From Desulfobacter sp. (GTDB lineage Bacteria; Desulfobacterota; Desulfobacteria; Desulfobacterales; Desulfobacteraceae), in assembly GCA_028768545.1 (NCBI GenBank), contig CP054838.1:449501-513500 (forward strand): a stretch of 64,000 nt of DNA, written 5' to 3'. The position numbers and the translations under genes are program-made. The notes under the pieces are model-generated. The model had not been told where the DNA came from, did not search any database, and worked only from the letters and a program-made list of their open reading frames with translations. Positions within the stretch are counted from its first letter, which is position 1. Each line of letters starts with the position of its first letter. Of this stretch, positions 1-64,000 are shown piece by piece.

Positions 1-13
1 AAAGACCGAAATC

Positions 14-1486
14 ATGATGCCAAAACCCAATTTTTTTGCATTTTTGATCCTCACCCTGCTGGCGTCCAGTTTTTTGCCTGCAGCCGCCAGCCCCCCTGCT
101 TCAAAGGTTTATATCATTCCGGTTTCCGGCATGGTAGAGCCGGGAATGGCCGCCTATGTCAAAAGGGCGATAGAGGAAGTTGAACATGATAAAAATGCCA
201 TTTTAGTGTTCAAGCTGGACACCTTTGGTGGGCGGGTGGATGCCGCGTTTGAGATTGTGGAGACCATATCTGCGGTGCCAAAGGAACGGACCATCGCCTA
301 TTTAGAAAAAAGGGCGATTTCCGCAGGCGCCCTGATTGCCCTGGCTTCAGGCACCCTGATCATGAAGGAGAACACCCTGATCGGTGACTGCGCTCCCATT
401 ATTCAGTCCAATGAAGGTCAAAAGGAGGCCGGGGAAAAGACCCAGACCGTTCTCAGAGCCCAGTTCCGGACGCTTGCAAAGAGGAACAACTATCCTGAGG
501 TCCTGGCTGAGGCCATGGTGACCAAGTCAATGGAGGTCTATTCCCTTACCCTGGATAACACGACCCAATACATGGACAAAACAGCCTATGATGACCTGTC
601 AGAGGCTGAAAAGAAAAAGGTGTCGGGAAAAAAGACCATTGTGGCCAAAGGCGAGCTTTTGACCATGGATGATACGGAAGCCAAGGATCTTGGGTTTTCT
701 AAAACCAGTGTTAAAAATTTGGATCAGGCTCTGGCCTTTTTAGGGGTTCAGGCATACCAGCGAATTGAAATTTCAGAATCCTGGTCCGAGAACCTGGTCC
801 GGGTGCTCCAGCCTTTTTTACCTTTGCTCATGCTTTTGGGGATCGGGGCGGTGTACACGGAAATCAAGGCGCCCGGGTTCGGCATCCCCGGCATCATTGG
901 CATTTTTTGTCTGGGCCTGGTGTTTTTTAACCAATACCTGGTGGGGCTTGCCGATTATACTGAGCTGCTGGTTTTTTTCATCGGGTTTCTTCTGTTGGGG
1001 GTTGAGGTCTTTGTACTGCCCGGATTTGGTGTGGCCGGCATTTCCGCTCTCATGGTCATTGGTATTGGCCTGGTCCTTTCTTTTCAAAATTTTGTGTTTC
1101 CGGACCCTGCCCTGCCCTGGGAAGCCCGGCTCATGCTTAAAAATGTCTCTTTTGTCATGGGCAGTTTTCTCGGGGCCCTTGTGGTCTCTTTTTTGATGAT
1201 CCGTTTTGTTTTGCCCCGAATATCAACCCTGATCAAAGGGCCGTATTTGTCTGCTACTCTGGAAGACGCCCGTGCAGATTCAGCACAATCTCTGGAGGTC
1301 AGCCCGGGGGAAGCCGGGATTGCTCTGACCCAGCTTCGGCCTTCGGGCAAGATCAGGATTAAAAACAAGAAAATAGATGCCATTACCCAGGGCGACTTTA
1401 TTGATGCCAATGCGCGGGTCCGGGTGCTGGAAATTGTTCACAACCATGTGATTGTAGAAAAACAGGAGAACAAGGAAGATAAATGA
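14..1486 (+). CDS. NfeD-family membrane-bound serine protease (long, ClpP-class form)
   Basis: Membrane protease of the long NfeD class, which in other bacteria is encoded beside flotillin-like proteins and is thought to cut membrane-protein partners. The N-terminus is a signal peptide (residues 1-26, hydrophobic run then AAAS). A ClpP-like domain follows, with the probable nucleophile Ser103 in the motif AISAGALIALASG. Several hydrophobic segments lie at about 265-400, and a C-terminal OB-like domain (about 425-485) contains the GKIRIKNKKIDAITQGDFI pattern typical of NfeD. Two ATGs in tandem (14 and 17) make the exact start uncertain. The stop overlaps the next gene by 4 bp (ATGA), so the two are translationally coupled. 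Family assignment is firm; the substrate is unknown. Confidence 0.9.
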   Translation: MMPKPNFFAFLILTLLASSFLPAAASPPASKVYIIPVSGMVEPGMAAYVKRAIEEVEHDKNAILVFKLDTFGGRVDAAFEIVETISAVPKERTIAYLEKRAISAGALIALASGTLIMKENTLIGDCAPIIQSNEGQKEAGEKTQTVLRAQFRTLAKRNNYPEVLAEAMVTKSMEVYSLTLDNTTQYMDKTAYDDLSEAEKKKVSGKKTIVAKGELLTMDDTEAKDLGFSKTSVKNLDQALAFLGVQAYQRIEISESWSENLVRVLQPFLPLLMLLGIGAVYTEIKAPGFGIPGIIGIFCLGLVFFNQYLVGLADYTELLVFFIGFLLLGVEVFVLPGFGVAGISALMVIGIGLVLSFQNFVFPDPALPWEARLMLKNVSFVMGSFLGALVVSFLMIRFVLPRISTLIKGPYLSATLEDARADSAQSLEVSPGEAGIALTQLRPSGKIRIKNKKIDAITQGDFIDANARVRVLEIVHNHVIVEKQENKEDK

Positions 1487-1959
1487 AAGTTTATATACTG
1501 CCGGTTGTATTTCAGATATTCGGAGTTCTGGTTGTGGTGGCCGAGGTCTTTATTCCGTCCATGGGACTGCTTACGGCCATTGCCCTGGGACTTATCGGTT
1601 ATTCCCTATATTTGGCCTTTACCACGATTTCTTCTGCCGCCTTTTTTGTTTTTCTCGGGGCTGACCTTGTGGTTCTGCCCCTGGTTTTGATATTGGGGTT
1701 GAAAATCTTAGCCATTTCCCCCCTTGCACTTAAGAAGAAGCTTTCATCCGGGGACGGGGTGGTGTCCCAGGCCCAGGGTCTGGAGAGGTATTTAAACAAA
1801 AAAGGCCGGTCCCTTACGGTGCTTCGGCCTTCGGGAACTGCCGTGATAGACGACGTCCGTCTGGATGTGGTGACGGATGGGGAGTATATTGAGGCTCAAG
1901 TACCGGTTCAGGTGACAGGGGTTACGGGAAACCAGGTGGTCGTGGCAAGAATCGGTTAG
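1483..1959 (+). CDS. Short NfeD-family protein
   Basis: Short NfeD protein of 158 residues: three to four hydrophobic segments (about 5-80), then a C-terminal OB-fold domain (about 100-158) with the family pattern LRPSGTAVIDD and GEYIEAQVPVQV. It has no protease domain. It overlaps the upstream long NfeD gene by 4 bp and precedes floA by about 70 bp, the usual NfeD-flotillin arrangement. In the family such proteins are thought to partner the flotillin scaffold in the inner membrane. Having both a long and a short NfeD in one operon is seen in other bacteria and is not unusual in itself. Confidence 0.87.
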   Translation: MKVYILPVVFQIFGVLVVVAEVFIPSMGLLTAIALGLIGYSLYLAFTTISSAAFFVFLGADLVVLPLVLILGLKILAISPLALKKKLSSGDGVVSQAQGLERYLNKKGRSLTVLRPSGTAVIDDVRLDVVTDGEYIEAQVPVQVTGVTGNQVVVARIG

Positions 1960-2026
1960 ACAAAAGTTTACATAAAAGTTGATCAAGGCTTAGTCAATTA
2001 TATTTAATATTTAAGGAGAGGTGGTT

Positions 2027-3007
2027 ATGGATTTCATGTATATCCTGCTCATTGTTGCAGGTATTATCGGCCTGGTATTGGTGTATTTTGCATTTTCCTA
2101 TATTGGGCTGTGGATTCAGGCCCTGGTATCCGGGGCTACGGTGGGCCTGTTCAATATTATTTTCATGCGGTTTCGGAAGGTGCCGCCCAAGCTTATTGTT
2201 GAATCTAAAATTATGGCGGTCAAGGCCGGTATTGAAATTGCCACGGACAGCCTGGAATCTCATTATCTGGCAGGCGGTAATGTCTCCCGGGTCATCCAGG
2301 CCCTGATTGCAGCGGACAAGGCCAATATCGAGCTGACCTTTAACCGGGCTTCTGCCATTGACCTGGCAGGGAGGGACGTGCTGGAGGCGGTGCAGATGTC
2401 GGTGAATCCCAAAGTGATCGAGACCCCTCTTGTGGCTGCCATGGCCAAGGACGGTATTCAGCTCAAGGCCATTTCCAGGGTCACCGTCAGGGCCAATATT
2501 GACCGCCTGGTTGGCGGGGCAGGTGCCGAGACCATCCTGGCCCGTGTGGGTGAGGGTATTGTTACCACCATTGGATCTGCCGTGACTCACAAGGAAGTTT
2601 TGGAAAATCCGGACACCATTTCAAAGACCGTTCTTTCCAAAGGCCTGGATGCGGGGACGGCCTATGAGATTCTCTCCATTGATATTGCAGATGTGGATGT
2701 GGGCAAGAATATCGGGGCAGAGCTTGAGACGGACAGGGCTGAGGCAGATAAAAAAATTGCCCAGGCCAAGGCCGAGGAAAAACGGGCCATGGCCTTTGCC
2801 CAGGAGCAGGAGATGAGAGCCAGGGTCCAGGAGATGCGGGCCAAGGTGGTGGAAGCTGAATCCAAGGTGCCCCTGGCCATGGCCGATGCCTTTAGAAGCG
2901 GGAACCTGGGGATCATGGATTATTATAAGATGCAAAATATTTCCGCAGACACCAAGATGAGGGACAAGATCGCCACTCCGGGATCCGGGCCTTCCCATGA
3001 AGAATAA
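2027..3007 (+). CDS. floA: Flotillin-like protein FloA
   Basis: Flotillin-like scaffold protein (FloA/YqfA family), 326 residues. Residues 1-50 hold a hydrophobic membrane anchor. The SPFH-like region follows ([17 protein letters not shown], then [16 protein letters not shown] and [19 protein letters not shown]). The C-terminal part from about 225 to 290 is rich in Ala, Glu, Lys and Arg and looks like a coiled coil. An in-frame GTG exists at 2021, but AAGGAG at 2013-2018 is only 2 bp from it and 8 bp from the ATG at 2027, so the ATG was chosen. FloA proteins oligomerise in membrane microdomains. Its NfeD neighbours support this assignment. Confidence 0.93.
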
Positions 3008-3083
3008 TCCAAGCTAAAACCCGTAAAAAATGGGGATAAGCTCTGATGGAGAATAGGGCTGTCCCCATAAAATAGGAGACGTC

Positions 3084-3635
3084 ATGGAATTTGGCGACCT
3101 GGTGACCTATATTCTGCTTTTTTTGTTTTTTGTTCTTCCCTCTATTCTAAAGAAAAAGGGCAAGAAAAAAGCAGGGACACGTGAGACAAAGAAAAATGCC
3201 TCTGTTTTTGATAAATTGGGACAAACCATCCAGAAATTTGTCAGTGACCTGGAAGATCAAGCCAGACAAGCCCGGGCCAAGCAGGAAGAACAGGGATCGG
3301 CCTGGGATGACATTGATGATAGTGCGTCTGGAGTGTCAAGCGCCACCCAGAGGCATGGGGTAGAAGAGGAAACATTCATCCCCCATGAAATTACCCGGGA
3401 GAAAACGGAACACGCCCCTTCCCCCATACCGGCCCATTATGATCCTGACCATCCTTTTTTGGCACCGGAAAAAGTGCCAGTGACAAGGGAGCCCAGGTTA
3501 AAAAAAAAGAGGCCGGTTGTTGTCTGCTCCCCTGTTTTTCCTGGAATCGAGCCAGGAATGCTGGAAAATCCATTGCAGCAGGCCGTGGTCTGGTCGGAAA
3601 TTTTAGGAAAACCCGTGGCCCTGAGGGACGAGTGA
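3084..3635 (+). CDS. Small single-pass membrane protein, function unknown
   Basis: I do not recognise this 183-residue protein. It begins with one hydrophobic segment (about 8-22, ILLFLFFVLPSIL) followed at once by a Lys-rich stretch, so the N-terminus is probably outside and the rest cytoplasmic. Residues 45-75 (LGQTIQKFVSDLEDQARQARAKQEEQ) could form a coiled coil; the remainder is acidic and low in complexity until a short conserved-looking tail (LENPLQQAVVWSEILGKPVALRD). The tail resembles ends seen in small proteins encoded near flotillin genes in deltaproteobacteria, but that is from memory and weak. An AGGAG lies 6-7 bp before the ATG. It is last in the NfeD-FloA group and is followed by a strong terminator. 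Confidence 0.7.
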   Translation: MEFGDLVTYILLFLFFVLPSILKKKGKKKAGTRETKKNASVFDKLGQTIQKFVSDLEDQARQARAKQEEQGSAWDDIDDSASGVSSATQRHGVEEETFIPHEITREKTEHAPSPIPAHYDPDHPFLAPEKVPVTREPRLKKKRPVVVCSPVFPGIEPGMLENPLQQAVVWSEILGKPVALRDE

Positions 3636-3663
3636 TTTGTTATTTGAAATTGTTAAAGACTGA

Positions 3664-3701
3664 TAGTCTCCCAATGCCTTGGCCCTGGGAGACTAATTTT
3701 T
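3664..3701 (+). terminator. Rho-independent terminator of the nfeD-floA operon
   Basis: A perfect 10-bp inverted repeat (TAGTCTCCCA at 3664-3673 and TGGGAGACTA at 3686-3695) with a 12-nt loop is followed by ATTTTT. It lies 29 bp after the last gene of the operon. The right arm also contains the TAG that would end the original frame of the Lon-like gene on the other strand. Confidence 0.85.
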
Positions 3702-4447
3702 CATATAGGTGGTAAATATCTGTTCATGGGAAATGTATTTTTCCCTGTCAGGATCCACAAGATACATGCGGATGGCATTAACCCTTCGTAAAATTTCCTG
3801 TTCCGCCCTGTTCCGCCCTGTTCCGCCCTGTGTTTTTTTGTCTGGATAATCTCTTGTTTCAGATCCAGGGTGGGCTGGGTGGCATAGTATTTTTCCGTTT
3901 TGTATGCGATCCGTTTTTCTATGAGATTTTCGCGCATCTCATTGTGGTCATCGTCCAGAAACAGCACTTCAGGCATGAGATCGGCAAAATGGGTCACAGC
4001 AATGATATCCTTTTGTCTCTGCCAGTATCCAATGAGAAATTCAGGCTCTAAATCCTTGTAATTTTGCAGGGGCATATACATCCGCCGCAGATACAGCAAG
4101 ACTTTTTCTGTTTTTTTTCTGTGCCCGCCGATGATGACAGATCCTCCGACCTCGTCTTTTCTCACCCCTTTGGTCCATGGGGCCCCGGTAATCCCGAAAT
4201 CAATGCAGAGCGGAATTCGCAGCAGTGCGGACATGGTGTTCAGGGCCAGGGCATAGCCGGCAGAAGAGCCGCCCACATTGTAAGAGGCTGACAAAAGCTG
4301 ATGATGGAGGGAGTAGCGTTTTAAAAAATCTCCAAACAGCCAGGGGATGCTGATATCAGGGGAGAGTTCCTGGATATAGTTTTTCACCATGGTCAACGCT
4401 TCCTGGGCAGACTGCCAGGGCTCACGCATGTAAATATTGTAAAGTGC
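3693..4447 (-). pseudogene. Lon-like (S16) protease C-terminal fragment, truncated and frameshifted
   Basis: The minus-strand reading from 4429 gives a Lon-type proteolytic domain: the serine motif NVGGSSAG (Ser56 counted from 4429), then GITGAPWTKGVRKDEVGG and a Lys-containing IIGGHRKK motif where Lon has its catalytic lysine. The ATPase and substrate domains are absent. Upstream codons stay open only to a TAG at 4450-4448, where an ISAs1-type element begins, so the 5' part was lost at the insertion. Three copies of a 10-bp repeat (3801-3830) change the frame near the end. With one copy the protein would continue EILRRVNAIRMYLVDPD and stop at 3693; the present reading stops at 3701. The fragment is probably non-functional. 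Confidence 0.75.
3801..3830. repeat. Three tandem 10-bp units inside the Lon-like gene
   Basis: TTCCGCCCTG is repeated exactly three times. Ten is not a multiple of three, so each change in copy number changes the downstream reading frame of the Lon-like gene. One or four copies restore the natural-looking C-terminus, while three copies do not. Confidence 0.95.
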
Positions 4448-5670
4448 CTATAGTTTTGATTGGTTCAAGTATCATCCAAACATAACTTCCTCCAGATATT
4501 TGATATCCATAGCAGCATTCAACCTTTTGGTTTTTACACTCCCTTTAAATGTCTTATTGTTCCGTAATAAATTTAATGCAATGTGCCGAATCGCTGCAAA
4601 ATTCTCAGGAGAGTTCCCCTTTCTGACTCTGCTTTCGTCTTCACGGAACGCAATATCCAATGCACTGAATTTTCAATTCCCCAATGCCTCCTGACAGCAT
4701 TACCAAAAATATTGGGGTCGCTATCCAGGCTCGATATATAATATCGCTTTTCATGACTGATCTGGCCGTCCATTTCCCGGGTGGATTCAATCATTCCAAT
4801 ACTTTTCAAACCTTTCCAACTTTTTTTATCTTCAAACCAATCAATATCAGAGGTTATCACAGCCCTGCGCGTTTCGACTCGACCGTGCCCTCCGTCAACA
4901 CTGGTCTGTTCATTAAACTGGTACCCCTGATTTTTCATTTCTTCCATTTTATTGAAAAAAAGTACCGCTTCATCATGCAAGGTTTTATGATTTTCTTTCA
5001 GGGCAAGGACATAGTCACACCCTTTGTTTATTATGGTTTCAGCGATTTTCTTTTGAGTGCCCATGGCATCAATGGTTATAATGCAGCCCGAGATATCTAA
5101 AAGTTTTAAAAGATTTGGAATGGCCGTAATTTCATTTGATTTTTCTTCGGTTTTTAATTGCCCTAAAACCACTTTATTAGACGAAGCCCACGAACTGATC
5201 ATATGAATGGCTTTCTTATCATTGGAGGTATCGTGTGAACGCCTTAGAGTTTTGCCGTCGATTGCAATGACTTGACCTTTGGTCATCTTTGCAACCGACT
5301 GAACCCAGTGCATAAAACTGCTCTGAAATTCATTCGGGTTCATCCTTTCAAAAATTCTGCCAAAGGTGTCATGGGAGGGTATCCCATGGGGAAGGCTTAG
5401 AAATTTTGACAACCACCTTTTTCTCTTTTTGCCAAAGTTTTCAATTTGCTCATAAGTGTCTGCGCCAGCAACTACCGCACAAATTGCGATGATGACGACA
5501 TCAATTAAATTATGAAGCTTATTGTGGTGTCTGGGGTCCTGAATATTGTCAAAAAAAGTTTCAAGAGATTTTTTTTCGTTCATTGGCAACTCCTTGTGTT
5601 TATTGCCATATATATCGTATCTGTGCAGCGATGTCTAGGAAAATTTTGTTCGATGCTCATATACTATAGC
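4448..5670 (-). mobile_element. ISAs1-family insertion sequence, inactive copy
   Basis: The element carries an ISAs1/H-repeat type transposase on the minus strand. Its outer limits are inferred from short inverted ends: CTATAGT at 4448-4454 and its complement ACTATAG at 5664-5670. The flanking 8-bp sequences (TAAAGTGC on the left, CAAGCCAG on the right) are not the same, so no target duplication remains and one side has been rearranged. It cuts the Lon-like gene on its left. Confidence 0.65.
4472..5589 (-). pseudogene. ISAs1-family transposase, frameshifted near its C-terminus
   Basis: The N-terminal part reads as a typical ISAs1-family protein: DPRHHNKLHNLIDVVIIAI, then VIAIDGKTLRRSHD, TIDAMGTQKKIA and GCDYVLALKENHKTL. 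The main frame runs from 5589 and goes astray after RRHWGIENSVHWIL, stopping at 4573. The expected continuation (DIAFREDESRVRKGNSPENF) is found in another frame from about 4660 to 4472. Direct TTGG sequences at the junction suggest a small deletion of roughly 7 bp. The protein should be inactive. Confidence 0.85.
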
Positions 5671-5683
5671 AAGCCAGGAGAGC

Positions 5684-5826
5684 CAGGCTGGGATAGGGTG
5701 AAGGGGGTGGAGTGGCGTAAATGAGCGGCCCGCCAGGACGGCATAGGTCCGATCATTTCCGCTTCTTAAGCGGTCAGGACGACCGCTTAAGATTTAACGG
5801 AATCCCCCTCACCTATTCCAGCCGGG
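5684..5826. repeat. MITE-like large imperfect palindrome
   Basis: The outer arms at 5684-5708 and 5804-5826 are imperfect inverted copies built around GGCTGGGATAGGGTGA versus GGCTGGAATAGGTGA. Inside lies a perfect 11-bp hairpin (CTTAAGCGGTC at 5765-5775, GACCGCTTAAG at 5781-5791, 5-nt loop). No transposase is encoded. It sits between the ISAs1 remnant and the TAXI gene and supplies the last codons of the latter. A MITE, or the relic of a larger element, is the likely explanation. Confidence 0.6.
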
Positions 5827-6710
5827 TAAGGACGAATCTTAATAAAAGTTACATGCGATGACCCTGCATCCTCGTCCACATTCGCCCGAACAGCCAGGAA
5901 GTTGGGCTGGGCAATGGTTTGGATTTTTTGGGGCTGATTGGGATAGGTGCCGGCCGGGATCAGATAAGGGCTCCAGAGATTGAGGCCGCCATCTGCCGCT
6001 GCCATCTGCTCGTCTGTAAAATTTAAAAAGGTCAGGTCCTTGCCCATGGTGGCGGCGGCCCGGGTCACAGCGCCTGTGGGCACTCCTGCCGGGGTGGAAA
6101 TGGCGACCACCTGTCCGTTCTGAAGGGCATCGACGCTGGGTCCGTATCCCAGGTAGACCAGTTTAAAGTTCCGGTCCGGGTTAAAGCCGAGGTTGGAGAG
6201 TAAAAACGTGTTTGAGCCCAGGGTGCCGGAATTTTTTTTGCCCAGGGCCAGGTGCTTGCCCAGGGCTTGTTTGAGATCATCGATGGTGCCTGTTTGGGCA
6301 TATTTAGACTGGATGGTGAACTGTTCTACATTCTGCCAGAGCATGGTAATGGATCTTAGATTTTTCTGGGGTCCGGCGGACTTGACCGCTCCGATACCGT
6401 TCCAGGCCCAGTAACCGTAAAGTCCTTGAAGAATAGCAAACTGGGCCTGGTTTTCCCTGAGCAGTTTGACATTTTCACCGGAGCCGGCTGAATTGATGGC
6501 GGACATGCCGATGTTGTGGCGGGGCTGAAGTTTGACCTTGATCAGGGTGGACAGGGCCACCCCGACCGGATAATAGGTTCCGCCGGTGCTGGCCGTGGTC
6601 AAAAGGTAATTGCGTTCAGCAGGTTCGGCCATGAGGGAAAATGGATGGGTGAACGCCGCCAGAAAAAGGAGGGTCATGGTCGCCAGAGAGATACGCATTC
6701 TTTTTTTCAT
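5787..6710 (-). CDS. TAXI-family TRAP transporter solute receptor, C-terminus replaced
   Basis: Periplasmic solute-binding protein of the TAXI family, which normally delivers substrates to a TRAP permease; no permease gene is visible here. A signal peptide (MKKRMRIS to LMAEP) is followed by the family opening LLTTASTGGTYYPVGVALSTLI, then AINSAGSGENVKLL and ISTPAGVPTGAV. ATG 6710 was chosen over 6725 because AAGGA lies 6 bp upstream of it. After about FLAVRANVDED the usual C-terminal helices are missing, and the last roughly 25 residues (AGSSHVTFIKIRPYPAGIGE...) are encoded by the palindromic element. The protein is therefore about 20-30 residues altered or truncated and may not fold normally. 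Confidence 0.8.
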   Translation of the reverse strand: MKKRMRISLATMTLLFLAAFTHPFSLMAEPAERNYLLTTASTGGTYYPVGVALSTLIKVKLQPRHNIGMSAINSAGSGENVKLLRENQAQFAILQGLYGYWAWNGIGAVKSAGPQKNLRSITMLWQNVEQFTIQSKYAQTGTIDDLKQALGKHLALGKKNSGTLGSNTFLLSNLGFNPDRNFKLVYLGYGPSVDALQNGQVVAISTPAGVPTGAVTRAAATMGKDLTFLNFTDEQMAAADGGLNLWSPYLIPAGTYPNQPQKIQTIAQPNFLAVRANVDEDAGSSHVTFIKIRPYPAGIGEGDSVKS

Positions 6711-6781
6711 GGGATTTCCTTGCACTCTTTATATTATAAATATTCAGCCTGGCCTTATCTTAGCAAGGAATGCCCCTGGGG

Positions 6782-7192
6782 TTAAGGTGTTTTTTTGTGC
6801 CCGGCAAAGGCTCTGGAAGAAAGATGAAACAGGTCATGGGCCATCTGCCTGATTTCAGGCGAGCAGTCCGCCCTGCGAAATTGCCTGTCCGAGGCAAAGG
6901 ATTTCCAGAACGGGGGGAGCTGATCCATGCGGGTGACCATGCCGCCCTGCTCATCTTCTTCTACATAGAGCACGGTTTTAATTCCTGAATTGATGATTCG
7001 GGTCAAACACATGGGGCAGGGCTCCATTGAAGAGATCAGGACCAGATCGGGACAGTCCCTGGGATCGGCCCCGCTTTCAGGGGATCGTTTTTTTTTCATC
7101 CGGTTTTCGTACCGGTTGAGCAAATCCATTTCTCCGTGGAGATCGCTTCTGAAATACCCGTCATACTGTCGGTTTCTTCCGGTTTCCACCAC
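6782..7192 (-). CDS. Cytidine/nucleoside deaminase-like domain, in the -1 frame behind the radical SAM gene
   Basis: Zinc-dependent deaminase fold: the HGE motif (SDLHGEMDLLNRYE) and the PCxxC motif (SSMEPCPMCLTRI) supply the usual His, Glu and two Cys residues. The usual first strand (GVCLVNAQTGQVVETGRNRQ) lies upstream of the first possible start, the GTG at 7192, and no ATG exists in this frame before it. That strand follows directly in the -1 frame from the end of the radical SAM gene: its last codons GCA AAA GAG GGG can be re-read as GCA AAA AGA GGG. The deaminase may therefore be made by frameshifting, or the two were one gene broken by a one-base change. The substrate (cytosine, guanine or tRNA adenosine) cannot be told. 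Confidence 0.65.
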   Translation of the reverse strand: MVETGRNRQYDGYFRSDLHGEMDLLNRYENRMKKKRSPESGADPRDCPDLVLISSMEPCPMCLTRIINSGIKTVLYVEEDEQGGMVTRMDQLPPFWKSFASDRQFRRADCSPEIRQMAHDLFHLSSRAFAGHKKTP

Positions 7193-7209
7193 CTGGCCGG
7201 TCTGTGCAT

Positions 7210-8904
7210 TTACCAGGCAAACCCCTCTTTTGCCACGGCCAGAACCTCCGGCATCAGATGGATATCCGTGGGAAGGTCCAGATCCGGCTGGCTTTTTTTA
7301 AACATGGAGATCCATTGGTCCCGTGTGACCAAACGTTCCATGCCGTTTAACCCCTTTAAAAAGTCAAGATCCCCCGGGCCGGGATCGTGGATGCCGCAGT
7401 ATCTACAGGACCATTTGGAGGCAATGGCCAGCCCCTTTAACCCGGAAAGATCCATGACCCCGGACAAAGGGATCATGGGGCCTGTGCCCACGATTATCGG
7501 GGTATAACCGGAATCTTTGACAAAGCTCAGGGCCTCATCCATGGCTGCTGACAGCAGATCATGGATATTCTGGAAAGAAAGGTCAAGGTGGCGGATGGTA
7601 AAGAACTGCTGAACATAGGAGAGACAGACCAGGGAGGGATCATAGTTCTGGATGAGGTCCATGGCCGTCTGGGTCACCCAGGTGTTGGCCAGAGGATCTG
7701 TATCCCCAGGATAGGGGTGGTCTGCCAATATCTTTTTGACCATGGGGGCCAGGCCATGGGTTTTTTCTGTTCTGGCACCGGTTTCAAGATCAAACTGGTT
7801 CTGCCATTCCCTGGCGTCAATGATGACCAGGCCGCCTGTTTTTTGTCGGTCCTTTTTCGGGTTTTTCGTCTCCGGTCCTTTCTGGGGGCAGGTTTCCGGG
7901 GGCTTTTTCTTCTGGTTGGCATTCCAGGGAACGCGGGTGCCCAGCAGACCAATGGGTTCATTGCAAACGGGACAAAGATTATCAGGGGCCAGAAATTCAT
8001 CCAGCCGGTCCCCGGAGCATCCCAGGCTGAAGCGTTTGATCACGGTGTGTTTGCACGAGGGGCAGAGGGTATTGACCCAGTCGGATCCCACAAAGTTGTG
8101 GAAATAGACATAGGCCAGTTGGTCCCGGGCCGTTTCCAAGGCCTGGTTCATGGCCTGGATATCCGGGTATTGGGCATTTTTCATCATGTGTTCGGGCAGC
8201 AGGCGGAAGACATGCCAGGGAATCTGGGGATTAATATCCTTAATAAATCCTGAAATATCTGTGAATTCATGGTCATTGACATTCTGGATAATGGGTGAGG
8301 CAATTTCCACATGGCATTGCTTGGCAAAGGTTTCAATATTTCTCAGCACAGGGGCAACAGAGGGTACGCCCACATATTTTTGGTAAAATTGATCAGAAAA
8401 ACCCTTGAGCCCGATGTGGACAAAGGAGAAAATTTGGGCCAGTATCCCGGTGGCCTCCGGGGTGGTATACCCGTTGGTGAGACATCCCATGGGAATGCCT
8501 GCCTTTTGGGCCGTTTGTTTTACCGCCATGAGGCTGGGCAGGGAGACCGTGGGCTCGTTTACATTAAAGACAATGTTGTGGCAGCCCAGTTTCTGGGCCA
8601 TTTTGACCAGATTTTTGGGGGAAAAATCATAAAAATCGTCTTTGAGCTGTGCCGGATCCTGGCAGGCAATAAAGGCATTGGAGCAGTATTTGCACCTGAA
8701 ATTGCATCCGGCCGAACCAATGATCATGGATCTGGACCCGGGATAGGCATGGTAAAAGGGGACCGATTCCACCCGGGAGGCAGAATAGGTGGACCATTGG
8801 TGGGCAAACAGCTGTTCAACCTTTCCATTTTTTTCATAAAACATACCGCAGATGCCTTTGCCTGAGCCAAGGTCGCATCGGTGTTCACAATAGGGGCAGA
8901 TCAT
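7210..8904 (-). CDS. Radical SAM enzyme (AmmeMemoRadiSam/PflA-like) with extra C-terminal domain
   Basis: The protein has 564 residues, against roughly 330 for AmmeMemoRadiSam-type enzymes. It opens with a Cys cluster (CPYCEHRCDL, GICG), then the [4Fe-4S]-SAM motif CNFRCKYC (Cys67, 71, 74). A zinc-ribbon-like region follows at about 290-330 (CPSCKHT, CPVCNEP). After a low-complexity linker comes a second half (about 355-560) that I cannot assign; its PLANTWVTQTAMDLI stretch vaguely recalls phosphodiesterase-type enzymes. ATG 8904 was chosen because AAGGAG lies just upstream and it overlaps the ATPase stop as ATGA. It is the ninth gene of the uptake operon. Chemistry unknown. Confidence 0.8.
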   Translation of the reverse strand: MICPYCEHRCDLGSGKGICGMFYEKNGKVEQLFAHQWSTYSASRVESVPFYHAYPGSRSMIIGSAGCNFRCKYCSNAFIACQDPAQLKDDFYDFSPKNLVKMAQKLGCHNIVFNVNEPTVSLPSLMAVKQTAQKAGIPMGCLTNGYTTPEATGILAQIFSFVHIGLKGFSDQFYQKYVGVPSVAPVLRNIETFAKQCHVEIASPIIQNVNDHEFTDISGFIKDINPQIPWHVFRLLPEHMMKNAQYPDIQAMNQALETARDQLAYVYFHNFVGSDWVNTLCPSCKHTVIKRFSLGCSGDRLDEFLAPDNLCPVCNEPIGLLGTRVPWNANQKKKPPETCPQKGPETKNPKKDRQKTGGLVIIDAREWQNQFDLETGARTEKTHGLAPMVKKILADHPYPGDTDPLANTWVTQTAMDLIQNYDPSLVCLSYVQQFFTIRHLDLSFQNIHDLLSAAMDEALSFVKDSGYTPIIVGTGPMIPLSGVMDLSGLKGLAIASKWSCRYCGIHDPGPGDLDFLKGLNGMERLVTRDQWISMFKKSQPDLDLPTDIHLMPEVLAVAKEGFAW

Positions 8905-9689
8905 AAATTCTCCTTTTGGCCGGGTTTGGGGGTGACCACAAAGACCCCGGCCCTGGTATGGTCGCAATGAATTTCTTTTCCCAGGACCTGTTTGAGCACC
9001 GGGGGAGTCATCACCTTTGAAACAGGCCCCTGTGCCGCCACCCTGCCCTGGTGGATCATGATGGTCTCATGGCAGTAATAGTGGGTGAGGTTGGGGTCGT
9101 GCAGGGTGATGACCAGGCAGAAATTCTTTTTTTCAGCAAGGGTTTTCATCAGGCGCATGATCCTGTGCTGGTTGGGAAAATCCAAATGGGCTGTGGGTTC
9201 GTCCAGCAGCATGACCGGAGTCTTCTGGAATATGGCCCGGGCCAGCATCACCAGCTGGCGTTCCCCCCCGGACAGGGTGTTGAAAGACCGGCCGGCCAAA
9301 TGGGAAATTCCCGTTTCCCCCAGGGCATCCAGGGCCTGGATCTCCATTTGTCTGTCCGGGCCGGCCCAGGGCCGTATCCGGGATGCCCTGGCCATGAGAA
9401 CCATGTCCAGACAGGAAAAGTCAAAGGGGGTATGGCTGACCTGGGGAACCAGGCTTACGATTCTGGCGGCACTTTGCCTGGACAGTCCATGGATGTTTTT
9501 TTCAAGGATGGTCACCCGGCCTGAGAGGGGGGGCATAAGGCCTGCAATGCATTTGAGCAGGGTGGTCTTGCCGGAACCGTTCCTGCCCATAAGCCCGCAG
9601 ACCTTTCCACAGGGCAGGTCCAGGCTGACCCCGGAGACCACCGGGGTTTTATTATAGCCAACACAAAGGCCTTCAAGCACCAGGGTCAA
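8901..9689 (-). CDS. FecCD-type ABC transporter ATP-binding protein (BtuD/FepC-like), first set
   Basis: Cytoplasmic ATPase of a metal-chelate or corrinoid importer. Visible motifs are Walker A (GRNGSGKTT), Q-loop (VPQVSHTPF), signature (NTLSGGERQLV), Walker B (VMLLDEPTAHLD) and the switch His (ITLHDPN). The domain is complete, in contrast to the second ATPase of the operon. No ATG is available; the TTG at 9689 has GGAGG 4 bp upstream and overlaps the permease end, so it was preferred over the GTG at 9680. It overlaps the radical SAM start by 4 bp. Confidence 0.88.
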   Translation of the reverse strand: MTLVLEGLCVGYNKTPVVSGVSLDLPCGKVCGLMGRNGSGKTTLLKCIAGLMPPLSGRVTILEKNIHGLSRQSAARIVSLVPQVSHTPFDFSCLDMVLMARASRIRPWAGPDRQMEIQALDALGETGISHLAGRSFNTLSGGERQLVMLARAIFQKTPVMLLDEPTAHLDFPNQHRIMRLMKTLAEKKNFCLVITLHDPNLTHYYCHETIMIHQGRVAAQGPVSKVMTPPVLKQVLGKEIHCDHTRAGVFVVTPKPGQKENL

Positions 9690-10395
9690 GCCGCCTCCTT
9701 TTTTTCCCGGCACGGATGACCAGAAACCCGAGAAAGGGCGCATCCACCAGGGAGGTGACAATGGAGATGGGAATTTCCGAAAGCATCAGGCTCCTGGCCA
9801 GGCTGTCCATGACCATGAGAAAGATGCCCCCGCCCAGGGCCGTGGCCGGGATGAGCCGCCGGTATTCAGGACCTGCCATGAGCCTTGCCATATGGGGGAC
9901 GATGAGGCCCACCCAGGCAATGGTGCCCACAGAGGCCACGGCCGAGGCCACCATCAGGGTTGAAACCAGGATATAAAAAATTCTAAACCCCAGGGTGTTC
10001 ATGCCCATGGTTCTGGCCTCGTCATCATCCAGGGTCATGAGGTTGAGCCGCCAGGCAAAAAGAATCATGAGAAACAGCCCGGGCAGAATAATATATGAAA
10101 CCATTTCAAGCTTGGCCCAGGAGGCGGTATGAAAGCTGCCCATGGTCCAGAATACAATCTGGGTCAGCTGGTCATATGGATTGGCCAAGTACATGATAAA
10201 CGAGAGTCCGGCCCGGAACAGGGCCGAGACCACGATGCCGGTGATGACCAGAACCATGGGTGAGGGATCCCGGCTTAAGCCTGCCAGGGCCTGGGCATGG
10301 ACCACCCAGGCGGCCGGGGATAGCACCAGGATGGCCAGGGCGGCCAGGCAGCAGGCCGCGGCCAGCAGGTAAGAAATCCCCCGGCGCCGGATCAT
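9673..10395 (-). CDS. FecCD-family permease with an internal deletion, first set
   Basis: Inner-membrane permease of the BtuC/FepD family, but only 240 residues instead of about 330. The start is secure (GGAGG 7 bp upstream, ATGA overlap with the binding protein). TM1 is present (ISYLLAAACCLAALAILVLS), but the reading jumps from there to the central part (MVLVITGIVVSALFRAGLSF). The conserved segment that normally carries LPR, the LVGA-SG-QG region and RNPLA-P-LG is missing. The rest is normal (FWTMGSF, TLGFRI, VGLIVPHMARLMAGPEYR, EIPISIVTSLVDAPFLGFL). The frame is preserved. The likely junction, near 10300, contains GCCTGGG and CCCAGGC in inverted order. Function is doubtful without the missing helices. 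Confidence 0.75.
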   Translation of the reverse strand: MIRRRGISYLLAAACCLAALAILVLSPAAWVVHAQALAGLSRDPSPMVLVITGIVVSALFRAGLSFIMYLANPYDQLTQIVFWTMGSFHTASWAKLEMVSYIILPGLFLMILFAWRLNLMTLDDDEARTMGMNTLGFRIFYILVSTLMVASAVASVGTIAWVGLIVPHMARLMAGPEYRRLIPATALGGGIFLMVMDSLARSLMLSEIPISIVTSLVDAPFLGFLVIRAGKKRRRLDPGA

Positions 10396-11458
10396 GGCAG
10401 TTTTCCTCCCATTTCTTCAAAGCTGTGGCCTAAAAAATTTTTATAAAAGGTATTGGCCAGGGTCAGGATGTCCACATCTTCAAACAGGTTCGGATACAAG
10501 GTCTTTGCCGACCAGACCACGCCCAGAACCGCGTGGGGCGCCGGATAATCCCACCACCCGATGTTGGAGGGAAAGGTATAAATTTGCCGTGTCTTAATGG
10601 CGGTTACTGTGGAAAAATGGGGATTGGCAAGGATTTGATCTTTGCCAAGGGTATTAAAGGTGGATCCCATGAAGATCACCTCCGGGTCCCAGGCCGCGAT
10701 CTGTTCCGGGGAGACATCTGCCCAGAATCCCTTTACCCCCTTGGCCACATTCACAGCGCCGGCAGACTCCAGGATCTCCGTCTGGAGCATATGGCCGGTG
10801 GCAACGGAATAGATGCTTTTAGGCCCTGTAAACAGTACCCGAACCGGGGCTTTGCCGGTTCTGCCCTGATGGATCCTCTGGGCCACCATCTTTAAGAGGT
10901 CTTTGCAGGCCCGGATATAGTTTTCCCCCTTTTCTTGGCATTGGAGGACCTTGGCCATGAGGCGGACAGCCCCATAGCTTTGTTCAAAGGTTTCTCCTTT
11001 CACCCCGATCACCGGGATGCCGGCCCGGGTGTAAAGATCGATTTCCCCCTGGTCCCCGGAGGCGTACAAAAAGACCACCTGGGGTCCCCGGGAAATCAGC
11101 CCTTCCACATTGTGGGCATGGCCCTGGATGGATTCGGGCAGTTTAGCAAAGAGTTTATCCACCTTTGCCAGGGCCAGGGCTTTTTTGCCGTAGATGCTTT
11201 TTTCCACCAAAAAGGGGTCCTGTTTCAGGGCATAGGTGATCTTGCCCCCAAAGTGGTGAAGGGCGGCTATTTTTGTTATTCTGGCCGGCAGCCTTACCTT
11301 GCGGCCCAGCTGGTCTGTGACCATCCGGGAATGGGCTGATTGGGGCGGAGATGTGCCGCACCCCATGGCAATGGCCAGGACAAGCCCCCCTGTAAAAATC
11401 ATTTTTGAAAACATTCGAATGCCCGGGCTTTTTGGGGGGGCGGGGTAAAGGCACCTCA
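10392..11458 (-). CDS. Periplasmic binding lipoprotein of a metal-chelate/corrinoid ABC importer (BtuF/FepB-like)
   Basis: Substrate-binding lipoprotein. A lipobox LAIAMGC places the acylated Cys at residue 34 counted from ATG 11458, followed by the class III binding-protein body (VTDQLGRKVRLPARITKIAAL, NVEGLISRGPQVVFLYA, FWADVSPEQIAAWDPEVIFM). ATG 11458 overlaps the methyltransferase stop as ATGA and has AGG upstream. ATG 11414 would give a shorter, more standard signal peptide but has no ribosome-binding site. The ligand is not readable from sequence; corrinoid, heme or siderophore are all possible, and the divergent cobamide operon favours a corrinoid. Confidence 0.82.
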
Positions 11459-12289
11459 TTGGGAAACCTGCCAATGGACCAGGGCGGACCGGTTGCCCTG
11501 TGGCCAGACCCATTGATCTTGTTTTTGAATCAGGTGGGCGTCCAGAAGCCCGGACAGATAATCGTCATGACAAGGCTCGTCTTGTATGCCCAGCCGGTTT
11601 TTTACCTCTGCCAGGGCCAGGGCCAGGGTGTCATGGGACCAGACCTGCCAGGCGTCGGCATCCTCCATGATCACGTCAGGATAAATATCCATGGCCAAAA
11701 GGCAGTTATAGGCCACCTGGAAATTGGGGCTGTCATAGGGCTGACCCAGGACCCGGGTACTGGCCTGTGACATGAGAGAGTCTGCAAACGGGGCCCGCAA
11801 GACCAGGATGCATCCTTTTTTTGCACTTGTGTTCATCTGGGATACAAAGGCCTTGAAATCTCTTTGCCCGTACATGGAATGGGAGGCCAGTATCCAGTCA
11901 TGGGCTTTGATTTTTGGATCCGGCCAGGTTGAATCCAGGATGCTGATATTGTCTGTGTTTTTAATTTTTTCCCTTAACACCGACTGCATGGCCTTTGAGG
12001 GTTCTAAGGCCGTGATTTGCCCGGCATAAGGGGCGGCCAGCAATGACCACTTGCCCGTGCCCGCCCCGATGTCCAGGAGACTGGATCCGGGATTGTTTTT
12101 AAGGGTGGTCACAAGAAAATCCCTTGAGGAATCCGGTTTTGCCCAGCGCTGGTCCACCATTTTATCAAAGGCCTTGGCCCGGTCTTTCCAGAAATCCTGG
12201 TCTTTGTCTTTTTTCTGCCTTGTAAAGGCAGCCGCCTGGATTTGGGACAACTCTTCCCATAGTTTAAACCAATTGGTGATTTTTTCCAT
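11456..12289 (-). CDS. Class I SAM-dependent methyltransferase in the uptake operon
   Basis: Methyltransferase of 277 residues. The SAM-binding motif I is SLLDIGAGTGKWSLLA, followed by the acidic end of strand 2 (ITALEPSKAM) and a motif near DWILASHSMYG. ATG 12289 follows AAGGAGAATT. It begins inside the last 26 bp of the upstream ATPase gene and ends in an ATGA overlap with the binding-protein gene, so it is firmly part of the transporter operon. Methyltransferases of this sort recur between TonB/ABC uptake genes in Desulfobacterota as far as I recall. It may modify the imported chelate or its ligand; the substrate is unknown. Confidence 0.8.
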   Translation of the reverse strand: MEKITNWFKLWEELSQIQAAAFTRQKKDKDQDFWKDRAKAFDKMVDQRWAKPDSSRDFLVTTLKNNPGSSLLDIGAGTGKWSLLAAPYAGQITALEPSKAMQSVLREKIKNTDNISILDSTWPDPKIKAHDWILASHSMYGQRDFKAFVSQMNTSAKKGCILVLRAPFADSLMSQASTRVLGQPYDSPNFQVAYNCLLAMDIYPDVIMEDADAWQVWSHDTLALALAEVKNRLGIQDEPCHDDYLSGLLDAHLIQKQDQWVWPQGNRSALVHWQVSQ

Positions 12290-12983
12290 AATTCTCCTTG
12301 AGCAAAGGGATACATATTTTTCTGTTGTCAAGCACCTTGACCACCTTGACATTGATGCCGTAAGCCGCCTTGAGCGTCTCATCGGTGAGCACCTGTGAGG
12401 GGGGACCGATCTCTTGGAATACCCCGGATTTGAGTATGGCGGCCTGGTCCGCGCTGATAAAGGCATGGTCAGGAAAATGGGTGGCCATGATAATGGTGAT
12501 CTTGTCCCTGGAAAGTCCTGCCACGGTTTCTAAAATTTTGATCTGGTTCCCAAGATCCAGATGGGAGGTGGGTTCGTCCAGAAGCAGGATTTTGGGAGAC
12601 TGGGTCAAGGCCCTTGCAATGAGGACCAGCTGCCATTCCCCCCCGGAAAGCCGGTTGCAGGGCCGGTTGGCCCTGCCCATGACCACAACATCTGCCACAT
12701 AAAAGGGAAAGGCTGAGACCAGGTTCTGGGGGACAAACCCCAGGAGCATGGCAATGTTTTGGAAGGATAGGCCTGACAGGTTTTCCCCGTTGATTTTTAC
12801 CTGGCCCGTGGTGGGGGGCAGCAGCCTTGCCACGGATTTGAGAAAGGTGGATTTGCCCGATCCGTTGGGGCCGAGCAGGCAGAAGACCTCTCCCTGGTCC
12901 AGGTCCAAATTTATCCCTTTGAATACAGGGGTGGCTGTGTGGTAGCCAAAGCTTAGGTTGCGGATACTTACCTGGGCTGCCAT
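12264..12983 (-). CDS. FecCD-type ABC transporter ATP-binding protein, second set, with a shortened helical region
   Basis: ATPase with Walker A (GPNGSGKST), Q-loop (VPQNLVSAFPF), signature (NRLSGGEWQLV), Walker B (ILLLDEPTSHLDL) and switch His (ATHFPDH). Between VVMGRA and the signature only about four residues (NRPC) are found, where the paralog 3 kb away has about 40 (RIRPWAGPDRQMEIQALDALGETG...). A segment of roughly 35-40 codons is thus missing in frame. The junction is a perfect hairpin, GCAGGGCC-AACC-GGCCCTGC. AGGAG precedes ATG 12983. The missing part contacts the permease, so activity is doubtful unless this is a sequence artefact. Confidence 0.75.
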   Translation of the reverse strand: MAAQVSIRNLSFGYHTATPVFKGINLDLDQGEVFCLLGPNGSGKSTFLKSVARLLPPTTGQVKINGENLSGLSFQNIAMLLGFVPQNLVSAFPFYVADVVVMGRANRPCNRLSGGEWQLVLIARALTQSPKILLLDEPTSHLDLGNQIKILETVAGLSRDKITIIMATHFPDHAFISADQAAILKSGVFQEIGPPSQVLTDETLKAAYGINVKVVKVLDNRKICIPLLKENYGKNHQLV

Positions 12984-12984
12984 T

Positions 12985-13904
12985 ATAGGGTTTCTCCTGG
13001 GTTTTGCTCAACAGCAGGGCAAAGACCGGGGCCCCGAATATGGCGGTAAGGATGCCGATGGGGATTTCCGTTACCAGGGCGGTCCTGGCAATGGTATCCA
13101 CGGTGGTCAGGTAGGCTGCGCCGATCACCATGGATACGGGGAGCAGGTATTTATGATCCGGACCCACCAGGAGCCTGCCGATATGGGGGATCATGATACC
13201 GATCCAGCCGATGATGCCTGAGATGCATACGGCCGAAGCCGTGGCAATGGTGGCGGATACAATGATCAATGCCTTGAGCCGTTCCGTATTTACCCCAAGC
13301 GATTTTGCATCTTCCTCGCCCATGGCCAGAAGATTGATCCGCCACCGCACCGAGATGAGGATAAAAAGACAGAGGATAAAAATGGGGCCTGTCAGGGTCA
13401 GATCTTTGACCGATACATGGTTTAAGGAGCCTAGAAGCCAGAACACAATGGCCGGCATTTTGTTCATGGGGTCTGCAATGTATTTGAGAAACGAGGTCAT
13501 GGCCGAAAATAAAGACCCGACCACAATGCCTGAAAGCACCAGCATGAGGATGGGGGTCATTTTATAGACCCTGGACAGGCCATAGGTCAGGCCCACAGCC
13601 AACAGGCCTGACAAAAATGAGATGAGATGGATGAGGATGAGGCTGCCCCGACCAGGATCCCTGCCATCACCCTTGGCAGGCGGACATCCATGACCACGGA
13701 ATAGGCTGTCTGGGTCCAGTCCGGTTCCATGGGGATCAGGGAGGAAAAAAGTATTTTCATGACCTGGGTGACAGGAATGTCCACCCGGCCAAAGCTTAAG
13801 GCCGCAATGGCCGTGACCAGGAGCAAACCGGTCAAAAACCGGATTTTAGCCTCGGCAGAGAATCGTTTCTGATGTTCAGGACCATGGCCGGCCTTATTGA
13901 CCAT
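12985..13904 (-). pseudogene. FecCD-family permease, internally deleted and frameshifted, second set
   Basis: The N-terminal part (from ATG 13904: IRFLTGLLLVTAIAALSFGRV, VMDVRLPRVMAGILVGAA) and the rest (LILIHLISFLSGLLAVGLTYG, then MTPILMLVLSGIVVGSLF to EIPIGILTAIFGAPVFALLL) lie in different frames, joined near 13630. About 50 residues, including the conserved QG-RNPLA-P-LG region, are absent at the junction, which is rich in repeated CTCATC. At the 3' end the frame also misses the natural-looking TAA at 12985 that would overlap the ATPase ATG, and runs on for some 170 codons across the ATPase gene in a meaningless frame. The gene is probably broken. Confidence 0.75.
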
Positions 13905-15006
13905 GCTTTATCCCCTTCATCATTTTAAACTCATAATGCCCCTTTAAAATATCCTCAGCCTGTTGGTCTGAGAGCTGAAAGTCCATGATTTCCCTGTAAA
14001 ATTGTTTGACAATCCCCGGCAGGTCAACATCCTGGAATCGTTTTGGATAGGCAATGCTGGCCAGCCACAATGGGAAAATCACGGCGGACTCTGCCGTGGG
14101 CCGGTTAAAGATAAAGATTCTGGCTGGCTGGGCATGGATATGTTTTTCCCTGACCGCCCGGATATGGCGCCATTGGGGATCTGCGTAGACATCTTGGGGG
14201 CTGCCGAAGTTGATGATCAGGATATCCGGGTTCCAGTCCAGCACCTGTTCCATGGAAACCTCTCCCAGGCCTGAGTGGAGGCCTGTCCGTTTTCCAATGG
14301 TGGTCACGGATTTGGCTGCATTGAGGCAGCCGGCCATTTCTATGCGTTCCTGCATAAAGGTGTCCCCGCCCAGGGTGACCAGCCGGCTGGGGCTGTACCC
14401 CTGGAATACGGTTTTGCGTTTGTTGTCCGGGATATTTCCTGTGCGGTCCAGAACCAGGGCAAGGATTTTGTCGAGAAATTCAGTATAGGCCCTGGCCCGG
14501 TCCTCAGCCCTGAACAAATATCCGTAAAATTGGATTTCCCTTTTAATGTCTTTTACGCCCTCGCCCATGCTGTCGTCGAGAAAAGCCACGGGTATCCTTG
14601 TTTTTTCAAGGACGATTGAGCCGTCAATATCCCCTGTCACAACAATCTGGGGCCTTGACTGGATGAGTTCTTCAATATTGATATTGCCGGCGGTGGTTCT
14701 GGGTCCGGGCAGATCCGAGATGGGGGGATAAATTTCTTGGACCAGTTTGGACATTCTCAGGGTGTTGGTCATGGCGCACAGCCGGTCCTGAATTCCCAGA
14801 ATAAAGGCCATCTGGCCTGTGGGCCCGCTCAAAAGTCCAATCCGGTCCAAGGGATCCTGGACCCGAAAGCATCTTTGCTTCATGTCCGTGATGCTGCGGG
14901 TTGATATGGGGGAGGCTTCAGGGAGTTCAGGTTTTGGGTAAAGCCAGTGTTTTGACACCAGGGCCAGGGCTGCGACAAGAATGATGCCCAGATATTTTTT
15001 TTTCAT
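13894..15006 (-). CDS. Periplasmic binding protein of a metal-chelate/corrinoid ABC importer, second set
   Basis: Binding protein of 370 residues with an N-terminal hydrophobic export or anchor segment (YLGIILVAALALVSKHWLY) and no lipobox Cys. The core shows class III features: DRIGLLSGPTGQMAFILGIQDRL, then NIEELIQSRPQIVVTGD, GLGEVSMEQVLDWNPDILIINF and a C-terminal FPLWLASIAYPKRFQDVDL. It directly follows the TonB receptor gene (45 bp gap) and overlaps the damaged permease gene by 11 bp. The ligand is unknown. Confidence 0.8.
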   Translation of the reverse strand: MKKKYLGIILVAALALVSKHWLYPKPELPEASPISTRSITDMKQRCFRVQDPLDRIGLLSGPTGQMAFILGIQDRLCAMTNTLRMSKLVQEIYPPISDLPGPRTTAGNINIEELIQSRPQIVVTGDIDGSIVLEKTRIPVAFLDDSMGEGVKDIKREIQFYGYLFRAEDRARAYTEFLDKILALVLDRTGNIPDNKRKTVFQGYSPSRLVTLGGDTFMQERIEMAGCLNAAKSVTTIGKRTGLHSGLGEVSMEQVLDWNPDILIINFGSPQDVYADPQWRHIRAVREKHIHAQPARIFIFNRPTAESAVIFPLWLASIAYPKRFQDVDLPGIVKQFYREIMDFQLSDQQAEDILKGHYEFKMMKGIKHGQ

Positions 15007-15050
15007 TGGTATATACCCCCGGGCAGGGCCCGGGGGGTCCTTGTTCCGGG

Positions 15051-17065
15051 TTAAAAATTAAAGGAAATGCCTGCCAGAAAATTTCTCCCGGGCATGGGGC
15101 CTGATCCCTCTTCATAATTTTCATCAAAGAGGTTTTTAACTTCAATGAAAATGTCCGAGGAGATTTTTTCCGTAAAGGAAAAAGCCTGGTTCAGCTTTGC
15201 ATTGACCACTGTAAAGTCGCTGATGGTGTATTTGTCGCCTGAGTTTTCATACTCGTACTGCTCGCCGGTATAGACCAGTTGGAGAGCGGCGGTGAGGCCG
15301 AAATCGAAAAAATACCGGGCATCCAGGGTGAACTTGTGATCCGGGATGAATTCAGCATCTGTTTCTTCACTTGTGGCACTGTCCTTGTCTTTGGCCGTCA
15401 TATAGGTGTACCCCAAACCCAGGTCCAGATTCCAGGGGGTCATGTACCGTAAGGTGGTTTCAAGCCCCTTGATATCGGTTTCCCCGACATTTTCATACTC
15501 CCGGCTGGCGTTTCTGATAATTCTGTCTTTACATCATTGAAAAATCCGGCGGCCGTCAGGGTCACAGAATCGCCAAACTGCTTGGACCCGCCGATCTCAT
15601 AGGCAATGGTGGTCTGGGCATTGAGTTCGGAGTTACCCCCGGCAAGGTTGGAGTAGAGTTTCTGCATCTGGGGAAATCTTGTTTTTTTGCCCACGGATGC
15701 GTAGAGGTTGAACGCCTTTGAAAAATCATAGGCAATGCCTGCCTGGGGGTTCCATTCGCTGGTTTTGTCCCTTGTGACGCCGCCGTACGCCTTTTGGGGA
15801 TCATGGGTGTCGTAGCTCACACCGGCTTTGAGGGTCAGTTTTTCAAAGAGACGGATTTCATCTTCAATCCCAAAGGAGTATACATTTGTCTCATACTCTT
15901 CTTCCGGCTCATAGCCTGTGTCCATCCAATAGTCGGTCTGTTTATTGTTATCTTTCATATAAGATGCGCCCAGCTTTAAAAGGCTGATGTCCCCGAAGTC
16001 AAGATAGGCGTGGAGCTCGCCGCCGACCGTGTAATCGTCATAGGAGCTTTCATCAAACCATCTGCCGGCCGGAAAATTATGGGCCGGGCGGTTGTCCCAG
16101 TTCAGGTCCTTGAGGGTGTCCTCGTGGTCTACATAATAGAGTCTTGCCTTCATGGTTAGGATTTCTGTGAAGTCATGCTCTCCCACCAGGCTGGCATTCC
16201 ATTGTTTCCATTCGTCAAATTCCCAGTACCGCGGATAGTTGAACCGGCCCCCGCCTTCTGTGGGGCAGCCTTTTTCATTGTCATGGTAATCAAAGGAAAA
16301 GTAGATCTTTGAGTTGTCGTCAAAATCATACCCGAACTTGGTGTTGAGGGTGTTGTTGGTGTAATGGCTTAAATCCCTTGTGCCGCCGGCTTCATTGTAT
16401 TCGCTGCCAATTCCGGTTCTGGGGTTGTTGGGATCAAAATCGCTGGAAAGCTCAAACCCGTCGCTGGTTCTATGACTGGCCGTTACCCAATAGTTGAATT
16501 TGCCCTTGGATCCCCCGTGGTTGAGAATATAATTCTGGGTGGCGTTCTGGCCAAAGGAGGTGGTCACCTGGGTATAGGGCTCTGCCCCGCCTTTTTTGGT
16601 GATGATATTGATCACGCCGCCCAAGGTGTTGGGGCCGTAGAGAACCGAAGATGCGCCCTTGATAACCTTGATCTGGGCAATGGCATCCACCGGGATCTGG
16701 CCCAGGTCAACGGATCCGTTATAGGATGAATGGGTAGGAACCCCGTCAATGAGAATTTTTACGTCCTGCTGGTCAAATCCCCGAAGTTTAATGCCGTATT
16801 GGCCTTTCCCGCCGATCTGCACATCCACCCCCGGGAAAAGGTCCAGGGCATCTGCCACATTCTGGGCACCCTGAAGCCGGATATCCTCGGCAGAGACCAC
16901 ATCGGTGGTGGTAATTTTGTCTGAACTCTGGGACTTGTCTATGACCAGCACCTGGCCCAGGTCAAAGACCTGATCTCCTGTTTTTTCTTCTGCCAGAACA
17001 GGCCCTGTTCCGGATAAAATAAAGAGCAGCGCAACGCATATGAACACATTACCAAGTTTCATCAT
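15051..17065 (-). pseudogene. TonB-dependent outer-membrane receptor (BtuB-like), one frameshift
   Basis: Outer-membrane receptor for a large chelate. Signal peptide, then a TonB-box-like region (GQVLVIDKSQ), plug domain (TTTDVVSAEDIRLQGAQNV, KLRGFDQQDVKILIDGVP, IKGASSVLYGPNTLGGVINI), then a 22-strand-type barrel ending in the normal ...NFLAGISFNF with terminal Phe. The main frame (from 17065; ATG 17062 is better spaced from GGAGG) goes off after AGFFNDVK near 15530, and the right continuation (DRIIRNASREYENVGETDIKG) is in the next frame down to 15051. A single missing base in GTAAAGACAG explains it. Position opposite the cobamide operon suggests a corrinoid receptor, but that is inference. 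Confidence 0.85.
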
Positions 17066-17088
17066 CGCCTCCGTTATATTAAAATTAG

Positions 17089-17107
17089 CCTGCTTTATGG
17101 GAGCAGG
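17089..17107 (-). promoter_or_regulatory. Leader hairpin before the TonB receptor gene
   Basis: CCTGCT and AGCAGG form a 6-bp stem with a 7-nt loop, followed on the minus strand by CTAATTTTAAT and then the GGAGG ribosome-binding site. It lies between the promoter and the start codon, and could stabilise the transcript or act as a weak attenuator. Confidence 0.4.
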
Positions 17108-17121
17108 TCGAAAAGTAGTTT

Positions 17122-17148
17122 ATTATAAATATCGTTTATAATTGTCAA
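17122..17148 (-). promoter_or_regulatory. Promoter with overlapping palindromic operator for the uptake operon
   Basis: On the minus strand, TTGACA (17148-17143) is followed after 15 bp by TATAAT (17127-17122). The spacer and -10 box are covered by a perfect 8-5-8 inverted repeat: ATTATAAA at 17122-17129 and TTTATAAT at 17135-17142. A repressor bound there would block RNA polymerase. The AT-rich form recalls Fur-superfamily sites, but the spacing is not the standard Fur box. I see no cobalamin riboswitch in this interval. Confidence 0.6.
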
Positions 17149-17351
17149 TATTTGTAATAATTATTAATTAAATTATAGATTTAAATGTTTTAACGAACTG
17201 TTACAGACTATAAATAACCCTGTGATCGGGAATTCTTGTTTTGTTTTTCCTCTTTTTTTCCAACACCATTTTTAAGTTGCATCCCCGGGCCCGGATATTA
17301 TATCCTTGCCCAGTTTATGCGGTTTAAATATCAAGGCGGAAAATACTAATA

Positions 17352-17903
17352 ATGGAAGATCCAGCAAAGATAACCCTGGTGATCGGGGGGTGCCGGAGCG
17401 GCAAAAGCCGGTATGCCCTGGACATAGCCAATACAATGGCAAGGGATAAAAAAATTTATCTGGCCACCTCTGTTCCCGAGGACGATGAAATGGAAAAACG
17501 GGTGACCCGTCATCAGGCGGAAAGGGGAGCGGACTGGGAGACCATTGAAGAGCCTGTTCTGATCCACGAGGCCATTTTAGGGGCAGCAGACAGGGCCCAG
17601 GTTCTCCTGGTGGACTGCCTGACCCTGTGGACCTCAAATCTTTTGTTCAAAGGCGAGGATGAACACAGGATCATGGCAGGGGTGGACAAGCTTAATTCTA
17701 CATTATACCAGTCGGCTTGCCCTGTGATTCTGGTCTCCAATGAAGTGGGATACGGGATTGTTCCTGAAAATACACTGGCCCGGCAGTTTCGGGATATGGT
17801 CGGCCTGGTCAACCAGAGGGTGGCAGCTGCGGCAGACCGGGTGATCCTGACCGTGGCGGGAATTGATGTGCAGATTAAACCCGGGCCTGGGGGGATGAAA
17901 TGA
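17352..17903 (+). CDS. cobU: Adenosylcobinamide kinase / adenosylcobinamide-phosphate guanylyltransferase
   Basis: CobU phosphorylates adenosylcobinamide and then transfers GMP to give AdoCbi-GDP, the activated corrinoid for nucleotide-loop assembly. The P-loop is GGCRSGKS (12-19). Other family landmarks are IYLATSVPEDDEM, the guanylylation-region His in RVTRHQAERG, LLVDCLTLWTSNLL and VSNEVGYGIVPENTLARQFRD. The length of 183 fits the family. It opens the plus-strand cobamide operon and ends in an ATGA overlap with the next gene. Confidence 0.95.
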   Translation: MEDPAKITLVIGGCRSGKSRYALDIANTMARDKKIYLATSVPEDDEMEKRVTRHQAERGADWETIEEPVLIHEAILGAADRAQVLLVDCLTLWTSNLLFKGEDEHRIMAGVDKLNSTLYQSACPVILVSNEVGYGIVPENTLARQFRDMVGLVNQRVAAAADRVILTVAGIDVQIKPGPGGMK

Positions 17904-18874
17904 AATACCGGCATTTGTTCGGGCCTGTGGCCTCCAGGCGTCTGGGGGTGTCTCTGGGGGTGGATCTGGTGGTTCACAAGGTCTGCAGCCTGAACTGCCT
18001 CTATTGCGAGTGCGGGAAGACCACGACCCCTACCATGGAAAGAAAGGACTGGGTCCCCTTTGACCGGGTGCAAAAAGAGTTGGATCATTATTGGGCCGCC
18101 AATGATGACCCGGATTATATTACCTTTTCAGGATCAGGGGAACCTTGCCTCAACATCCATCTGGGCCGGGTGATTGCCTATATTAAGGAGAAAAAACCCA
18201 ATATCCGGGTGGCGGTGCTCACCAATGCCACCCTGCTCACGGATCCTGGGGTCAGGGCTGAATTGTTAAAGGCAGACCTGGTGGTGCCGTCCCTGGACGG
18301 GGTGTCAAAAGAGGTGTTTGACAGGATAAACCGGCCCTGTGTTCCCATGGACCCGTTAAAAATAGTTGAGTCCATCCAGGCCTTTGTCCGGATGTTTAAG
18401 GGTCAGGTCTTTTTAGAATTATTTATCCTGGCCGGGATCAACAACACCCCCGAGGAGCTTGCCCTGTTCAAGGATGCCATTGCCCGGATCCGGCCGGATC
18501 TGGTGCAGCTCAACTCTTTGGACCGGCCCGGGACCAGTCCTGATGCGGTTGCTGCCAAAAGGGCGGACCTTGAAAAAATCAAAGAAATTCTGGGTCCTGA
18601 CCGGGTTGAGATCATTGCAAGAAAGCCCAAGACCACCCCGGCCGCCAATCCAAGGTCAGGGTCGGATCTGGCCTCTTTTGTGGTTGAGACCATTCATCGG
18701 CGGCCTTCCACCTGTGAAGATCTTTGCACCATGCTCGGGGCGGAGATGGAAGAGGTTCAGGCCATTTTGGATGATCTGGCTGAAAAAGGAGAGGTTGAAT
18801 TTCAGACCCAGAACCGGGGCATTTTTTATCAGACCTGCAAGACAGGATCAAATTGTGGGGATACGCCTCAATGA
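17900..18874 (+). CDS. Radical SAM protein with C-terminal winged-helix-like domain
   Basis: Cytoplasmic radical SAM enzyme of the COG0731-like group. The cluster motif is CSLNCLYC (Cys29, 33, 36), followed by ITFSGSGEPCLN (the SAM-contacting GE motif) and LTNATLLTD. The core ends near 240. The last 75 residues (FVVETIHRRPSTCEDLCTMLGAEMEEVQAILDDLAEKGEVE) look like a winged helix that could bind nucleic acid or a protein. It sits between cobU and cobS with ATGA overlaps at both ends, so it is co-translated with cobamide genes. No known cobamide step calls for it; the reaction is unknown. Confidence 0.82.
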   Translation: MKYRHLFGPVASRRLGVSLGVDLVVHKVCSLNCLYCECGKTTTPTMERKDWVPFDRVQKELDHYWAANDDPDYITFSGSGEPCLNIHLGRVIAYIKEKKPNIRVAVLTNATLLTDPGVRAELLKADLVVPSLDGVSKEVFDRINRPCVPMDPLKIVESIQAFVRMFKGQVFLELFILAGINNTPEELALFKDAIARIRPDLVQLNSLDRPGTSPDAVAAKRADLEKIKEILGPDRVEIIARKPKTTPAANPRSGSDLASFVVETIHRRPSTCEDLCTMLGAEMEEVQAILDDLAEKGEVEFQTQNRGIFYQTCKTGSNCGDTPQ

Positions 18875-19632
18875 ACAAGAGACCCTCTTTTTTTTATGAC
18901 CTAAAGGCCTGCCTGGCATTTATCACCATTTTGCCCACAGGAAAAGAGATTGCCTATTCTCCCATGGGCATGATTCGGTTTTTCCCGGTGGTCGGTCTGA
19001 TCATCGGCCTGGCTTTGGTGCTGGCCGATCAAATTGCCTCTTTTTTCTGGCAGAGTCCTGTGGCCGCATTGATGGATCTTCTCTTTTTGATAGCCGTTAC
19101 CGGGGCCTTTCATCTGGACGGGCTCGGTGATACGGCAGACGGAATGTTCAGTCATAGGGGCCGGGATCGGGCCCTGGAGATTATGAAAGATTCCAGAACC
19201 GGCATGATGGGCCTTGTGGCCGTGGTCATGGGCCTGGCCCTGAAACTGGCCGGGATATGGTCGGTGAAAGAGAGCTGTTCCCCTTTTCAGCTCATGGGTA
19301 TTCTGGTTTTAGTGCCGGCCTATGCAAGGGTGTCCATGATATTCGGGATCAAGTTTTTAAACTACGGGAGAAAGGGCCATGGCACGGGCAAGGATCTTTT
19401 TGACGCCCCTGTGACGGTCAAGGATTTTGCCTATTGTCTGATTCCCCTGTTTTTATCCCTGTTTTTCGGGTATAAGGGCGTGATTTTAAACCTGGGATTT
19501 GGGTTGGGCACACTGGCCATTTTATGGTTTTATAAAAAAAATATGAACTGCATTACAGGAGACATGTTAGGCGCCATGACAGAATTGATGGAAGCGTTCT
19601 TATTTCTGGCTGCCGGCATGGTATGGATCTGA
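18871..19632 (+). CDS. cobS: Adenosylcobinamide-GDP ribazoletransferase (cobalamin synthase)
   Basis: Integral membrane enzyme that joins AdoCbi-GDP with alpha-ribazole (phosphate). The family signature FHLDGLGDTADGMFSHRGRDRALEIMKDSRTG is present in essentially full form around residues 75-106, and several hydrophobic segments follow. Length 253 is normal. ATG 18871 was chosen because it overlaps the radical SAM stop (ATGA); the in-frame TTG at 18853 has no ribosome-binding site. Confidence 0.95.
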   Translation: MNKRPSFFYDLKACLAFITILPTGKEIAYSPMGMIRFFPVVGLIIGLALVLADQIASFFWQSPVAALMDLLFLIAVTGAFHLDGLGDTADGMFSHRGRDRALEIMKDSRTGMMGLVAVVMGLALKLAGIWSVKESCSPFQLMGILVLVPAYARVSMIFGIKFLNYGRKGHGTGKDLFDAPVTVKDFAYCLIPLFLSLFFGYKGVILNLGFGLGTLAILWFYKKNMNCITGDMLGAMTELMEAFLFLAAGMVWI

Positions 19633-19648
19633 TAACAGGAAAGAAAAA

Positions 19649-20731
19649 ATGATTCTGGGACACGGGGGAAATAAACAGCAGCTGGCAGACCGTCTGGGAT
19701 GCCCCACAGATGAGATCATTGACATGAGCTCCAACCTAAACCCTTTGGGCCCGCCTGAAATGATTCACGGACTGATCCGGGAAAAAATTCATAGCATCCA
19801 TGCCCTGCCCGAACCTGCCGGAGATGCCATGGCAAAAGGGTTTGCCCGATACCACGGCATTGATCCGGGTCTTGTGATTCCGGGCAACGGCACCACTTTT
19901 TTTATTTACACCCTGCCCATGGCCCTGAATCCTGAAAAGGTTTTGATTTTAGGGCCTACCTATTCGGATTACCAGGATGCCTGCGCCATGCACGGCATTG
20001 AATATTCTCTATCTCCTGCAAAAAAGGAATCGGGTTTTCACCCGGACCTGGATCTTGTTTCAGCCCAGGCCGCCCAGGCAGACCTGGTCTTTGTCTGCAA
20101 TCCCAACAATCCCACCGGGGCTTTGATTCAAAAACAGGATTTGCTGGCATTGATCAAGGCCCATACAGGGACCTGTTTTGTGGTGGATGAATCCTATCTG
20201 CCCTTTGTGGATGATGCCGATGCGCTCTCCTTTGTGAAAGATACCGAAATTGCCAATTTACTGGTGCTCTCTTCCATGTCCAAGATTTTTAGAATCCCCG
20301 GGCTGCGCACAGGATTTTTAAGCGGGGCCAAGCCCCTGGTTGACAAGGTCATGGCCTATTACCAGCCCTGGAGCGTCAATGCCCTGGCCCAGGAGGTGAT
20401 CCAAAAGATTTTTAGCCGGCCCCAGGAGATTGACCCGTTCTACCAGAAGACCCGGGACTATATTAAAGAAGAAAAGGCAAAATTTATTGCCGCCCTGGCA
20501 AATGTCCCGGGCATCCGGGTATTTGATTCTCCCACCTATTTTGTTTTGGCAGAACTTGAAACCATGACTGCTAAACTATTTTGTGACCTTGTGGGCGAAG
20601 ACAGGATACTCATCCGGGACTGTGGAAATTTTCAGGGACTTTCAGAGCGTTTTGTCCGGTTTTCCCTGAAAACCGAATCCATTAACCAGGCCCTGGTCTC
20701 CAGCATCAAAAAGGCATTGACCCATGATTAA
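19649..20731 (+). CDS. cobD: L-threonine-O-3-phosphate decarboxylase-type PLP enzyme
   Basis: PLP-dependent aminotransferase-fold protein of 360 residues that makes (R)-1-amino-2-propanol phosphate, the linker of the cobamide lower loop. It begins with the typical ILGHGGNKQQLADRLG and IDMSSNLNPLGPP. The PLP lysine lies in SSMSKIFRIPGLRTGF. The CNPNNPTGAL and VVDESYLPF motifs of fold-type I are also visible. Histidinol-phosphate aminotransferase is the nearest alternative, but the HGG start and the cobS/cbiB neighbours favour CobD. Confidence 0.9.
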   Translation: MILGHGGNKQQLADRLGCPTDEIIDMSSNLNPLGPPEMIHGLIREKIHSIHALPEPAGDAMAKGFARYHGIDPGLVIPGNGTTFFIYTLPMALNPEKVLILGPTYSDYQDACAMHGIEYSLSPAKKESGFHPDLDLVSAQAAQADLVFVCNPNNPTGALIQKQDLLALIKAHTGTCFVVDESYLPFVDDADALSFVKDTEIANLLVLSSMSKIFRIPGLRTGFLSGAKPLVDKVMAYYQPWSVNALAQEVIQKIFSRPQEIDPFYQKTRDYIKEEKAKFIAALANVPGIRVFDSPTYFVLAELETMTAKLFCDLVGEDRILIRDCGNFQGLSERFVRFSLKTESINQALVSSIKKALTHD

Positions 20732-20757
20732 CCTGCTTTCTTGGAGACCTTGCTCCC

Positions 20758-21714
20758 ATGTTTGAGATTTCATGGCCCGTGATCGCAGGGGCATTTATCC
20801 TGGATTTTTTGGCAGGGGATCCTAGAAACCTGCCCCATCCCATTGTGTGGATGGGAAATGCCATCTCTTTTTTTGAACCCCGTTTCAGGCGGTGGATCCG
20901 CTCTCCTTTTTGGGCCGGCCTGGTCTTTGCCCTGGTCCTTGTCTTTTTTACCTTTGCCATTGCCGGCCTGGTGGTTTATCTGGGGATCAGGATTCATCCT
21001 TTGGCCGGAACCGGGATCCAGGTGGTGATGCTCTATTATTGTTTTTCCGCCCAAAGCCTTTTCCGGGCCGCCATGGATGTGGCCCGCCCGCTTATGGCAG
21101 GGGATATTTCCAGGGCCAGGATGATGATGGGATATATCGTGGGCAGGGAAACCCGCACCCTTGACCGGGAAGGCATAGCACGTGCGGCCTGCGAAACCGT
21201 GGCTGAAAATTTTGTGGACGGGTTTTTATCTCCCTTGTTTTTTGCCCTGGTGCTCGGGGTGCCCGGGGCCATGGCCTACAAGATGATCAATACCCTGGAT
21301 TCCATGGTGGGATACAAAAACAAGACCTATATCCTCTTTGGCAGGGCCGCTGCCCGGATAGATGATATGGCCAATTATATTCCGGCCCGGCTTTCAGTTC
21401 TGGTGATTTCCTTTTCCGCCGCCCTGTTCGGTCCCCTTCATGGGAAAACCGCATTTTTAACAGCCCTTTTCCAGGGGAAAAATCATAAGAGCCCCAATGC
21501 CGGATTTCCCGAGGCTGCATTTGCAGGCGCCATGCAGATGCGAATGGGCGGGCCCAATATCTACCACGGCCGCATGGTGGACAAACCCTATATCGGCTCA
21601 GAGTTTAAGGACCCCGCCCCGGACAGGATACAAAAGGCCTGCGAACTCATGATGATCTCAGCCCTTGTCTCTGTTGTTGCAGCCTCTTTAATCCTATGGG
21701 GCATCAAAGGTTAG
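20758..21714 (+). CDS. cbiB: Adenosylcobinamide-phosphate synthase
   Basis: Membrane enzyme that attaches the aminopropanol linker to adenosylcobyric acid. Family motifs are DFLAGDPRNLPHPIVWMGN at the start, GRETRTLDREGIARAACETVAENFVDG in the middle, and MINTLDSMVGYKNKTY. Length 318 is typical. The gap to cobD is 26 bp, and to the next gene 3 bp. Confidence 0.95.
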   Translation: MFEISWPVIAGAFILDFLAGDPRNLPHPIVWMGNAISFFEPRFRRWIRSPFWAGLVFALVLVFFTFAIAGLVVYLGIRIHPLAGTGIQVVMLYYCFSAQSLFRAAMDVARPLMAGDISRARMMMGYIVGRETRTLDREGIARAACETVAENFVDGFLSPLFFALVLGVPGAMAYKMINTLDSMVGYKNKTYILFGRAAARIDDMANYIPARLSVLVISFSAALFGPLHGKTAFLTALFQGKNHKSPNAGFPEAAFAGAMQMRMGGPNIYHGRMVDKPYIGSEFKDPAPDRIQKACELMMISALVSVVAASLILWGIKG

Positions 21715-21717
21715 TCC

Positions 21718-22560
21718 ATGGAAAAAAATCTTAAGCCCAGGCCTTTTAAGCTGGGCACCACCTCTTTTATTTATCCGGGTCATATCATCCCCAATGTCAG
21801 GCAGATCGGTGCTTTTTTTGATGAAATCGAGCTTCTGGTTTTTGAAAGCCTGCCTGATGAGGTCCTGCCCTCAAAATCGGATGTCAGGGTGCTGGCAGAA
21901 CTGGGGCAGGATCTGGATCTGAGCTATAATGTTCACCTGCCCACGGATGTCAGCTTGACCTGCGACTCCCGTGTGGAAAGGCAAAAGGGGGCTGATGTCC
22001 AGAAAAAAGTGGTGGAGCGGTTTGACCTGCTCTCTCCGTTTACCTTTACCCTTCATCTGGACATGGACCGAAACCTTTCAGGGCCTGAGCCGGTCAAGGC
22101 CTGGAAAGCGCAGGCAAGACAGGGTCTGGAACTTTGGGTCCCCGGCCTTGGGGATCCTTCGCGGGTTTCGGTTGAGACGCTGTGGTATTCGCCGGACCTG
22201 TTTTTTCCCCTGGTCCGGGAGTTTGGCCTCGGTGTATGCGCCGATGCAGGCCACCATTTTAAGTACGGGTATGACCTGGCCCATACCTTTGAGCGGTTTA
22301 AAGATGCCATCACCATTGTTCACCTTCACGGGGTGGATTTTTCAGGAAAGAATCCAAAGGACCATGTCGGCCTGGACCGTCTTCCCAAAGAGATGCTGGA
22401 TCAGGCCATGACCCTTGTTGAATTTTTCCAAGGCACCCTTTGTCTTGAGGTCTTTAATTTGAATAATTTAACAGCCTCTTTGGCGACATTGTCCCGGTAT
22501 TTTAAGGATATTCCTTTACCACGAACCATTCCTGGGAGTCTTGACAAACAACAGCCTTGA
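21718..22560 (+). CDS. cbiR: CbiR-like cobamide remodelling protein (AP-endonuclease-2 superfamily)
   Basis: TIM-barrel protein of the AP-endonuclease/xylose-isomerase superfamily, 280 residues. Metal-binding candidates are seen in YNVHLPTD, FTLHLDMD, CADAGHHFKYG, IVHLHGVDFSGKNPKDHVGLD and LCLEVFN. In this position and with the opening KLGTTSFIYPGHIIPNVRQIG it matches my memory of CbiR, an enzyme that removes the lower ligand of unwanted cobamides so that they can be rebuilt. The flanking CobU, CobS, CobD and CbiB provide exactly the rebuilding steps. The alternative is an unrelated sugar-phosphate isomerase-like protein. Confidence 0.72.
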   Translation: MEKNLKPRPFKLGTTSFIYPGHIIPNVRQIGAFFDEIELLVFESLPDEVLPSKSDVRVLAELGQDLDLSYNVHLPTDVSLTCDSRVERQKGADVQKKVVERFDLLSPFTFTLHLDMDRNLSGPEPVKAWKAQARQGLELWVPGLGDPSRVSVETLWYSPDLFFPLVREFGLGVCADAGHHFKYGYDLAHTFERFKDAITIVHLHGVDFSGKNPKDHVGLDRLPKEMLDQAMTLVEFFQGTLCLEVFNLNNLTASLATLSRYFKDIPLPRTIPGSLDKQQP

Positions 22561-22615
22561 TTTGCATCGTGCATTTGGCGACCCGTCAGACTGCATTTAT
22601 CCCCCCAAAAAAAAA

Positions 22616-22661
22616 TTGACAAAACAGAGTTTCATCTCTATATTGACTCGAAATTCAATAT
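22616..22661 (+). promoter_or_regulatory. Promoter and probable TetR operator of the efflux operon
   Basis: TTGACA (22616-22621), a 17-bp spacer and TATATT (22639-22644) form a near-consensus sigma-70 promoter. An inverted repeat (ATATTGA at 22640-22646, TCAATAT at 22655-22661, 8-bp gap) overlaps the -10 box. Autorepression by the TetR protein encoded 108 bp downstream is the simple reading. Confidence 0.65.
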
Positions 22662-22768
22662 TTAACTTTAAAGTCATTGTTTGAGATTGATAGTCAAAAG
22701 CGCTGTTTCCTGTCCCCAAAATTGGGCGAAACTGGCAGGAGACCCTTATTAACACTGGGATTTATCAA

Positions 22769-23365
22769 ATGAAGAAAATCAGCAAGAGAAAAGAACTCAT
22801 GGACAGGCTGATAAAAGAAGAAGTGGTTAAAACCGTGATTGACCTGATCCAGAACGACCGCCAGGTGACCATGGACGAGGTTGCCCTTTGTTGCGGGGTG
22901 GCCAAGGGGACCCTTTACAATTATTTTAAGAACAAAAAAGGGCTGCTGGCCTTTGTCCATGAATCCATGATTCTGCCCATTAAAAAAAGTTCCCAAAAAT
23001 TTTTTGAAGCACCCATCAGTCCCCGGAAAAAAATATACGCCTTTGTGGACAATGTCTTTGACTTTCATAGAGAGTACCCCCTTTATTTTAAGTTTATCCA
23101 GAGCGAGCGCTCTGGCGCGGAATTAATTGACGAACGGATGTCTTTGGCCATCCTCCCGTTGATCAAAGTCTGCCAGGAAGGAATTCAAACCGGCCAATTT
23201 CTGGATGCAGACCCTTCAGTCATGGCCAATATGATTTTCGGCACTGTGATCGGCACCATGGAATCCCTTCCCTACCGGGAGGCACCTATTTTAGATATGG
23301 AAGATCTTAAGCAGGACATTATCAAGCTTATAGACAGAATTATACTCAAGGAAAAAGAAAAATGA
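22769..23365 (+). CDS. TetR/AcrR-family transcriptional regulator
   Basis: Dimeric repressor of 198 residues. The helix-turn-helix is at about 30-55 (VTMDEVALCCGVAKGTLYNYFKNKKGLL), and the rest is a variable ligand-binding helical domain. It is first in an operon with an RND efflux system, whose adaptor gene overlaps its stop by 4 bp (ATGA). Local control of the pump in response to its substrates is the likely role. Confidence 0.9.
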   Translation: MKKISKRKELMDRLIKEEVVKTVIDLIQNDRQVTMDEVALCCGVAKGTLYNYFKNKKGLLAFVHESMILPIKKSSQKFFEAPISPRKKIYAFVDNVFDFHREYPLYFKFIQSERSGAELIDERMSLAILPLIKVCQEGIQTGQFLDADPSVMANMIFGTVIGTMESLPYREAPILDMEDLKQDIIKLIDRIILKEKEK

Positions 23366-24549
23366 ACATGAAACGCTTTTTGTCCGGATGTATTTGCGCA
23401 GCTTTTCTGGGCGGTATTTATTTTTATTTTACAGGCCAATTGCAATGGCCCCCGGCCCTGGCCCAGAACCAGGCATCCTCCCCGGAGCAAGATTCGGCAA
23501 AAAAACCATCCATGCCCTTGGCCCAGGTAACGGTCTATACGGTCAAAAGTCAGGACCTTGTATTTACAAAGGATCTCTCCGGAAGGACCTCTGCCTTTCA
23601 GGTGGCTGAAATCCGTCCCCAGGTGACCGGTATTATTTTCAAACGGCTGTTCAACGAAGGCAGTTTTGTGGAAAAAGGTCAGCAGCTCTATCAGATTGAT
23701 CCGGCCACTTACCAGGCAGCCTATGCCTCTGCGGCTGCCAGGCTGAAAAAGGCCATGGCCGATGTCAAGGCCGTGGCGCCCAAGGTGAAACGGTATACCC
23801 GGCTGGTGAAAATGGGCGGGGTGAGCGGGCAGCAATACGATGACGCCCTGGCGTCCCTGGCCCAGGCAGAGGCCGGGATTGCCGTGGCCAAGGCCAATCT
23901 GGCCACGGCAAAAATTAATTTAGACTATACAAAGGTCATCTCCCCCATATCCGGCCGCATCGGCAGATCCGCCGTCACCAAAGGCGCACTTGTGACTGCC
24001 AACCAGCCGACAGCCCTGGCCGTTGTCCAGAATCTGGACCAGATTTATGTGGATGTGAATCAGTCCAGCCAAGATCTTATTGAGCTGCGCCGTCACATAA
24101 AAGACAGGTCTGCCCCTCCCATGGCCGCCCTGTTTATGGGCAAAGAGACCACCCCCTTTGGCCTTCAAGGGCAAATCCTTTTCTCGGATGTGACCGTGGA
24201 CCAGGGCACGGGCATGGTGCAATTAAGGATATTGTTCCCCAACCCGGAAAAGGAACTGCTGCCAGGGCTTTTTGTACGGGCCCGGGTGGAGCAGTCCAGG
24301 CATGGCAACGCCATTACCATCCCCCAGCAGTCCGTGGTCCGCAGGGCTGACGGCTCTGTTTCAGCATGGGTAGTTGACAGCACAGATACGGTCATGCCCC
24401 GTGAGATCAAAGTATCCAAAGTGGTCGGGGACCAATGGCTTGTGACCTCCGGTCTTGCTCCCGGGGACCGGGTGGTGGTTGAAGGCCTCCAGAAAATCCG
24501 TCCCCAGGCAAAAGTGGCCACCGTTGAAATGACCTCTGCCAAGTCTTAA
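23362..24549 (+). CDS. RND efflux periplasmic adaptor (AcrA/MexA-like)
   Basis: Membrane fusion protein of 395 residues linking an RND pump to an outer-membrane channel. An N-terminal signal or anchor segment lacks a lipobox Cys. The biotinyl-lipoyl-like halves are visible (EIRPQVTGIIFKRLFNEGSFVEKGQQLYQID and TKVISPISGRIGRSAVTKGALV), separated by an alpha-hairpin (about 115-185). The beta-barrel and membrane-proximal parts follow (LPGLFVRARVEQ, AITIPQQSVVRRADG). Confidence 0.92.
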   Translation: MNMKRFLSGCICAAFLGGIYFYFTGQLQWPPALAQNQASSPEQDSAKKPSMPLAQVTVYTVKSQDLVFTKDLSGRTSAFQVAEIRPQVTGIIFKRLFNEGSFVEKGQQLYQIDPATYQAAYASAAARLKKAMADVKAVAPKVKRYTRLVKMGGVSGQQYDDALASLAQAEAGIAVAKANLATAKINLDYTKVISPISGRIGRSAVTKGALVTANQPTALAVVQNLDQIYVDVNQSSQDLIELRRHIKDRSAPPMAALFMGKETTPFGLQGQILFSDVTVDQGTGMVQLRILFPNPEKELLPGLFVRARVEQSRHGNAITIPQQSVVRRADGSVSAWVVDSTDTVMPREIKVSKVVGDQWLVTSGLAPGDRVVVEGLQKIRPQAKVATVEMTSAKS

Positions 24550-24733
24550 ATGATACCTCTTATGATTCTTTGAACAAAATCCTGTCCATATGCAGGGCGC
24601 ACCTTCAAGGTCTGCGCCGGGCAATGCAATACCGGAGCGTACCATAAGCCCGGATGATCGACTTTTGGCAGGGGTGTTCAGCAGCACAAAAGAGGGATGA
24701 GTTTTCATTTAATCAATAAATCAGGATAAAAAC

Positions 24734-27700
24734 ATGTCCAAATTTTTCATAGAACGACCCATTTTTGCGTGGGTCATTGCCATCGTTATCATGCTGGCCG
24801 GGCTCTTTGCCGTGCTCACCCTTCCGGTGGAGCAATACCCAAAAATTGCTCCACCCAGCGTGCAGATCTCCACAAGCTATCCCGGGGCCTCGGCCCAGGT
24901 GCTGGAGAACAGCGTCACCCAGGTGATCGAGCAGGCCCTCACCGGTATCGATCATTTAAGATATTTTTCCTCTGCCAGTGAATCCAGCGGCCAGCTGACC
25001 ATTACCCTGACCTTTGAGCCGGAAGCAGATCCGGATATCGCCCAGGTCCAGACCCAGAACAAGGTGGCCACCATCACCAACCTTCTGCCCTCGGAGGTCC
25101 AGCAGCAGGGGATCACCGTGAAGAAAACCAGCAGCAGCTTTCTGCTTTTAGTGGGGCTGTACTCCAAAGACAATACCATGACAGACCTGGATATTTCCGA
25201 TTATCTCAAGTCCAACATGGCCGATCCGCTTTCCCGGATTCAGGGGGTGGGGGATCTTGAGGTTTTCGGTGCCCAGCATGCCATGCGCATCTGGCTTTCC
25301 CCTGAAAAACTTCACTCATTTTCTCTCATGCCCGCAGATGTGATCAGATCGATCAAAGCCAGGAACGCGGACGTCACCTCCGGCCAGCTGGGCGGTGCCC
25401 CTGCGGTTCAGGGCCAGCAGCTCAACGCCGTGGTATCGGTTCAGTCCAAACTCAAGACGGTAAAAGATTTCCAGCAGATCCTGGTCAAGGTCAATTCCGA
25501 CGGATCCCAGGTGCGGCTTAAGGATATTGCCCGGGTTGAACTGGGATCGGAAAATTACAGCATCCGTTCCCGGTACAACGGCAAACCTGCCGCGGCCATG
25601 GCCATCACCCTGGCCACCGGGGCCAATGCCCTGGATACGGCAGACCGGGTCAAGGCCAGGGTTGGCGAGCTGACCCAATTTCTGCCTGCAGGGCTTGGGG
25701 TGATTTTCCCCTACGATACCACCCCCTTTATAAGGCTATCCATTCACGAGGTGGTCAAAACCCTGGTGGAGGCCATTTTTCTGGTCTTTTTTGTGATGTA
25801 TCTGTTTTTGCAGAATTTCAGGGCCACCCTCATCCCCACCATTGCCGTTCCGGTTGTGCTTCTGGGCACCTTTGGGGTGCTGTCGGCATTCGGGTTTTCC
25901 ATCAATGTGCTCTCCATGTTCGCCATGGTCCTGGCCATCGGCCTTCTGGTGGACGATGCCATTGTTGTGGTGGAAAATGTGGAAAGGGTGATGACCGAAA
26001 CAGGCCTTCCCCCCAAAGAAGCCACACAAGAGTCCATGGGACAGATCACAGGCGCCCTGGTGGGCATTGCCATGGTGCTTTCGGCTGTCTTTATCCCCAT
26101 GGCCTTTTTCAGCGGATCAACCGGCGCCATCTATCAGCAGTTTTCTTTGACCATTGTATCGGCCATGGCCCTGTCCGTGGTGGTGGCCCTGGTTCTGACC
26201 CCGGCCCTATGCGCCACCATGCTCAAGCCTGTGGCCAAGGGGCATCACCACGGAAAAAAAGGGTTCTTCGGCTGGTTTAACCGCAGCTTTGATTCAGGCA
26301 GGTCCATCTACGGCAGCAGTGTGAAATACACCACGGCCCGGGTCTTTCGTTTTCTTCTCATTTATGCTTTGATCATTGGCGGCCTGGTTTATATGTTCAA
26401 AGGCATTCCCACAGGATTTCTGCCCGATGAAGACCAGGGCATGATGATGACCATGATTTCCGCCCCCCCCGGTGCGACCCTGGAACGGACCGGAGAATCC
26501 GTCAAAAAAATGGAAAATTATTTTTTAAACCAGGAATCTGAAAATCTGGAAAGCATGTTTACGGTGACCGGGTTCAGTTTTGCCGGCCGCGGACAGAACA
26601 TGGGCATGGGATTTGTCAACCTAGAAGATTGGGATAAACGGGGACGGCCGGATCAGAAGGCCGCAGCCATTGCCCAGCGGGCCATGCAGCACTTATACGC
26701 TGTCAAGGATGCCTCTGTGTTTGCATTTATTCCCCCGCCCATCACTGAGCTTGGCAATGCAACCGGGTTTGATTTTCAGCTGGTGGACTCCGGGGGCCTG
26801 GGCCATGAAGCCCTGATGGCGGCCCGCAACCAGATGCTGGGCATGGCCTCCCAGAATCCTGAACTTGTGGGGGTCCGGCCCAACGGGCTCTCTGATTTAC
26901 CCCAGTACAAGTTGAATATTGACTATGAAAAGGCCGAAGCCCTGGGGCTGTCCACCGACAATATCACAAGCGTCCTCCAGGCCGCCTGGGGATCTGTCTA
27001 TGTCAATGACTTCATGGACAAAACCCGGGTTAAAAAGGTGTATATGCAGGGATCTGCCGATTCAAGAATGGTCCCCGCTGACATTGACCGGTGGTATGTA
27101 CGGAACAATACCGGCGAAATGGTGCCCTTTTCTTCTTTTTCCGAAGGAGAATGGTCCTTTGGCTCCCCCCGGCTGGAACGGTACAACGGTATCTCATCCA
27201 TGGAAATTTTAGGAGCACCTGCCCCGGGGGTCAGCTCGGGTGAGGCCATGGGCCTGGTTGAGGATATGGCAGCCAAGCTGCCCAAGGGCATCGGCATTGA
27301 ATGGACCGGCCTTTCCTATGAGGAACGGGCTGCAGGGTCCCAGACCGGCCTGCTCTACTCCATCTCTCTGCTCTTTGTTTTTCTCTGCCTGGCCGCCCTG
27401 TACGAAAGCTGGTCCATCCCGTTTTCAGTCATGCTCATCGTGCCCCTGGGGGTCATCGGATCTGTGATTGCCACCCAATGGGCAGGATTGAACAATGACG
27501 TTTATTTTCAGATCGGCCTGCTGACCACCGTGGGGCTGGCTGCCAAAAATGCCATCCTTATTGTGGAATTTGCCAAAGACCTTTACGAAAAGGGAGAGGA
27601 CCTTGTGACCGCCGCCGTAATTGCCTCGGAACAGCGGCTTCGGCCCATTCTCATGACCTCTTTTGCCTTTATTCTGGGGGTCACGCCCCTGGCCCTGTCC

Positions 27701-27877
27701 ACGGGTGCCGGCTCAGCCAGCCAGAATGCCATCGGCATCAGTGTCATCGGGGGGATGGTGGCTGCCACATCCCTGGCCCTTATTTTTGTACCCCTGTTCT
27801 TTGTCCTCATTGAAAAAAGAAGCAAAAAGAAAAAACAAAGCCCCAGTGCCCAAGGAGAATTGGTCAATGTTCAGTAA
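24734..27877 (+). CDS. RND-family multidrug efflux pump (AcrB/MexB-like, HAE1)
   Basis: Inner-membrane proton-driven drug exporter, 1047 residues, the usual HAE1 length. The start [17 protein letters not shown] is typical. The proton-relay acids are in [14 protein letters not shown] (about residues 405-407), and the partner lysine in [15 protein letters not shown] (about 938). The porter-domain opening [15 protein letters not shown] is present. A 184-bp gap separates it from the adaptor, and the 3' end overlaps the channel gene by 11 bp. Confidence 0.95.
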
Positions 27878-29432
27878 ATTATTCAATACGGTTGTTACGG
27901 CTGCCATTGCCGCCAGTCTGGTGCTCACCCAGGGCTGTTCTTTTATTCCCGAGTACCAGCGGCCGGATCTGCCCGTTGAAACGGCCTGGCCCAGTGAAGA
28001 CCAGATCCGTGAAGGCCAGCCCAGTCAAGATCAGGTCCGTGACGATGGGGTCAAAGCCCCGGCCCAGAACGGCGCAATCCAAAAGGATCCGGTGTCAAGG
28101 GATCTGGCAGATAAGACCGCCCCAGCCGGATCCAAAGAAAAAGAGGCTCTCATGCCTGCAGCGAAGATTGGCTGGCAGGCCTATTTTCTGTCCACCAACC
28201 TGCGGCAGATCATTGCCCTGGCCCTGGACCACAACCGTGATCTTAAAATTGCCCTGCTCAATATTGAACGGGCAAGGGCTGCATACAGGATAGAAAAAGC
28301 CGATACCCTGCCCGTGATTGCGGGGAGCGCCGGTGCCTCCCGCCAGGGCGTGCCCGAAGACAGCAGTGCCGCCGGAACGGCCTATACCTCTGATACCACT
28401 CTGAGCGCCAACCTTGGGCTGACCGCCTATGAACTGGACTTTTTCGGCCGGGTAAAAAGCCTGAATGAAAAGGCATTGGAGGTCTTTCTGGCCTCTGAAG
28501 AGGCGGCTTTAAGCACCCGGATTGCCCTCATCGCCCAGACCTCCGATGCCTATGTCACCCTGCTGGCCGATCAAAAACTGCTGGTGCTTGCCAGGGATAC
28601 ATTCAAGGCCCAGAAAGAGACCTATGATGTGATTAAAAAACAGTTTGAGGTGGGCTCGGCCACCCGGCTGTCCCTGGCCCAGGCCGCAACTTCCGTTGAA
28701 AGTGCCCGGGTGTCCATTGCCCAGTACACACGGCTGGTAGCCCAGGCGGAAAATGCCCTTATTCTGTTGGCCGGGCCGCAGGTGAAAGATAAGATAACGC
28801 CCGAAGAGACCATTGATGATATCAGGTTTTTGGAAAACCTGCCCCCGGGAATGCCCTCCCAGGTCCTGCTGGCACGTCCCGATATCCGGGCGGCCGAACA
28901 CAGGCTCAAGGCCTCAAATGCAGACATCGGAGCGGCACGGGCCGCCCTTTACCCGACCATCAGTTTGACCGGCACATTGGGATTTTCCAGCCAGAGCCTC
29001 GACGCTTTGTTTGATGTCTCCGACAGCCTTGCCTGGGGATTTGCCCCCTCTTTGTCCATTCCCATTTTCAACCGGGAGGGGCTGAATGCCAGCCTGGAAT
29101 CTGCCCGGGTCAGTGAAAAGATTGCTGCTGCAGAGTATGAAGATGCTGTCCAGACCGCTTTCAGGGAAGTGGCAGACCAGCTTGCGGCCCGGAAAACATA
29201 CAAGGATCAGCTTGACGCCCAGAATGCCTTGGTCTCGGCCACCCATGAGGCCTTTATTCTGTCCAAAGCCCGGTATGAAAACGGGGTGGACGACTTTTTG
29301 GCCGTCCTGGACTCCCAGCGTTCCCTGTTTGCAGCCCAGCAGGGGGCCATTGCGATCAGGCAGGCCTTTTTAAGTAATTTGATCCACCTTTACAAGGTCA
29401 TGGGCGGAGGACAGATCGACGGCGGGGAGTAG
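27867..29432 (+). CDS. Outer-membrane efflux lipoprotein (OprM/NodT family)
   Basis: TolC-type outer-membrane channel completing the tripartite pump. ATG 27867 follows AAGGAG by 9 bp. Lipobox LVLTQGC gives Cys24. An unusual insert (about 33-95) rich in Gln, Asp and Lys, with imperfect repeats of [14 protein letters not shown] type, precedes the normal family part ([57 protein letters not shown], and [20 protein letters not shown]). Length 521. Confidence 0.93.
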
Positions 29433-29622
29433 CCCGAAATATCCGGGTTGACCAACGTGGGGCCGGCCAATTTCACCAGGGCGATTTTTATTTAAAAACA
29501 TAGTAAAGTATTTTGTGAACCATACCGATTCTCTGATGTATATGCGTGTGTGGAAAAAGAGATCAAGGCATCGCTTTTTTTCAACTAAGGTCAGCCAGAT
29601 CACCTCAAGGAGGATCAAATTA

Positions 29623-30714
29623 ATGAAAATAAATACCTCTGAAGTTCATTATGATTCAATTTCACAATCCCGCCTCAGCCAAACCAGCCGGGCTTCGGCC
29701 TATTATCAGACCCGGGGTAAGGATACCGTGGAGATTCGGGATGAGGCCAGGTCAGAGTGGGGTTCCCGGACAAAAGTGCAGGGGACGGCGGTGGATCTGG
29801 ACGATGATCTGGAAAAAAATATCTATTTAAGCTCTGTTTTTTCCTGGGCCGCCGATACCATTGATCTGCTGGTGTCGGAATTTCAAAGCCAGGGTCAGAA
29901 GGATCTGACCCCTTCTGGCTCCCGGCAGATGGGACCGGGTGAAAACCTAAATCCCGGCAATGCCACGGCAGACACGCTTGAGGATCAGCAGATTGACTTG
30001 TACCGGGAGATGGCTTTTCAATTCAGGAAAAAGGCAGATGCCCTGAGTCCTGTGGCACGGACGGATCAGGCCTCTAAGCTGAAAAGAACCTGGCAAACGG
30101 AAACTCAAAATACCCTTGTCCGGGCAAGGGGGGTGGTTGAAACCCAGGACGGCCAGACCCTCAATTTTTCTTTGGATGTGGCCATGGAAAGAGAGTCTGC
30201 TCGTTTTTCCTATGAGACCATTCAGATGGTTGATCCCCTGGTGATCAATTTTCAGGGAACGGCTGCGCAATTGAGCGACCAAAAAATGGAATTTGACCTG
30301 AACGGAGACGGAGAGAGACAAACCATTGCCCGGCTGAAATCCGGGAGCGGATTTTTGGCCCTGGACCTGAACAATGACAAACAGATCAACAACGGCAGGG
30401 AATTGTTCGGCCCGACCACAGGAGACGGGTTCCGGGAACTGTCTTTTTACGACCAGGACCAGAATCACTGGATTGATGAAAATGATGCGGTTTACGAACA
30501 ATTGATGGTCTGGTCCATGGACGCCCATGGAGAAGATGTCCTGACCAAATTATCTGAGTCAGGCATTGGCGCCATTCACCTGGGAAACGTCTCTTCCGAT
30601 TTTTTACTTACGGGCAGTGACAACAGCGCATTGGGACAGGTTTCTTCTTCGGGTGTCGCTCTCACAGAAGAGGGGGCTGTCAGGTCCGTCCAGCAGATTG
30701 ATCTTGTGGTATAA
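29623..30714 (+). CDS. EF-hand-like calcium-binding protein of unknown function
   Basis: A 363-residue protein that I cannot name. AAGGAGGA lies just before ATG 29623. Residues 215-320 carry several Asp/Asn-rich loops (FDLNGDGERQ, LDLNNDKQINNG, YDQDQNHWIDENDA), separated by hydrophobic pieces such as FLALDLNN and NGRELFGPTTGDGF. This spacing is like the calcium-binding repeats found at the ends of large RTX- or hemolysin-type proteins. No signal peptide is seen. It stands alone between the efflux operon and a convergent gene. Confidence 0.7.
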   Translation: MKINTSEVHYDSISQSRLSQTSRASAYYQTRGKDTVEIRDEARSEWGSRTKVQGTAVDLDDDLEKNIYLSSVFSWAADTIDLLVSEFQSQGQKDLTPSGSRQMGPGENLNPGNATADTLEDQQIDLYREMAFQFRKKADALSPVARTDQASKLKRTWQTETQNTLVRARGVVETQDGQTLNFSLDVAMERESARFSYETIQMVDPLVINFQGTAAQLSDQKMEFDLNGDGERQTIARLKSGSGFLALDLNNDKQINNGRELFGPTTGDGFRELSFYDQDQNHWIDENDAVYEQLMVWSMDAHGEDVLTKLSESGIGAIHLGNVSSDFLLTGSDNSALGQVSSSGVALTEEGAVRSVQQIDLVV

Positions 30715-30744
30715 GAGGCCATGAATTTAAAATCACAGCCTTTT

Positions 30745-31200
30745 TTATGACAGCTGTTTTCGTGCCCGCAGCTTGGCGTCGATCAAATCTTTGTGACCTA
30801 AACGAAGAAGGGTTGCAAGTTTATGGGCAAAGTGATCTTCATGGGCTTCAAGGTGATTGTTCAGTAAAATAATGCGCCAGACAGATTCCATGATGTCCAT
30901 TTTTTGTTTTTCATTAAAATTGTCGTTTATAAAATGGGTATAGCGGAAAAGGTTTACGTACTCTTTGCGCTCTTTTCTGCTGTCGTTGATCAGGGTGTGA
31001 ATGTCGTTTGGGGAGATATCAAAATTTGCCACAAGTGTTTCAGCAAGATGCTCTTTTTCTTGTTCACTGCACTCACCATCTGCATAGGCTGCCTCAAGCA
31101 GCAGTACGGTCAGGGCTAAATGGGCGGTCAGCGCATCCTCATCTGTGGCGGGTGTGCTGTCCTTGCCGGTGCTGATCATTTTTTTGATTAAATCAAACAT
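30745..31200 (-). CDS. TerB-family protein
   Basis: All-helical protein of 151 residues related to the tellurite-resistance TerB family, which often has acidic metal-binding residues. Visible landmarks are ALTVLLLEAAYADGECSEQEKEHLAE and the later YTHFINDNFNEKQKMDIMESVWRI. The start at 31200 (MFDLIKKMIS) has AAGGA 13 bp upstream, which is long; an earlier start at 31281 lacks support. No other ter genes are near, so a role in tellurite resistance should not be assumed. Confidence 0.75.
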   Translation of the reverse strand: MFDLIKKMISTGKDSTPATDEDALTAHLALTVLLLEAAYADGECSEQEKEHLAETLVANFDISPNDIHTLINDSRKERKEYVNLFRYTHFINDNFNEKQKMDIMESVWRIILLNNHLEAHEDHFAHKLATLLRLGHKDLIDAKLRARKQLS

Positions 31201-31320
31201 CTTGTGTTCATATCCTTTTGAAAGGTTGAAAAATATCTTCTCTGTGATGGATTGTTTTTTACTATAAGTCCCCGGAAACAAGGGGTCAAGAGGTCTTTGG
31301 TTCGGTGCTGATCTGGCAAA

Positions 31321-31764
31321 CTAAAATTTGCGTATTAACAATACTCCCGCCGTAATGAGTGCCACCCCGAGCAGGCGCGGCCAGTTAAACGGCTGAACCG
31401 GTATGCCAAAAGAGCCAAAGTGGTCCAGAATCAGCGCCATGACCAACTGGCCTGCCACGACAAGGCAGAAGGTCAAGGTTGACCCGAGCTTTGGGGTGAG
31501 TATGATGGTGGCGGTGACGTAAAATGCGCCGAGCAGGCCTGCAAACCACAGGGTCCAATGGACATGGGAGATCTCTCGGATGGCGTTAAATTCCATTCGG
31601 CAGACCAGGCCGTAAACCAAAAGGCCCATGGTGCCCACGGCAAAAGAGATCAGAGCGGCGTAAAAAGGGTCTCCAATGGCCCGTCCCATCCTGGTATTCA
31701 TTCCAGCCTGCAGAGGGGCCAACATTCCGGCTGCAAATGCCAGCATCAGCAATAGTATTTTCAT
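31321..31764 (-). CDS. YdcZ/DUF606-family small membrane transporter-like protein
   Basis: A membrane protein of 147 residues with five hydrophobic segments, corresponding to half of a drug/metabolite transporter. Family landmarks are LAPLQAGMNTRMGRAIGDPFYAALISF and GQLVMALILDHFG followed by PRLLGVALITAGVLLIRKF. ATG 31764 is preceded by AGGAG at about 10 bp. Such proteins usually act as dimers, but a partner is not seen nearby. Confidence 0.85.
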   Translation of the reverse strand: MKILLLMLAFAAGMLAPLQAGMNTRMGRAIGDPFYAALISFAVGTMGLLVYGLVCRMEFNAIREISHVHWTLWFAGLLGAFYVTATIILTPKLGSTLTFCLVVAGQLVMALILDHFGSFGIPVQPFNWPRLLGVALITAGVLLIRKF

Positions 31765-32057
31765 GGGATATGGCTCCTGTAAATAGGGTTGAAACTCAGT
31801 ATCATATCGTTTTTGAGCGGTTGAGGCCATAAAAAAAAGATCAACCCGCCCAGGATTGTATTTCTGGGGAGGTGTATCATTTCTGTCCTGATATTTGAGG
31901 GTCTCCACTCCTTCTAGGATACAAAAGAGAAGCAAATCCATTCATAACAATCAAGATATCAGCTAAAGACAACCCATGCAATAAGGTCTTGCCCCCTCTT
32001 GATTTCAGGGGAGAGGATATATTATTGTAAGGATATATTTTTATAAAAAGGATTTCC

Positions 32058-32531
32058 ATGGGATTATCATTGCAGGATCAGCTCCTCAAAGCCGGGATTG
32101 CTGATAAAAAACAGGCTAAAAAGGCCAAACATGAAAAACGGGTTAAGCGTAAGAAAAACAAGGGAAAGAAAATTTCCCCTGAAATAAACCAAACCCAAAA
32201 GGACCAGGCGGTCCAGGCCCGGCGAAGCCAGGAACTCAACCGTCAGCTCAACCGGGAAAAAGCCAGGCTTGAAAAACTATCTCAGGTAAGACAGCTCATT
32301 GAAACCAACCGGCTGAAACTGGATAAATACGAGGCCCCCTATTATTTTAAGGTGGGCAAAAAAATTAAAAAACTTTACGTTAACGAGGATATAACCAAGA
32401 AACTCAGTCGCGGAGATTTGGCCATTGTGAGCCTTCATGGGCTGTTTGAAATTGTCCCGGGTAAGGTGGCCCAGCAGATAGCAGAGCGTGATCAAGAGGC
32501 GGTGGTCGTCTTTTACCAGGAAGATCACTAA
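32058..32531 (+). CDS. DUF2058 family (YaiL-like) protein
   Basis: Highly charged protein of 157 residues. A family-typical opening LSLQDQLLKAGIADKKQAKKAKHEKR is followed by a long Lys/Arg/Gln-rich stretch that may be helical or unstructured (about 20-85). A small C-terminal domain has the family pattern YYFKVGKKIKKLYVNEDITKKLSRGDLAIV. The E. coli relative YaiL is associated with nucleic acids or ribosomes; the exact role is unknown. It stands alone. Confidence 0.85.
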   Translation: MGLSLQDQLLKAGIADKKQAKKAKHEKRVKRKKNKGKKISPEINQTQKDQAVQARRSQELNRQLNREKARLEKLSQVRQLIETNRLKLDKYEAPYYFKVGKKIKKLYVNEDITKKLSRGDLAIVSLHGLFEIVPGKVAQQIAERDQEAVVVFYQEDH

Positions 32532-32724
32532 GCCTGGCTTGAATTGCCGGCACATCTTGTTAAACCCTTTTGTGACAGGGAGCCCATCTGATGGGGCTTG
32601 CTGTCTTGAAAAGCAGGGTATGAATATGGTATCCTAATACGATTGGACATTTTTTGCTTGGGCCGGGGCCATCCGGCACAGGCATTTTACGTTTTTATAA
32701 CCCTTTAATTTGAAAAGGACAGCC

Positions 32725-33810
32725 ATGGCATTGGTCAAAGAACGGCGAAGGACCCGGCAGATAAAGGTGGGATCCCAGGAGATCGGTTCTGATGCAAAGG
32801 TGTCGGTTCAGTCCATGACCAATACCCAGACCCAGGATGCAAAAGCCACGATTGGACAGATTCTGGCTCTGGAAAAGGCCGGGTGCGAAATTGTCCGGGT
32901 GGCAGTGCCGGATATGGATGCGGCCCGGGCCATCCGGCAGATCAAAGAGAGCATTCATATCCCTTTGATTGCCGATATCCATTTTGATTATCGACTGGCC
33001 CTGGCATCTGCGGAATCCGGGGTGGATGGGCTGAGGATCAACCCGGGAAATATCGGAGAAGAAAAAAAGATCAAGGCGGTGGTTGACTGTGCCAAAGCCC
33101 ACGGCCTGCCCATCAGGGTGGGGGTGAATGCAGGTTCCCTGGAAAAGGAGATTGCCAAAAAATACGGGGCCACCCCAATGGCCATGAAGGAGAGTGCGCT
33201 TTCCAATATCCGGATTTTGGAAAATTTAGGGTTCTACGATATAAAGGTCTCTTTAAAGGCCTCGGATGTGGAGCGGACCGTGGAAGCCTATCGCCTGCTT
33301 GCTCCCCTGACCGATGTGCCCTTTCATGTGGGGGTAACCGAGGCCGGCGGCCTTTATGCCGGCATTACCAAGTCAGCCATCGGCATTGGTATACTCCTGT
33401 CCGAGGGGATCGGGGATACCATCCGGGTCTCTTTGACCCGGGACCCTGTGGAAGAGATCAGAACCGGGTTTGAAATTTTACGGGCCCTGGGTATTCGCCA
33501 GCGTGGGCCTGAGCTGATTTCCTGCCCCACCTGCGGCCGGTGTAAAATCGATCTGTTTAAAATTGCCGAACAAACAGAAAAAGCTTTACTTGAACGGTCT
33601 GCAAGGATTAAGGTTGCTATTATGGGCTGTGCCGTCAACGGCCCCGGGGAAGCCAAGGAAGCCGATATCGGCATTGCCGGGGGAGACGGCAAGGGGATAT
33701 TGTTTAAAAAGGGAAAAGTGATCAGAAAAATTGACCAGGACTGCCTGGTGGACCAATTGCTTGAAGAAATTGATTTAATGACAAAAGATGCGGAGGATAT
33801 AAATGGGTAA
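32725..33810 (+). CDS. ispG: 4-hydroxy-3-methylbut-2-enyl diphosphate synthase
   Basis: IspG (GcpE) is the [4Fe-4S] enzyme of the MEP isoprenoid pathway, converting MEcPP to HMBPP. The iron-sulfur cysteines lie in SCPTCGRC (about 267 and 270) and MGCAVNGPGEA (about 302). The TIM-barrel part shows VQSMTNTQTQD, ADIHFDYRLAL and GLRINPGNIG. ATG 32725 has AAGGA 6 bp upstream; the upstream in-frame TTG has no such site. It overlaps proS by 8 bp. Confidence 0.96.
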   Translation: MALVKERRRTRQIKVGSQEIGSDAKVSVQSMTNTQTQDAKATIGQILALEKAGCEIVRVAVPDMDAARAIRQIKESIHIPLIADIHFDYRLALASAESGVDGLRINPGNIGEEKKIKAVVDCAKAHGLPIRVGVNAGSLEKEIAKKYGATPMAMKESALSNIRILENLGFYDIKVSLKASDVERTVEAYRLLAPLTDVPFHVGVTEAGGLYAGITKSAIGIGILLSEGIGDTIRVSLTRDPVEEIRTGFEILRALGIRQRGPELISCPTCGRCKIDLFKIAEQTEKALLERSARIKVAIMGCAVNGPGEAKEADIGIAGGDGKGILFKKGKVIRKIDQDCLVDQLLEEIDLMTKDAEDING

Positions 33811-35308
33811 AAAAGTTAAAACAGCCATCACCCCCACCCGGGAAGAGGACTATCCCCAGTGGTACCAGGAGGTGGTAAAGGCCTCGGACATGGCCGAAAA
33901 TTCACCGGTCCGGGGGTGCATGGTCATCAAACCCTGGGGGTTTGCCATCTGGGAAAATATCCAGCGCCAAATAGATGCCATGTTCAAGAAGACCGGGGTT
34001 AAAAATGCCTATTTTCCTCTGTTTATCCCTTTGAGCTACCTTGAAAAAGAGGCCGAGCATGTGGAAGGCTTTGCCAAGGAATGCGCCGTGGTCACCCACC
34101 ACAAACTTGAACAATCTGAAGATGGCGGGCTGAAACCTGCCGGAGAACTGGCCGAGCCCCTGATTGTGCGCCCGACCTCCGAGACCATCATCGGAGAATC
34201 CATGTCCAAATGGACCTCTTCATACCGGGATCTGCCCATTCTGCTCAACCAATGGGCCAATGTGGTGCGCTGGGAAATGCGGACCCGGATGTTTTTGCGG
34301 ACCTCTGAGTTTCTCTGGCAGGAAGGCCATACCGCCCATGCCACCAAAGAAGAAGCCATTGACAGGACCCTGCAGATGCTGGATGTTTATACGAAGTTTG
34401 TGGAAGAGCATTTGGCCATGCCCGTGATCAGGGGGCAAAAGTCGGAATCAGAACGCTTCCCAGGGGCGGATGACACCACCTGCATCGAAGCCATGATGCA
34501 GGATAAAAGGGCCCTGCAGGCCGGGACTTCCCATTTTCTCGGACAAAATTTTGCCAAAGGATCCAATATTACCTTCCAGAATGAAGCCGGGGAAGAGGCC
34601 CACGCCTGGACCACCTCCTGGGGCACTTCCACCCGGATGATCGGGGGGATGATCATGGTCCATTCGGATGATGACGGCCTGGTGGTCCCGCCCAGGGTCG
34701 CGCCCGCCCATGTGGTGATTTTGCCCATCCTGAAAAAGGGTGGGGACAATGACCAGACCTTAAAAAGCGCCCAGGCCTTAAAAGAGGCCCTTGGGGCCAA
34801 ACTATACCACGGCCGGCCCGTGGAGGCGGAGATTGACAACCGGGATATCGGCGGTGCCCGCGGGTGGGAGTGGGTGAAAAAAGGGATTCCCATCCGGGTT
34901 GAAATCGGGCCCAGGGATATTGCAAACAACTCTGTTTTCATGGCCAGAAGAGATACCAATAAAAAGGCCGGCATGGACAGGGAGACCTTTGTGGACACCA
35001 TTGGAGAGATTCTGGATGATATCCAGAGCACCTTGTTCCAAAGGGCACTTGCCTTTAGGGAGGAAAACACTTTTTCCATTGACGATAAAAAAGAATTTTA
35101 CACCCTGTTTAAAAAGGCAAAAGGTTATAACAACGGGGCCTTTGTCATGTCCCACTGGTGCGGGTCAGGCCGGTGTGAAGAAAAGATTAAAAAAGAGCTG
35201 TCCGTGACCATTCGATGTATTCCCTTTGACAGCCCCAAACAAGAGGGAACCTGTATCTGTTGCGGAGAAAAAAGCGAGCAGCGGGTCTTGTTTGCCAAGG
35301 CATATTAA
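33803..35308 (+). CDS. proS: Prolyl-tRNA synthetase, archaeal/eukaryotic type
   Basis: Class II aminoacyl-tRNA synthetase of 501 residues. It is the short, archaeal/eukaryotic-type enzyme without the editing insertion: motif 2 region RWEMRTRMFLRTSEFLWQEGHTAH, LIVRPTSETIIGESMSKW, and the motif 3 region. The anticodon-binding domain (AHVVILPILKKGG) is followed by the zinc-binding-like C-terminal part with CGSGRCEEK and CICCGE, ending in aromatic Tyr as is usual for this form. It begins inside the last codons of ispG with GGAGG upstream. Confidence 0.95.
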   Translation: MGKKVKTAITPTREEDYPQWYQEVVKASDMAENSPVRGCMVIKPWGFAIWENIQRQIDAMFKKTGVKNAYFPLFIPLSYLEKEAEHVEGFAKECAVVTHHKLEQSEDGGLKPAGELAEPLIVRPTSETIIGESMSKWTSSYRDLPILLNQWANVVRWEMRTRMFLRTSEFLWQEGHTAHATKEEAIDRTLQMLDVYTKFVEEHLAMPVIRGQKSESERFPGADDTTCIEAMMQDKRALQAGTSHFLGQNFAKGSNITFQNEAGEEAHAWTTSWGTSTRMIGGMIMVHSDDDGLVVPPRVAPAHVVILPILKKGGDNDQTLKSAQALKEALGAKLYHGRPVEAEIDNRDIGGARGWEWVKKGIPIRVEIGPRDIANNSVFMARRDTNKKAGMDRETFVDTIGEILDDIQSTLFQRALAFREENTFSIDDKKEFYTLFKKAKGYNNGAFVMSHWCGSGRCEEKIKKELSVTIRCIPFDSPKQEGTCICCGEKSEQRVLFAKAY

Positions 35309-35335
35309 GGTGTGCCCCAGGAGATCGCCAATTAG

Positions 35336-37486
35336 ATGATTCGAATCACCGACATATTGGATAAAATCTACGATTACAATCCAGATGCGGATGTCTCCCT
35401 GATTGACCGGGCATATATCTACTCTGCCAGGGTTCACGAGGGCCAGGTGAGACTCTCGGGTGAGCCCTATCTTTCCCACCCCCTGGAGGTGGCTGACATT
35501 CTGGCGGATATGAAGCTGGACGTTGAAAGTATTGCTGCAGCCCTGCTCCATGATGTTATTGAAGATACCCCTGCCACCAAGGAAGATATCCAGGACTTGT
35601 TCGGTAAAGGGGTGGCCCATATTGTGGAGGGGGTGACAAAACTGTCTGCCCTGCCTTCCACCACCAAGGCCGTTCAGCAGGCAGAGTCCCTGAGGAAAAT
35701 GATTCTGGCCATGGCTGACGACATCCGGGTGGTTTTGATCAAGCTTGCAGATAGGCTTCACAATATGCGGACTTTGAAATACCACCGCAAACCTGAAAAA
35801 CAGGCCGCCATTGCCCAGGAAACCCTGGATATCTATGCCCCCATTGCCGCCCGTCTGGGCATATTCTGGATCAAGCACGAGCTGGAAGAGATTGCCTTTT
35901 TTTATACCTTAAAAGAAGAGCATGACCGGATCGAAGCCCTGGTCAACCGGGCAAAGGACGAAAAAGAAAATTATATCAAAGAGGTGTCCACCTCTTTACA
36001 CTATAAGATGGAGGAGATGGAGCTGCCCTGTGACATCAAGGGGCGGTACAAGGCCCATTACTCCATTTACCAGAAGATGATTGCCCAGAGCCTGGAGTTT
36101 GACGAGGTCTACGATGTGATCGCCTTCAGGATCATCCTGGAGACCGTTCCCCAGTGCTATGCTGCCATGGGTGCCATCCATTCCATGTGGAAGCCCATCT
36201 ATTACAAGATCAAAGACTATATCGGCAACCCCAAGCCCAATATGTACCAGTCCATCCATACCACGGTGATCGGGCCTAAAGGGGAGCGGGTGGAAATTCA
36301 GATCCGCACCCAGGATATGGACCGGATTGCAGAATCCGGCATTGCTGCCCACTGGTCCTACAAGGAGGGGAGCAATATTGATGAAAACACAGGGGAGCTC
36401 TTTGCCTGGATCCGAAATCTGGTTGAAAACCAGGAAAATTACAATGATCCGGATGAGTTTCTGGAAAATGTCCGGATTGACCTTTATCCGGGGGAAATCT
36501 ACGTGTTCTCACCTGCCGGTGAAATCAAGACCCTGCCCAAAAAAGCCACCCCGGTAGATTTTGCCTATCTGATCCATACCGAGGTCGGAGCCCAGTGCAC
36601 CGGTGCCAAGGTCAACGGCAAGCTGGTTCCCCTGGCCCATGAACTCAAGACCGGTGACACCATAAAAATTATTACCACCAAGGGGCACCAGCCCAGCCGG
36701 GACTGGCTCAACTTTGTCAAGACCGTCAAGGCCAGGACCAAAATTAGGGCGGATATCAATGCCCGGGAAAGGGAAAAAAGCTTTTCTTTGGGCAGGGAAA
36801 TCTGTGAAAAAACATTCAGGAAGCGGAATCATAACTTCAATGCGCTGATCAAATCAGGAGAGATCGGCAAGGTGGCGGAATCTTACGGGTTCAAAACCGT
36901 GGACGATCTTATTGCTCATGTGGGCTTTGGCAAGCTCACCCCCCTCCAGGTCCTCAACAAGATTTTGCCGGATATAGAGCGGGAACAAAAAGAAGAGGCA
37001 GACCTTAAGAAAATTGTCAGCCGGAATACGGGCAAAAGGGATAACGGTATCATTGTCAAAGGCTTAAATGATATTTTGGTCAAATTTTCCAAATGCTGCT
37101 CCCCCCTTCCCGGAGATCCGATAACCGGCTATATCACCCAGGGCCAGGGCGTGACCATCCATAGAAAAAATTGTGTCAACGTCATGAAAATGAGCAGTGA
37201 AAGAAAAATTGATGTCCAGTGGAGCCAGGATCTTAACGAATCCTATCCTGCCTCCATTCGGATCAAAACAGATGACCGCCATGGCCTTCTTGCCGACATT
37301 GCAGCGGTGATTTCCAAATCCAAGATCAACATTCTCAATGCCCAGACCGAAACCACTGAAGAGGGGATCGGGTTTTTCTATTTCACCATCATGGTGGAAA
37401 GTAGTGACCAGCTTAAAAAAATCATGTCTGAAATCAGGCGGGTTAAAAAAGTGACTGACGTAAAAAGAGTGGTTCGAATCGACTAA
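35336..37486 (+). CDS. Bifunctional (p)ppGpp synthetase/hydrolase (RelA/SpoT family)
   Basis: Long RSH protein of 716 residues controlling the stringent response. The HD hydrolase domain has YLSHPLEVADIL and ALLHDVIEDT with the HD pair at about 71-72, so hydrolysis should be active. The synthetase domain shows DIKGRYKAHYSIYQKM, the KDYIGNPKPNMYQSIHTTV loop and IQIRTQDMDRIAESGIAAHW. TGS (about 385-445), a helical/zinc-finger part with FSKCCSPLPGD, and a C-terminal ACT domain (about 640-716) complete it. CAGGAG precedes the ATG. It follows proS by 27 bp. Confidence 0.95.
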   Translation: MIRITDILDKIYDYNPDADVSLIDRAYIYSARVHEGQVRLSGEPYLSHPLEVADILADMKLDVESIAAALLHDVIEDTPATKEDIQDLFGKGVAHIVEGVTKLSALPSTTKAVQQAESLRKMILAMADDIRVVLIKLADRLHNMRTLKYHRKPEKQAAIAQETLDIYAPIAARLGIFWIKHELEEIAFFYTLKEEHDRIEALVNRAKDEKENYIKEVSTSLHYKMEEMELPCDIKGRYKAHYSIYQKMIAQSLEFDEVYDVIAFRIILETVPQCYAAMGAIHSMWKPIYYKIKDYIGNPKPNMYQSIHTTVIGPKGERVEIQIRTQDMDRIAESGIAAHWSYKEGSNIDENTGELFAWIRNLVENQENYNDPDEFLENVRIDLYPGEIYVFSPAGEIKTLPKKATPVDFAYLIHTEVGAQCTGAKVNGKLVPLAHELKTGDTIKIITTKGHQPSRDWLNFVKTVKARTKIRADINAREREKSFSLGREICEKTFRKRNHNFNALIKSGEIGKVAESYGFKTVDDLIAHVGFGKLTPLQVLNKILPDIEREQKEEADLKKIVSRNTGKRDNGIIVKGLNDILVKFSKCCSPLPGDPITGYITQGQGVTIHRKNCVNVMKMSSERKIDVQWSQDLNESYPASIRIKTDDRHGLLADIAAVISKSKINILNAQTETTEEGIGFFYFTIMVESSDQLKKIMSEIRRVKKVTDVKRVVRID

Positions 37487-37879
37487 AAATACGATCGGTC
37501 ATCATTTCCTAACCAAAGTATGTGTAAGATTCCTATAGATAGCCAATGAAAAATGATCTATGGTTACCATGGCCGGGTCTAAATTTGCGGCCGGGCCCGA
37601 ACGTTAACCCCTCAACCTGGATATGTTATGGTAAAGATAAATTGTTTACCAGCCCCTGCCAGAAGACCGGAAATGAAAGGTCCGGTATCCCCCACGTCCA
37701 CGCCTTTTATTTAAAAATCATCGACCCCGGTGATTTAAGTTTCCAGGAAAAAATACGCCTTTTTGTTTATTCTTTGGACCCGGACCGCCTCCCCGGAGGG
37801 TCAGGGGAAAATCCATGAAAAATGGAAAGGGTGTTTATATCCCGGATGCTGATACCAGTAATTTAATGCGGAGATTTGT
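37487..37879 (+). other. Interval between rel and the PIN-PhoH gene
   Basis: This 393-bp stretch shows no tRNA and no obvious terminator. It holds two possible small reading frames (37546-37818 and 37815-37883) that touch each other and the downstream gene through ATGA overlaps. They are described separately. Confidence 0.5.
37546..37818 (+). CDS. Possible small protein upstream of the PIN-PhoH gene
   Basis: A 90-codon frame in an otherwise empty interval. No ribosome-binding site is seen at the ATG, and the N-terminal part reads poorly, but the last 40 codons (SGIPHVHAFYLKIIDPGDLSF, then RLFVYSLDPDRLPGG) look like protein. The stop overlaps the ATG of a 22-codon frame, which in turn overlaps the PhoH-type gene. 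The pair may be one older gene split by a base change. Function unknown. Confidence 0.3.
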   Translation: MKNDLWLPWPGLNLRPGPNVNPSTWICYGKDKLFTSPCQKTGNERSGIPHVHAFYLKIIDPGDLSFQEKIRLFVYSLDPDRLPGGSGENP

Positions 37880-37883
37880 ATGA
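37815..37883 (+). CDS. Possible 22-residue peptide overlapping the PIN-PhoH start
   Basis: Frame reading MKNGKGVYIPDADTSNLMRR then FV. Its start overlaps the preceding small frame as ATGA and its stop overlaps the PhoH-type ATG as ATGA. Either it is a coupling peptide or it is the C-terminus of the preceding frame after a base change. Confidence 0.25.
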   Translation: MKNGKGVYIPDADTSNLMRRFV

Positions 37884-39187
37884 AAAAAATCTTTATTCTG
37901 GACACCAACGTAATTCTTCATGACAGTGCCTGCATTCATCAATTTAAGGATAATGATATTTATATCCCCATAACCGTGATCGAGGAACTGGATAAATTCA
38001 AGAAGGGGAACAACGTCATTAACTGCAATGCCCGGGATTTTTTAAGAACCCTGGATGCATTGTCCAGCGACAAGATGCTCAACGGCGGTGCGCCAATGGG
38101 CAAAGGAAAAGGGTGCATTGCCATACGGCTGGATAACACTTTGGAACCCATTATCAAAGAGAATTTCAGTGAGGTCACCCCGGATATCCGGATTTTGAAC
38201 ATTGCCTATTCCATTGCCAAGAAAAACAGGTTCAAGAATGTTGTTTTTGTGACCAAGGATGTGAATTTGAGGCTAAAGGCCCGATCCATCGGGTTGAAAA
38301 CGGAAAATTATAACTCCCAGTTTATTGAAGATATTTCAGAGATGTATACGGGACTGCAGGTGGTTGAAAACATTAATTCCAACGTGTTGGACGCGCTTTA
38401 CCAGAAGCCCTATGAAACACCGACCGCAAGCCTTGGAGATAAATTAAATTTTTATTCAAATGAAAATCTGGTGCTTAAAAACGGATCTAAATCTGCCCTG
38501 GCTGTTTTTGACGGGGCAAGTCAAACCGTAAAATTGATTCAATCCAGGGCCTGTTATGGGATCAAGCCGAGAAATTCTGAGCAGACCTTTGCCCTGAACG
38601 CCATGCTCAACCCGGATATTTCCCTGGTCACGGTTTCGGGCAAGGCCGGCACGGGAAAGACCCTGCTGGCCCTGGCAAAAAAGCAGTTTTACAGGCAGAT
38701 ATTCATTGCCAGACCCGTGGTTCCCTTGAGCAATAAGGATTTAGGCTTTTTACCCGGTGATGTGGCCTCCAAGCTTGATCCCTATATGCAGCCCTTGTAC
38801 GATAATCTTTCTGTGATCCAGAATCATTTTAACGAGAATCATTCTGCCGGTAAAAAAATCAGGGAATTGATTGAAGAGGAAAAGATTGTGATCACCCCGA
38901 TTTCCTATATCCGGGGGCGATCCATTGTCAGGGTCTTTTTTATTGTGGACGAGGCCCAGAACCTGACCCCCCATGAGGTAAAAACAATTATTACAAGGGC
39001 AGGAGAAGGAACGAAAATCATATTCACCGGAGATATTTTCCAGATTGATCATCCCTATCTGGACAGCCAGACCAACGGGCTAGCCTATATCATAGAAAAA
39101 ATGAAAGGCCAGAAATTGTACGCCCATATTAACCTTGAAAAAGGAGAACGCTCAGAACTTGCGGAGCTGGCCTCCAAAATTTTGTAG
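37880..39187 (+). CDS. PIN-domain/PhoH-like ATPase fusion protein
   Basis: RNA-related NTPase fused to a PIN nuclease domain, 435 residues. The PIN domain (1 to about 140) has the acidic residues in FILDTNVILHD, VIEELDKFKKG, NARDF and FVTKDVNLRLKA. A PhoH helicase-like domain (about 220-435) has Walker A SGKAGTGKT, then ARPVVPLSNKDLGFLPGD, Walker B FFIVDEAQNLTPHE and IIFTGDIFQID. In the family this architecture unwinds and cleaves RNA in vitro. GGAG lies about 6 bp before ATG 37880. A strong hairpin follows the stop. Confidence 0.92.
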   Translation: MKKIFILDTNVILHDSACIHQFKDNDIYIPITVIEELDKFKKGNNVINCNARDFLRTLDALSSDKMLNGGAPMGKGKGCIAIRLDNTLEPIIKENFSEVTPDIRILNIAYSIAKKNRFKNVVFVTKDVNLRLKARSIGLKTENYNSQFIEDISEMYTGLQVVENINSNVLDALYQKPYETPTASLGDKLNFYSNENLVLKNGSKSALAVFDGASQTVKLIQSRACYGIKPRNSEQTFALNAMLNPDISLVTVSGKAGTGKTLLALAKKQFYRQIFIARPVVPLSNKDLGFLPGDVASKLDPYMQPLYDNLSVIQNHFNENHSAGKKIRELIEEEKIVITPISYIRGRSIVRVFFIVDEAQNLTPHEVKTIITRAGEGTKIIFTGDIFQIDHPYLDSQTNGLAYIIEKMKGQKLYAHINLEKGERSELAELASKIL

Positions 39188-39215
39188 TGCGCTAAAAAAA
39201 AGACAAAACAACAAA

Positions 39216-39247
39216 AGTTCCGTCATGTATGAATACATGACGGAACT
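39216..39247. terminator. Bidirectional terminator between the PIN-PhoH gene and rpmB
   Basis: Perfect 15-bp inverted repeat (AGTTCCGTCATGTAT at 39216-39230 and its complement at 39233-39247) with almost no loop. On the minus strand it is followed by TTTTGTTGTTTTG, which suits termination after rpmB; the plus side has a weaker CAATGTTTTG tail. Confidence 0.85.
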
Positions 39248-39299
39248 CAATGTTTTGTCAATGCCGGCGATGCTGCCGGACCTGTATTGTCAGACCGCC

Positions 39300-39494
39300 C
39301 TAAGAGGCTTTAACGACTTTGCCTGCTTTGATACAGGAGGTGCATACGTCGATTTTTCTGACACAACCCGGTTTTACCACTGCGCGGACTCTCTGAAGGT
39401 TTGGGTTGAATCTTCTCTTATTCAGATTATGAGCATGGCTGACATTGTTGCCGACCATTGGTTTTTTTCCGCAAATTGCACATTCTTTTGACAT
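39300..39494 (-). CDS. rpmB: 50S ribosomal protein L28
   Basis: L28 of 64 residues with both zinc-type cysteine pairs (CAICGKKP near the start and CTSCIKAG near the end), so it is the Zn-binding C+ form. Family words [19 protein letters not shown] and RKIDVCTSC are clear. It stands alone on the minus strand, with a strong terminator downstream. Confidence 0.95.
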
Positions 39495-39577
39495 TTTTTA
39501 CACTCCTAAACAAAAACGCTTTATCAAAATAATAACCAAAGATAGATACAGCAGTCTGATTCAAAAGTAAAGGAAAA

Positions 39578-40285
39578 TTATTCTTTTTCCGCCTCTTCAA
39601 TCTCTTGTTTCTCTTCTGGCGCCTGGATATTTTCTGGTTCCTGGGGAATCTTTGCGAGAACCTTGGGTATTTTGTCCAGGGAAATTTCGCTCTGCTGGGT
39701 TCCTGGAAAATATTCCACAATGTACTCATACCGTTTCATGGCAGCCTTGTACTTTTTGGTTTTAAAATAATAGTCAGCCACATAGAGTTCATGGCCGGCA
39801 ATGTTGTCAAGGCAGTCTTCAATATACCCTTGGGCCTTTTGGGTCAATTCATTCTTGGGAAACTGCTGAACCAGGCGCTGAAACTGGGCAACGGCATTTT
39901 TAGCCGGTCCCGGATCCCGGTCAACGGTATCCATCTGGTTGAACCAGCACAGCCCGGTCTGGTTGATGACATAAGGCACAGCCTCATTTCTGGGATGCAT
40001 TTTTTCAAAGCCTTCATAGGCGACAATGGCTTCGTCATACTCTTCGAGTTTAAAATGGGCATCTGCTGTTTTCAGTTCTGCCAGGATGGCATATTTGCTG
40101 AACGGATACCAGTCCTTAAGATCGGTATAGGCCTTGACAGCCTCTTCATAGTCCTCGTTCATAAATGCTGCAGCACCTTCGGCAGCCAGCTGCTGGGCAC
40201 TTTTATTCATCTGGCTGGATTCTTCAAAAAGCGAGCACCCGGAAAGAAAGATCACCAATACTCCGATAATAAGGCATTTTTTCAT
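39578..40285 (-). CDS. bamD: Outer-membrane assembly lipoprotein BamD
   Basis: Lipoprotein of the BAM outer-membrane protein assembly machine. Lipobox VIFLSGCS is followed by TPR-like helical repeats (EGAAAFMNEDYEEAVKAYTDLKDWYPFS, HFKLEEYDEAIVAYEGFEKMHPRNEAVPYV, and VAQFQRLVQQFPKNELTQKA). The C-terminal tail is rich in Glu and Pro. ATG 40285 lies one base after the trxB stop. Length 235 is standard. Confidence 0.93.
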   Translation of the reverse strand: MKKCLIIGVLVIFLSGCSLFEESSQMNKSAQQLAAEGAAAFMNEDYEEAVKAYTDLKDWYPFSKYAILAELKTADAHFKLEEYDEAIVAYEGFEKMHPRNEAVPYVINQTGLCWFNQMDTVDRDPGPAKNAVAQFQRLVQQFPKNELTQKAQGYIEDCLDNIAGHELYVADYYFKTKKYKAAMKRYEYIVEYFPGTQQSEISLDKIPKVLAKIPQEPENIQAPEEKQEIEEAEKE

Positions 40286-40286
40286 T

Positions 40287-41201
40287 TTATAAATTCTCGA
40301 TATAGTGTTCAGCGGAAACCGCAGCAATGGCACCATCTCCAACCGCAGTCGAAACCTGGCGCAGGGGCGTATCTCTGACATCCCCCACGGCAAATACCCC
40401 AGGGACATTGGTCTGCATATTGGCATCGGCAACGATGAAGCCGCCCTCATCGGTTTCAACCGCCTCTTTTACAAATTCCGTGTTGGGCAGTATCCCGACC
40501 CAGATAAAGCAGCCCTCAGCTTTGATAACGGATTCTTCACTGGTTTTCAGGTTTTTAACCTTTACGCCTTCTATGCCGAAAAACCCTTCAACCCCTGTGG
40601 CAACAGAGTCCCAGACAAACTCGATCTTATCGTTGGCAAAGGCTCTTTCCTGGAGAATTTTAGTGGCCCGAAGTTCATCTCTCCTGTGGACCAGATAGAC
40701 TTTTTTGGCAAACTTGGTCAGAAAAATAGATTCCTGAACCGCGGTATCTCCGCCGCCAATGGCCACAAGGGTTTTTTCCTTGAAAAAAGGGCCGTCACAG
40801 GTGGCACAAAAAGAGATCCCCTTTCCCATGTATTTGTCTTCTCCGATGCCAAGTTTACGAGGGGATGCACCCGAGGCAATAATCAGGGACTTTGCTGTTA
40901 TGCTCTGGTCCTTTAAGATAATCTCTTTGGTGTCCATGCCAAGGTTGAGGCCGTGAACTTCAGCGGTCTTTATTTCCAGTCCCATTTCAACGGCCTGGTC
41001 TTTCATTTTTTCAGCCAGATCATACCCGCTGATACCCTGGGGAAATCCCGGATAGTTTTCAATCCAGTCTGTGATAAGAATCTGTCCGCCGGGCACCGCC
41101 TTTTCCAAAAGCAATACCTTCATTCTGGCGCGGGCAGCATAAAGGCCGGCCGTTAAACCGGCAGGGCCTGCTCCTATGATTACTAGATCATAATCACTCA
41201 T
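40287..41201 (-). CDS. trxB: Thioredoxin-disulfide reductase
   Basis: FAD enzyme that reduces thioredoxin with NADPH. The FAD site is GAGPAGLTAGLYAARA, the redox-active pair is FCATCDGPFF (Cys132 and 135), the NADPH site is AIGGGDTAVQESIFLT, and the C-terminal FAVGDVRDTPLRQVSTAVGDGAIAA is intact. ATG 41201 was chosen over 41204 because of better spacing to AAGGAG. It is 10 bp from trxA, its partner. Confidence 0.96.
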   Translation of the reverse strand: MSDYDLVIIGAGPAGLTAGLYAARARMKVLLLEKAVPGGQILITDWIENYPGFPQGISGYDLAEKMKDQAVEMGLEIKTAEVHGLNLGMDTKEIILKDQSITAKSLIIASGASPRKLGIGEDKYMGKGISFCATCDGPFFKEKTLVAIGGGDTAVQESIFLTKFAKKVYLVHRRDELRATKILQERAFANDKIEFVWDSVATGVEGFFGIEGVKVKNLKTSEESVIKAEGCFIWVGILPNTEFVKEAVETDEGGFIVADANMQTNVPGVFAVGDVRDTPLRQVSTAVGDGAIAAVSAEHYIENL

Positions 41202-41211
41202 CATGATCTCC

Positions 41212-41538
41212 TTAAAGAACGCCTTTGAGGGTCTCTTCAAGTTTTTCCTTGGCAACCATACCCGTGATCTGTTCGGCAACTTCTCCGTTTTTGAAGAAAA
41301 TCAGGGTGGGGATGGCCTGGACCCCAAATTTGCTTGGGCTTATGGGGTTATCATCCACATTTACCTTGGCAAACGCCATTTTATCCCCAAACTCTTTGGC
41401 AAGGGATTCCACCGTAGGTGCAATGGCCTTGCACGGACCGCACCAAGGGGCCCAGAAGTCCACCATTACGGGCTTGTCTGATGTTTTGAGGAATTCTTCA
41501 AAAGAGTCGTCGTTGAGATCTATAATATTCTCTGCCAT
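41212..41538 (-). CDS. trxA: Thioredoxin
   Basis: Classical thioredoxin of 108 residues with the active site WAPWCGPC (Cys33, Cys36), the cis-proline region AIPTLIFFKNG and C-terminal TGMVAKEKLEE. It precedes trxB and bamD on the minus strand, so substrate and reductase are co-transcribed. Confidence 0.97.
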   Translation of the reverse strand: MAENIIDLNDDSFEEFLKTSDKPVMVDFWAPWCGPCKAIAPTVESLAKEFGDKMAFAKVNVDDNPISPSKFGVQAIPTLIFFKNGEVAEQITGMVAKEKLEETLKGVL

Positions 41539-41616
41539 GTTTTTTTCCTATTTCAAATTAAAATTGCCTGTAAATATATGTTCATATTCAATTTTTGTCA
41601 ATTCATTGGGCAATAG

Positions 41617-41675
41617 AAAAGGGTTCTTTTCCCGGATCATATCCAACAGGTGGAAACAGGGAAAAGAACCCTTTT
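41617..41675 (-). terminator. Terminator downstream of the rubrerythrin gene
   Basis: A perfect 17-bp inverted repeat (AAAAGGGTTCTTTTCCC at 41617-41633 and its complement at 41659-41675) with a 25-nt loop. The stem ends in TTTT on the minus strand. It separates the perR-rubrerythrin pair from trxA. Confidence 0.8.
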
Positions 41676-41699
41676 GGGTTTGATTTAAAAGGCCTTGGC

Positions 41700-42275
41700 C
41701 TACCAGTTTTCTGCCAATAGTTCAAAGTGGGCCTGGGGATGGGCACAAGCCGGGCACATTTCAATGGCCTCTTCCCCCTCATGAACATAACCGCAGTTGC
41801 GGCAGCGCCAGGTCACAGATTCTTCTTTTTTAAAGACAGCGCCTGATTCCACATTGGCGGCCAGCTCTCTATAGCGTTTTTCATGCTGCTTTTCGGCAAC
41901 GGCAACCATTTCAAAAACCATGGCAACAGCCTCAAACCCTTCTTCCCTGGCCTGGGCGGCAAACTCAGGATACATCTCTTCCCATTCACATTTTTCCCCG
42001 GCTGCCGCTTCTTTGAGGTTTTCCAGGGTCGTGCCGATGACACCGGCCGGAAAGGCTGCAACAACTTCAACCTCTCCGCCTTCCAGGAATTTGAAAAAGC
42101 GTTTGGCATGCTCTTTTTCCTGGTTGGCCGTTTCTGTAAAAATGTCTGAGATCTGGACAAAGCCTTCTTTTTTTGCCTTGCTTGCAAAATAGGTGTAACG
42201 ATTCCGGGCCTGGGATTCACCGGCAAATGCGGTGAGCAGGTTTTTTTCTGTTTTGGTCCCTTTTAAACTTGCCAT
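41700..42275 (-). CDS. Rubrerythrin
   Basis: Diiron peroxidase of anaerobes that reduces hydrogen peroxide. The ferritin-like domain carries the Glu/ExxH ligands (TAFAGESQARNRY, ANQEKEHAKRFF, VAEKQHEKRY). The C-terminal rubredoxin-like domain has paired cysteines (WRCRNCGYVHEG, EMCPACAHPQAHF). Length 191 is standard. It is 54 bp downstream of a PerR-like gene and should be part of its regulon. Confidence 0.96.
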   Translation of the reverse strand: MASLKGTKTEKNLLTAFAGESQARNRYTYFASKAKKEGFVQISDIFTETANQEKEHAKRFFKFLEGGEVEVVAAFPAGVIGTTLENLKEAAAGEKCEWEEMYPEFAAQAREEGFEAVAMVFEMVAVAEKQHEKRYRELAANVESGAVFKKEESVTWRCRNCGYVHEGEEAIEMCPACAHPQAHFELLAENW

Positions 42276-42329
42276 GCTTTAATTCTCCTTATCGTTGGGG
42301 GTGAATGATTGTGTTGAGGGGATAGTCCC

Positions 42330-42773
42330 TCATCCGGTTGATTTTTCAGCAGCCTTTTTTTGGGGGCTGCGGCATTGATCACAAAATCCCGTGAGACAGA
42401 GCCGTTTTCCAGTGATGGTAAATTTTTTTTCTATTTCAGGGGAAAGGGTTAGACAATCCAGGCTATTATCGTGGATATCAAAAATTTTACGGCAGGAAAC
42501 ACAATAAAAATGGTGGTGACTTTCCTGGTTGGGGTCATACCGTCTGGGGTCTCCATGCCCCTCGACCACATCAATCAAATTGGCCTTGGCAAAGGAGATC
42601 AGGGTTCTGTTGACCGTATCCAGGCTGATGTTGGGAAAGTCCTTTTTTAATTCCCTGTGGATCTGATCCGTGCTGGGGTGGGACAATGACGAGGACAACG
42701 CCTTGTATACCGCAACCCGCTGGGGGGTGATTTTTAAATGATTGGCTTTGCATTGCTCGTAAAAGGTGTTCAA
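42330..42773 (-). CDS. Fur-family regulator, PerR-like
   Basis: Metal-dependent repressor of 147 residues. A winged-helix DNA-binding part (LKITPQRVAVYKALSSS, DTVNRTLISFAKANLI) is followed by the metal-binding dimer domain with His cluster SHHHFYCVSC and a second CxxC pair (GFCDQC). Its neighbour rubrerythrin and an operator-like palindrome in its own promoter suggest an auto-regulated peroxide sensor. Fur or Zur function cannot be excluded by sequence alone. Confidence 0.85.
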   Translation of the reverse strand: MNTFYEQCKANHLKITPQRVAVYKALSSSLSHPSTDQIHRELKKDFPNISLDTVNRTLISFAKANLIDVVEGHGDPRRYDPNQESHHHFYCVSCRKIFDIHDNSLDCLTLSPEIEKKFTITGKRLCLTGFCDQCRSPQKKAAEKSTG

Positions 42774-42803
42774 AATAATTGCCTCAACTGTTTAGTTTTG
42801 GTT

Positions 42804-42832
42804 ATTAAATAGGATTGCCTCCTATTTGTCAA
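42804..42832 (-). promoter_or_regulatory. Promoter and operator of the perR-like/rubrerythrin operon
   Basis: On the minus strand, TTGACA (42832-42827) and TTTAAT (42809-42804) are spaced by 17 bp. The spacer contains a perfect 8-5-8 palindrome: AAATAGGA at 42807-42814 and TCCTATTT at 42820-42827. A bound Fur-family protein would cover both promoter boxes. Confidence 0.65.
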
Positions 42833-42936
42833 TGCTTTTTTGAGGATAGCGAAAATAAATGAACCAGGTATTCTGTTCCGGGGTGGTTTATATTATAAAG
42901 GGTTGGATTGCCCATATCCAAAAGGAGTGAATTCAT

Positions 42937-44025
42937 ATGAGACAGGTTGCCCTTATTGCGGGTTTGATATTTAGTCTTGTTCTGGGAAACGGACCGGGAT
43001 TTTGCCAATGGGATGGGGATCCCGTGTCGGTGGAAAGGCTTATTCTTGACGCCCGTCAGGGGGATGTCCAGGCCATGTGCAAATTGGGGCTGTCCTATTA
43101 TCATGGCCGGGGGGTGCTCAAGGATCCCTTTAAAGCCAAATGCTGGATAAAGCAGGCCCATGATCTGGGGGCAGAACGCGCTGAAAAAATATGGAACTCA
43201 CTTGAACTCTGGCAATATTCAGGCAATTGTGACCTGGGATTTGATCTGCCGGTCCAGGCCGGGGCAAGACAGAAAAAAAACTATATTGAACCGGTCACAG
43301 GGATGGAATTTGTCTGGATTCCGGGAAAATGTTTTAAAATGGGCTGCCGCGATCAAGACTCCCATGGCTGTGACCGGGGCGAAAGCCCTGTGCATAAAGT
43401 TTGTCTGGACGGGTTCTGGATGGGAAAATATGAGGTGACTCAGGAACAATGGATTTCCCTGATGGATGTTAATCCCTCAAGGTTCAAAGGGGATCGCCTG
43501 CCCGTGGAACAGGTGTCGTATACGGCCTGTTGGGAATTCATCCAAAGGCTCAACAGGGAAACCGGCCTTGGATTTTCACTGCCCTCCGAGGCCCAATGGG
43601 AATTTGCCTGCACAAGCCGGGGCAAAAAATCAAGCTATGCCTGGGGCAGGGATGGGTTTCAGCCCCGGGCAAATTGCGGGGGGTGCAATTCAGGATCCTT
43701 TCGGGGGCGGACAGCCCCTGTGGGCAGTTTTTCTCCCAACAGGGCAGGCCTCTATGACATGGGCGGAAATGTCAGGGAGTGGTGCCGGGATATCTATGAC
43801 CGGGATGCCTATAAAAACAAGGCCCATGGAAAAAAGGCATACAAGAGGGGTGATTTGGATGATGAGAACAAGGACCGTGGACAAAGCCATACCCCCCGGG
43901 TGGTCCGGGGGGGCTCTTTTGTGGATCCTGTGTCTTCATCCTGTTGCCGGGCAAGACAGAGCGCCCTGCCCGGCATTCACACGTATTTTATGGGCTTCAG
44001 ACTGGTTGTCGACCGGGTTGATTAA
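42937..44025 (+). CDS. Exported FGE/SUMF1-domain protein with a Sel1-like repeat
   Basis: The protein has 362 residues. A signal peptide (to about GFCQ) is followed by one Sel1-type repeat (AMCKLGLSYYHGRGVLKDPFKAKCWIKQA) and then a formylglycine-generating-enzyme-like domain (about 112-360). Landmarks are MEFVWIPGKCFKMG, GFWMGKYEVTQEQW, LPSEAQWEFACTSRG, YDMGGNVREWCRDIYD and RVVRGGSF. Many members of this fold are not sulfatase activators but binding or signalling proteins; no sulfatase is near. AAGGAG precedes the ATG. It is next to the IS region and is intact. Confidence 0.88.
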   Translation: MRQVALIAGLIFSLVLGNGPGFCQWDGDPVSVERLILDARQGDVQAMCKLGLSYYHGRGVLKDPFKAKCWIKQAHDLGAERAEKIWNSLELWQYSGNCDLGFDLPVQAGARQKKNYIEPVTGMEFVWIPGKCFKMGCRDQDSHGCDRGESPVHKVCLDGFWMGKYEVTQEQWISLMDVNPSRFKGDRLPVEQVSYTACWEFIQRLNRETGLGFSLPSEAQWEFACTSRGKKSSYAWGRDGFQPRANCGGCNSGSFRGRTAPVGSFSPNRAGLYDMGGNVREWCRDIYDRDAYKNKAHGKKAYKRGDLDDENKDRGQSHTPRVVRGGSFVDPVSSSCCRARQSALPGIHTYFMGFRLVVDRVD

Positions 44026-44118
44026 CCCCAGTTAAAACTTTTTTGCAGCGCTCGGGTAAATTGAGCCTAAAATATATTATATCCGCCTGTAAGAATCGTG
44101 TTGATCATATTAAAACAT

Positions 44119-44623
44119 CAGTGATGTCCGGTTAGGTTTTTGCTTGCTCAATAATTTTTTGATCTTTGACAATATTGTCCCTGTTTGAACTATGAGAGCC
44201 CTGCTCCTCGCAGCCAAACAGGTCATTTAGAATGGCGGTTCGCAGCTGCCGAACTCTTTTGATCGTGACCTTTTCATTAAACTGTTTTTGGCAATGGATT
44301 GCCAGTAACAGGTAAGTGATAAGGCCGCCAAGAATCTGAACCATAAGGCCGTATTCACTGCGGGCAATGAGATGATATACCTTCAGATGTTCTTTCCACC
44401 ATTTGAAAAAATCCTCAATGGTCCACCGGAGTTTATAAATTGTTGCTATTTGTTCCGCTGTTAAATCATGCCTGTCAGTTGCCACATAGTATTTGACGCC
44501 AGCAATTTTATAGCCAACAACCCGAACAGGTCTTTTCGTCTGGTTTTGATTCGGAGTACCAAGTTTAACCAGTGCATCATAAAAAATGTAGCTGTCGGAA
44601 GGGGTCTCGTGGTTATCAATAAT
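44119..44623 (-). mobile_element. IS4-family element, copy A, 3' part only
   Basis: The left end begins CAGTGATGTCCGGTTAG. The element is interrupted at 44623, where the 5' end of another copy begins in the opposite direction. Only the C-terminal half of the transposase gene remains. Confidence 0.75.
44132..44623 (-). pseudogene. IS4-family transposase fragment (copy A, C-terminal)
   Basis: The readable part starts at IIDNHETPSDSYIFYDAL and carries the IS4 Y-R-E-K signature (IYKLRWTIEDFFKWWKEHLKV), which includes the catalytic Glu. The residues before it in the open frame come from the inverted end of copy B and are not transposase. It is identical over most of its length to copy C at 47.6 kb. 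Confidence 0.85.
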
Positions 44624-45348
44624 CAGTAGTGTCCGGTTAGATTGTTGCATATAAAAAGCATCTAAAATCATTGAAAAAACAGTCTGTTTTGTGTTGACAA
44701 ATGTGCGTAAAAAATTTTGTGCGCCTTGAAAACTTAACTCAAGGAGCTCAAATGACGCACATCTCAGTCCCTAAAAAACAACTACGGTCCCTGAACTTTG
44801 ACAATTTCAGGTGCCCTCTGATAAAGTCACTTTCAAAAGCACCGGAATTACAATCTCGAGGAGACCGCCCTTTAAAAATGACATTCGAAGACCAGATAAA
44901 TGCTTTGGTTTATTTCCATCTTCAGGAGCACAAGTCTGCCCGACATTTAATTCAGGATCTCAAGGAGAATGTTTTTGCTAAAGAAAATATTGCGCCAGAC
45001 GGTGGTATCAGCCGTAGTAGTTTCTGTGAAGCCATCAATCACAGGGGACTCGAACAACTGCAATTTATCTTTGAGGATCTTTATAAACAGGCTCTTGAGT
45101 GTCATCCGGGTGAACACGCCGAGTTAGGAGAGTTGGTTTCCATTGACGGTAGTCTCATAAATGCAGTCCTTTCAATGCACTGGGCGAACTACAGAAAAGG
45201 AAGTAAAAAAGCCAAAGTACATTGCGGATTTGACATTAATCACGGAATCCCAAACAAAATCTTTTTGACTGAAGGCAACGGCGCTGAACGCACTTTTGTT
45301 CCCAAAATACTTTCCAAGGGGCAAACAGGTGTTATGGATCGTGGATAT
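44624..45348 (+). mobile_element. IS4-family element, copy B, 5' part only
   Basis: The left end CAGTAGTGTCCGGTTAG is the partner of the CAGTGATGTCCGGTTAG end of copies A and C. The copy breaks off at 45348 after GTGGATAT, where the IS630-type element begins next to a TA dinucleotide. Confidence 0.75.
44752..45348 (+). pseudogene. IS4-family transposase fragment (copy B, N-terminal)
   Basis: ATG 44752 follows AAGGAG. The fragment contains the N-terminal part and the first catalytic region (LVSIDGSLINAVLSMHWANYRKGSKKAKVH) up to GQTGVMDRGY. The open frame continues past 45348, but those codons belong to the antisense strand of another element. Confidence 0.85.
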
Positions 45349-45644
45349 AGCAATGCCGATAATTATTTATACATCCTGATAATTTCATCAATCGTTTCGT
45401 TTTCATTGTATTCACGGATGGTTTTTAGGGCCGCAAAATCGTGTTCAATCGGATTGAGATCCGGTGTAATACGGGGGCAAAAACAAAAGAGCTGCACCAG
45501 TTCTTTCGATCAAATATTTGGTTTCTTCGCCCTTGTGGAAGGATGCGTTATCCATCACAACGACATGATTATCGTTCAGATGTGGACTCAACTGGTGTTC
45601 GATCCAAGCATTAAAGATATCCGCATTGCATGTTCCCTGAAACA
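45349..45644 (-). pseudogene. IS630-family transposase, 3' part (separated by IS256-type insertion)
   Basis: Reading on the minus strand gives GTCNADIFNAWIEHQLSPHL, then VVVMDNASFHKGEETKYLIERTG (with the catalytic Asp) and LLFLPPY. One extra base then shifts the frame; the expected DLNPIEHDFAALKTIREYNENE, with the final Glu, is present in another frame down to a stop near 45360. This part is joined to the part at 47.1-47.6 kb if the IS256-type element is removed. Confidence 0.8.
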
Positions 45645-47095
45645 AGGGAATGTTCAGAATTCTGTGTCACGGTTTCGGTTCCCGGATCTGCCTCAGCGCC
45701 AGCGGAAGTAAAAGTCAGGTCCGAGAATGGGCCTTCAATCAGCCACGTCGGAGGAGTTGACTTTTGCTGGAGTGGAGTTCCTGGAACCATCTTTTCCATC
45801 TGTAAATAAATCCCTATCAAATTCCCAGCTCTTTATCCAGCCGGCCTTCAAAGAAAATTGCCAACTGGGAAATTGTCAGTGACCAATTTTGAATCGGCAT
45901 TGTCCATTTTTTACTGGCGTTCTGGATCCCCATGTAAAGCAGCTTTAACAGGCTGTCCTGGTTCGGGAATGATCCCTTTGTTTTGGTCAGTTTTCGAAAC
46001 TGTCGATGCACAGCCTCAATGGTATTTGTGGTGTATATTATCCGTCGAATCTCTTCTGGATATTTAAAGAAATGACTGAGGCGTTCCCAGTTGTTCCGCC
46101 AGGATTTTATCACAATCGGGTATTTGTCATTCCATTTATTTTCCAAGATATCCAGTTCTTCTTCGGCCAGATCCTTATTGACCGCTTTATAAACACGTTT
46201 TAGATCTGCCATAAATTCCTTTTTATTTTTGGAACCAACGTATTTCAATGAATTTCGGATCTGGTGGACTACGCAGAGTTGAACTTCTGTGTCCGGGAAT
46301 ATGGTCTCAATGGCCTCGGGAAAACCTTTTAGACCATCAACACAGGCAATCAGGATATCTTTTACCCCTCGGTTTGAAAGGTCTGTTAACACCTGCAGCC
46401 AGAAGTTCGCACCCTCATTCTCGGATATGTACAGCCCAAGAACCTCTTTGCGGCCCTCGATATTCACCCCAAGAATTGTGTAAACGGCTTTGCTGCCGAC
46501 CTTTCCGTTTTCTCGTACTTTATAATGTATGGCATCAAGCCATACGATTGGGTACACATTTTCCAACGGCCTGGCCTGCCATTCTTTGACGGTATGGATG
46601 ATTTTATCGGTAATGGTGCTCAGAGTGGCATTTGAAATCTCAAGTCCATAGATTTCCTGTAAATGGGAAGCCATATCATTATAACTCATGCCCAGGCCGT
46701 AAAGGGCTATTATCTTTCTTTCAATTTCATCGCTGAGCGTTGTCTGATGTTTTTTGACGATCTGTGGAGAGAAGGTTCCGGCCCTGTCACGCGGGGTTTC
46801 CAGCTCAAATTTACCATCCAGGGATTTAATGGTCTTTTTGCTTTTTCCATTACGGCGGTTGGCAGAAACTTCCTGCCCGAGATGGGACTCCAACTCTCCT
46901 TCAAGAGCAGCTTCAGCAAGATTTTTGATTAATAATGTAAGGACGCCGCCCTTACCTGTGAAGGGTTTACCTTCCTGGATGCCTTTAAGGGCTTTTTGAA
47001 AATCAAATTCGGTGTTTTCTTCGGTCATGTCAGTTCTCCTTATTTAGCTGAGTATATCAGCTTTCATTCAACTGACACAGAATTTTGAACGCCCT
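45645..47095 (-). mobile_element. IS256-family insertion sequence, complete
   Basis: The ends match as imperfect inverted repeats of about 24 bp (AGGGAATGTTCAGAATTCTG on the left; AGGGCGTTCAAAATTCTG as complement on the right). An 8-bp direct duplication CTGAAACA lies at 45637-45644 and 47096-47103. Total length is 1451 bp. It is inserted in the IS630-type transposase gene and appears intact, so it is one of the most recent arrivals. Confidence 0.9.
45817..47028 (-). CDS. IS256 (mutator-like) family transposase
   Basis: A full-length DDE transposase of 403 residues. Catalytic acids are seen in VYPIVWLDAIHYKV, in IACVDGLKGFPEA and in YTTNTIEAVHRQFRK; CVVHQIRNSLKYV is a family hallmark. AAGGAG lies 7 bp before the ATG. 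Nothing indicates damage, so it may be active. Confidence 0.95.
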   Translation of the reverse strand: MTEENTEFDFQKALKGIQEGKPFTGKGGVLTLLIKNLAEAALEGELESHLGQEVSANRRNGKSKKTIKSLDGKFELETPRDRAGTFSPQIVKKHQTTLSDEIERKIIALYGLGMSYNDMASHLQEIYGLEISNATLSTITDKIIHTVKEWQARPLENVYPIVWLDAIHYKVRENGKVGSKAVYTILGVNIEGRKEVLGLYISENEGANFWLQVLTDLSNRGVKDILIACVDGLKGFPEAIETIFPDTEVQLCVVHQIRNSLKYVGSKNKKEFMADLKRVYKAVNKDLAEEELDILENKWNDKYPIVIKSWRNNWERLSHFFKYPEEIRRIIYTTNTIEAVHRQFRKLTKTKGSFPNQDSLLKLLYMGIQNASKKWTMPIQNWSLTISQLAIFFEGRLDKELGI

Positions 47096-47620
47096 CTGAA
47101 ACAAAAATGGTTCTTCAAAACTATATTCGATGCGGGCAGCAATCAAAGACGTTCGAGGGTGCTTTGTTCCTGCAATCAAACCATGAACACGCTGCCCTTT
47201 GAGAGCATATCCATAGCGACGGGTTGTATAAGGCGAAAAGCCGCTTTCATCAACATAAACAAACGTTTTGCAACGACGTACATAACGTTCACGAAGACGA
47301 AGATATGCCTTTCTTTTGCTGTCGCTTCGCTCCCTGTATCCCGTCATCTTTTTTTTCGAGTGATTCCGAGTTGTTTCATATTATACCAGATACAGGCACG
47401 GGATACTCCGAAATGCTGCGCCCTTTCCGATTGTGTCATGTCATCATTTGTCTCCACATGGAGGCGCAAAGCTTCCAGATCCAAACTTCGTGGTCCTTTT
47501 GGACCGGGTTTCTTGTATGACAAACCATCTTCGGCAGACGTCCAGTTGTGAACACTTCCACGGGATACATTAAACTGACTGGCAGCTTCCGTCTTGCTTC
47601 CTCCATTTTCTACAAAATCT
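47096..47620 (-). pseudogene. IS630-family transposase, 5' part (HTH region and first catalytic Asp)
   Basis: Reading down from 47620, DFVENGGSKTEAASQFNVSRGSVHNW and LDLEALRLHVETNDDMTQSERAQHFGVSRACIW form two helix-turn-helix regions. The frame ends at TGA right after a run of eight A. In the -1 frame it continues MTGYRERSDSKRKAYLRLRERYVRR, then TFVYVDESGFSPYTTRR with the first catalytic Asp. The slippery A AAA AAA G run suggests normal programmed frameshifting. The N-terminus is cut off by copy C of the IS4-type element. Confidence 0.8.
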
Positions 47621-48626
47621 CAGTGATGTCCGGTTAGGTTTTTGCTTGCTCAATAATTTTTTGATCTTTGACAATATTGTCCCTGTTTGAACTATGAGAG
47701 CCCTGCTCCTCGCAGCCAAACAGGTCATTTAGAATGGCGGTTCGCAGCTGCCGAACTCTTTTGATCGTGACCTTTTCATTAAACTGTTTTTGGCAATGGA
47801 TTGCCAGTAACAGGTAAGTGATAAGGCCGCCAAGAATCTGAACCATAAGGCCGTATTCACTGCGGGCAATGAGATGATATACCTTCAGATGTTCTTTCCA
47901 CCATTTGAAAAAATCCTCAATGGTCCACCGGAGTTTATAAATTGTTGCTATTTGTTCCGCTGTTAAATCATGCCTGTCAGTTGCCACATAGTATTTGACG
48001 CCAGCAATTTTATAGCCAACAACCCGAACAGGCCTTTTCGTCTGGTTTTGATTCGGAGTACCAAGTTTAACCAGTGCATCATAAAAAATGTAGCTGTCGG
48101 AAGGGGTCTCGTGGTTATCAATAATTGTTCTTGTTGTCCTGGTTTTTATACGGCAGACAAAATGTTTGCCTTGCTCCTGAAGCAGGTCAAATTCTTTATG
48201 GGATTGATATCCACGATCCATAACACCTGTTTGCCCCTTGGAAAGTATTTTGGGAACAAAAGTGCGTTCAGCGCCGTTGCCTTCAGTCAAAAAGATTTTG
48301 TTTGGGATTCCGTGATTAATGTCAAATCCGCAATGTACTTTGGCTTTTTTACTTCCTTTTCTGTAGTTCGCCCAGTGCATTGAAAGGACTGCATTTATGA
48401 GACTACCGTCAATGGAAACCAACTCTCCTAACTCGGCGTGTTCACCCGGATGACACTCAAGAGCCTGTTTATAAAGATCCTCAAAGATAAATTGCAGTTG
48501 TTCGAGTCCCCTGTGATTGATGGCTTCACAGAAACTACTACGGCTGATACCACCGTCTGGCGCAATATTTTCTTTAGCAAAAACATTCTCCTTGAGATCC
48601 TGAATTAAATGTCGGGCAGACTTGTG
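47621..48626 (-). mobile_element. IS4-family element, copy C, lacking its 5' end
   Basis: The 3' end CAGTGATGTCCGGTTAG begins at 47621. The copy is cut at 48626 by the IS6-type element, leaving most of the transposase but not its first 60 or so codons. Confidence 0.75.
47634..48626 (-). pseudogene. IS4-family transposase, N-terminally truncated (copy C)
   Basis: All catalytic regions remain: LVSIDGSLINAVLSMHW, GVMDRGYQSHKEFDLL and the Y-R-E-K motif IYKLRWTIEDFFKWWK. The first codons, through HLQEH, are missing because of the IS6-type insertion. The open frame could start at an internal ATG at 48422, but the product would lack its N-terminal domain. Confidence 0.85.
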
Positions 48627-49463
48627 GGTTCTGTTGCAAAAAATATTTCCAGGACAAAGAGATCGTTCAGGCGTAAAATTTACGCAGCATAAGAAAACAG
48701 ATTTTCGACGAATTCTTTCTGCTTTAAAATTTCTCCCTTCCTAATATTTTTAACTTGTCCTTTTCTGATCATGTTCATAATTTCATAGCCTTTTAGCGTC
48801 CGCCAGGCAGAATGAAATGTCTTGAACCCCATACCAGCTCTGACAAGCTTTTTGATAAACCGGTGGTCTTGCTCAATAATATTGTTCAGATATTTATTCT
48901 GTCTTAGGATACAGTCCTTATTCAGAAGCTTTTTTTCTTTCAAAGCCTTTACTGCCGGAGGATATGCAGGATTTCCGTCAACACTCAGAACCCGAGGTCT
49001 GGAGCTATTGGAAGCTCGCAGCATCTTTTTAAAAAATCGTTTGGCAGATTCCATATTACGTCTGCTGCGAAGAAGAAAATCGATGGTATTTCCACGGGAA
49101 TCGACCGCTCGGTAAAGATACTTCATTTTCCCCCGCACCTTGATATATGTTTCATCAATACGGTAAGAATCATTTGATTGCCGCAGATACTTCCTGCTTC
49201 GCTTTTCCATTTCAGGAGCATAGCGCTGAACCCATCGGTAAATGGTACTGTGATCCACAGACAAGCCCCGTTCTTGCATCATCTCTTCCAGATTCCTGTA
49301 ACTCAGTTGATATCTCAGATACCAGCGAACATTCAACAGGATGATTTCTTTTTCATAATGACGCCACTTGAAAGGGTTTTCATTTTTCATACTATCTCTC
49401 TGCAAACAAATTAGTGCCAAAACGGACTTGTATCAGACATTAATAATTTTTTGCAACAGAACC
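48627..49463 (-). mobile_element. IS6-family insertion sequence, copy 1
   Basis: 837 bp with ends GGTTCTGTTGCAAAAAAT in inverted order. The 8-bp flanks (GACTTGTG and TACTTTTT) differ, so no target duplication is present, which is common for IS6 after cointegrate or deletion events. An identical-length copy lies inverted at 56933-57769. Confidence 0.92.
48680..49390 (-). CDS. IS6-family transposase, copy 1
   Basis: DDE transposase of 236 residues. The HTH at about 25-55 (RNLEEMMQERGLSVDHSTIYRWVQ) is followed by catalytic Asp in YRIDETYIKVRGK, Asp in VLSVDGNPAYPP and the final Glu near NIIEQDHRFIKK. ATG 49390 was chosen, with AGAGAG upstream; the upstream TTG at 49420 is unlikely. The protein is identical to that of copy 2. 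Confidence 0.95.
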   Translation of the reverse strand: MKNENPFKWRHYEKEIILLNVRWYLRYQLSYRNLEEMMQERGLSVDHSTIYRWVQRYAPEMEKRSRKYLRQSNDSYRIDETYIKVRGKMKYLYRAVDSRGNTIDFLLRSRRNMESAKRFFKKMLRASNSSRPRVLSVDGNPAYPPAVKALKEKKLLNKDCILRQNKYLNNIIEQDHRFIKKLVRAGMGFKTFHSAWRTLKGYEIMNMIRKGQVKNIRKGEILKQKEFVENLFSYAA

Positions 49464-49483
49464 TACTTTTTTCCAAGCAGGAC

Positions 49484-49511
49484 TTGACTTGCATTCCGGC
49501 TTGCTTATCTT
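49484..49511 (+). promoter_or_regulatory. Putative promoter of the SLOG-like gene
   Basis: TTGACT (49484-49489), 16-bp spacer, TATCTT (49506-49511), 113 bp before the start codon and just outside the IS6-type end. It is a reasonable sigma-70 promoter. Confidence 0.4.
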
Positions 49512-49624
49512 ATTCGTCTTTTATATGATAGAGGCCGAATCTATTAAAATCACATTGAGTTAACCATAAAAACCAAATACGACCCTTCTAAACGGATGAG
49601 TATTTAATTTAAGGAGTAATGCTT

Positions 49625-50179
49625 ATGAACAACGATCCTTCTCAATTCACCCTGTACAGCGGCGGCCACAGAGGTGCTGAAGCGGAATTCGGCAGACTGG
49701 CTGAAAAATACGGCGTCAAAGAGGTTAATTTTTCCTTTGACGGACATAAACTTGCACGGGATGCAGGCGTCCGGGTACTGACCCAAGAAGATTTGGAAAA
49801 GGGAAATATCTCCATGGATATCGTATCCACCCGCCTGGGGAGATCCTTTTCCAAGGGCAATAAAATCAGAAAAGTCATCCAGTCCATTTTCCACATGATC
49901 AACAGCGGGTATCAGATTTTTGTGGTCGGCTGGATCCTTCCGGACAAAACCGTTAAAGGCGGAACCGGCTGGGGGGTTGAACTGGGCAAGCTGTTCAACC
50001 GGCCAATCTTTGTCTATGAGCAGGATAGAAAAGCCTGGTTTTCCTGGGTTGACAATGACTGGCAGATGGTGACCCCGGTCATCCATCACAAAACCTTTTC
50101 AGGCACCGGCACCCGGAACCTTACCGAAGATGCCGTCATGGCCATGGAAAAATTGTTTGAACTCTCTTTTAAATCATAA
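49625..50179 (+). CDS. SLOG-superfamily (YpsA-like) putative nucleotide-binding protein
   Basis: A 184-residue cytoplasmic protein, probably of the SLOG/LOG Rossmann-like group that binds nucleotides or nucleotide sugars. Supporting features are the N-terminal TLYSGGHRGAEAEFGRLAEKYG, a central basic region (STRLGRSFSKGNKIRKVIQ), IFVVGWILPDKT and the glycine motif GGTGWGVELGKLFNRPIFVYEQ. AAGGAG is 8 bp before ATG 49625. It lies next to pncA and near pncB, so a link to NAD-derived nucleotides is tempting but unproven. Confidence 0.62.
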   Translation: MNNDPSQFTLYSGGHRGAEAEFGRLAEKYGVKEVNFSFDGHKLARDAGVRVLTQEDLEKGNISMDIVSTRLGRSFSKGNKIRKVIQSIFHMINSGYQIFVVGWILPDKTVKGGTGWGVELGKLFNRPIFVYEQDRKAWFSWVDNDWQMVTPVIHHKTFSGTGTRNLTEDAVMAMEKLFELSFKS

Positions 50180-50202
50180 CGGCCTGGTTTCGCTGCAAAA
50201 TC

Positions 50203-50823
50203 CTAAACAATGGTGACCCCCGCCGCTGCCATATTTTCCAAGGCAGCACGGGTGGTCTCAGGGTCGACGCCCCGGCACAGATCCTTGATCAACACCACCC
50301 CAAACCCCAAGGTTAATGCATCCATGGCCGTGGCCCTGGCACAATAATCCGTGGTCAGCCCGTAAATGATTAAATTTTGAATCCCCTGATTTTTAAGGGC
50401 ATCAACCAGACCCGTACTTTTTTGACCGTCATCAAAAAAACCGGAATAGGAATCATAGGCTGGATCCATCCCCTTTTTGACGATCCGATCAAAGAGAGTG
50501 GTATCCACCAGCAGGTCTGCATTTTTTGTTTCCTGGACGCAATGGGGGGGCCAGAGAACCTGGACCCGGTCTTCAATCTTTATAGTCTCAAAAGGCGCTG
50601 TGCCTTTATGGTTGGAAAAAAATGAAATATGATCTTGGGGATGCCAGTCCTGGGTGGCAAATATTTTATACCCAGATTCCTTCAAGCCAAGGGTCTTTGC
50701 CCGGACCTGGTCGATATATGCCCGGTCTGTCCCCGCAACTGCCAGGCTACCCTGTTCGAGGTCTGTAAAGTCCCCCTGAACATCCACCACAATCACGGCT
50801 GTATTTTCTTGTTTTCTTATCAT
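50203..50823 (-). CDS. pncA: Nicotinamidase
   Basis: Converts nicotinamide to nicotinate for NAD salvage. Catalytic residues are Asp14 (VVDVQGDF), Lys116 or 117 (DRIVKKGMD) and Cys161 (TTDYCARAT). The metal site Asp59, His61 and His65 is in QDWHPQDHISF. Length 206. It is followed beyond the ISKra4-type element by pncB, the next enzyme of the pathway, on the opposite strand. Confidence 0.95.
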   Translation of the reverse strand: MIRKQENTAVIVVDVQGDFTDLEQGSLAVAGTDRAYIDQVRAKTLGLKESGYKIFATQDWHPQDHISFFSNHKGTAPFETIKIEDRVQVLWPPHCVQETKNADLLVDTTLFDRIVKKGMDPAYDSYSGFFDDGQKSTGLVDALKNQGIQNLIIYGLTTDYCARATAMDALTLGFGVVLIKDLCRGVDPETTRAALENMAAAGVTIV

Positions 50824-50931
50824 TTCATCCTCGTATCTCGTTTTTCACAAATTAAAACGGTTTTCTCAAGATTCAACCCCGGCCCGGATATTTCTTTCAA
50901 TTTCCTATAATCGGCCCCCCATATTGACCCG

Positions 50932-52454
50932 GGGCGCATTCCCATTTTCCCGGTTTTAAAAAGGCCTGTCTTTTAGAGCAAAAAGAATGATATCCTCTGT
51001 TACGCTGAAATGAACATAAATGGATTGTGCTAATGAAGAAAGCTGAAGATTGTAATACTGTTGATGAAGTCCTTGCATGCCTCAAAGAACTGGAAGAAGA
51101 TCCAAATCGCTTGGTTCGTAACGCTAACGAATTAGAACAGATGGAGCAGGAAATCCTTGAGTATACAAATCGGATAAGCGCCTTTTTTTTAAAAAAAAGA
51201 TCCAGGCCTCAGTAGATTCCTCTGAACAGGTCGACCAAGAAAAAGAATTGATGTCCAATTGGCCGGGACGGATGAAAAGCGAAGGGCTTGAGACCGTTTG
51301 GATTCAGCTTTGTACAGATAGTTCGGTTGATATTCATGTTCGATACTATCGAAGGTCCTGTGACCGCCGAAAAGGAAAAAGATATAAAGGTGCATACGCT
51401 GGCTTAATCCTTCTTGGAATCCATGATCGCTGCTCGCCTGCTTTGGCTTCTATGGTGAGTTCTTGGTCAGCCTTATTAAGTTCTTTTGAAGAAGTCCGTC
51501 AAGTGCTTTGTGACCGTGGGATGACGTTGGGTATAAAGGTCATCCGTAAACTGACCTATCGGTACGCATAGCGGGCTCGAGCCGAACAACAAGCGGGCCG
51601 AATCCCATTAAATGATAGAGATTTACTTGAAGGGCGGCGAGTCGTTATCAGCACTGATGGTGGCCGCACTCGGCTCAGAGAGAAGAAAAGGGGACCAAAA
51701 ACCCAAAAGGATAGAACCCGATTTCGTGGGGCATGGCGAGAACCCAAGCTTTTGATCATTTATGTAGTGGACGCCCATGGAAAACAAGAAAAAAGCTTTT
51801 CACCATTTATTGATGGCTGTTTCAATGGACCGGATGGTGTATTCCACTTGTTAAAGGGTTATTTGAACTCCCTTCATATTCAGAACTCAGACAAAATACT
51901 GTTTGTTGCAGATGGGGCACATTGGATTTGGAATCGAATCCCCGGACTGCTAAAAGCATTGGGTTTGGCTCCTGAGCGTGTGTATGAACTTCTCGATTTC
52001 TACCATGCAGTTGAGCATCTGGGTACAGTAGCAGGCTTAAGGAAGACCTGGTCATCCAAGGAACGCAAACGCTGGGTATCGAAGCAGCGAGGTCTTCTGC
52101 TGAAGGGAAAGGCGATTGAGGTGGTACAGGCCGTCCAGAAGCTTTGTAGAGGCAGAAACAGTAAGGCTATCAAGACGGAACGGGATTATTTTGTGCGCAA
52201 TGAACTGAGGCTTAATTTCTCAACTGTAAAAGCGTTGAACTTACCTATTGGCAGCGGTGCTATTGAAAGTTCGATTCGGAGAGTCGTGAATTTACGTCTT
52301 AAAGGTCCATGCATCTTTTGGTATCGGGAGAATGCAGAAAAAATGATTATGCTGCGATCATTTTATAAAGCAGGGCGTTGGAACTGCCTGAAGCAGATGG
52401 CAAACATTCACAATCCAGTGCCAGCGGTATAACCGGGAAAATGGGAATGCGCCC
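50932..52454 (+). mobile_element. ISKra4-family-like insertion sequence with perfect ends
   Basis: Exact 24-bp inverted repeats at 50932-50955 and 52431-52454 (beginning GGGCGCATTCCCATTTTC), flanked by an exact 8-bp duplication TTGACCCG at 50924-50931 and 52455-52462. Length 1523 bp. The clean ends show simple insertion in the pncA-pncB intergenic region. The right end lies 94 bp before the pncB start, so the pncB promoter may be affected. Confidence 0.92.
51033..52432 (+). pseudogene. ISKra4-like transposase with a -1 shift site and an internal stop
   Basis: The protein is spread over three segments. The first (51033-51215) ends soon after an 8T-8A run, and the -1 frame there continues IQASVDSSEQVDQEKELMSNW; T TTA AAA in the run is a plausible slippery site. 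The second stretch reaches RKLTYRYA and a TAG at 51569-51571, after which the same frame continues RARAEQQAGRIPL and ISTDGGRTRLRE, then VVDAHGKQEKSF, FVADGAHWIWN and ELLDFYHAVEHL to the end at 52432. The DDE-type residues all appear. The TAG should prevent transposition unless it is read through. Confidence 0.8.
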
Positions 52455-52548
52455 TTGACCCGCCTGGATTGATACAAGGGATTTATCCGTATACAAATCT
52501 GATTTCACAAGATATATATTACCTATATCGAATGAAAAAGGCGAGCCC

Positions 52549-53712
52549 ATGATTCAAAGTATACTTGACAATGATTTATACAAATTTACCATGCAGCAGG
52601 CCGTTCTGGACCTTTATCCCGAGGCCCGGGTGGCATACGAACTGACAAACAGGGGAGGGACCCCCTTTCCCCCAAAAATGGCCCGTGAAGTTCAAAAAAA
52701 AATCAACACCATGGCCAGCCTTTCTTTGACCCTGGACGAAAAAGCCTGGCTTGAAGATACATGCCCCTATTTTACCCCGGCATTTCTAAGGTTTTTATCT
52801 GAGTATCGATATGATCCTGAAGAGGTCAGCCTGTACCAGGAAAAAAGCCGCCTTTTTGCAACGATCAAAGGTCCCTGGTACCGGACCATTCTCTGGGAAG
52901 TTCCCCTCATGGCCATGATCAGCCAGACGTACTTTGAGATGACCGCCCCCAAAATCATGTCCAGAGACGACATTTGCCAAAGAAACCGAAGAAAAGCAAA
53001 AAAGCTGGCCTCTCACCAGGTCTCTTTTGTTGATTTCGGCACACGTCGCAGGTTTTCCTTTGCCAACCATGAAGACTTGATCAAAGAGATCACACGCCTG
53101 CCCGGCCACACGCTTTTGGGCACCTCCAATGTCCACCTGGCACAAAAATTCAACATTGCCCCAATCGGAACCCTGGCCCATGAATGGATCATGTTCCACT
53201 CCGGTTTAGGCAATTATAAAACAGCCAATGAAAGCGCATTGGAGGCCTGGGTCAAGGTATACCAGGGCAACCTGAGCATTGCCCTCACCGACACCTATAC
53301 CACGGATGCCTTTTTAACCTGTTTTGAAAAACCCCGGGCAACGCTGTTTGACGGGGTCCGCCATGATTCAGGAGACCCCATTGAATTTGCCCGAAAAATC
53401 ATCACCCACTACCAGGGCCTCGGCATTGACCCAAAGACAAAAACCATTGTGTTTTCAGACAGCCTGGATCCGGACAGGGCAATAGATATCCATCGATTCT
53501 GCAGGGGAAAATTCAAGGATATCTATGGTATTGGCACCAATCTAACCAATGATGTGGGAACAACGCCTTTGAATATTGTGATCAAGCTTTGCCAATGCAA
53601 CGCCGGACCCGGCATGCCATTACGGCCCACGGTAAAGCTCTCCGATGATAAGGGCAAGCATACAGGGGATAAAACAGAACTGTTGCAATGTATGAAAACC
53701 CTGGGGATTTAG
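52549..53712 (+). CDS. pncB: Nicotinate phosphoribosyltransferase
   Basis: NAD salvage enzyme joining nicotinate to PRPP. Of 387 residues, family motifs include SILDNDLYKFTMQQAVLDLYP at the start, SFVDFGTRRRFSF, LLGTSNVHLAQKF, the conserved His in GTLAHEWIMFHS, LTDTYTTDAFL, GVRHDSGDP and VFSDSLD. It converges with and overlaps the FlhG-like gene by 4 bp. Confidence 0.96.
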   Translation: MIQSILDNDLYKFTMQQAVLDLYPEARVAYELTNRGGTPFPPKMAREVQKKINTMASLSLTLDEKAWLEDTCPYFTPAFLRFLSEYRYDPEEVSLYQEKSRLFATIKGPWYRTILWEVPLMAMISQTYFEMTAPKIMSRDDICQRNRRKAKKLASHQVSFVDFGTRRRFSFANHEDLIKEITRLPGHTLLGTSNVHLAQKFNIAPIGTLAHEWIMFHSGLGNYKTANESALEAWVKVYQGNLSIALTDTYTTDAFLTCFEKPRATLFDGVRHDSGDPIEFARKIITHYQGLGIDPKTKTIVFSDSLDPDRAIDIHRFCRGKFKDIYGIGTNLTNDVGTTPLNIVIKLCQCNAGPGMPLRPTVKLSDDKGKHTGDKTELLQCMKTLGI

Positions 53713-54782
53713 CCCCGGTTCAGCCAGTCTTCAAAATCCAGGGTCAGGGGCTCTGAGGGCCAGGGGACCTTGGGCACCTCTATTTTGGGTTCAGGCGGAG
53801 TCTCGTGAATCGGCCGGGCCTCACGGGCCAGAACTTTAATCTGAGCCATCTCTTCTAAAAGACGGTCCATCTTATTTTCAATCCCGGACAACCTCTTTTC
53901 AAGGGCTTCACGATCCTGGACAGCTTGATTTTCAAGGACAAGATTCGTTGCCGGCACAGGCTGGTCCGGAACCTGTGGTGCGGGCCGTCCCTGGGAGAGC
54001 ATATCAAGGCATTGATCCCAAAAGGCCTCCACAGGCATATCCTCACCCGGATCTTTGACCAGTTTCAGGGCAATGGCACGGATACAGCGGGCCGCCATGG
54101 TATCCGGAAAAAGCATGAAAAACGGAATCTGGGAAACAACGGCAATGGGAACATTGGGATCCCGGGCCACAATCCCTAAAGGAGTGATCTTCAGGGATAA
54201 AAATTTATGGACCGTCTTTTTGAGTTTGGCATAGGCTTTTTTTGCCGCGGCTGCAGACTGAACCTGATTGATGACCACCCTTATCCTGGGAAGCCGGCCG
54301 CCCCGGGCCAATACCTTTAACAGGGAATAGGCGTCTGTCAGAGAGGTGGGTTCCGGCGTGGCCACCAGGATCATCTCATGACAGGCCCTGCAAAAGGAGA
54401 GCACCTGGGAGGAAATTCCGGCAGAGGTATCCAGGATAAAATAATCATAGGCAGATAATTCCAGGAATGCATTGATCAATCGCCCGGATTCGTCAGGGGT
54501 CAGGTCTGCCAGCTTGTCCACGCCTGAACTGCCCGGAATCATGTCAATTCCGTTGAAATCCTTGATCATGAAATCCTTGAGAGTTTTACGCCCCTCAATC
54601 ACATCGGCAAGTCCATGGTCAGGATATAGCCCGGTCAGGATATTCACATTGGCAAGGCCGAGGTCGCCGTCAAAGAGACAGACCCGATACCCTGCCTTTG
54701 CCAGGGCCAACGATAGATTGAGGCTGATGCTGGTTTTACCCACCCCGCCTTTTCCCGATGCAATGGTCAGCACCTTGGCCAT
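53709..54782 (-). CDS. MinD/ParA-superfamily ATPase, FlhG-like, with a C-terminal extension
   Basis: Deviant Walker A KGGVGKT (11-17), then LFDGDLGLANVNILTGL, DYFILDTSAGIS, VATPEPTSLTDAYSLLK and VINQV are characteristic of FlhG/YlxH proteins, which set flagellar number. The extra part (about 265-357) contains a short coiled coil (ALEKRLSGIENKMDRLLEEMAQIKVLAREA) and a Pro-rich tail. No flagellar gene is near. It is followed upstream on the same strand by a GspE N-domain-like gene, which may point to a pilus, secretion or polarity role. Confidence 0.8.
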   Translation of the reverse strand: MAKVLTIASGKGGVGKTSISLNLSLALAKAGYRVCLFDGDLGLANVNILTGLYPDHGLADVIEGRKTLKDFMIKDFNGIDMIPGSSGVDKLADLTPDESGRLINAFLELSAYDYFILDTSAGISSQVLSFCRACHEMILVATPEPTSLTDAYSLLKVLARGGRLPRIRVVINQVQSAAAAKKAYAKLKKTVHKFLSLKITPLGIVARDPNVPIAVVSQIPFFMLFPDTMAARCIRAIALKLVKDPGEDMPVEAFWDQCLDMLSQGRPAPQVPDQPVPATNLVLENQAVQDREALEKRLSGIENKMDRLLEEMAQIKVLAREARPIHETPPEPKIEVPKVPWPSEPLTLDFEDWLNRG

Positions 54783-54813
54783 ATTTACCTGCCTTCCTTT
54801 TTGGGCCGGGCCG

Positions 54814-55560
54814 TCACCAGAACCCCGGCCCCCTTTTTTTCAATAAAAACTCAACCGCAGAACACCCGAATCTTCGGGTAATTTTCCCATGGTTGATACG
54901 GATAAATTCAAAAAACGCCTGACCCCGGTCGATTTCTTTTACGGCAAGGGCCGTCTGGTTTTTTTCATACTCTTGGTAGAGGGTGTCAATGAGATTTTTG
55001 TCCTGTTCCGGTGACCGAACCTCAATGAAAATATCCATTCCCCTGTCCGGAGACGGACATGGGGTGCAGGAGAGAGGCAAGGACCAATTCTCATTGTAGA
55101 GCAGTTTATAAAACCAGGTAAACCCTGAAAACAAAATAAAAATCGGGGTAAACCGGTATTGGGGAAAGGTCTGATCCAGTTTCTTTATACAGATAAGATT
55201 TTCAGGGTCGGTGATCCCGACCATCACAGTATTGCCGGAAATCTGAAGGGGAATCATTTTATGCTCTGCTGCAAAGGCTTTTTGAATCACTCGGGATAAT
55301 TTTTCCTTGCTGGTTTTATCAAAAACAATATCAGAAACCGACCGGAAAGGAATGTGAAACAGGTCAAAAAGAATTTGCTGAAGCCTGGGTTTGGGAACAA
55401 CCTCCTCGTCCACAAGATAAGAGATCAACGGAATTGAACTGGTTTCAACCTTTGCTTCAATCTCCTTGATTCTGGACAAAGAGACCTGCTGGGTCTGAAC
55501 AAGATAGGTTTTGATTGACACCAGTTTTTGATGCTTGTCCAGAATATAATAATGGTTCAT
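54814..55560 (-). CDS. GspE/MshE N-terminal-domain-like protein
   Basis: A 248-residue protein whose first 150 residues look like the N-terminal domain of type II secretion or type IV pilus ATPases: LISYLVDEEVVPKPRLQQILFDLFHIPF, then VIQKAFAAEHKMIPLQISGNTVMVGITDPEN. No ATPase domain follows; instead there is a C-terminal part (about 165-248) that I do not recognise. Such MshEN domains can bind cyclic di-GMP, and a diguanylate cyclase is encoded 7 kb away, but the key residues were not aligned. It precedes the FlhG-like gene by 31 bp. Confidence 0.65.
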   Translation of the reverse strand: MNHYYILDKHQKLVSIKTYLVQTQQVSLSRIKEIEAKVETSSIPLISYLVDEEVVPKPRLQQILFDLFHIPFRSVSDIVFDKTSKEKLSRVIQKAFAAEHKMIPLQISGNTVMVGITDPENLICIKKLDQTFPQYRFTPIFILFSGFTWFYKLLYNENWSLPLSCTPCPSPDRGMDIFIEVRSPEQDKNLIDTLYQEYEKNQTALAVKEIDRGQAFFEFIRINHGKITRRFGCSAVEFLLKKRGPGFW

Positions 55561-55701
55561 CAGAAAATCGCGTACCTGGACTGAGAAACATCACTGGGAA
55601 GGCAATAACACAGTAAGGATTTTTATGCTTGAAATGATGGTGTGAACATGATCATGTTCTAATTTTTTTGTGTTATTCGCACAAAATCGGAGAATGAATT
55701 A

Positions 55702-56916
55702 ATGTCCACAAGCTTCATATACCATGCCTTTGGCCTTCGTGACTACTTTTATAAAACAACACGTTTCATCGGTGGAATAATCACTTTTGAACTCATACCA
55801 AAACCGGAGGCGGTAAAATGCCCGGAATGTAATTCCAGGTCCGTCACCAGGAAAGGGATTGTGACAAGAGATCTCAGAACAATACCGGTAGGTTCAAAAC
55901 CCGTGATTCTCAGGACGGCTATCCAGAGAATTTGGTGTTCGTTCTGTCAATTTGTCCGGCAAATCAAACTATCCTTTGCCCAGGAGGGGAAAAGCTATAC
56001 CCGGGCTTTTGAACGGTATGTCTTGGAGTTGTCTCAGTTCATGACAATCAAAGATATTGCCATCCATTTAAGGATCAGCTGGGATACGATAAAGCAGATC
56101 CAGAAAGAAGACCTGCTGAGGCGTTATCGAAAAATCCCCCTTGAGAAAGTCCGGCAGATTGCCATAGATGAAATTTCCATAGGGAAAGGGCATAAATACT
56201 TGACCATCGTGATGGATCTGGAATCCGGTAGAATTCTGCACGTGGGAGAAGGAAAAGGTGGTGAAGCTTTGAAATCTTTTTGGACAAAAGTGAAAATATC
56301 GAAAGCAAAAATCAAAGCCGTCAGCATCGATATGTCCCCGGCATACTTGAGTGCTGTTATTGAAAATCTTTCTGGTTCAGCAATTGTCTTTGACAGATTT
56401 CATGTTGTTAAATTGTTCAATGAGAAACTGTCGGATTTCAGGCGAAAGCTCTACAACCTTCTTGCCAATACCGGGCAACAAAAACTTCTGAAGGGAGTCC
56501 GGTGGCTTTTGTTAAAAAATCCCGAAAACCTCAGTGATGACAAGAAGGAGGCCCAACGGTTAGAAGAAGCATTGAAAATAAATCAGCCGCTATTGGTAGT
56601 CTACTACATGAAAGAGGAACTCAGGCAAATATGGAATCAAAAGAAAAAAGAAACAGCTGAAAAGATAGTCAGCAATTGGATCAATCTGGCCAATATTTCC
56701 AAAATTTCAATGTTGATGAAATTTGCCAAGACCTTGGCTGTGCACAGGCAAAGAATCCTTTCATACTATGATTACAGGATATCTACAGGTCCTTTAGAAG
56801 GGACAAATAACAAGATAAAAACCATGAAACGGAAAGCTTATGGATACAGGGATTCGGAGTTTTTCAGGTTGAAACTTTTGGACCTTCACAATAAAAGGTA
56901 CGCATTAATCGGATGA
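55702..56916 (+). CDS. ISL3-family transposase
   Basis: Transposase of 404 residues with the ISL3 layout: an N-terminal zinc-finger-like region (KCPECNSRSVTRKG, WCSFCQFVRQ), helix-turn-helix part, then QIAIDEISIGKGHKY with the first Asp, VSIDMSPAYLSAV with the second Asp and FDRFHVVKLFN, and the last Glu in STGPLEGTNNKIKTMKRKAYGYRD. It appears complete. The IS right end lies against the IS6-type copy at 56933 and may be missing; I could not identify its inverted repeats. Confidence 0.92.
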   Translation: MSTSFIYHAFGLRDYFYKTTRFIGGIITFELIPKPEAVKCPECNSRSVTRKGIVTRDLRTIPVGSKPVILRTAIQRIWCSFCQFVRQIKLSFAQEGKSYTRAFERYVLELSQFMTIKDIAIHLRISWDTIKQIQKEDLLRRYRKIPLEKVRQIAIDEISIGKGHKYLTIVMDLESGRILHVGEGKGGEALKSFWTKVKISKAKIKAVSIDMSPAYLSAVIENLSGSAIVFDRFHVVKLFNEKLSDFRRKLYNLLANTGQQKLLKGVRWLLLKNPENLSDDKKEAQRLEEALKINQPLLVVYYMKEELRQIWNQKKKETAEKIVSNWINLANISKISMLMKFAKTLAVHRQRILSYYDYRISTGPLEGTNNKIKTMKRKAYGYRDSEFFRLKLLDLHNKRYALIG

Positions 56917-56932
56917 ACCATAATAATTATCC

Positions 56933-57769
56933 GGTTCTGTTGCAAAAAATTATTAATGTCTGATACAAGTCCGTTTTGGCACTAATTTGTTTGCAGAGAG
57001 ATAGTATGAAAAATGAAAACCCTTTCAAGTGGCGTCATTATGAAAAAGAAATCATCCTGTTGAATGTTCGCTGGTATCTGAGATATCAACTGAGTTACAG
57101 GAATCTGGAAGAGATGATGCAAGAACGGGGCTTGTCTGTGGATCACAGTACCATTTACCGATGGGTTCAGCGCTATGCTCCTGAAATGGAAAAGCGAAGC
57201 AGGAAGTATCTGCGGCAATCAAATGATTCTTACCGTATTGATGAAACATATATCAAGGTGCGGGGGAAAATGAAGTATCTTTACCGAGCGGTCGATTCCC
57301 GTGGAAATACCATCGATTTTCTTCTTCGCAGCAGACGTAATATGGAATCTGCCAAACGATTTTTTAAAAAGATGCTGCGAGCTTCCAATAGCTCCAGACC
57401 TCGGGTTCTGAGTGTTGACGGAAATCCTGCATATCCTCCGGCAGTAAAGGCTTTGAAAGAAAAAAAGCTTCTGAATAAGGACTGTATCCTAAGACAGAAT
57501 AAATATCTGAACAATATTATTGAGCAAGACCACCGGTTTATCAAAAAGCTTGTCAGAGCTGGTATGGGGTTCAAGACATTTCATTCTGCCTGGCGGACGC
57601 TAAAAGGCTATGAAATTATGAACATGATCAGAAAAGGACAAGTTAAAAATATTAGGAAGGGAGAAATTTTAAAGCAGAAAGAATTCGTCGAAAATCTGTT
57701 TTCTTATGCTGCGTAAATTTTACGCCTGAACGATCTCTTTGTCCTGGAAATATTTTTTGCAACAGAACC
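56933..57769 (+). mobile_element. IS6-family insertion sequence, copy 2
   Basis: The same 837-bp element as copy 1 but inverted, with ends GGTTCTGTTGCAAAAAAT. Flanks AATTATCC and GAAAAAAC show no duplication. Together with copy 1 it borders a 7.5-kb segment containing pncA and pncB. Confidence 0.92.
57006..57716 (+). CDS. IS6-family transposase, copy 2
   Basis: A 236-residue transposase identical in translation to copy 1, with all three catalytic acids present (SYRIDETYIKV, LSVDGNPAY, IIEQDHRFI). ATG 57006 is used. Homologous recombination between the inverted copies would flip the intervening segment. Confidence 0.95.
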   Translation: MKNENPFKWRHYEKEIILLNVRWYLRYQLSYRNLEEMMQERGLSVDHSTIYRWVQRYAPEMEKRSRKYLRQSNDSYRIDETYIKVRGKMKYLYRAVDSRGNTIDFLLRSRRNMESAKRFFKKMLRASNSSRPRVLSVDGNPAYPPAVKALKEKKLLNKDCILRQNKYLNNIIEQDHRFIKKLVRAGMGFKTFHSAWRTLKGYEIMNMIRKGQVKNIRKGEILKQKEFVENLFSYAA

Positions 57770-57919
57770 GAAAAAACCATCCCGGGTCACTATGCCCCGG
57801 GAATTAAAAAATAACGGGATGAGAACGGGGTTTTAGTCTTTTCCGACGACAATGAAAATAAAATCTGGGTACCGGAACGAAAAGTCAAAGAATTGGTCAC
57901 GCCCGGGTATTATCAATAA
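57770..57919 (+). pseudogene. 3' remnant of an unknown gene cut by the IS6-type element
   Basis: Directly after the IS end, one frame reads KKPSRVTMPRELKNNG, and after a frame change another reads ENGVLVFSDDNENKIWVPERKV and KELVTPGYYQ to a TAA at 57917-57919, just before a terminator. The coding look and the terminator mark it as the tail of a gene whose 5' part was deleted by IS6 activity. I do not recognise the family. Confidence 0.5.
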
Positions 57920-57950
57920 AAAATGCCGTGCCCAGGGGCACGGCATTTTT
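57919..57950. terminator. Bidirectional rho-independent terminator
   Basis: AAAAATGCCGTGCCC and GGGCACGGCATTTTT form a stem of about 15 bp with a 2-4-nt loop, with A-run and T-run on either side. It serves the truncated gene on the plus strand and the acyl-CoA dehydrogenase gene on the minus strand. Confidence 0.92.
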
Positions 57951-57970
57951 CCTGAATATCAAACCGGGGG

Positions 57971-59686
57971 TTAAGACTTCATTTCATAGGCATCAATCAG
58001 GGAGTATACATGGTCTTTGAGTACGGTATCAAACCTTGCCTGGTTGGGGGCCGGACGTTTGACCATTTTAAGACAGGCCTCCTGCTGCTTGTCGGTGCTG
58101 GCCGGTTTTGAATACAGATCCAGGCCGTATTCGGCAAAATCCCTGACCATGAAATCAAAAATCTGGTCTAAAAGACCGTCGTCAATATTCTCCATTGCCG
58201 CACTTTCAATGATGAGCTGGCCATAGGCTACCAGGGTAAAAATCTCCCCCACGGCGAGAAGATAGTCAAAGTCGTTCATCATCTGATTCTTGAGTTCCAT
58301 ACCCGAGACCATGAGAAACTCTTCATAGGCCTGAATCTGCTCTTTGAACAGGTTGATATTGGGCAGATCCTTGGAATCATAGGCCTTTTTATAATGATGA
58401 AACTGGATCTTGGCATATCCCCGGGTCGGACCCTGCTCAAAGAGATAATCGTCATTTTGAGCCCCGTTCAGCCGGGGAACTTCGTCAAATTCGCCGGGAT
58501 TGAAAAAATATGAGGGAATAAGCTTGACGATAAGGGCCATGTTCACATGGCGGGTCCCCTCAAGTTTGGGAAAACCTCTCAATTCAATCACGGCCTGCTC
58601 AAAATAGGTATCCTTTTCAAACCCCCTGGCTGCAATAATATCCCATAGCAGCTCATGGACCTCTTCCCCCTGAAGGGCCACCTTCATTTTCATGATGGGG
58701 TTGTACAGCAGGTAGCGTTTGTCGTCGGCCGTTGCCGCCCTCATATAATCAGTGGCGCGCAGCCCAAAAAGCTTCATGGCGGCCAGGCGGGTGTATGAAT
58801 CCACAAAAAGCTTTTTCACATGGGTGAACTTGGTGACGTATTTTCCGTAAAGGTTTCTTTTGGCGGCATGATTCAGGGCTTCGTAAAAGGAATGGGTCAC
58901 AATGCCGGTGGCCCCGGACCCGATATTGAACTTGCAGATATTGATGGTGTTGAGCATGTCATCCCAGGCCTTTGACCCTTTGGAAAGAATCTGCTCTTCG
59001 GTAATCGGATAATCATGGAGATTAAACTCAGACACATAATTCTGGGCCCAGATCACGTTCTGAACGCATTCGTATTTTTCATGCTTTGAATCCACCACAA
59101 AAAATACATAGTCGTCACTGCCGTCAATTTTACCGAACACCGTGATGATGGAGGCTTCATTGCCGTTGCCGATATAATATTTGGAGCCTTTGGCAAGATA
59201 GGTGCCATCCTCCTGGGGATAGAGCGTCATGGAAGAAGAATAGATGTCGGCCCCGTGATCCTGTTCGGAAAGTCCGAATGCGCAGAGGGGATTTTCATCA
59301 AGCGTCTTAACAGCCTTGTGCTTATATTCCTCGTTGTCCCCGAGAAAAACAGGGTCCAGCCCCAGGGTGGACACATGGTACATATACCAATAGGCAGTGC
59401 CGTAAAACCCGCAGATCTCAGAAAATTCATACATGCGGTAGGTGGAGTAATACTGATCATCCTCCCCGTATCCCTTGGGCAAAAACAGGGTTTGGAAAAT
59501 CTTTTCCTTTTTGATGAATTCGGCAAAGTCATAGGTAAACTCCCTTGACCTGTAATCCTCTTTCATCTGTTTCAATCCCTTGGATTCAAACCATTCAATG
59601 GTTTTGGTCATGATTTCCTTTGACCGTTCATCCGGGTAATTTCTGTCCTGATAATTTTTAGGGTTCAATAACAGCATGTCTGCCAC
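57971..59686 (-). CDS. Acyl-CoA dehydrogenase family protein, long form
   Basis: FAD-dependent acyl-CoA dehydrogenase-like protein of 571 residues, longer than the usual 380. The middle region shows LCAFGLSEQDHGADIYSSSMTL (flavin/substrate-binding strand) and LAKGSKYYIGNGNEASIITVFGK; KVALQGEEVHELLWDIIAARGFEKD and the ELRGFPKLEGTRHVNMAL stretch belong to the C-terminal helical domain. The extra C-terminal part is helical. A MarR-family gene lies 61 bp upstream on the same strand and probably regulates it. The substrate is unknown. AGGTGG precedes the ATG. Confidence 0.87.
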   Translation of the reverse strand: MADMLLLNPKNYQDRNYPDERSKEIMTKTIEWFESKGLKQMKEDYRSREFTYDFAEFIKKEKIFQTLFLPKGYGEDDQYYSTYRMYEFSEICGFYGTAYWYMYHVSTLGLDPVFLGDNEEYKHKAVKTLDENPLCAFGLSEQDHGADIYSSSMTLYPQEDGTYLAKGSKYYIGNGNEASIITVFGKIDGSDDYVFFVVDSKHEKYECVQNVIWAQNYVSEFNLHDYPITEEQILSKGSKAWDDMLNTINICKFNIGSGATGIVTHSFYEALNHAAKRNLYGKYVTKFTHVKKLFVDSYTRLAAMKLFGLRATDYMRAATADDKRYLLYNPIMKMKVALQGEEVHELLWDIIAARGFEKDTYFEQAVIELRGFPKLEGTRHVNMALIVKLIPSYFFNPGEFDEVPRLNGAQNDDYLFEQGPTRGYAKIQFHHYKKAYDSKDLPNINLFKEQIQAYEEFLMVSGMELKNQMMNDFDYLLAVGEIFTLVAYGQLIIESAAMENIDDGLLDQIFDFMVRDFAEYGLDLYSKPASTDKQQEACLKMVKRPAPNQARFDTVLKDHVYSLIDAYEMKS

Positions 59687-59747
59687 CTCTTTTTCTTTAT
59701 GTTAATGCGAATAATGTTTGCACACCAACCGACTATGGCCGAAAAAT

Positions 59748-60176
59748 CTATTCATATATTAAATCCCGGAGAAACCGCTTGAGCAAAATTCGCTCTTCCG
59801 GATTAAACTCCGATAAAAGCCTTTCATTGGCCTCTTTTCTGACATCAATAAGCTGTGATTTCATCTGGTTTGCCTTGTCCGAAGGAAAGAGCCGGCTGAC
59901 CCGTTTATCTTCGGGATCCTGCCTTTTGAGAATCCATCCGCCCTCCACCATCCGGTCAAGCACCCCGGACAGGGTTGCCTTGTCAAGGATCAGCACACGG
60001 CCAAGCTCCGATGCAGTCAGGCCCTGTTCATACCAGAGGCCTTCCAGCACCAGGTGCTGCATATTGGTCAGACCGAAAGGCTTGAGCTGCTTTTTAAAAT
60101 CCCCATGGGCCTTCTGATACGCTTTTCCCAGAAGAAACACCGTGCAATCGGGCAAATCATTTGTTTTTACGGTCAT
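59748..60176 (-). CDS. MarR-family transcriptional regulator
   Basis: Winged-helix regulator of 142 residues: LTNMQHLVLEGLWYEQGLTASELGRVLILDKATLSGVLDRMVEGGWILKRQDPEDKRVSRLF includes the recognition helix and the DxR wing. It is the first gene of a pair with the acyl-CoA dehydrogenase and may respond to an acyl-CoA or aromatic acid. AGAGGAG lies upstream of the start. The 270 bp beyond it contain a TTGACT and AT-rich sequence that could be its promoter, but nothing firmer. Confidence 0.9.
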   Translation of the reverse strand: MTVKTNDLPDCTVFLLGKAYQKAHGDFKKQLKPFGLTNMQHLVLEGLWYEQGLTASELGRVLILDKATLSGVLDRMVEGGWILKRQDPEDKRVSRLFPSDKANQMKSQLIDVRKEANERLLSEFNPEERILLKRFLRDLIYE

Positions 60177-60449
60177 CGTATAACTCCTCTGTATACGAAC
60201 AATTAATATATTTATTTTTCAAAGTCAATCTCTTAATTTTCAGCCTTTGCTTGACAGAGCCAGGCTCTGAAAAATTGAATTCTTTTTAGAATAACGCCTC
60301 AAAAATGACAAAGGCTACAGCGTTGTGATTCTTGCAGCCTTGGGGTCAATAATCAGAATTTCAAATCCAAACACATTTTTTAGGAAAAGATCAGCGGATG
60401 GTTGTCTTTTAATGGGGCGGCGACAGTTCTATATAGTTAAGTTTTAAGG

Positions 60450-60665
60450 TTAATCATCCCTGCTGTCGTCGCCATCATGATCTCCTGAATTTCCAGCACC
60501 AAAACTGAACAGGCTGCCGGATTCTTCTTCATTTTTTTCCGCCCAGTATGAATCCTCTCTCAGTCTGGAATCCGCATCCGTGACCCGGCCTGATTTTCTG
60601 CCTCTCCACATGGCAAAGGCAATAAACAGCCCCATGAAAACAACACCACCTATGATTTCGCCCAT
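60450..60665 (-). CDS. Small membrane protein, function unknown
   Basis: A 71-residue protein: one hydrophobic helix (about 3-19), a short basic stretch (RGRKSGR), then an acidic, Gly/Ser/Asp-rich tail (SGSLFSFGAGNSGDHDGDDSRDD). A ribosome-binding-like GGAGGG lies just upstream. I do not recognise the family, and no neighbour suggests a role. Confidence 0.6.
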   Translation of the reverse strand: MGEIIGGVVFMGLFIAFAMWRGRKSGRVTDADSRLREDSYWAEKNEEESGSLFSFGAGNSGDHDGDDSRDD

Positions 60666-60921
60666 ATCACCCTCCCGTTTCGATTGAATATCCGGTCAAT
60701 CTGATTTTCATTACTGAATCGTCCATCAAAATTAAGTCCCTACCCGGAAATGATTTTTTTTCATACCCTTTCCGCCTTTGGCCGTTATAAAAGAATTTTT
60801 TTCTTTATCCTTGATGTTCTGGATAAAACAGATCATTTCCCGATCTTCCATGCCAAAAGATTAAACCGGTACACGGAACAATTCCATGGATTTTTCCAGC
60901 CAATGGGATTAGGCTTGCACA

Positions 60922-61658
60922 ATGATACCCCCTTGCTTGACCGTTGTTTTCTGCGCCCTGGCCGCCGGGGTCCACGGTGCCGTTGGCATCGGGTTTCCCA
61001 TGGTGGCCACCCCCTTGCTGGCCATGGTCCTGGATGTCAAAACAGCGGTTCTGGTCTTGGTGCTGCCAACCGTGCTTATCAATACCATTAATATCCTCAA
61101 AGGCGGCAACTGGAAGAACAGTATTGCCCCATACTGGCCCCTGGCCCTTTACGGGATCGCCGGCAGTTTCCTGGGCACCCAACGCTTGTGACAGCACCAG
61201 CTGAATTTTTCCGTCCCCTGCTGGCCTGTATCCTCATTTTATATCTCAATGCCGAACGTTTGGGAGTGGGATTTTCCTGGATACCGGCCCATCCCAAAAT
61301 GGCCACGGCCTTTTTCGGGACAGCTGCCGGGCTTTTAGGCGGCACAGTCAATGTGATGCTCCCGGCCCTGGTTATCCTTGCCCTTGAAATCAAAATGGAT
61401 AAAACAGCCATGATCCAGGTCTTTAACCTATGTTTTCTTACGGGCAAACTGACCCAGGCGGCTGTCCTTTTAACCACGGGCCACTTCACCGCAAAAATCT
61501 TGCAAACCTCCCTTGTCCTGGCCCTGGTCTGCCCCCTGATCATGATTTTGGCCATGGGATTTCGGAACAGGATACGGGGAAAAACCCATCGCAAGTGGAT
61601 GCGACGCCTGCTGGCCCTTATGTCCGGGGTTTTATTGATTCAGACGCTCATGGGTTGA
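60922..61658 (+). pseudogene. TauE/SafE-family sulfite/sulfonate exporter-like permease, frameshifted
   Basis: The first part (MIPPCLTVVFCALAAGVHGAVGIGFPMVATPLLAMVL) is the typical TauE start and ends at 61191 with GSFLGTQRL. The second part starts at a GTG (61188) as VTAPAEFFRPLLACILILYL and ends at 61658. The two total 245 residues, the normal family length, and each lacks what the other has, so a single base change near 61188 is the likely cause. Split translation as two proteins through the TGA/GTG overlap is possible but less likely. Confidence 0.75.
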
Positions 61659-61685
61659 CCTGCCCGGGTTCAAGCAGAGTCAGAA

Positions 61686-62033
61686 TCATCTTTTTTCTTC
61701 CAAAAGCCTGTCAAAAAAGGCTTTGGCTTCAGGAGCGAAAAGATGAAATGCTTGAAGTTTGTCACAGGGCTGTTCCCGGCAGGATGCGCAATTATCAAGT
61801 TTCTTGTCCATGCTGCATTGTCTTATTTTGCAGCTTCGGCAGTATGCAAACAGTCTTCCTGAATCACTTTTGCAGCCGTCGCAATTGACGTCTTCGGGCT
61901 TGACTGTCATGCCGAATTTTTTGGCATAAAAGGCGGCAGTCTGTTCCCTGGCCCGGTCATCATCATTCAATGTGGCCAGAAAACTTGGGCACTGGGTGCA
62001 GTTGAGTCCGCAAAAGGCGATCATTTCCGACAT
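61686..62033 (-). CDS. DUF3795-like cysteine-rich protein
   Basis: A 115-residue protein with about ten cysteines in a pattern typical of DUF3795: FCGLNCTQCPSF, VNCDGCKSDSGRLFAYCRSCKIRQC and LDNCASCREQPCDKL. It may bind zinc or an iron-sulfur centre; the function of the family is unknown. AAGGAGG is 5 bp before the ATG. Confidence 0.83.
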   Translation of the reverse strand: MSEMIAFCGLNCTQCPSFLATLNDDDRAREQTAAFYAKKFGMTVKPEDVNCDGCKSDSGRLFAYCRSCKIRQCSMDKKLDNCASCREQPCDKLQAFHLFAPEAKAFFDRLLEEKR

Positions 62034-62211
62034 AAAACACCTCCTTTGTTCGATTTATAATTCTTTTAACCCGGATCTCGAGCATCTCCTGAATTTTTTC
62101 AACAAACGCCTTTGGCGCCTTGTAATCCTGGTGTGAGCGCACCAGGACCACTTCACGGAACAATGCTTTCATCTCTTTTTGCGCCAGCGCTGTTTTCCCT
62201 CTTATCTTCAA
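62034..62211 (-). CDS. Possible short frame or gene remnant upstream of the DUF3795-like gene
   Basis: The minus-strand frame starting at 62211 reads MKIRGKTALAQKEMKALFRE, then VVLVRSHQDYKAPKAF and VEKIQEMLEIRVKRI before running on into the next gene in the wrong frame. There is no good ribosome-binding site. It may be the remnant of a longer gene or chance. Confidence 0.2.
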
Positions 62212-62811
62212 AGAGGCTCCAGACTCCGAAAATTATTCATCCATGGTTAAAGGCTGGCAGATTCTGAATATCACAGTTGCAAGAATTGGAAGATTTAAAC
62301 CACCCACCGTTCTGAATTAAAAAGGTTGGGATCCGCCCCCCCAAATGTTAAATCCCGCGCTCTATAAGAATAGACGTGACAAACACCTGGATGTGACAAT
62401 TTTCTTCACCTCTGTTCTGGGGCGGCAGAATCTCCCATTACCCTTTTTCTATTAAGGGCGGTTTTGAAGGACATGTCAAATGATTCTTTGGCAGAAACTT
62501 AATTTATTAAAAGACTTCTTTTTCCTTGCATCTCCGGAGGAGAAAAGTATATGTTCAATTATCTTTACAGCAGGGCGGCGGTTTTTTTCAAATAATATTA
62601 ACGCCATACAGCTGATTCATGGATTGTCCAATGGAAATGCAATACAGAGTATTGATAAAAACTTATCTTTTCAAATCTCAAAATGCCCAGAAGCAGCCGA
62701 CTGTAAATAAAGGGCGTATCCGGGGATATAAAAATGATAGGCCAATGCTCAACCCATGGCTTGTTCTGGATTTTAAACACCGCTCAAGGTGATGACGAGA
62801 GGAAAAAAAAG
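62212..62811. other. Gene-poor interval before the IS6 remnant
   Basis: About 600 bp with no convincing gene. A strong GGAGGAG followed by ATG 62551 opens only a 14-codon frame (MFNYLYSRAAVFFK), which could be the beginning of a lost gene. A 76-codon frame at 62480-62710 has no ribosome-binding site and an unconvincing composition. No tRNA, terminator or repeat family was recognised. Confidence 0.5.
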
Positions 62812-62907
62812 GGTTCTGTTGCAAAAAATTATTAATGTCTGATACAAGTCCGTTTTGGCACTAATTTGTTTGCAGAGAGATAGTATGAAAAATGAAAACC
62901 CTTTCAA
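62812..62907 (+). mobile_element. IS6-family remnant, first 96 bp
   Basis: Identical to the 5' end of IS6 copies 1 and 2 from the terminal GGTTCTGTTGCAAAAAAT through the start of the transposase gene (ATG AAA AAT GAA AAC CCT TTC AA), then abruptly different. Everything downstream of codon 8 has been deleted and replaced by the REC-GGDEF gene. Confidence 0.93.
62819..62847 (+). promoter_or_regulatory. Putative IS6-derived promoter driving the REC-GGDEF gene
   Basis: TTGCAA (62819-62824), in the terminal repeat, and ATACAA (62842-62847) with a 17-bp spacer are the most promoter-like sequence of the transposase leader. The -10 match is weak. No terminator separates it from the downstream gene. 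Confidence 0.35.
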
Positions 62908-62911
62908 ATGA
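62885..62911 (+). CDS. Eight-codon leader peptide left from the IS6 transposase
   Basis: The transposase start codon with its AGAGAG site is retained; the frame reads MKNENPFK and stops at TGA 62909-62911. The stop overlaps the start of the REC-GGDEF gene as ATGA, so ribosomes terminating here could restart on the downstream gene. Confidence 0.55.
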   Translation: MKNENPFK

Positions 62912-63894
62912 AAAAATCGTGTATCCTCATTGTTGATGACCGGCCTGAAAATCTTCTCACGCTTGAACAGGTGCTTGATTCTCCCGATCTGGATGTCATC
63001 CGGGCGGAATCCGGGCATGAAGCCTTAGAAAAGACATTGGACCATGAGTTTGCCCTTATCCTTTTAGATGTCCAGATGCCTGTGATGGACGGTTATGAAA
63101 CCGCCACCCTGTTGCGGGGCAACAAGCGGACCAAAAACATCCCCATTATCTTTGTTACGGCAGTCAACAAGGAAGAGGCCCATGTCTTCAGGGGATATGG
63201 GTCAGGGGCAGTGGATTACCTGTTCAAGCCCCTGGCAACCGATGTATTGACGTCCAAGGTAAAAATTTTTATAGAACTTCACAACCAGCGCCAGCTTCTC
63301 GAAGAAAAAACAAAGGAATTGGATGCCCGGGTGGCAGAGCTTCAAGCCCTGAAATACGAGTTGGAAGAGTCCAATGAAAAACTGCGGCAGCTCTCGTCTC
63401 TGGACGGGCTCACCGATCTGCCCAACCGACGGTTTTTCGATGAGACCCTGGTCAGGGAGTGGCAGCGGGGACGGCGGCGCAAAACCCCCTTAACCCTTAT
63501 CATTGCCGACATCGACCATTTCAAGGCCTATAACGATGCCTATGGTCATGTCATTGGGGATGATTGTCTTAAAAAAGTGGCCAAAGGCCTGGATAAAAGC
63601 ATATTAAGGGATGTGGACACCATTGCCCGGTACGGGGGGGAGGAATTTGCCGCCATCCTGCCGGAAACAGACCAGAAGGGCGGGGTTCTCATTGCCAAAC
63701 GGATGCTGACCACCATAGACAAAATGAACATCACCCATGAACATTCAGAGACAACCGACCATGTCACCATCAGCCTGGGGTTGGCCACGGTGATCCCGAA
63801 CAAAAAGACCAATGCCACCCACTTGATCCAGTCGGCAGACCAGGCATTGTACCTTGCAAAGGCCTCGGGCCGGAACGCCTTTAAGGTCAACTAA
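62908..63894 (+). CDS. Response regulator with GGDEF domain (diguanylate cyclase)
   Basis: Makes cyclic di-GMP on phosphorylation of its receiver domain. REC domain 1-120: acidic pocket in ILIVDDRPENLL, phospho-acceptor Asp about 53 in LILLDVQMPVMDGYE, and Lys in YLFKPL. A helical linker (about 125-165) precedes the GGDEF domain: LTDLPNRRFFDE, ADIDHFKAYNDAYGH, and active site RYGGEEF (about 242-248). The inhibitory I-site RDVD stands five residues before GGEEF, so product inhibition is expected. The ATG is directly joined to an IS6 remnant; a longer original N-terminus may have been lost, although the REC domain looks complete. Confidence 0.92.
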   Translation: MKKSCILIVDDRPENLLTLEQVLDSPDLDVIRAESGHEALEKTLDHEFALILLDVQMPVMDGYETATLLRGNKRTKNIPIIFVTAVNKEEAHVFRGYGSGAVDYLFKPLATDVLTSKVKIFIELHNQRQLLEEKTKELDARVAELQALKYELEESNEKLRQLSSLDGLTDLPNRRFFDETLVREWQRGRRRKTPLTLIIADIDHFKAYNDAYGHVIGDDCLKKVAKGLDKSILRDVDTIARYGGEEFAAILPETDQKGGVLIAKRMLTTIDKMNITHEHSETTDHVTISLGLATVIPNKKTNATHLIQSADQALYLAKASGRNAFKVN

Positions 63895-64000
63895 GCCCCA
63901 AAGGCCCTGATCCCAATCAAGGCAGCAAAAAGTTAATACACCCGAGAATCATCTCTTGAAAAAAATGAATCACAGGGTTGAGCGCCCCCAGATACAACAG

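Follow-up and report, generated by a model that had tools for sequence, protein, structure and literature searches.

In the chromosome of Desulfobacter sp., a gene for a REC-GGDEF diguanylate cyclase (dgc) stands directly behind the first 96 bp of an IS6-family insertion sequence (IS), and comparison with relatives (G011, G008, and G012) reveals that this element sequence has replaced the native sequence upstream of the gene (Table 1). We lean, with a probability that we place slightly above even, towards a reading in which a burst of the IS and the loss of the operon to which dgc belonged left the cut element joined in frame to the end of cheB, and in which dgc would be expressed through an IS promoter and a translational restart after a short leader. 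The window referred to below is the whole 64,000-nt stretch of DNA that was analysed.

Table 1. Features of the dgc locus and its surroundings (window coordinates)
Feature	Coordinates	Strand	Remarks
REC-GGDEF diguanylate cyclase gene (dgc)	62908..63894	+	Intact, 328 aa; Response_reg and GGDEF
IS6-family remnant (IS bases 1-96)	62812..62907	+	Letter-for-letter match to intact copy
Leader frame MKNENPFK*	62885..62911	+	Transposase codons 1-7 plus two bases of codon 8, joined to the probable last cheB codon and stop; G012 GCCAAATGAAAAAA versus own TTCAAATGAAAAAA
ATGA stop/start overlap, leader/dgc	62908..62911	+	Same overlap type native for cheB/dgc in G012 and G021
Candidate transposase promoter, TTGCAA, 18-nt spacer ending TGA, TACAAG (extended -10 type)	62819..62848	+	By eye, weak
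Intact IS6-family copy	56933..57769	+	Same element as remnant
Intact IS6-family copy	48627..49463	-	Same element as remnant; adjoins the block in the next row
Block that follows dgc in relatives	49611..55560		7-13 kb upstream of dgc here; bounded by IS copy; tblastx versus L052-L054; Pfam of G012 genes

The element is 837 bp long with inverted ends GGTTCTGTTGCAAAAAATTA and GGTTCTGTTGCAAAAAATAT, and the transposase of an intact copy scores 267 bits against the NCBIfam IS6 equivalog transpos_IS6 (cut-off, 125) and 158.6 bits against Pfam DDE_Tnp_IS240; it agrees with the features of the IS6 family (about 790 to 880 bp, terminal inverted repeats, 8-bp target repeats). The remnant before dgc is identical at 96 of 96 bases to bases 1 to 96 of an intact window copy, as well as to those of other copies in the genome (40 of 161 candidates scored), and when the comparison is extended (62812-62910 versus 56933-57031), the identity is 99%, with base 97 as the single mismatch. 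For an element found in dozens of copies, an identity of this length is no coincidence, and the claim of the first-pass annotation that the start of an IS6-type element is fused to a REC-GGDEF gene is thereby confirmed. An intact element has both ends and the transposase; the remnant, consisting of bases 1 to 96 only, is a fragment that contains the left terminal inverted repeat, the presumed transposase promoter region, a weak ribosome-binding site (RBS), and the first transposase codons. The transposase start codon lies at IS base 74, and the entire region preceding it has been kept.

A census of left ends throughout the genome (pattern with at most one mismatch, by which right-end-only or diverged remnants are under-counted) gave 70 such ends, and the stretches around them contain 72 IS pieces, 57 spanning the full length (bases 1 to 837) and 15 partial. 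The left end is kept in 13 of the partial pieces and the transposase start in 11 of these, among which only the remnant before dgc leads within a few codons into a non-transposase gene; where other truncated frames are followed near their ends by restarts exceeding 70 aa, these enter IS6, ISL3-type, or Mutator-type transposase genes. Among the candidates scored in 18 other genomes of the genus, there was no near-identical IS, and five of the 18 had partial matches with 64 to 88% identity.

Of the 57 full-span copies (loci L143-L205), only one is flanked by its own 8-bp pair. Between different copies, there are 12 left-to-right flank identities, compared with a mean of 0.12 and a maximum of 2 in 500 shuffled sets; eight of these 12 connect copies on opposite strands, as IS6 replicative inversion predicts, the remaining four link same-strand copies, and there is in addition one left-to-left identity. 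From these flank identities, a history of inversions and segment moves driven by IS6 can be read. Two same-strand copies (G000:C1:498127-498963 and 640791-641630) have the same 8-bp outer flank, CACAAGTC, and bracket a 142-kb segment that contains dgc and the window from 49464 on; this segment may have been inserted as a circle.

The product of dgc matches Pfam Response_reg (87.8 bits) and GGDEF (174.3 bits), and the GGEEF motif, the REC aspartates, and the RDVD motif, which we take to be of the inhibitory-site type, are all present; with an intact receiver domain and a GGDEF domain bearing the GG(D/E)EF active site, it is a REC-GGDEF protein. It scores 243.4 bits against the PleD equivalog NF007135, below the cut-off of 474. 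A search for orthologues in 40 genomes found three in congeners, G011 (89% amino acid identity), G008 (89%), and G012 (87%), each starting at the same ATG and encoding 328 aa, which rules out the loss of an upstream protein domain that had been suggested in the first-pass annotation. The dN/dS of dgc against these relatives (0.05 to 0.08) is no higher than among the relatives themselves (0.07 to 0.13), at a dS near saturation and with an event too recent for these ratios to bear on present selection.

In G011, G008, and G012, dgc is preceded by CheR and CheB_methylest genes (Pfam), and in G008 and G012, the operon is headed by a hybrid histidine kinase of 1361 to 1381 aa with HisKA, HATPase_c, three receiver domains, GAF, and HAMP, the G011 contig ending before the position of the kinase. 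In G011 (TAGATG) and G008 (TAAATG), dgc begins immediately after the cheB stop; in G012, stop and start share the letters ATGA. In G013 (67% identity), cheB ends about 11 to 12 nt before the dgc ATG; in G021 (59%), cheR is followed by a cheB-like sequence that is broken by a frameshift and overlaps dgc as ATGA; the still more distant match in G019 (46%) has a REC-HD gene at the upstream place instead. A wider search for related loci gave none above 63% identity among the best 80 of 589. The locus described here thus resembles the native hybrid kinase-cheR-cheB-REC-GGDEF operon of the same genus in the cyclase itself, its start codon, and the stop/start junction with the preceding gene, whereas the kinase, cheR, cheB, and the Shine-Dalgarno (SD)-like stretch within cheB are all absent. 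Relatives with the same start codon, one half of what the first-pass annotation named as refuting its reading, do exist, but their native upstream sequence is not present here. In its own genome, which is a single contig rated 97% complete, no orthologue of CheB or CheR (G011 queries) or of the kinase (G012 query) was found, the best-scoring matches having 38% identity, 28% identity, and 45% identity over a 264-residue stretch, respectively, and being paralogues at best; one of these searches scored 150 of 248 candidates.

On the other side of dgc, homology to the relatives stops at about its stop codon; a second junction at this point was considered and set aside for want of evidence, as the relatives diverge from each other there too. 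As it stands in the window, the block that follows dgc in relatives comprises a 183- to 186-aa gene without a family and isochorismatase-type, nicotinate phosphoribosyltransferase, MinD/ParA-type ATPase, and truncated MshEN-type genes. The gene at 54814-55560, beside the MinD/ParA-type ATPase, encodes 248 aa versus 325 to 327 aa in G012 and G008, and this shortened gene lies just before an ISL3-type transposase gene (55702-56916). Upstream of the remnant, the DUF3795 gene (61686-62033) has best matches of only 34 to 44% in G008, G011, and G012, and was of no help in placing the left flank. At 60922-61658, two frames of 89 and 156 aa may be the pieces of a split TauE/SafE-like exporter gene, perhaps a pseudogene; the first frame alone matches the Pfam model, below its cut-off. 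Elsewhere (L051:9608-10237), an IS6 left end, in reverse, continues in frame into the final portion of a receiver-containing sensor kinase (Response_reg above and HATPase_c below the cut-off); this kinase seems to have been cut by the IS.

The last base of the remnant, 62907, directly abuts the dgc ATG at 62908, and the eight-codon transposase frame ending in an ATGA overlap with the cyclase start, as read in the first-pass annotation, is indeed found. The leader stop overlaps the dgc ATG as described there, but its TGA is not IS sequence and sits on the dgc side of the junction; by comparison with G012, it is probably the former cheB stop. The letters at the junction are CCCTTTCAAGTGG in the IS, CCCTTTCAAATGAAAAAA in the remnant, and GCACCTGCCAAATGAAAAAA in G012, with CAA at the join common to the IS and G012, and the last cheB codon and stop in G012 (AAA TGA) are in the same frame as TTC AAA TGA here. 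These letters are most simply read as transposase codons linked, with the frame preserved, to the final codon and stop of cheB, so that the native overlap would have been kept and its upstream partner swapped. This reading assumes an ancestor with the G012 form and takes that form from one relative, as the cheB ends in G011 and G008 differ from it.

IS6 adjacent deletions leave the IS whole. Since the remnant is itself cut at base 96, a plain adjacent deletion is insufficient and is ruled out as the last step, and the view that a deletion next to IS6 was the direct cause needs to be changed; an illegitimate deletion running out of the IS, perhaps at the CAA microhomology, would be likelier. 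Two further candidates were rejected: (i) a target duplication shared by the remnant and the copy at 48627-49463, suggested by 110 nt of similarity reaching 11 nt past the IS end, is contradicted by the different 8-bp flanks (AAAAAAAG and AAAAAGTA) and is an A-rich coincidence, and (ii) a match between AAAAAAAG, reverse-complemented, and the left flank of a partial copy at 551179 does not have the pattern expected of an inversion and is of low complexity.

The replacement also changed the translation signals. The anti-SD energy over the 24 nt before dgc is +0.4 kcal/mol here, compared with -8.7 (G011), -11.8 (G008), and -5.5 kcal/mol (G012), and the SD-like stretch located inside the cheB end in all three close relatives is gone. 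The native stretches end 14 nt before the dgc ATG, which is farther than usual, and are marginal against 500 shuffles (20-nt slices), 7, 8, and 21% of which were as low or lower; because they are this far off and barely beat shuffles, the native gene itself may have relied on coupling. The RBS of the transposase is weak (-3.6 kcal/mol, with 65% of shuffles as low or lower; the slice ended one base inside the ATG, which leaves the paired stretch unaffected). With an ATGA overlap and no independent RBS before dgc, the locus has the sequence signature of translational coupling, and since the SD-like stretch is absent, translation of dgc probably depends on reinitiation after the leader, the only obvious route. 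The idea of a ready-made expression leader holds insofar as the whole region before the transposase start, the start codon, and an overlapping restart now occupy the place of cheB; the RBS is weak and the promoter candidate poor.

In IS26, the promoter is located in the leftmost 82 bp, and genes close to the left end of IS257 are driven by a promoter of that element (PMC7986276); by analogy with IS26, we infer that the remnant should hold a promoter. The candidate picked out by eye (Table 1) was not recovered by a promoter scan of 62400-63000, in which the sole plus-strand match was TTGGCA-18-GATAGT at 62855-62884; transcription from the latter would start at about 62891, inside the leader, and give no leader translation.

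Taken together, the reading towards which we lean can be set out in several steps: (i) a recent burst of the IS6-family element would have broken up the chromosome; (ii) the hybrid kinase, cheR, and cheB before dgc would have been lost, and an IS copy cut at base 96 joined to the very end of cheB; (iii) in the in-frame junction so formed, transposase codons 1 to 7 would run into the last cheB codon and stop, with the native stop/start overlap kept; (iv) dgc would probably be transcribed from the promoter of the IS left end; and (v) translation would begin at the start codon of the transposase, run through the 8-residue leader, and resume at the dgc ATG that overlaps the leader stop. The cyclase would thereby have lost the sensor encoded with it and come under the expression signals of a transposon. 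In this account, we infer the in-frame cheB fusion (from G012), the promoter activity, the coupling, and any effect on cyclic di-GMP.

The weakness of RBS and promoter is what one would expect if dgc were a silent relic of a chance rearrangement, hardly expressed if at all and owing its intactness solely to the recency of the event, which we regard as possible, though clearly the less probable account. The identity of the remnant to intact copies implies little time for decay, the orthologues of the kinase, cheR, and cheB were not found, and with 56 places in the own genome matching the REC-GGDEF protein (E <= 0.001), one loss may be tolerated. Against it, the junction lies exactly at the gene start and in frame with the overlap, which would be rare for a random break in a 5.5-kb operon, although this argument is made after the fact and from one case.

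Alternatively, the transposon start region could have been taken over as a substitute for the upstream gene, exchanged in frame for cheB, with the 8-residue leader setting cyclase output and the junction selected for freeing a cyclic di-GMP enzyme from its sensor. We hold this version to be doubtful; a single case cannot show selection for the placement of dgc.

A further explanation, which we consider unlikely and which partly overlaps with our preferred one, places the dgc promoter in the 780-bp stretch at 62034-62811, or invokes read-through from further upstream, the remnant then serving as leader only. The longest plus-strand frame in this stretch has 76 aa (62480-62710), and there is room for a promoter, but the scan of 62400-63000 shows no plus-strand promoter-like site upstream of the IS, and the nearest upstream gene with a family (DUF3795) points away. 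Finally, an assembly error, in which a 96-bp sequence repeated dozens of times led to two places being wrongly joined, is very improbable: the 70 near-identical left ends and the MarR/acyl-CoA dehydrogenase pair left of the remnant, which in G008 is 1.5 Mb away from the dgc operon, would fit it, but the genome is one contig and a repeat misjoin would not create the junction between IS base 96 and dgc, only the linkage to the left flank being open to such an error.

That IS6 promoters drive neighbouring genes and that diguanylate cyclases capture promoters are both already known. IS6 members often drive adjacent genes via outward or hybrid promoters (PMC7986276). The left end of an IS6 element carries the transposase promoter, and the left end kept here holds the presumed promoter region; the cases described for IS26 and IS257 use a flank or outward promoter (PMC7986276), whereas the present IS ends at base 96, and dgc is positioned and oriented as the transposase would be, the start of which serves as leader. 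In Pseudomonas fluorescens SBW25, deletions under selection joined a GGDEF gene to an upstream gene and gave it a new promoter, one of them removing four intervening genes, with transcript levels raised 23- and 219-fold in two fusions and 3.9-fold, not significantly, in a third (PMC4395868). Those cases arose under laboratory selection and involve in-frame protein fusions or captured host promoters (PMC4395868), whereas the present case concerns a natural genome, a transposon fragment, and an unfused cyclase. The locus would function in a similar manner to these known systems, a truncated IS taking the role of the upstream gene. In the literature searched, at the level of titles and the beginnings of abstracts, no IS6-headed cyclase is described.

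To conclude, the weight of the finding is moderate, as it concerns one gene among the many cyclases of the genome and its expression is predicted. The locus looks like a natural counterpart of laboratory promoter capture, in which a transposon fragment would supply the start signals and the native translational overlap would be reused, and it illustrates how the gene for an output can persist after the sensory operon around it has gone.
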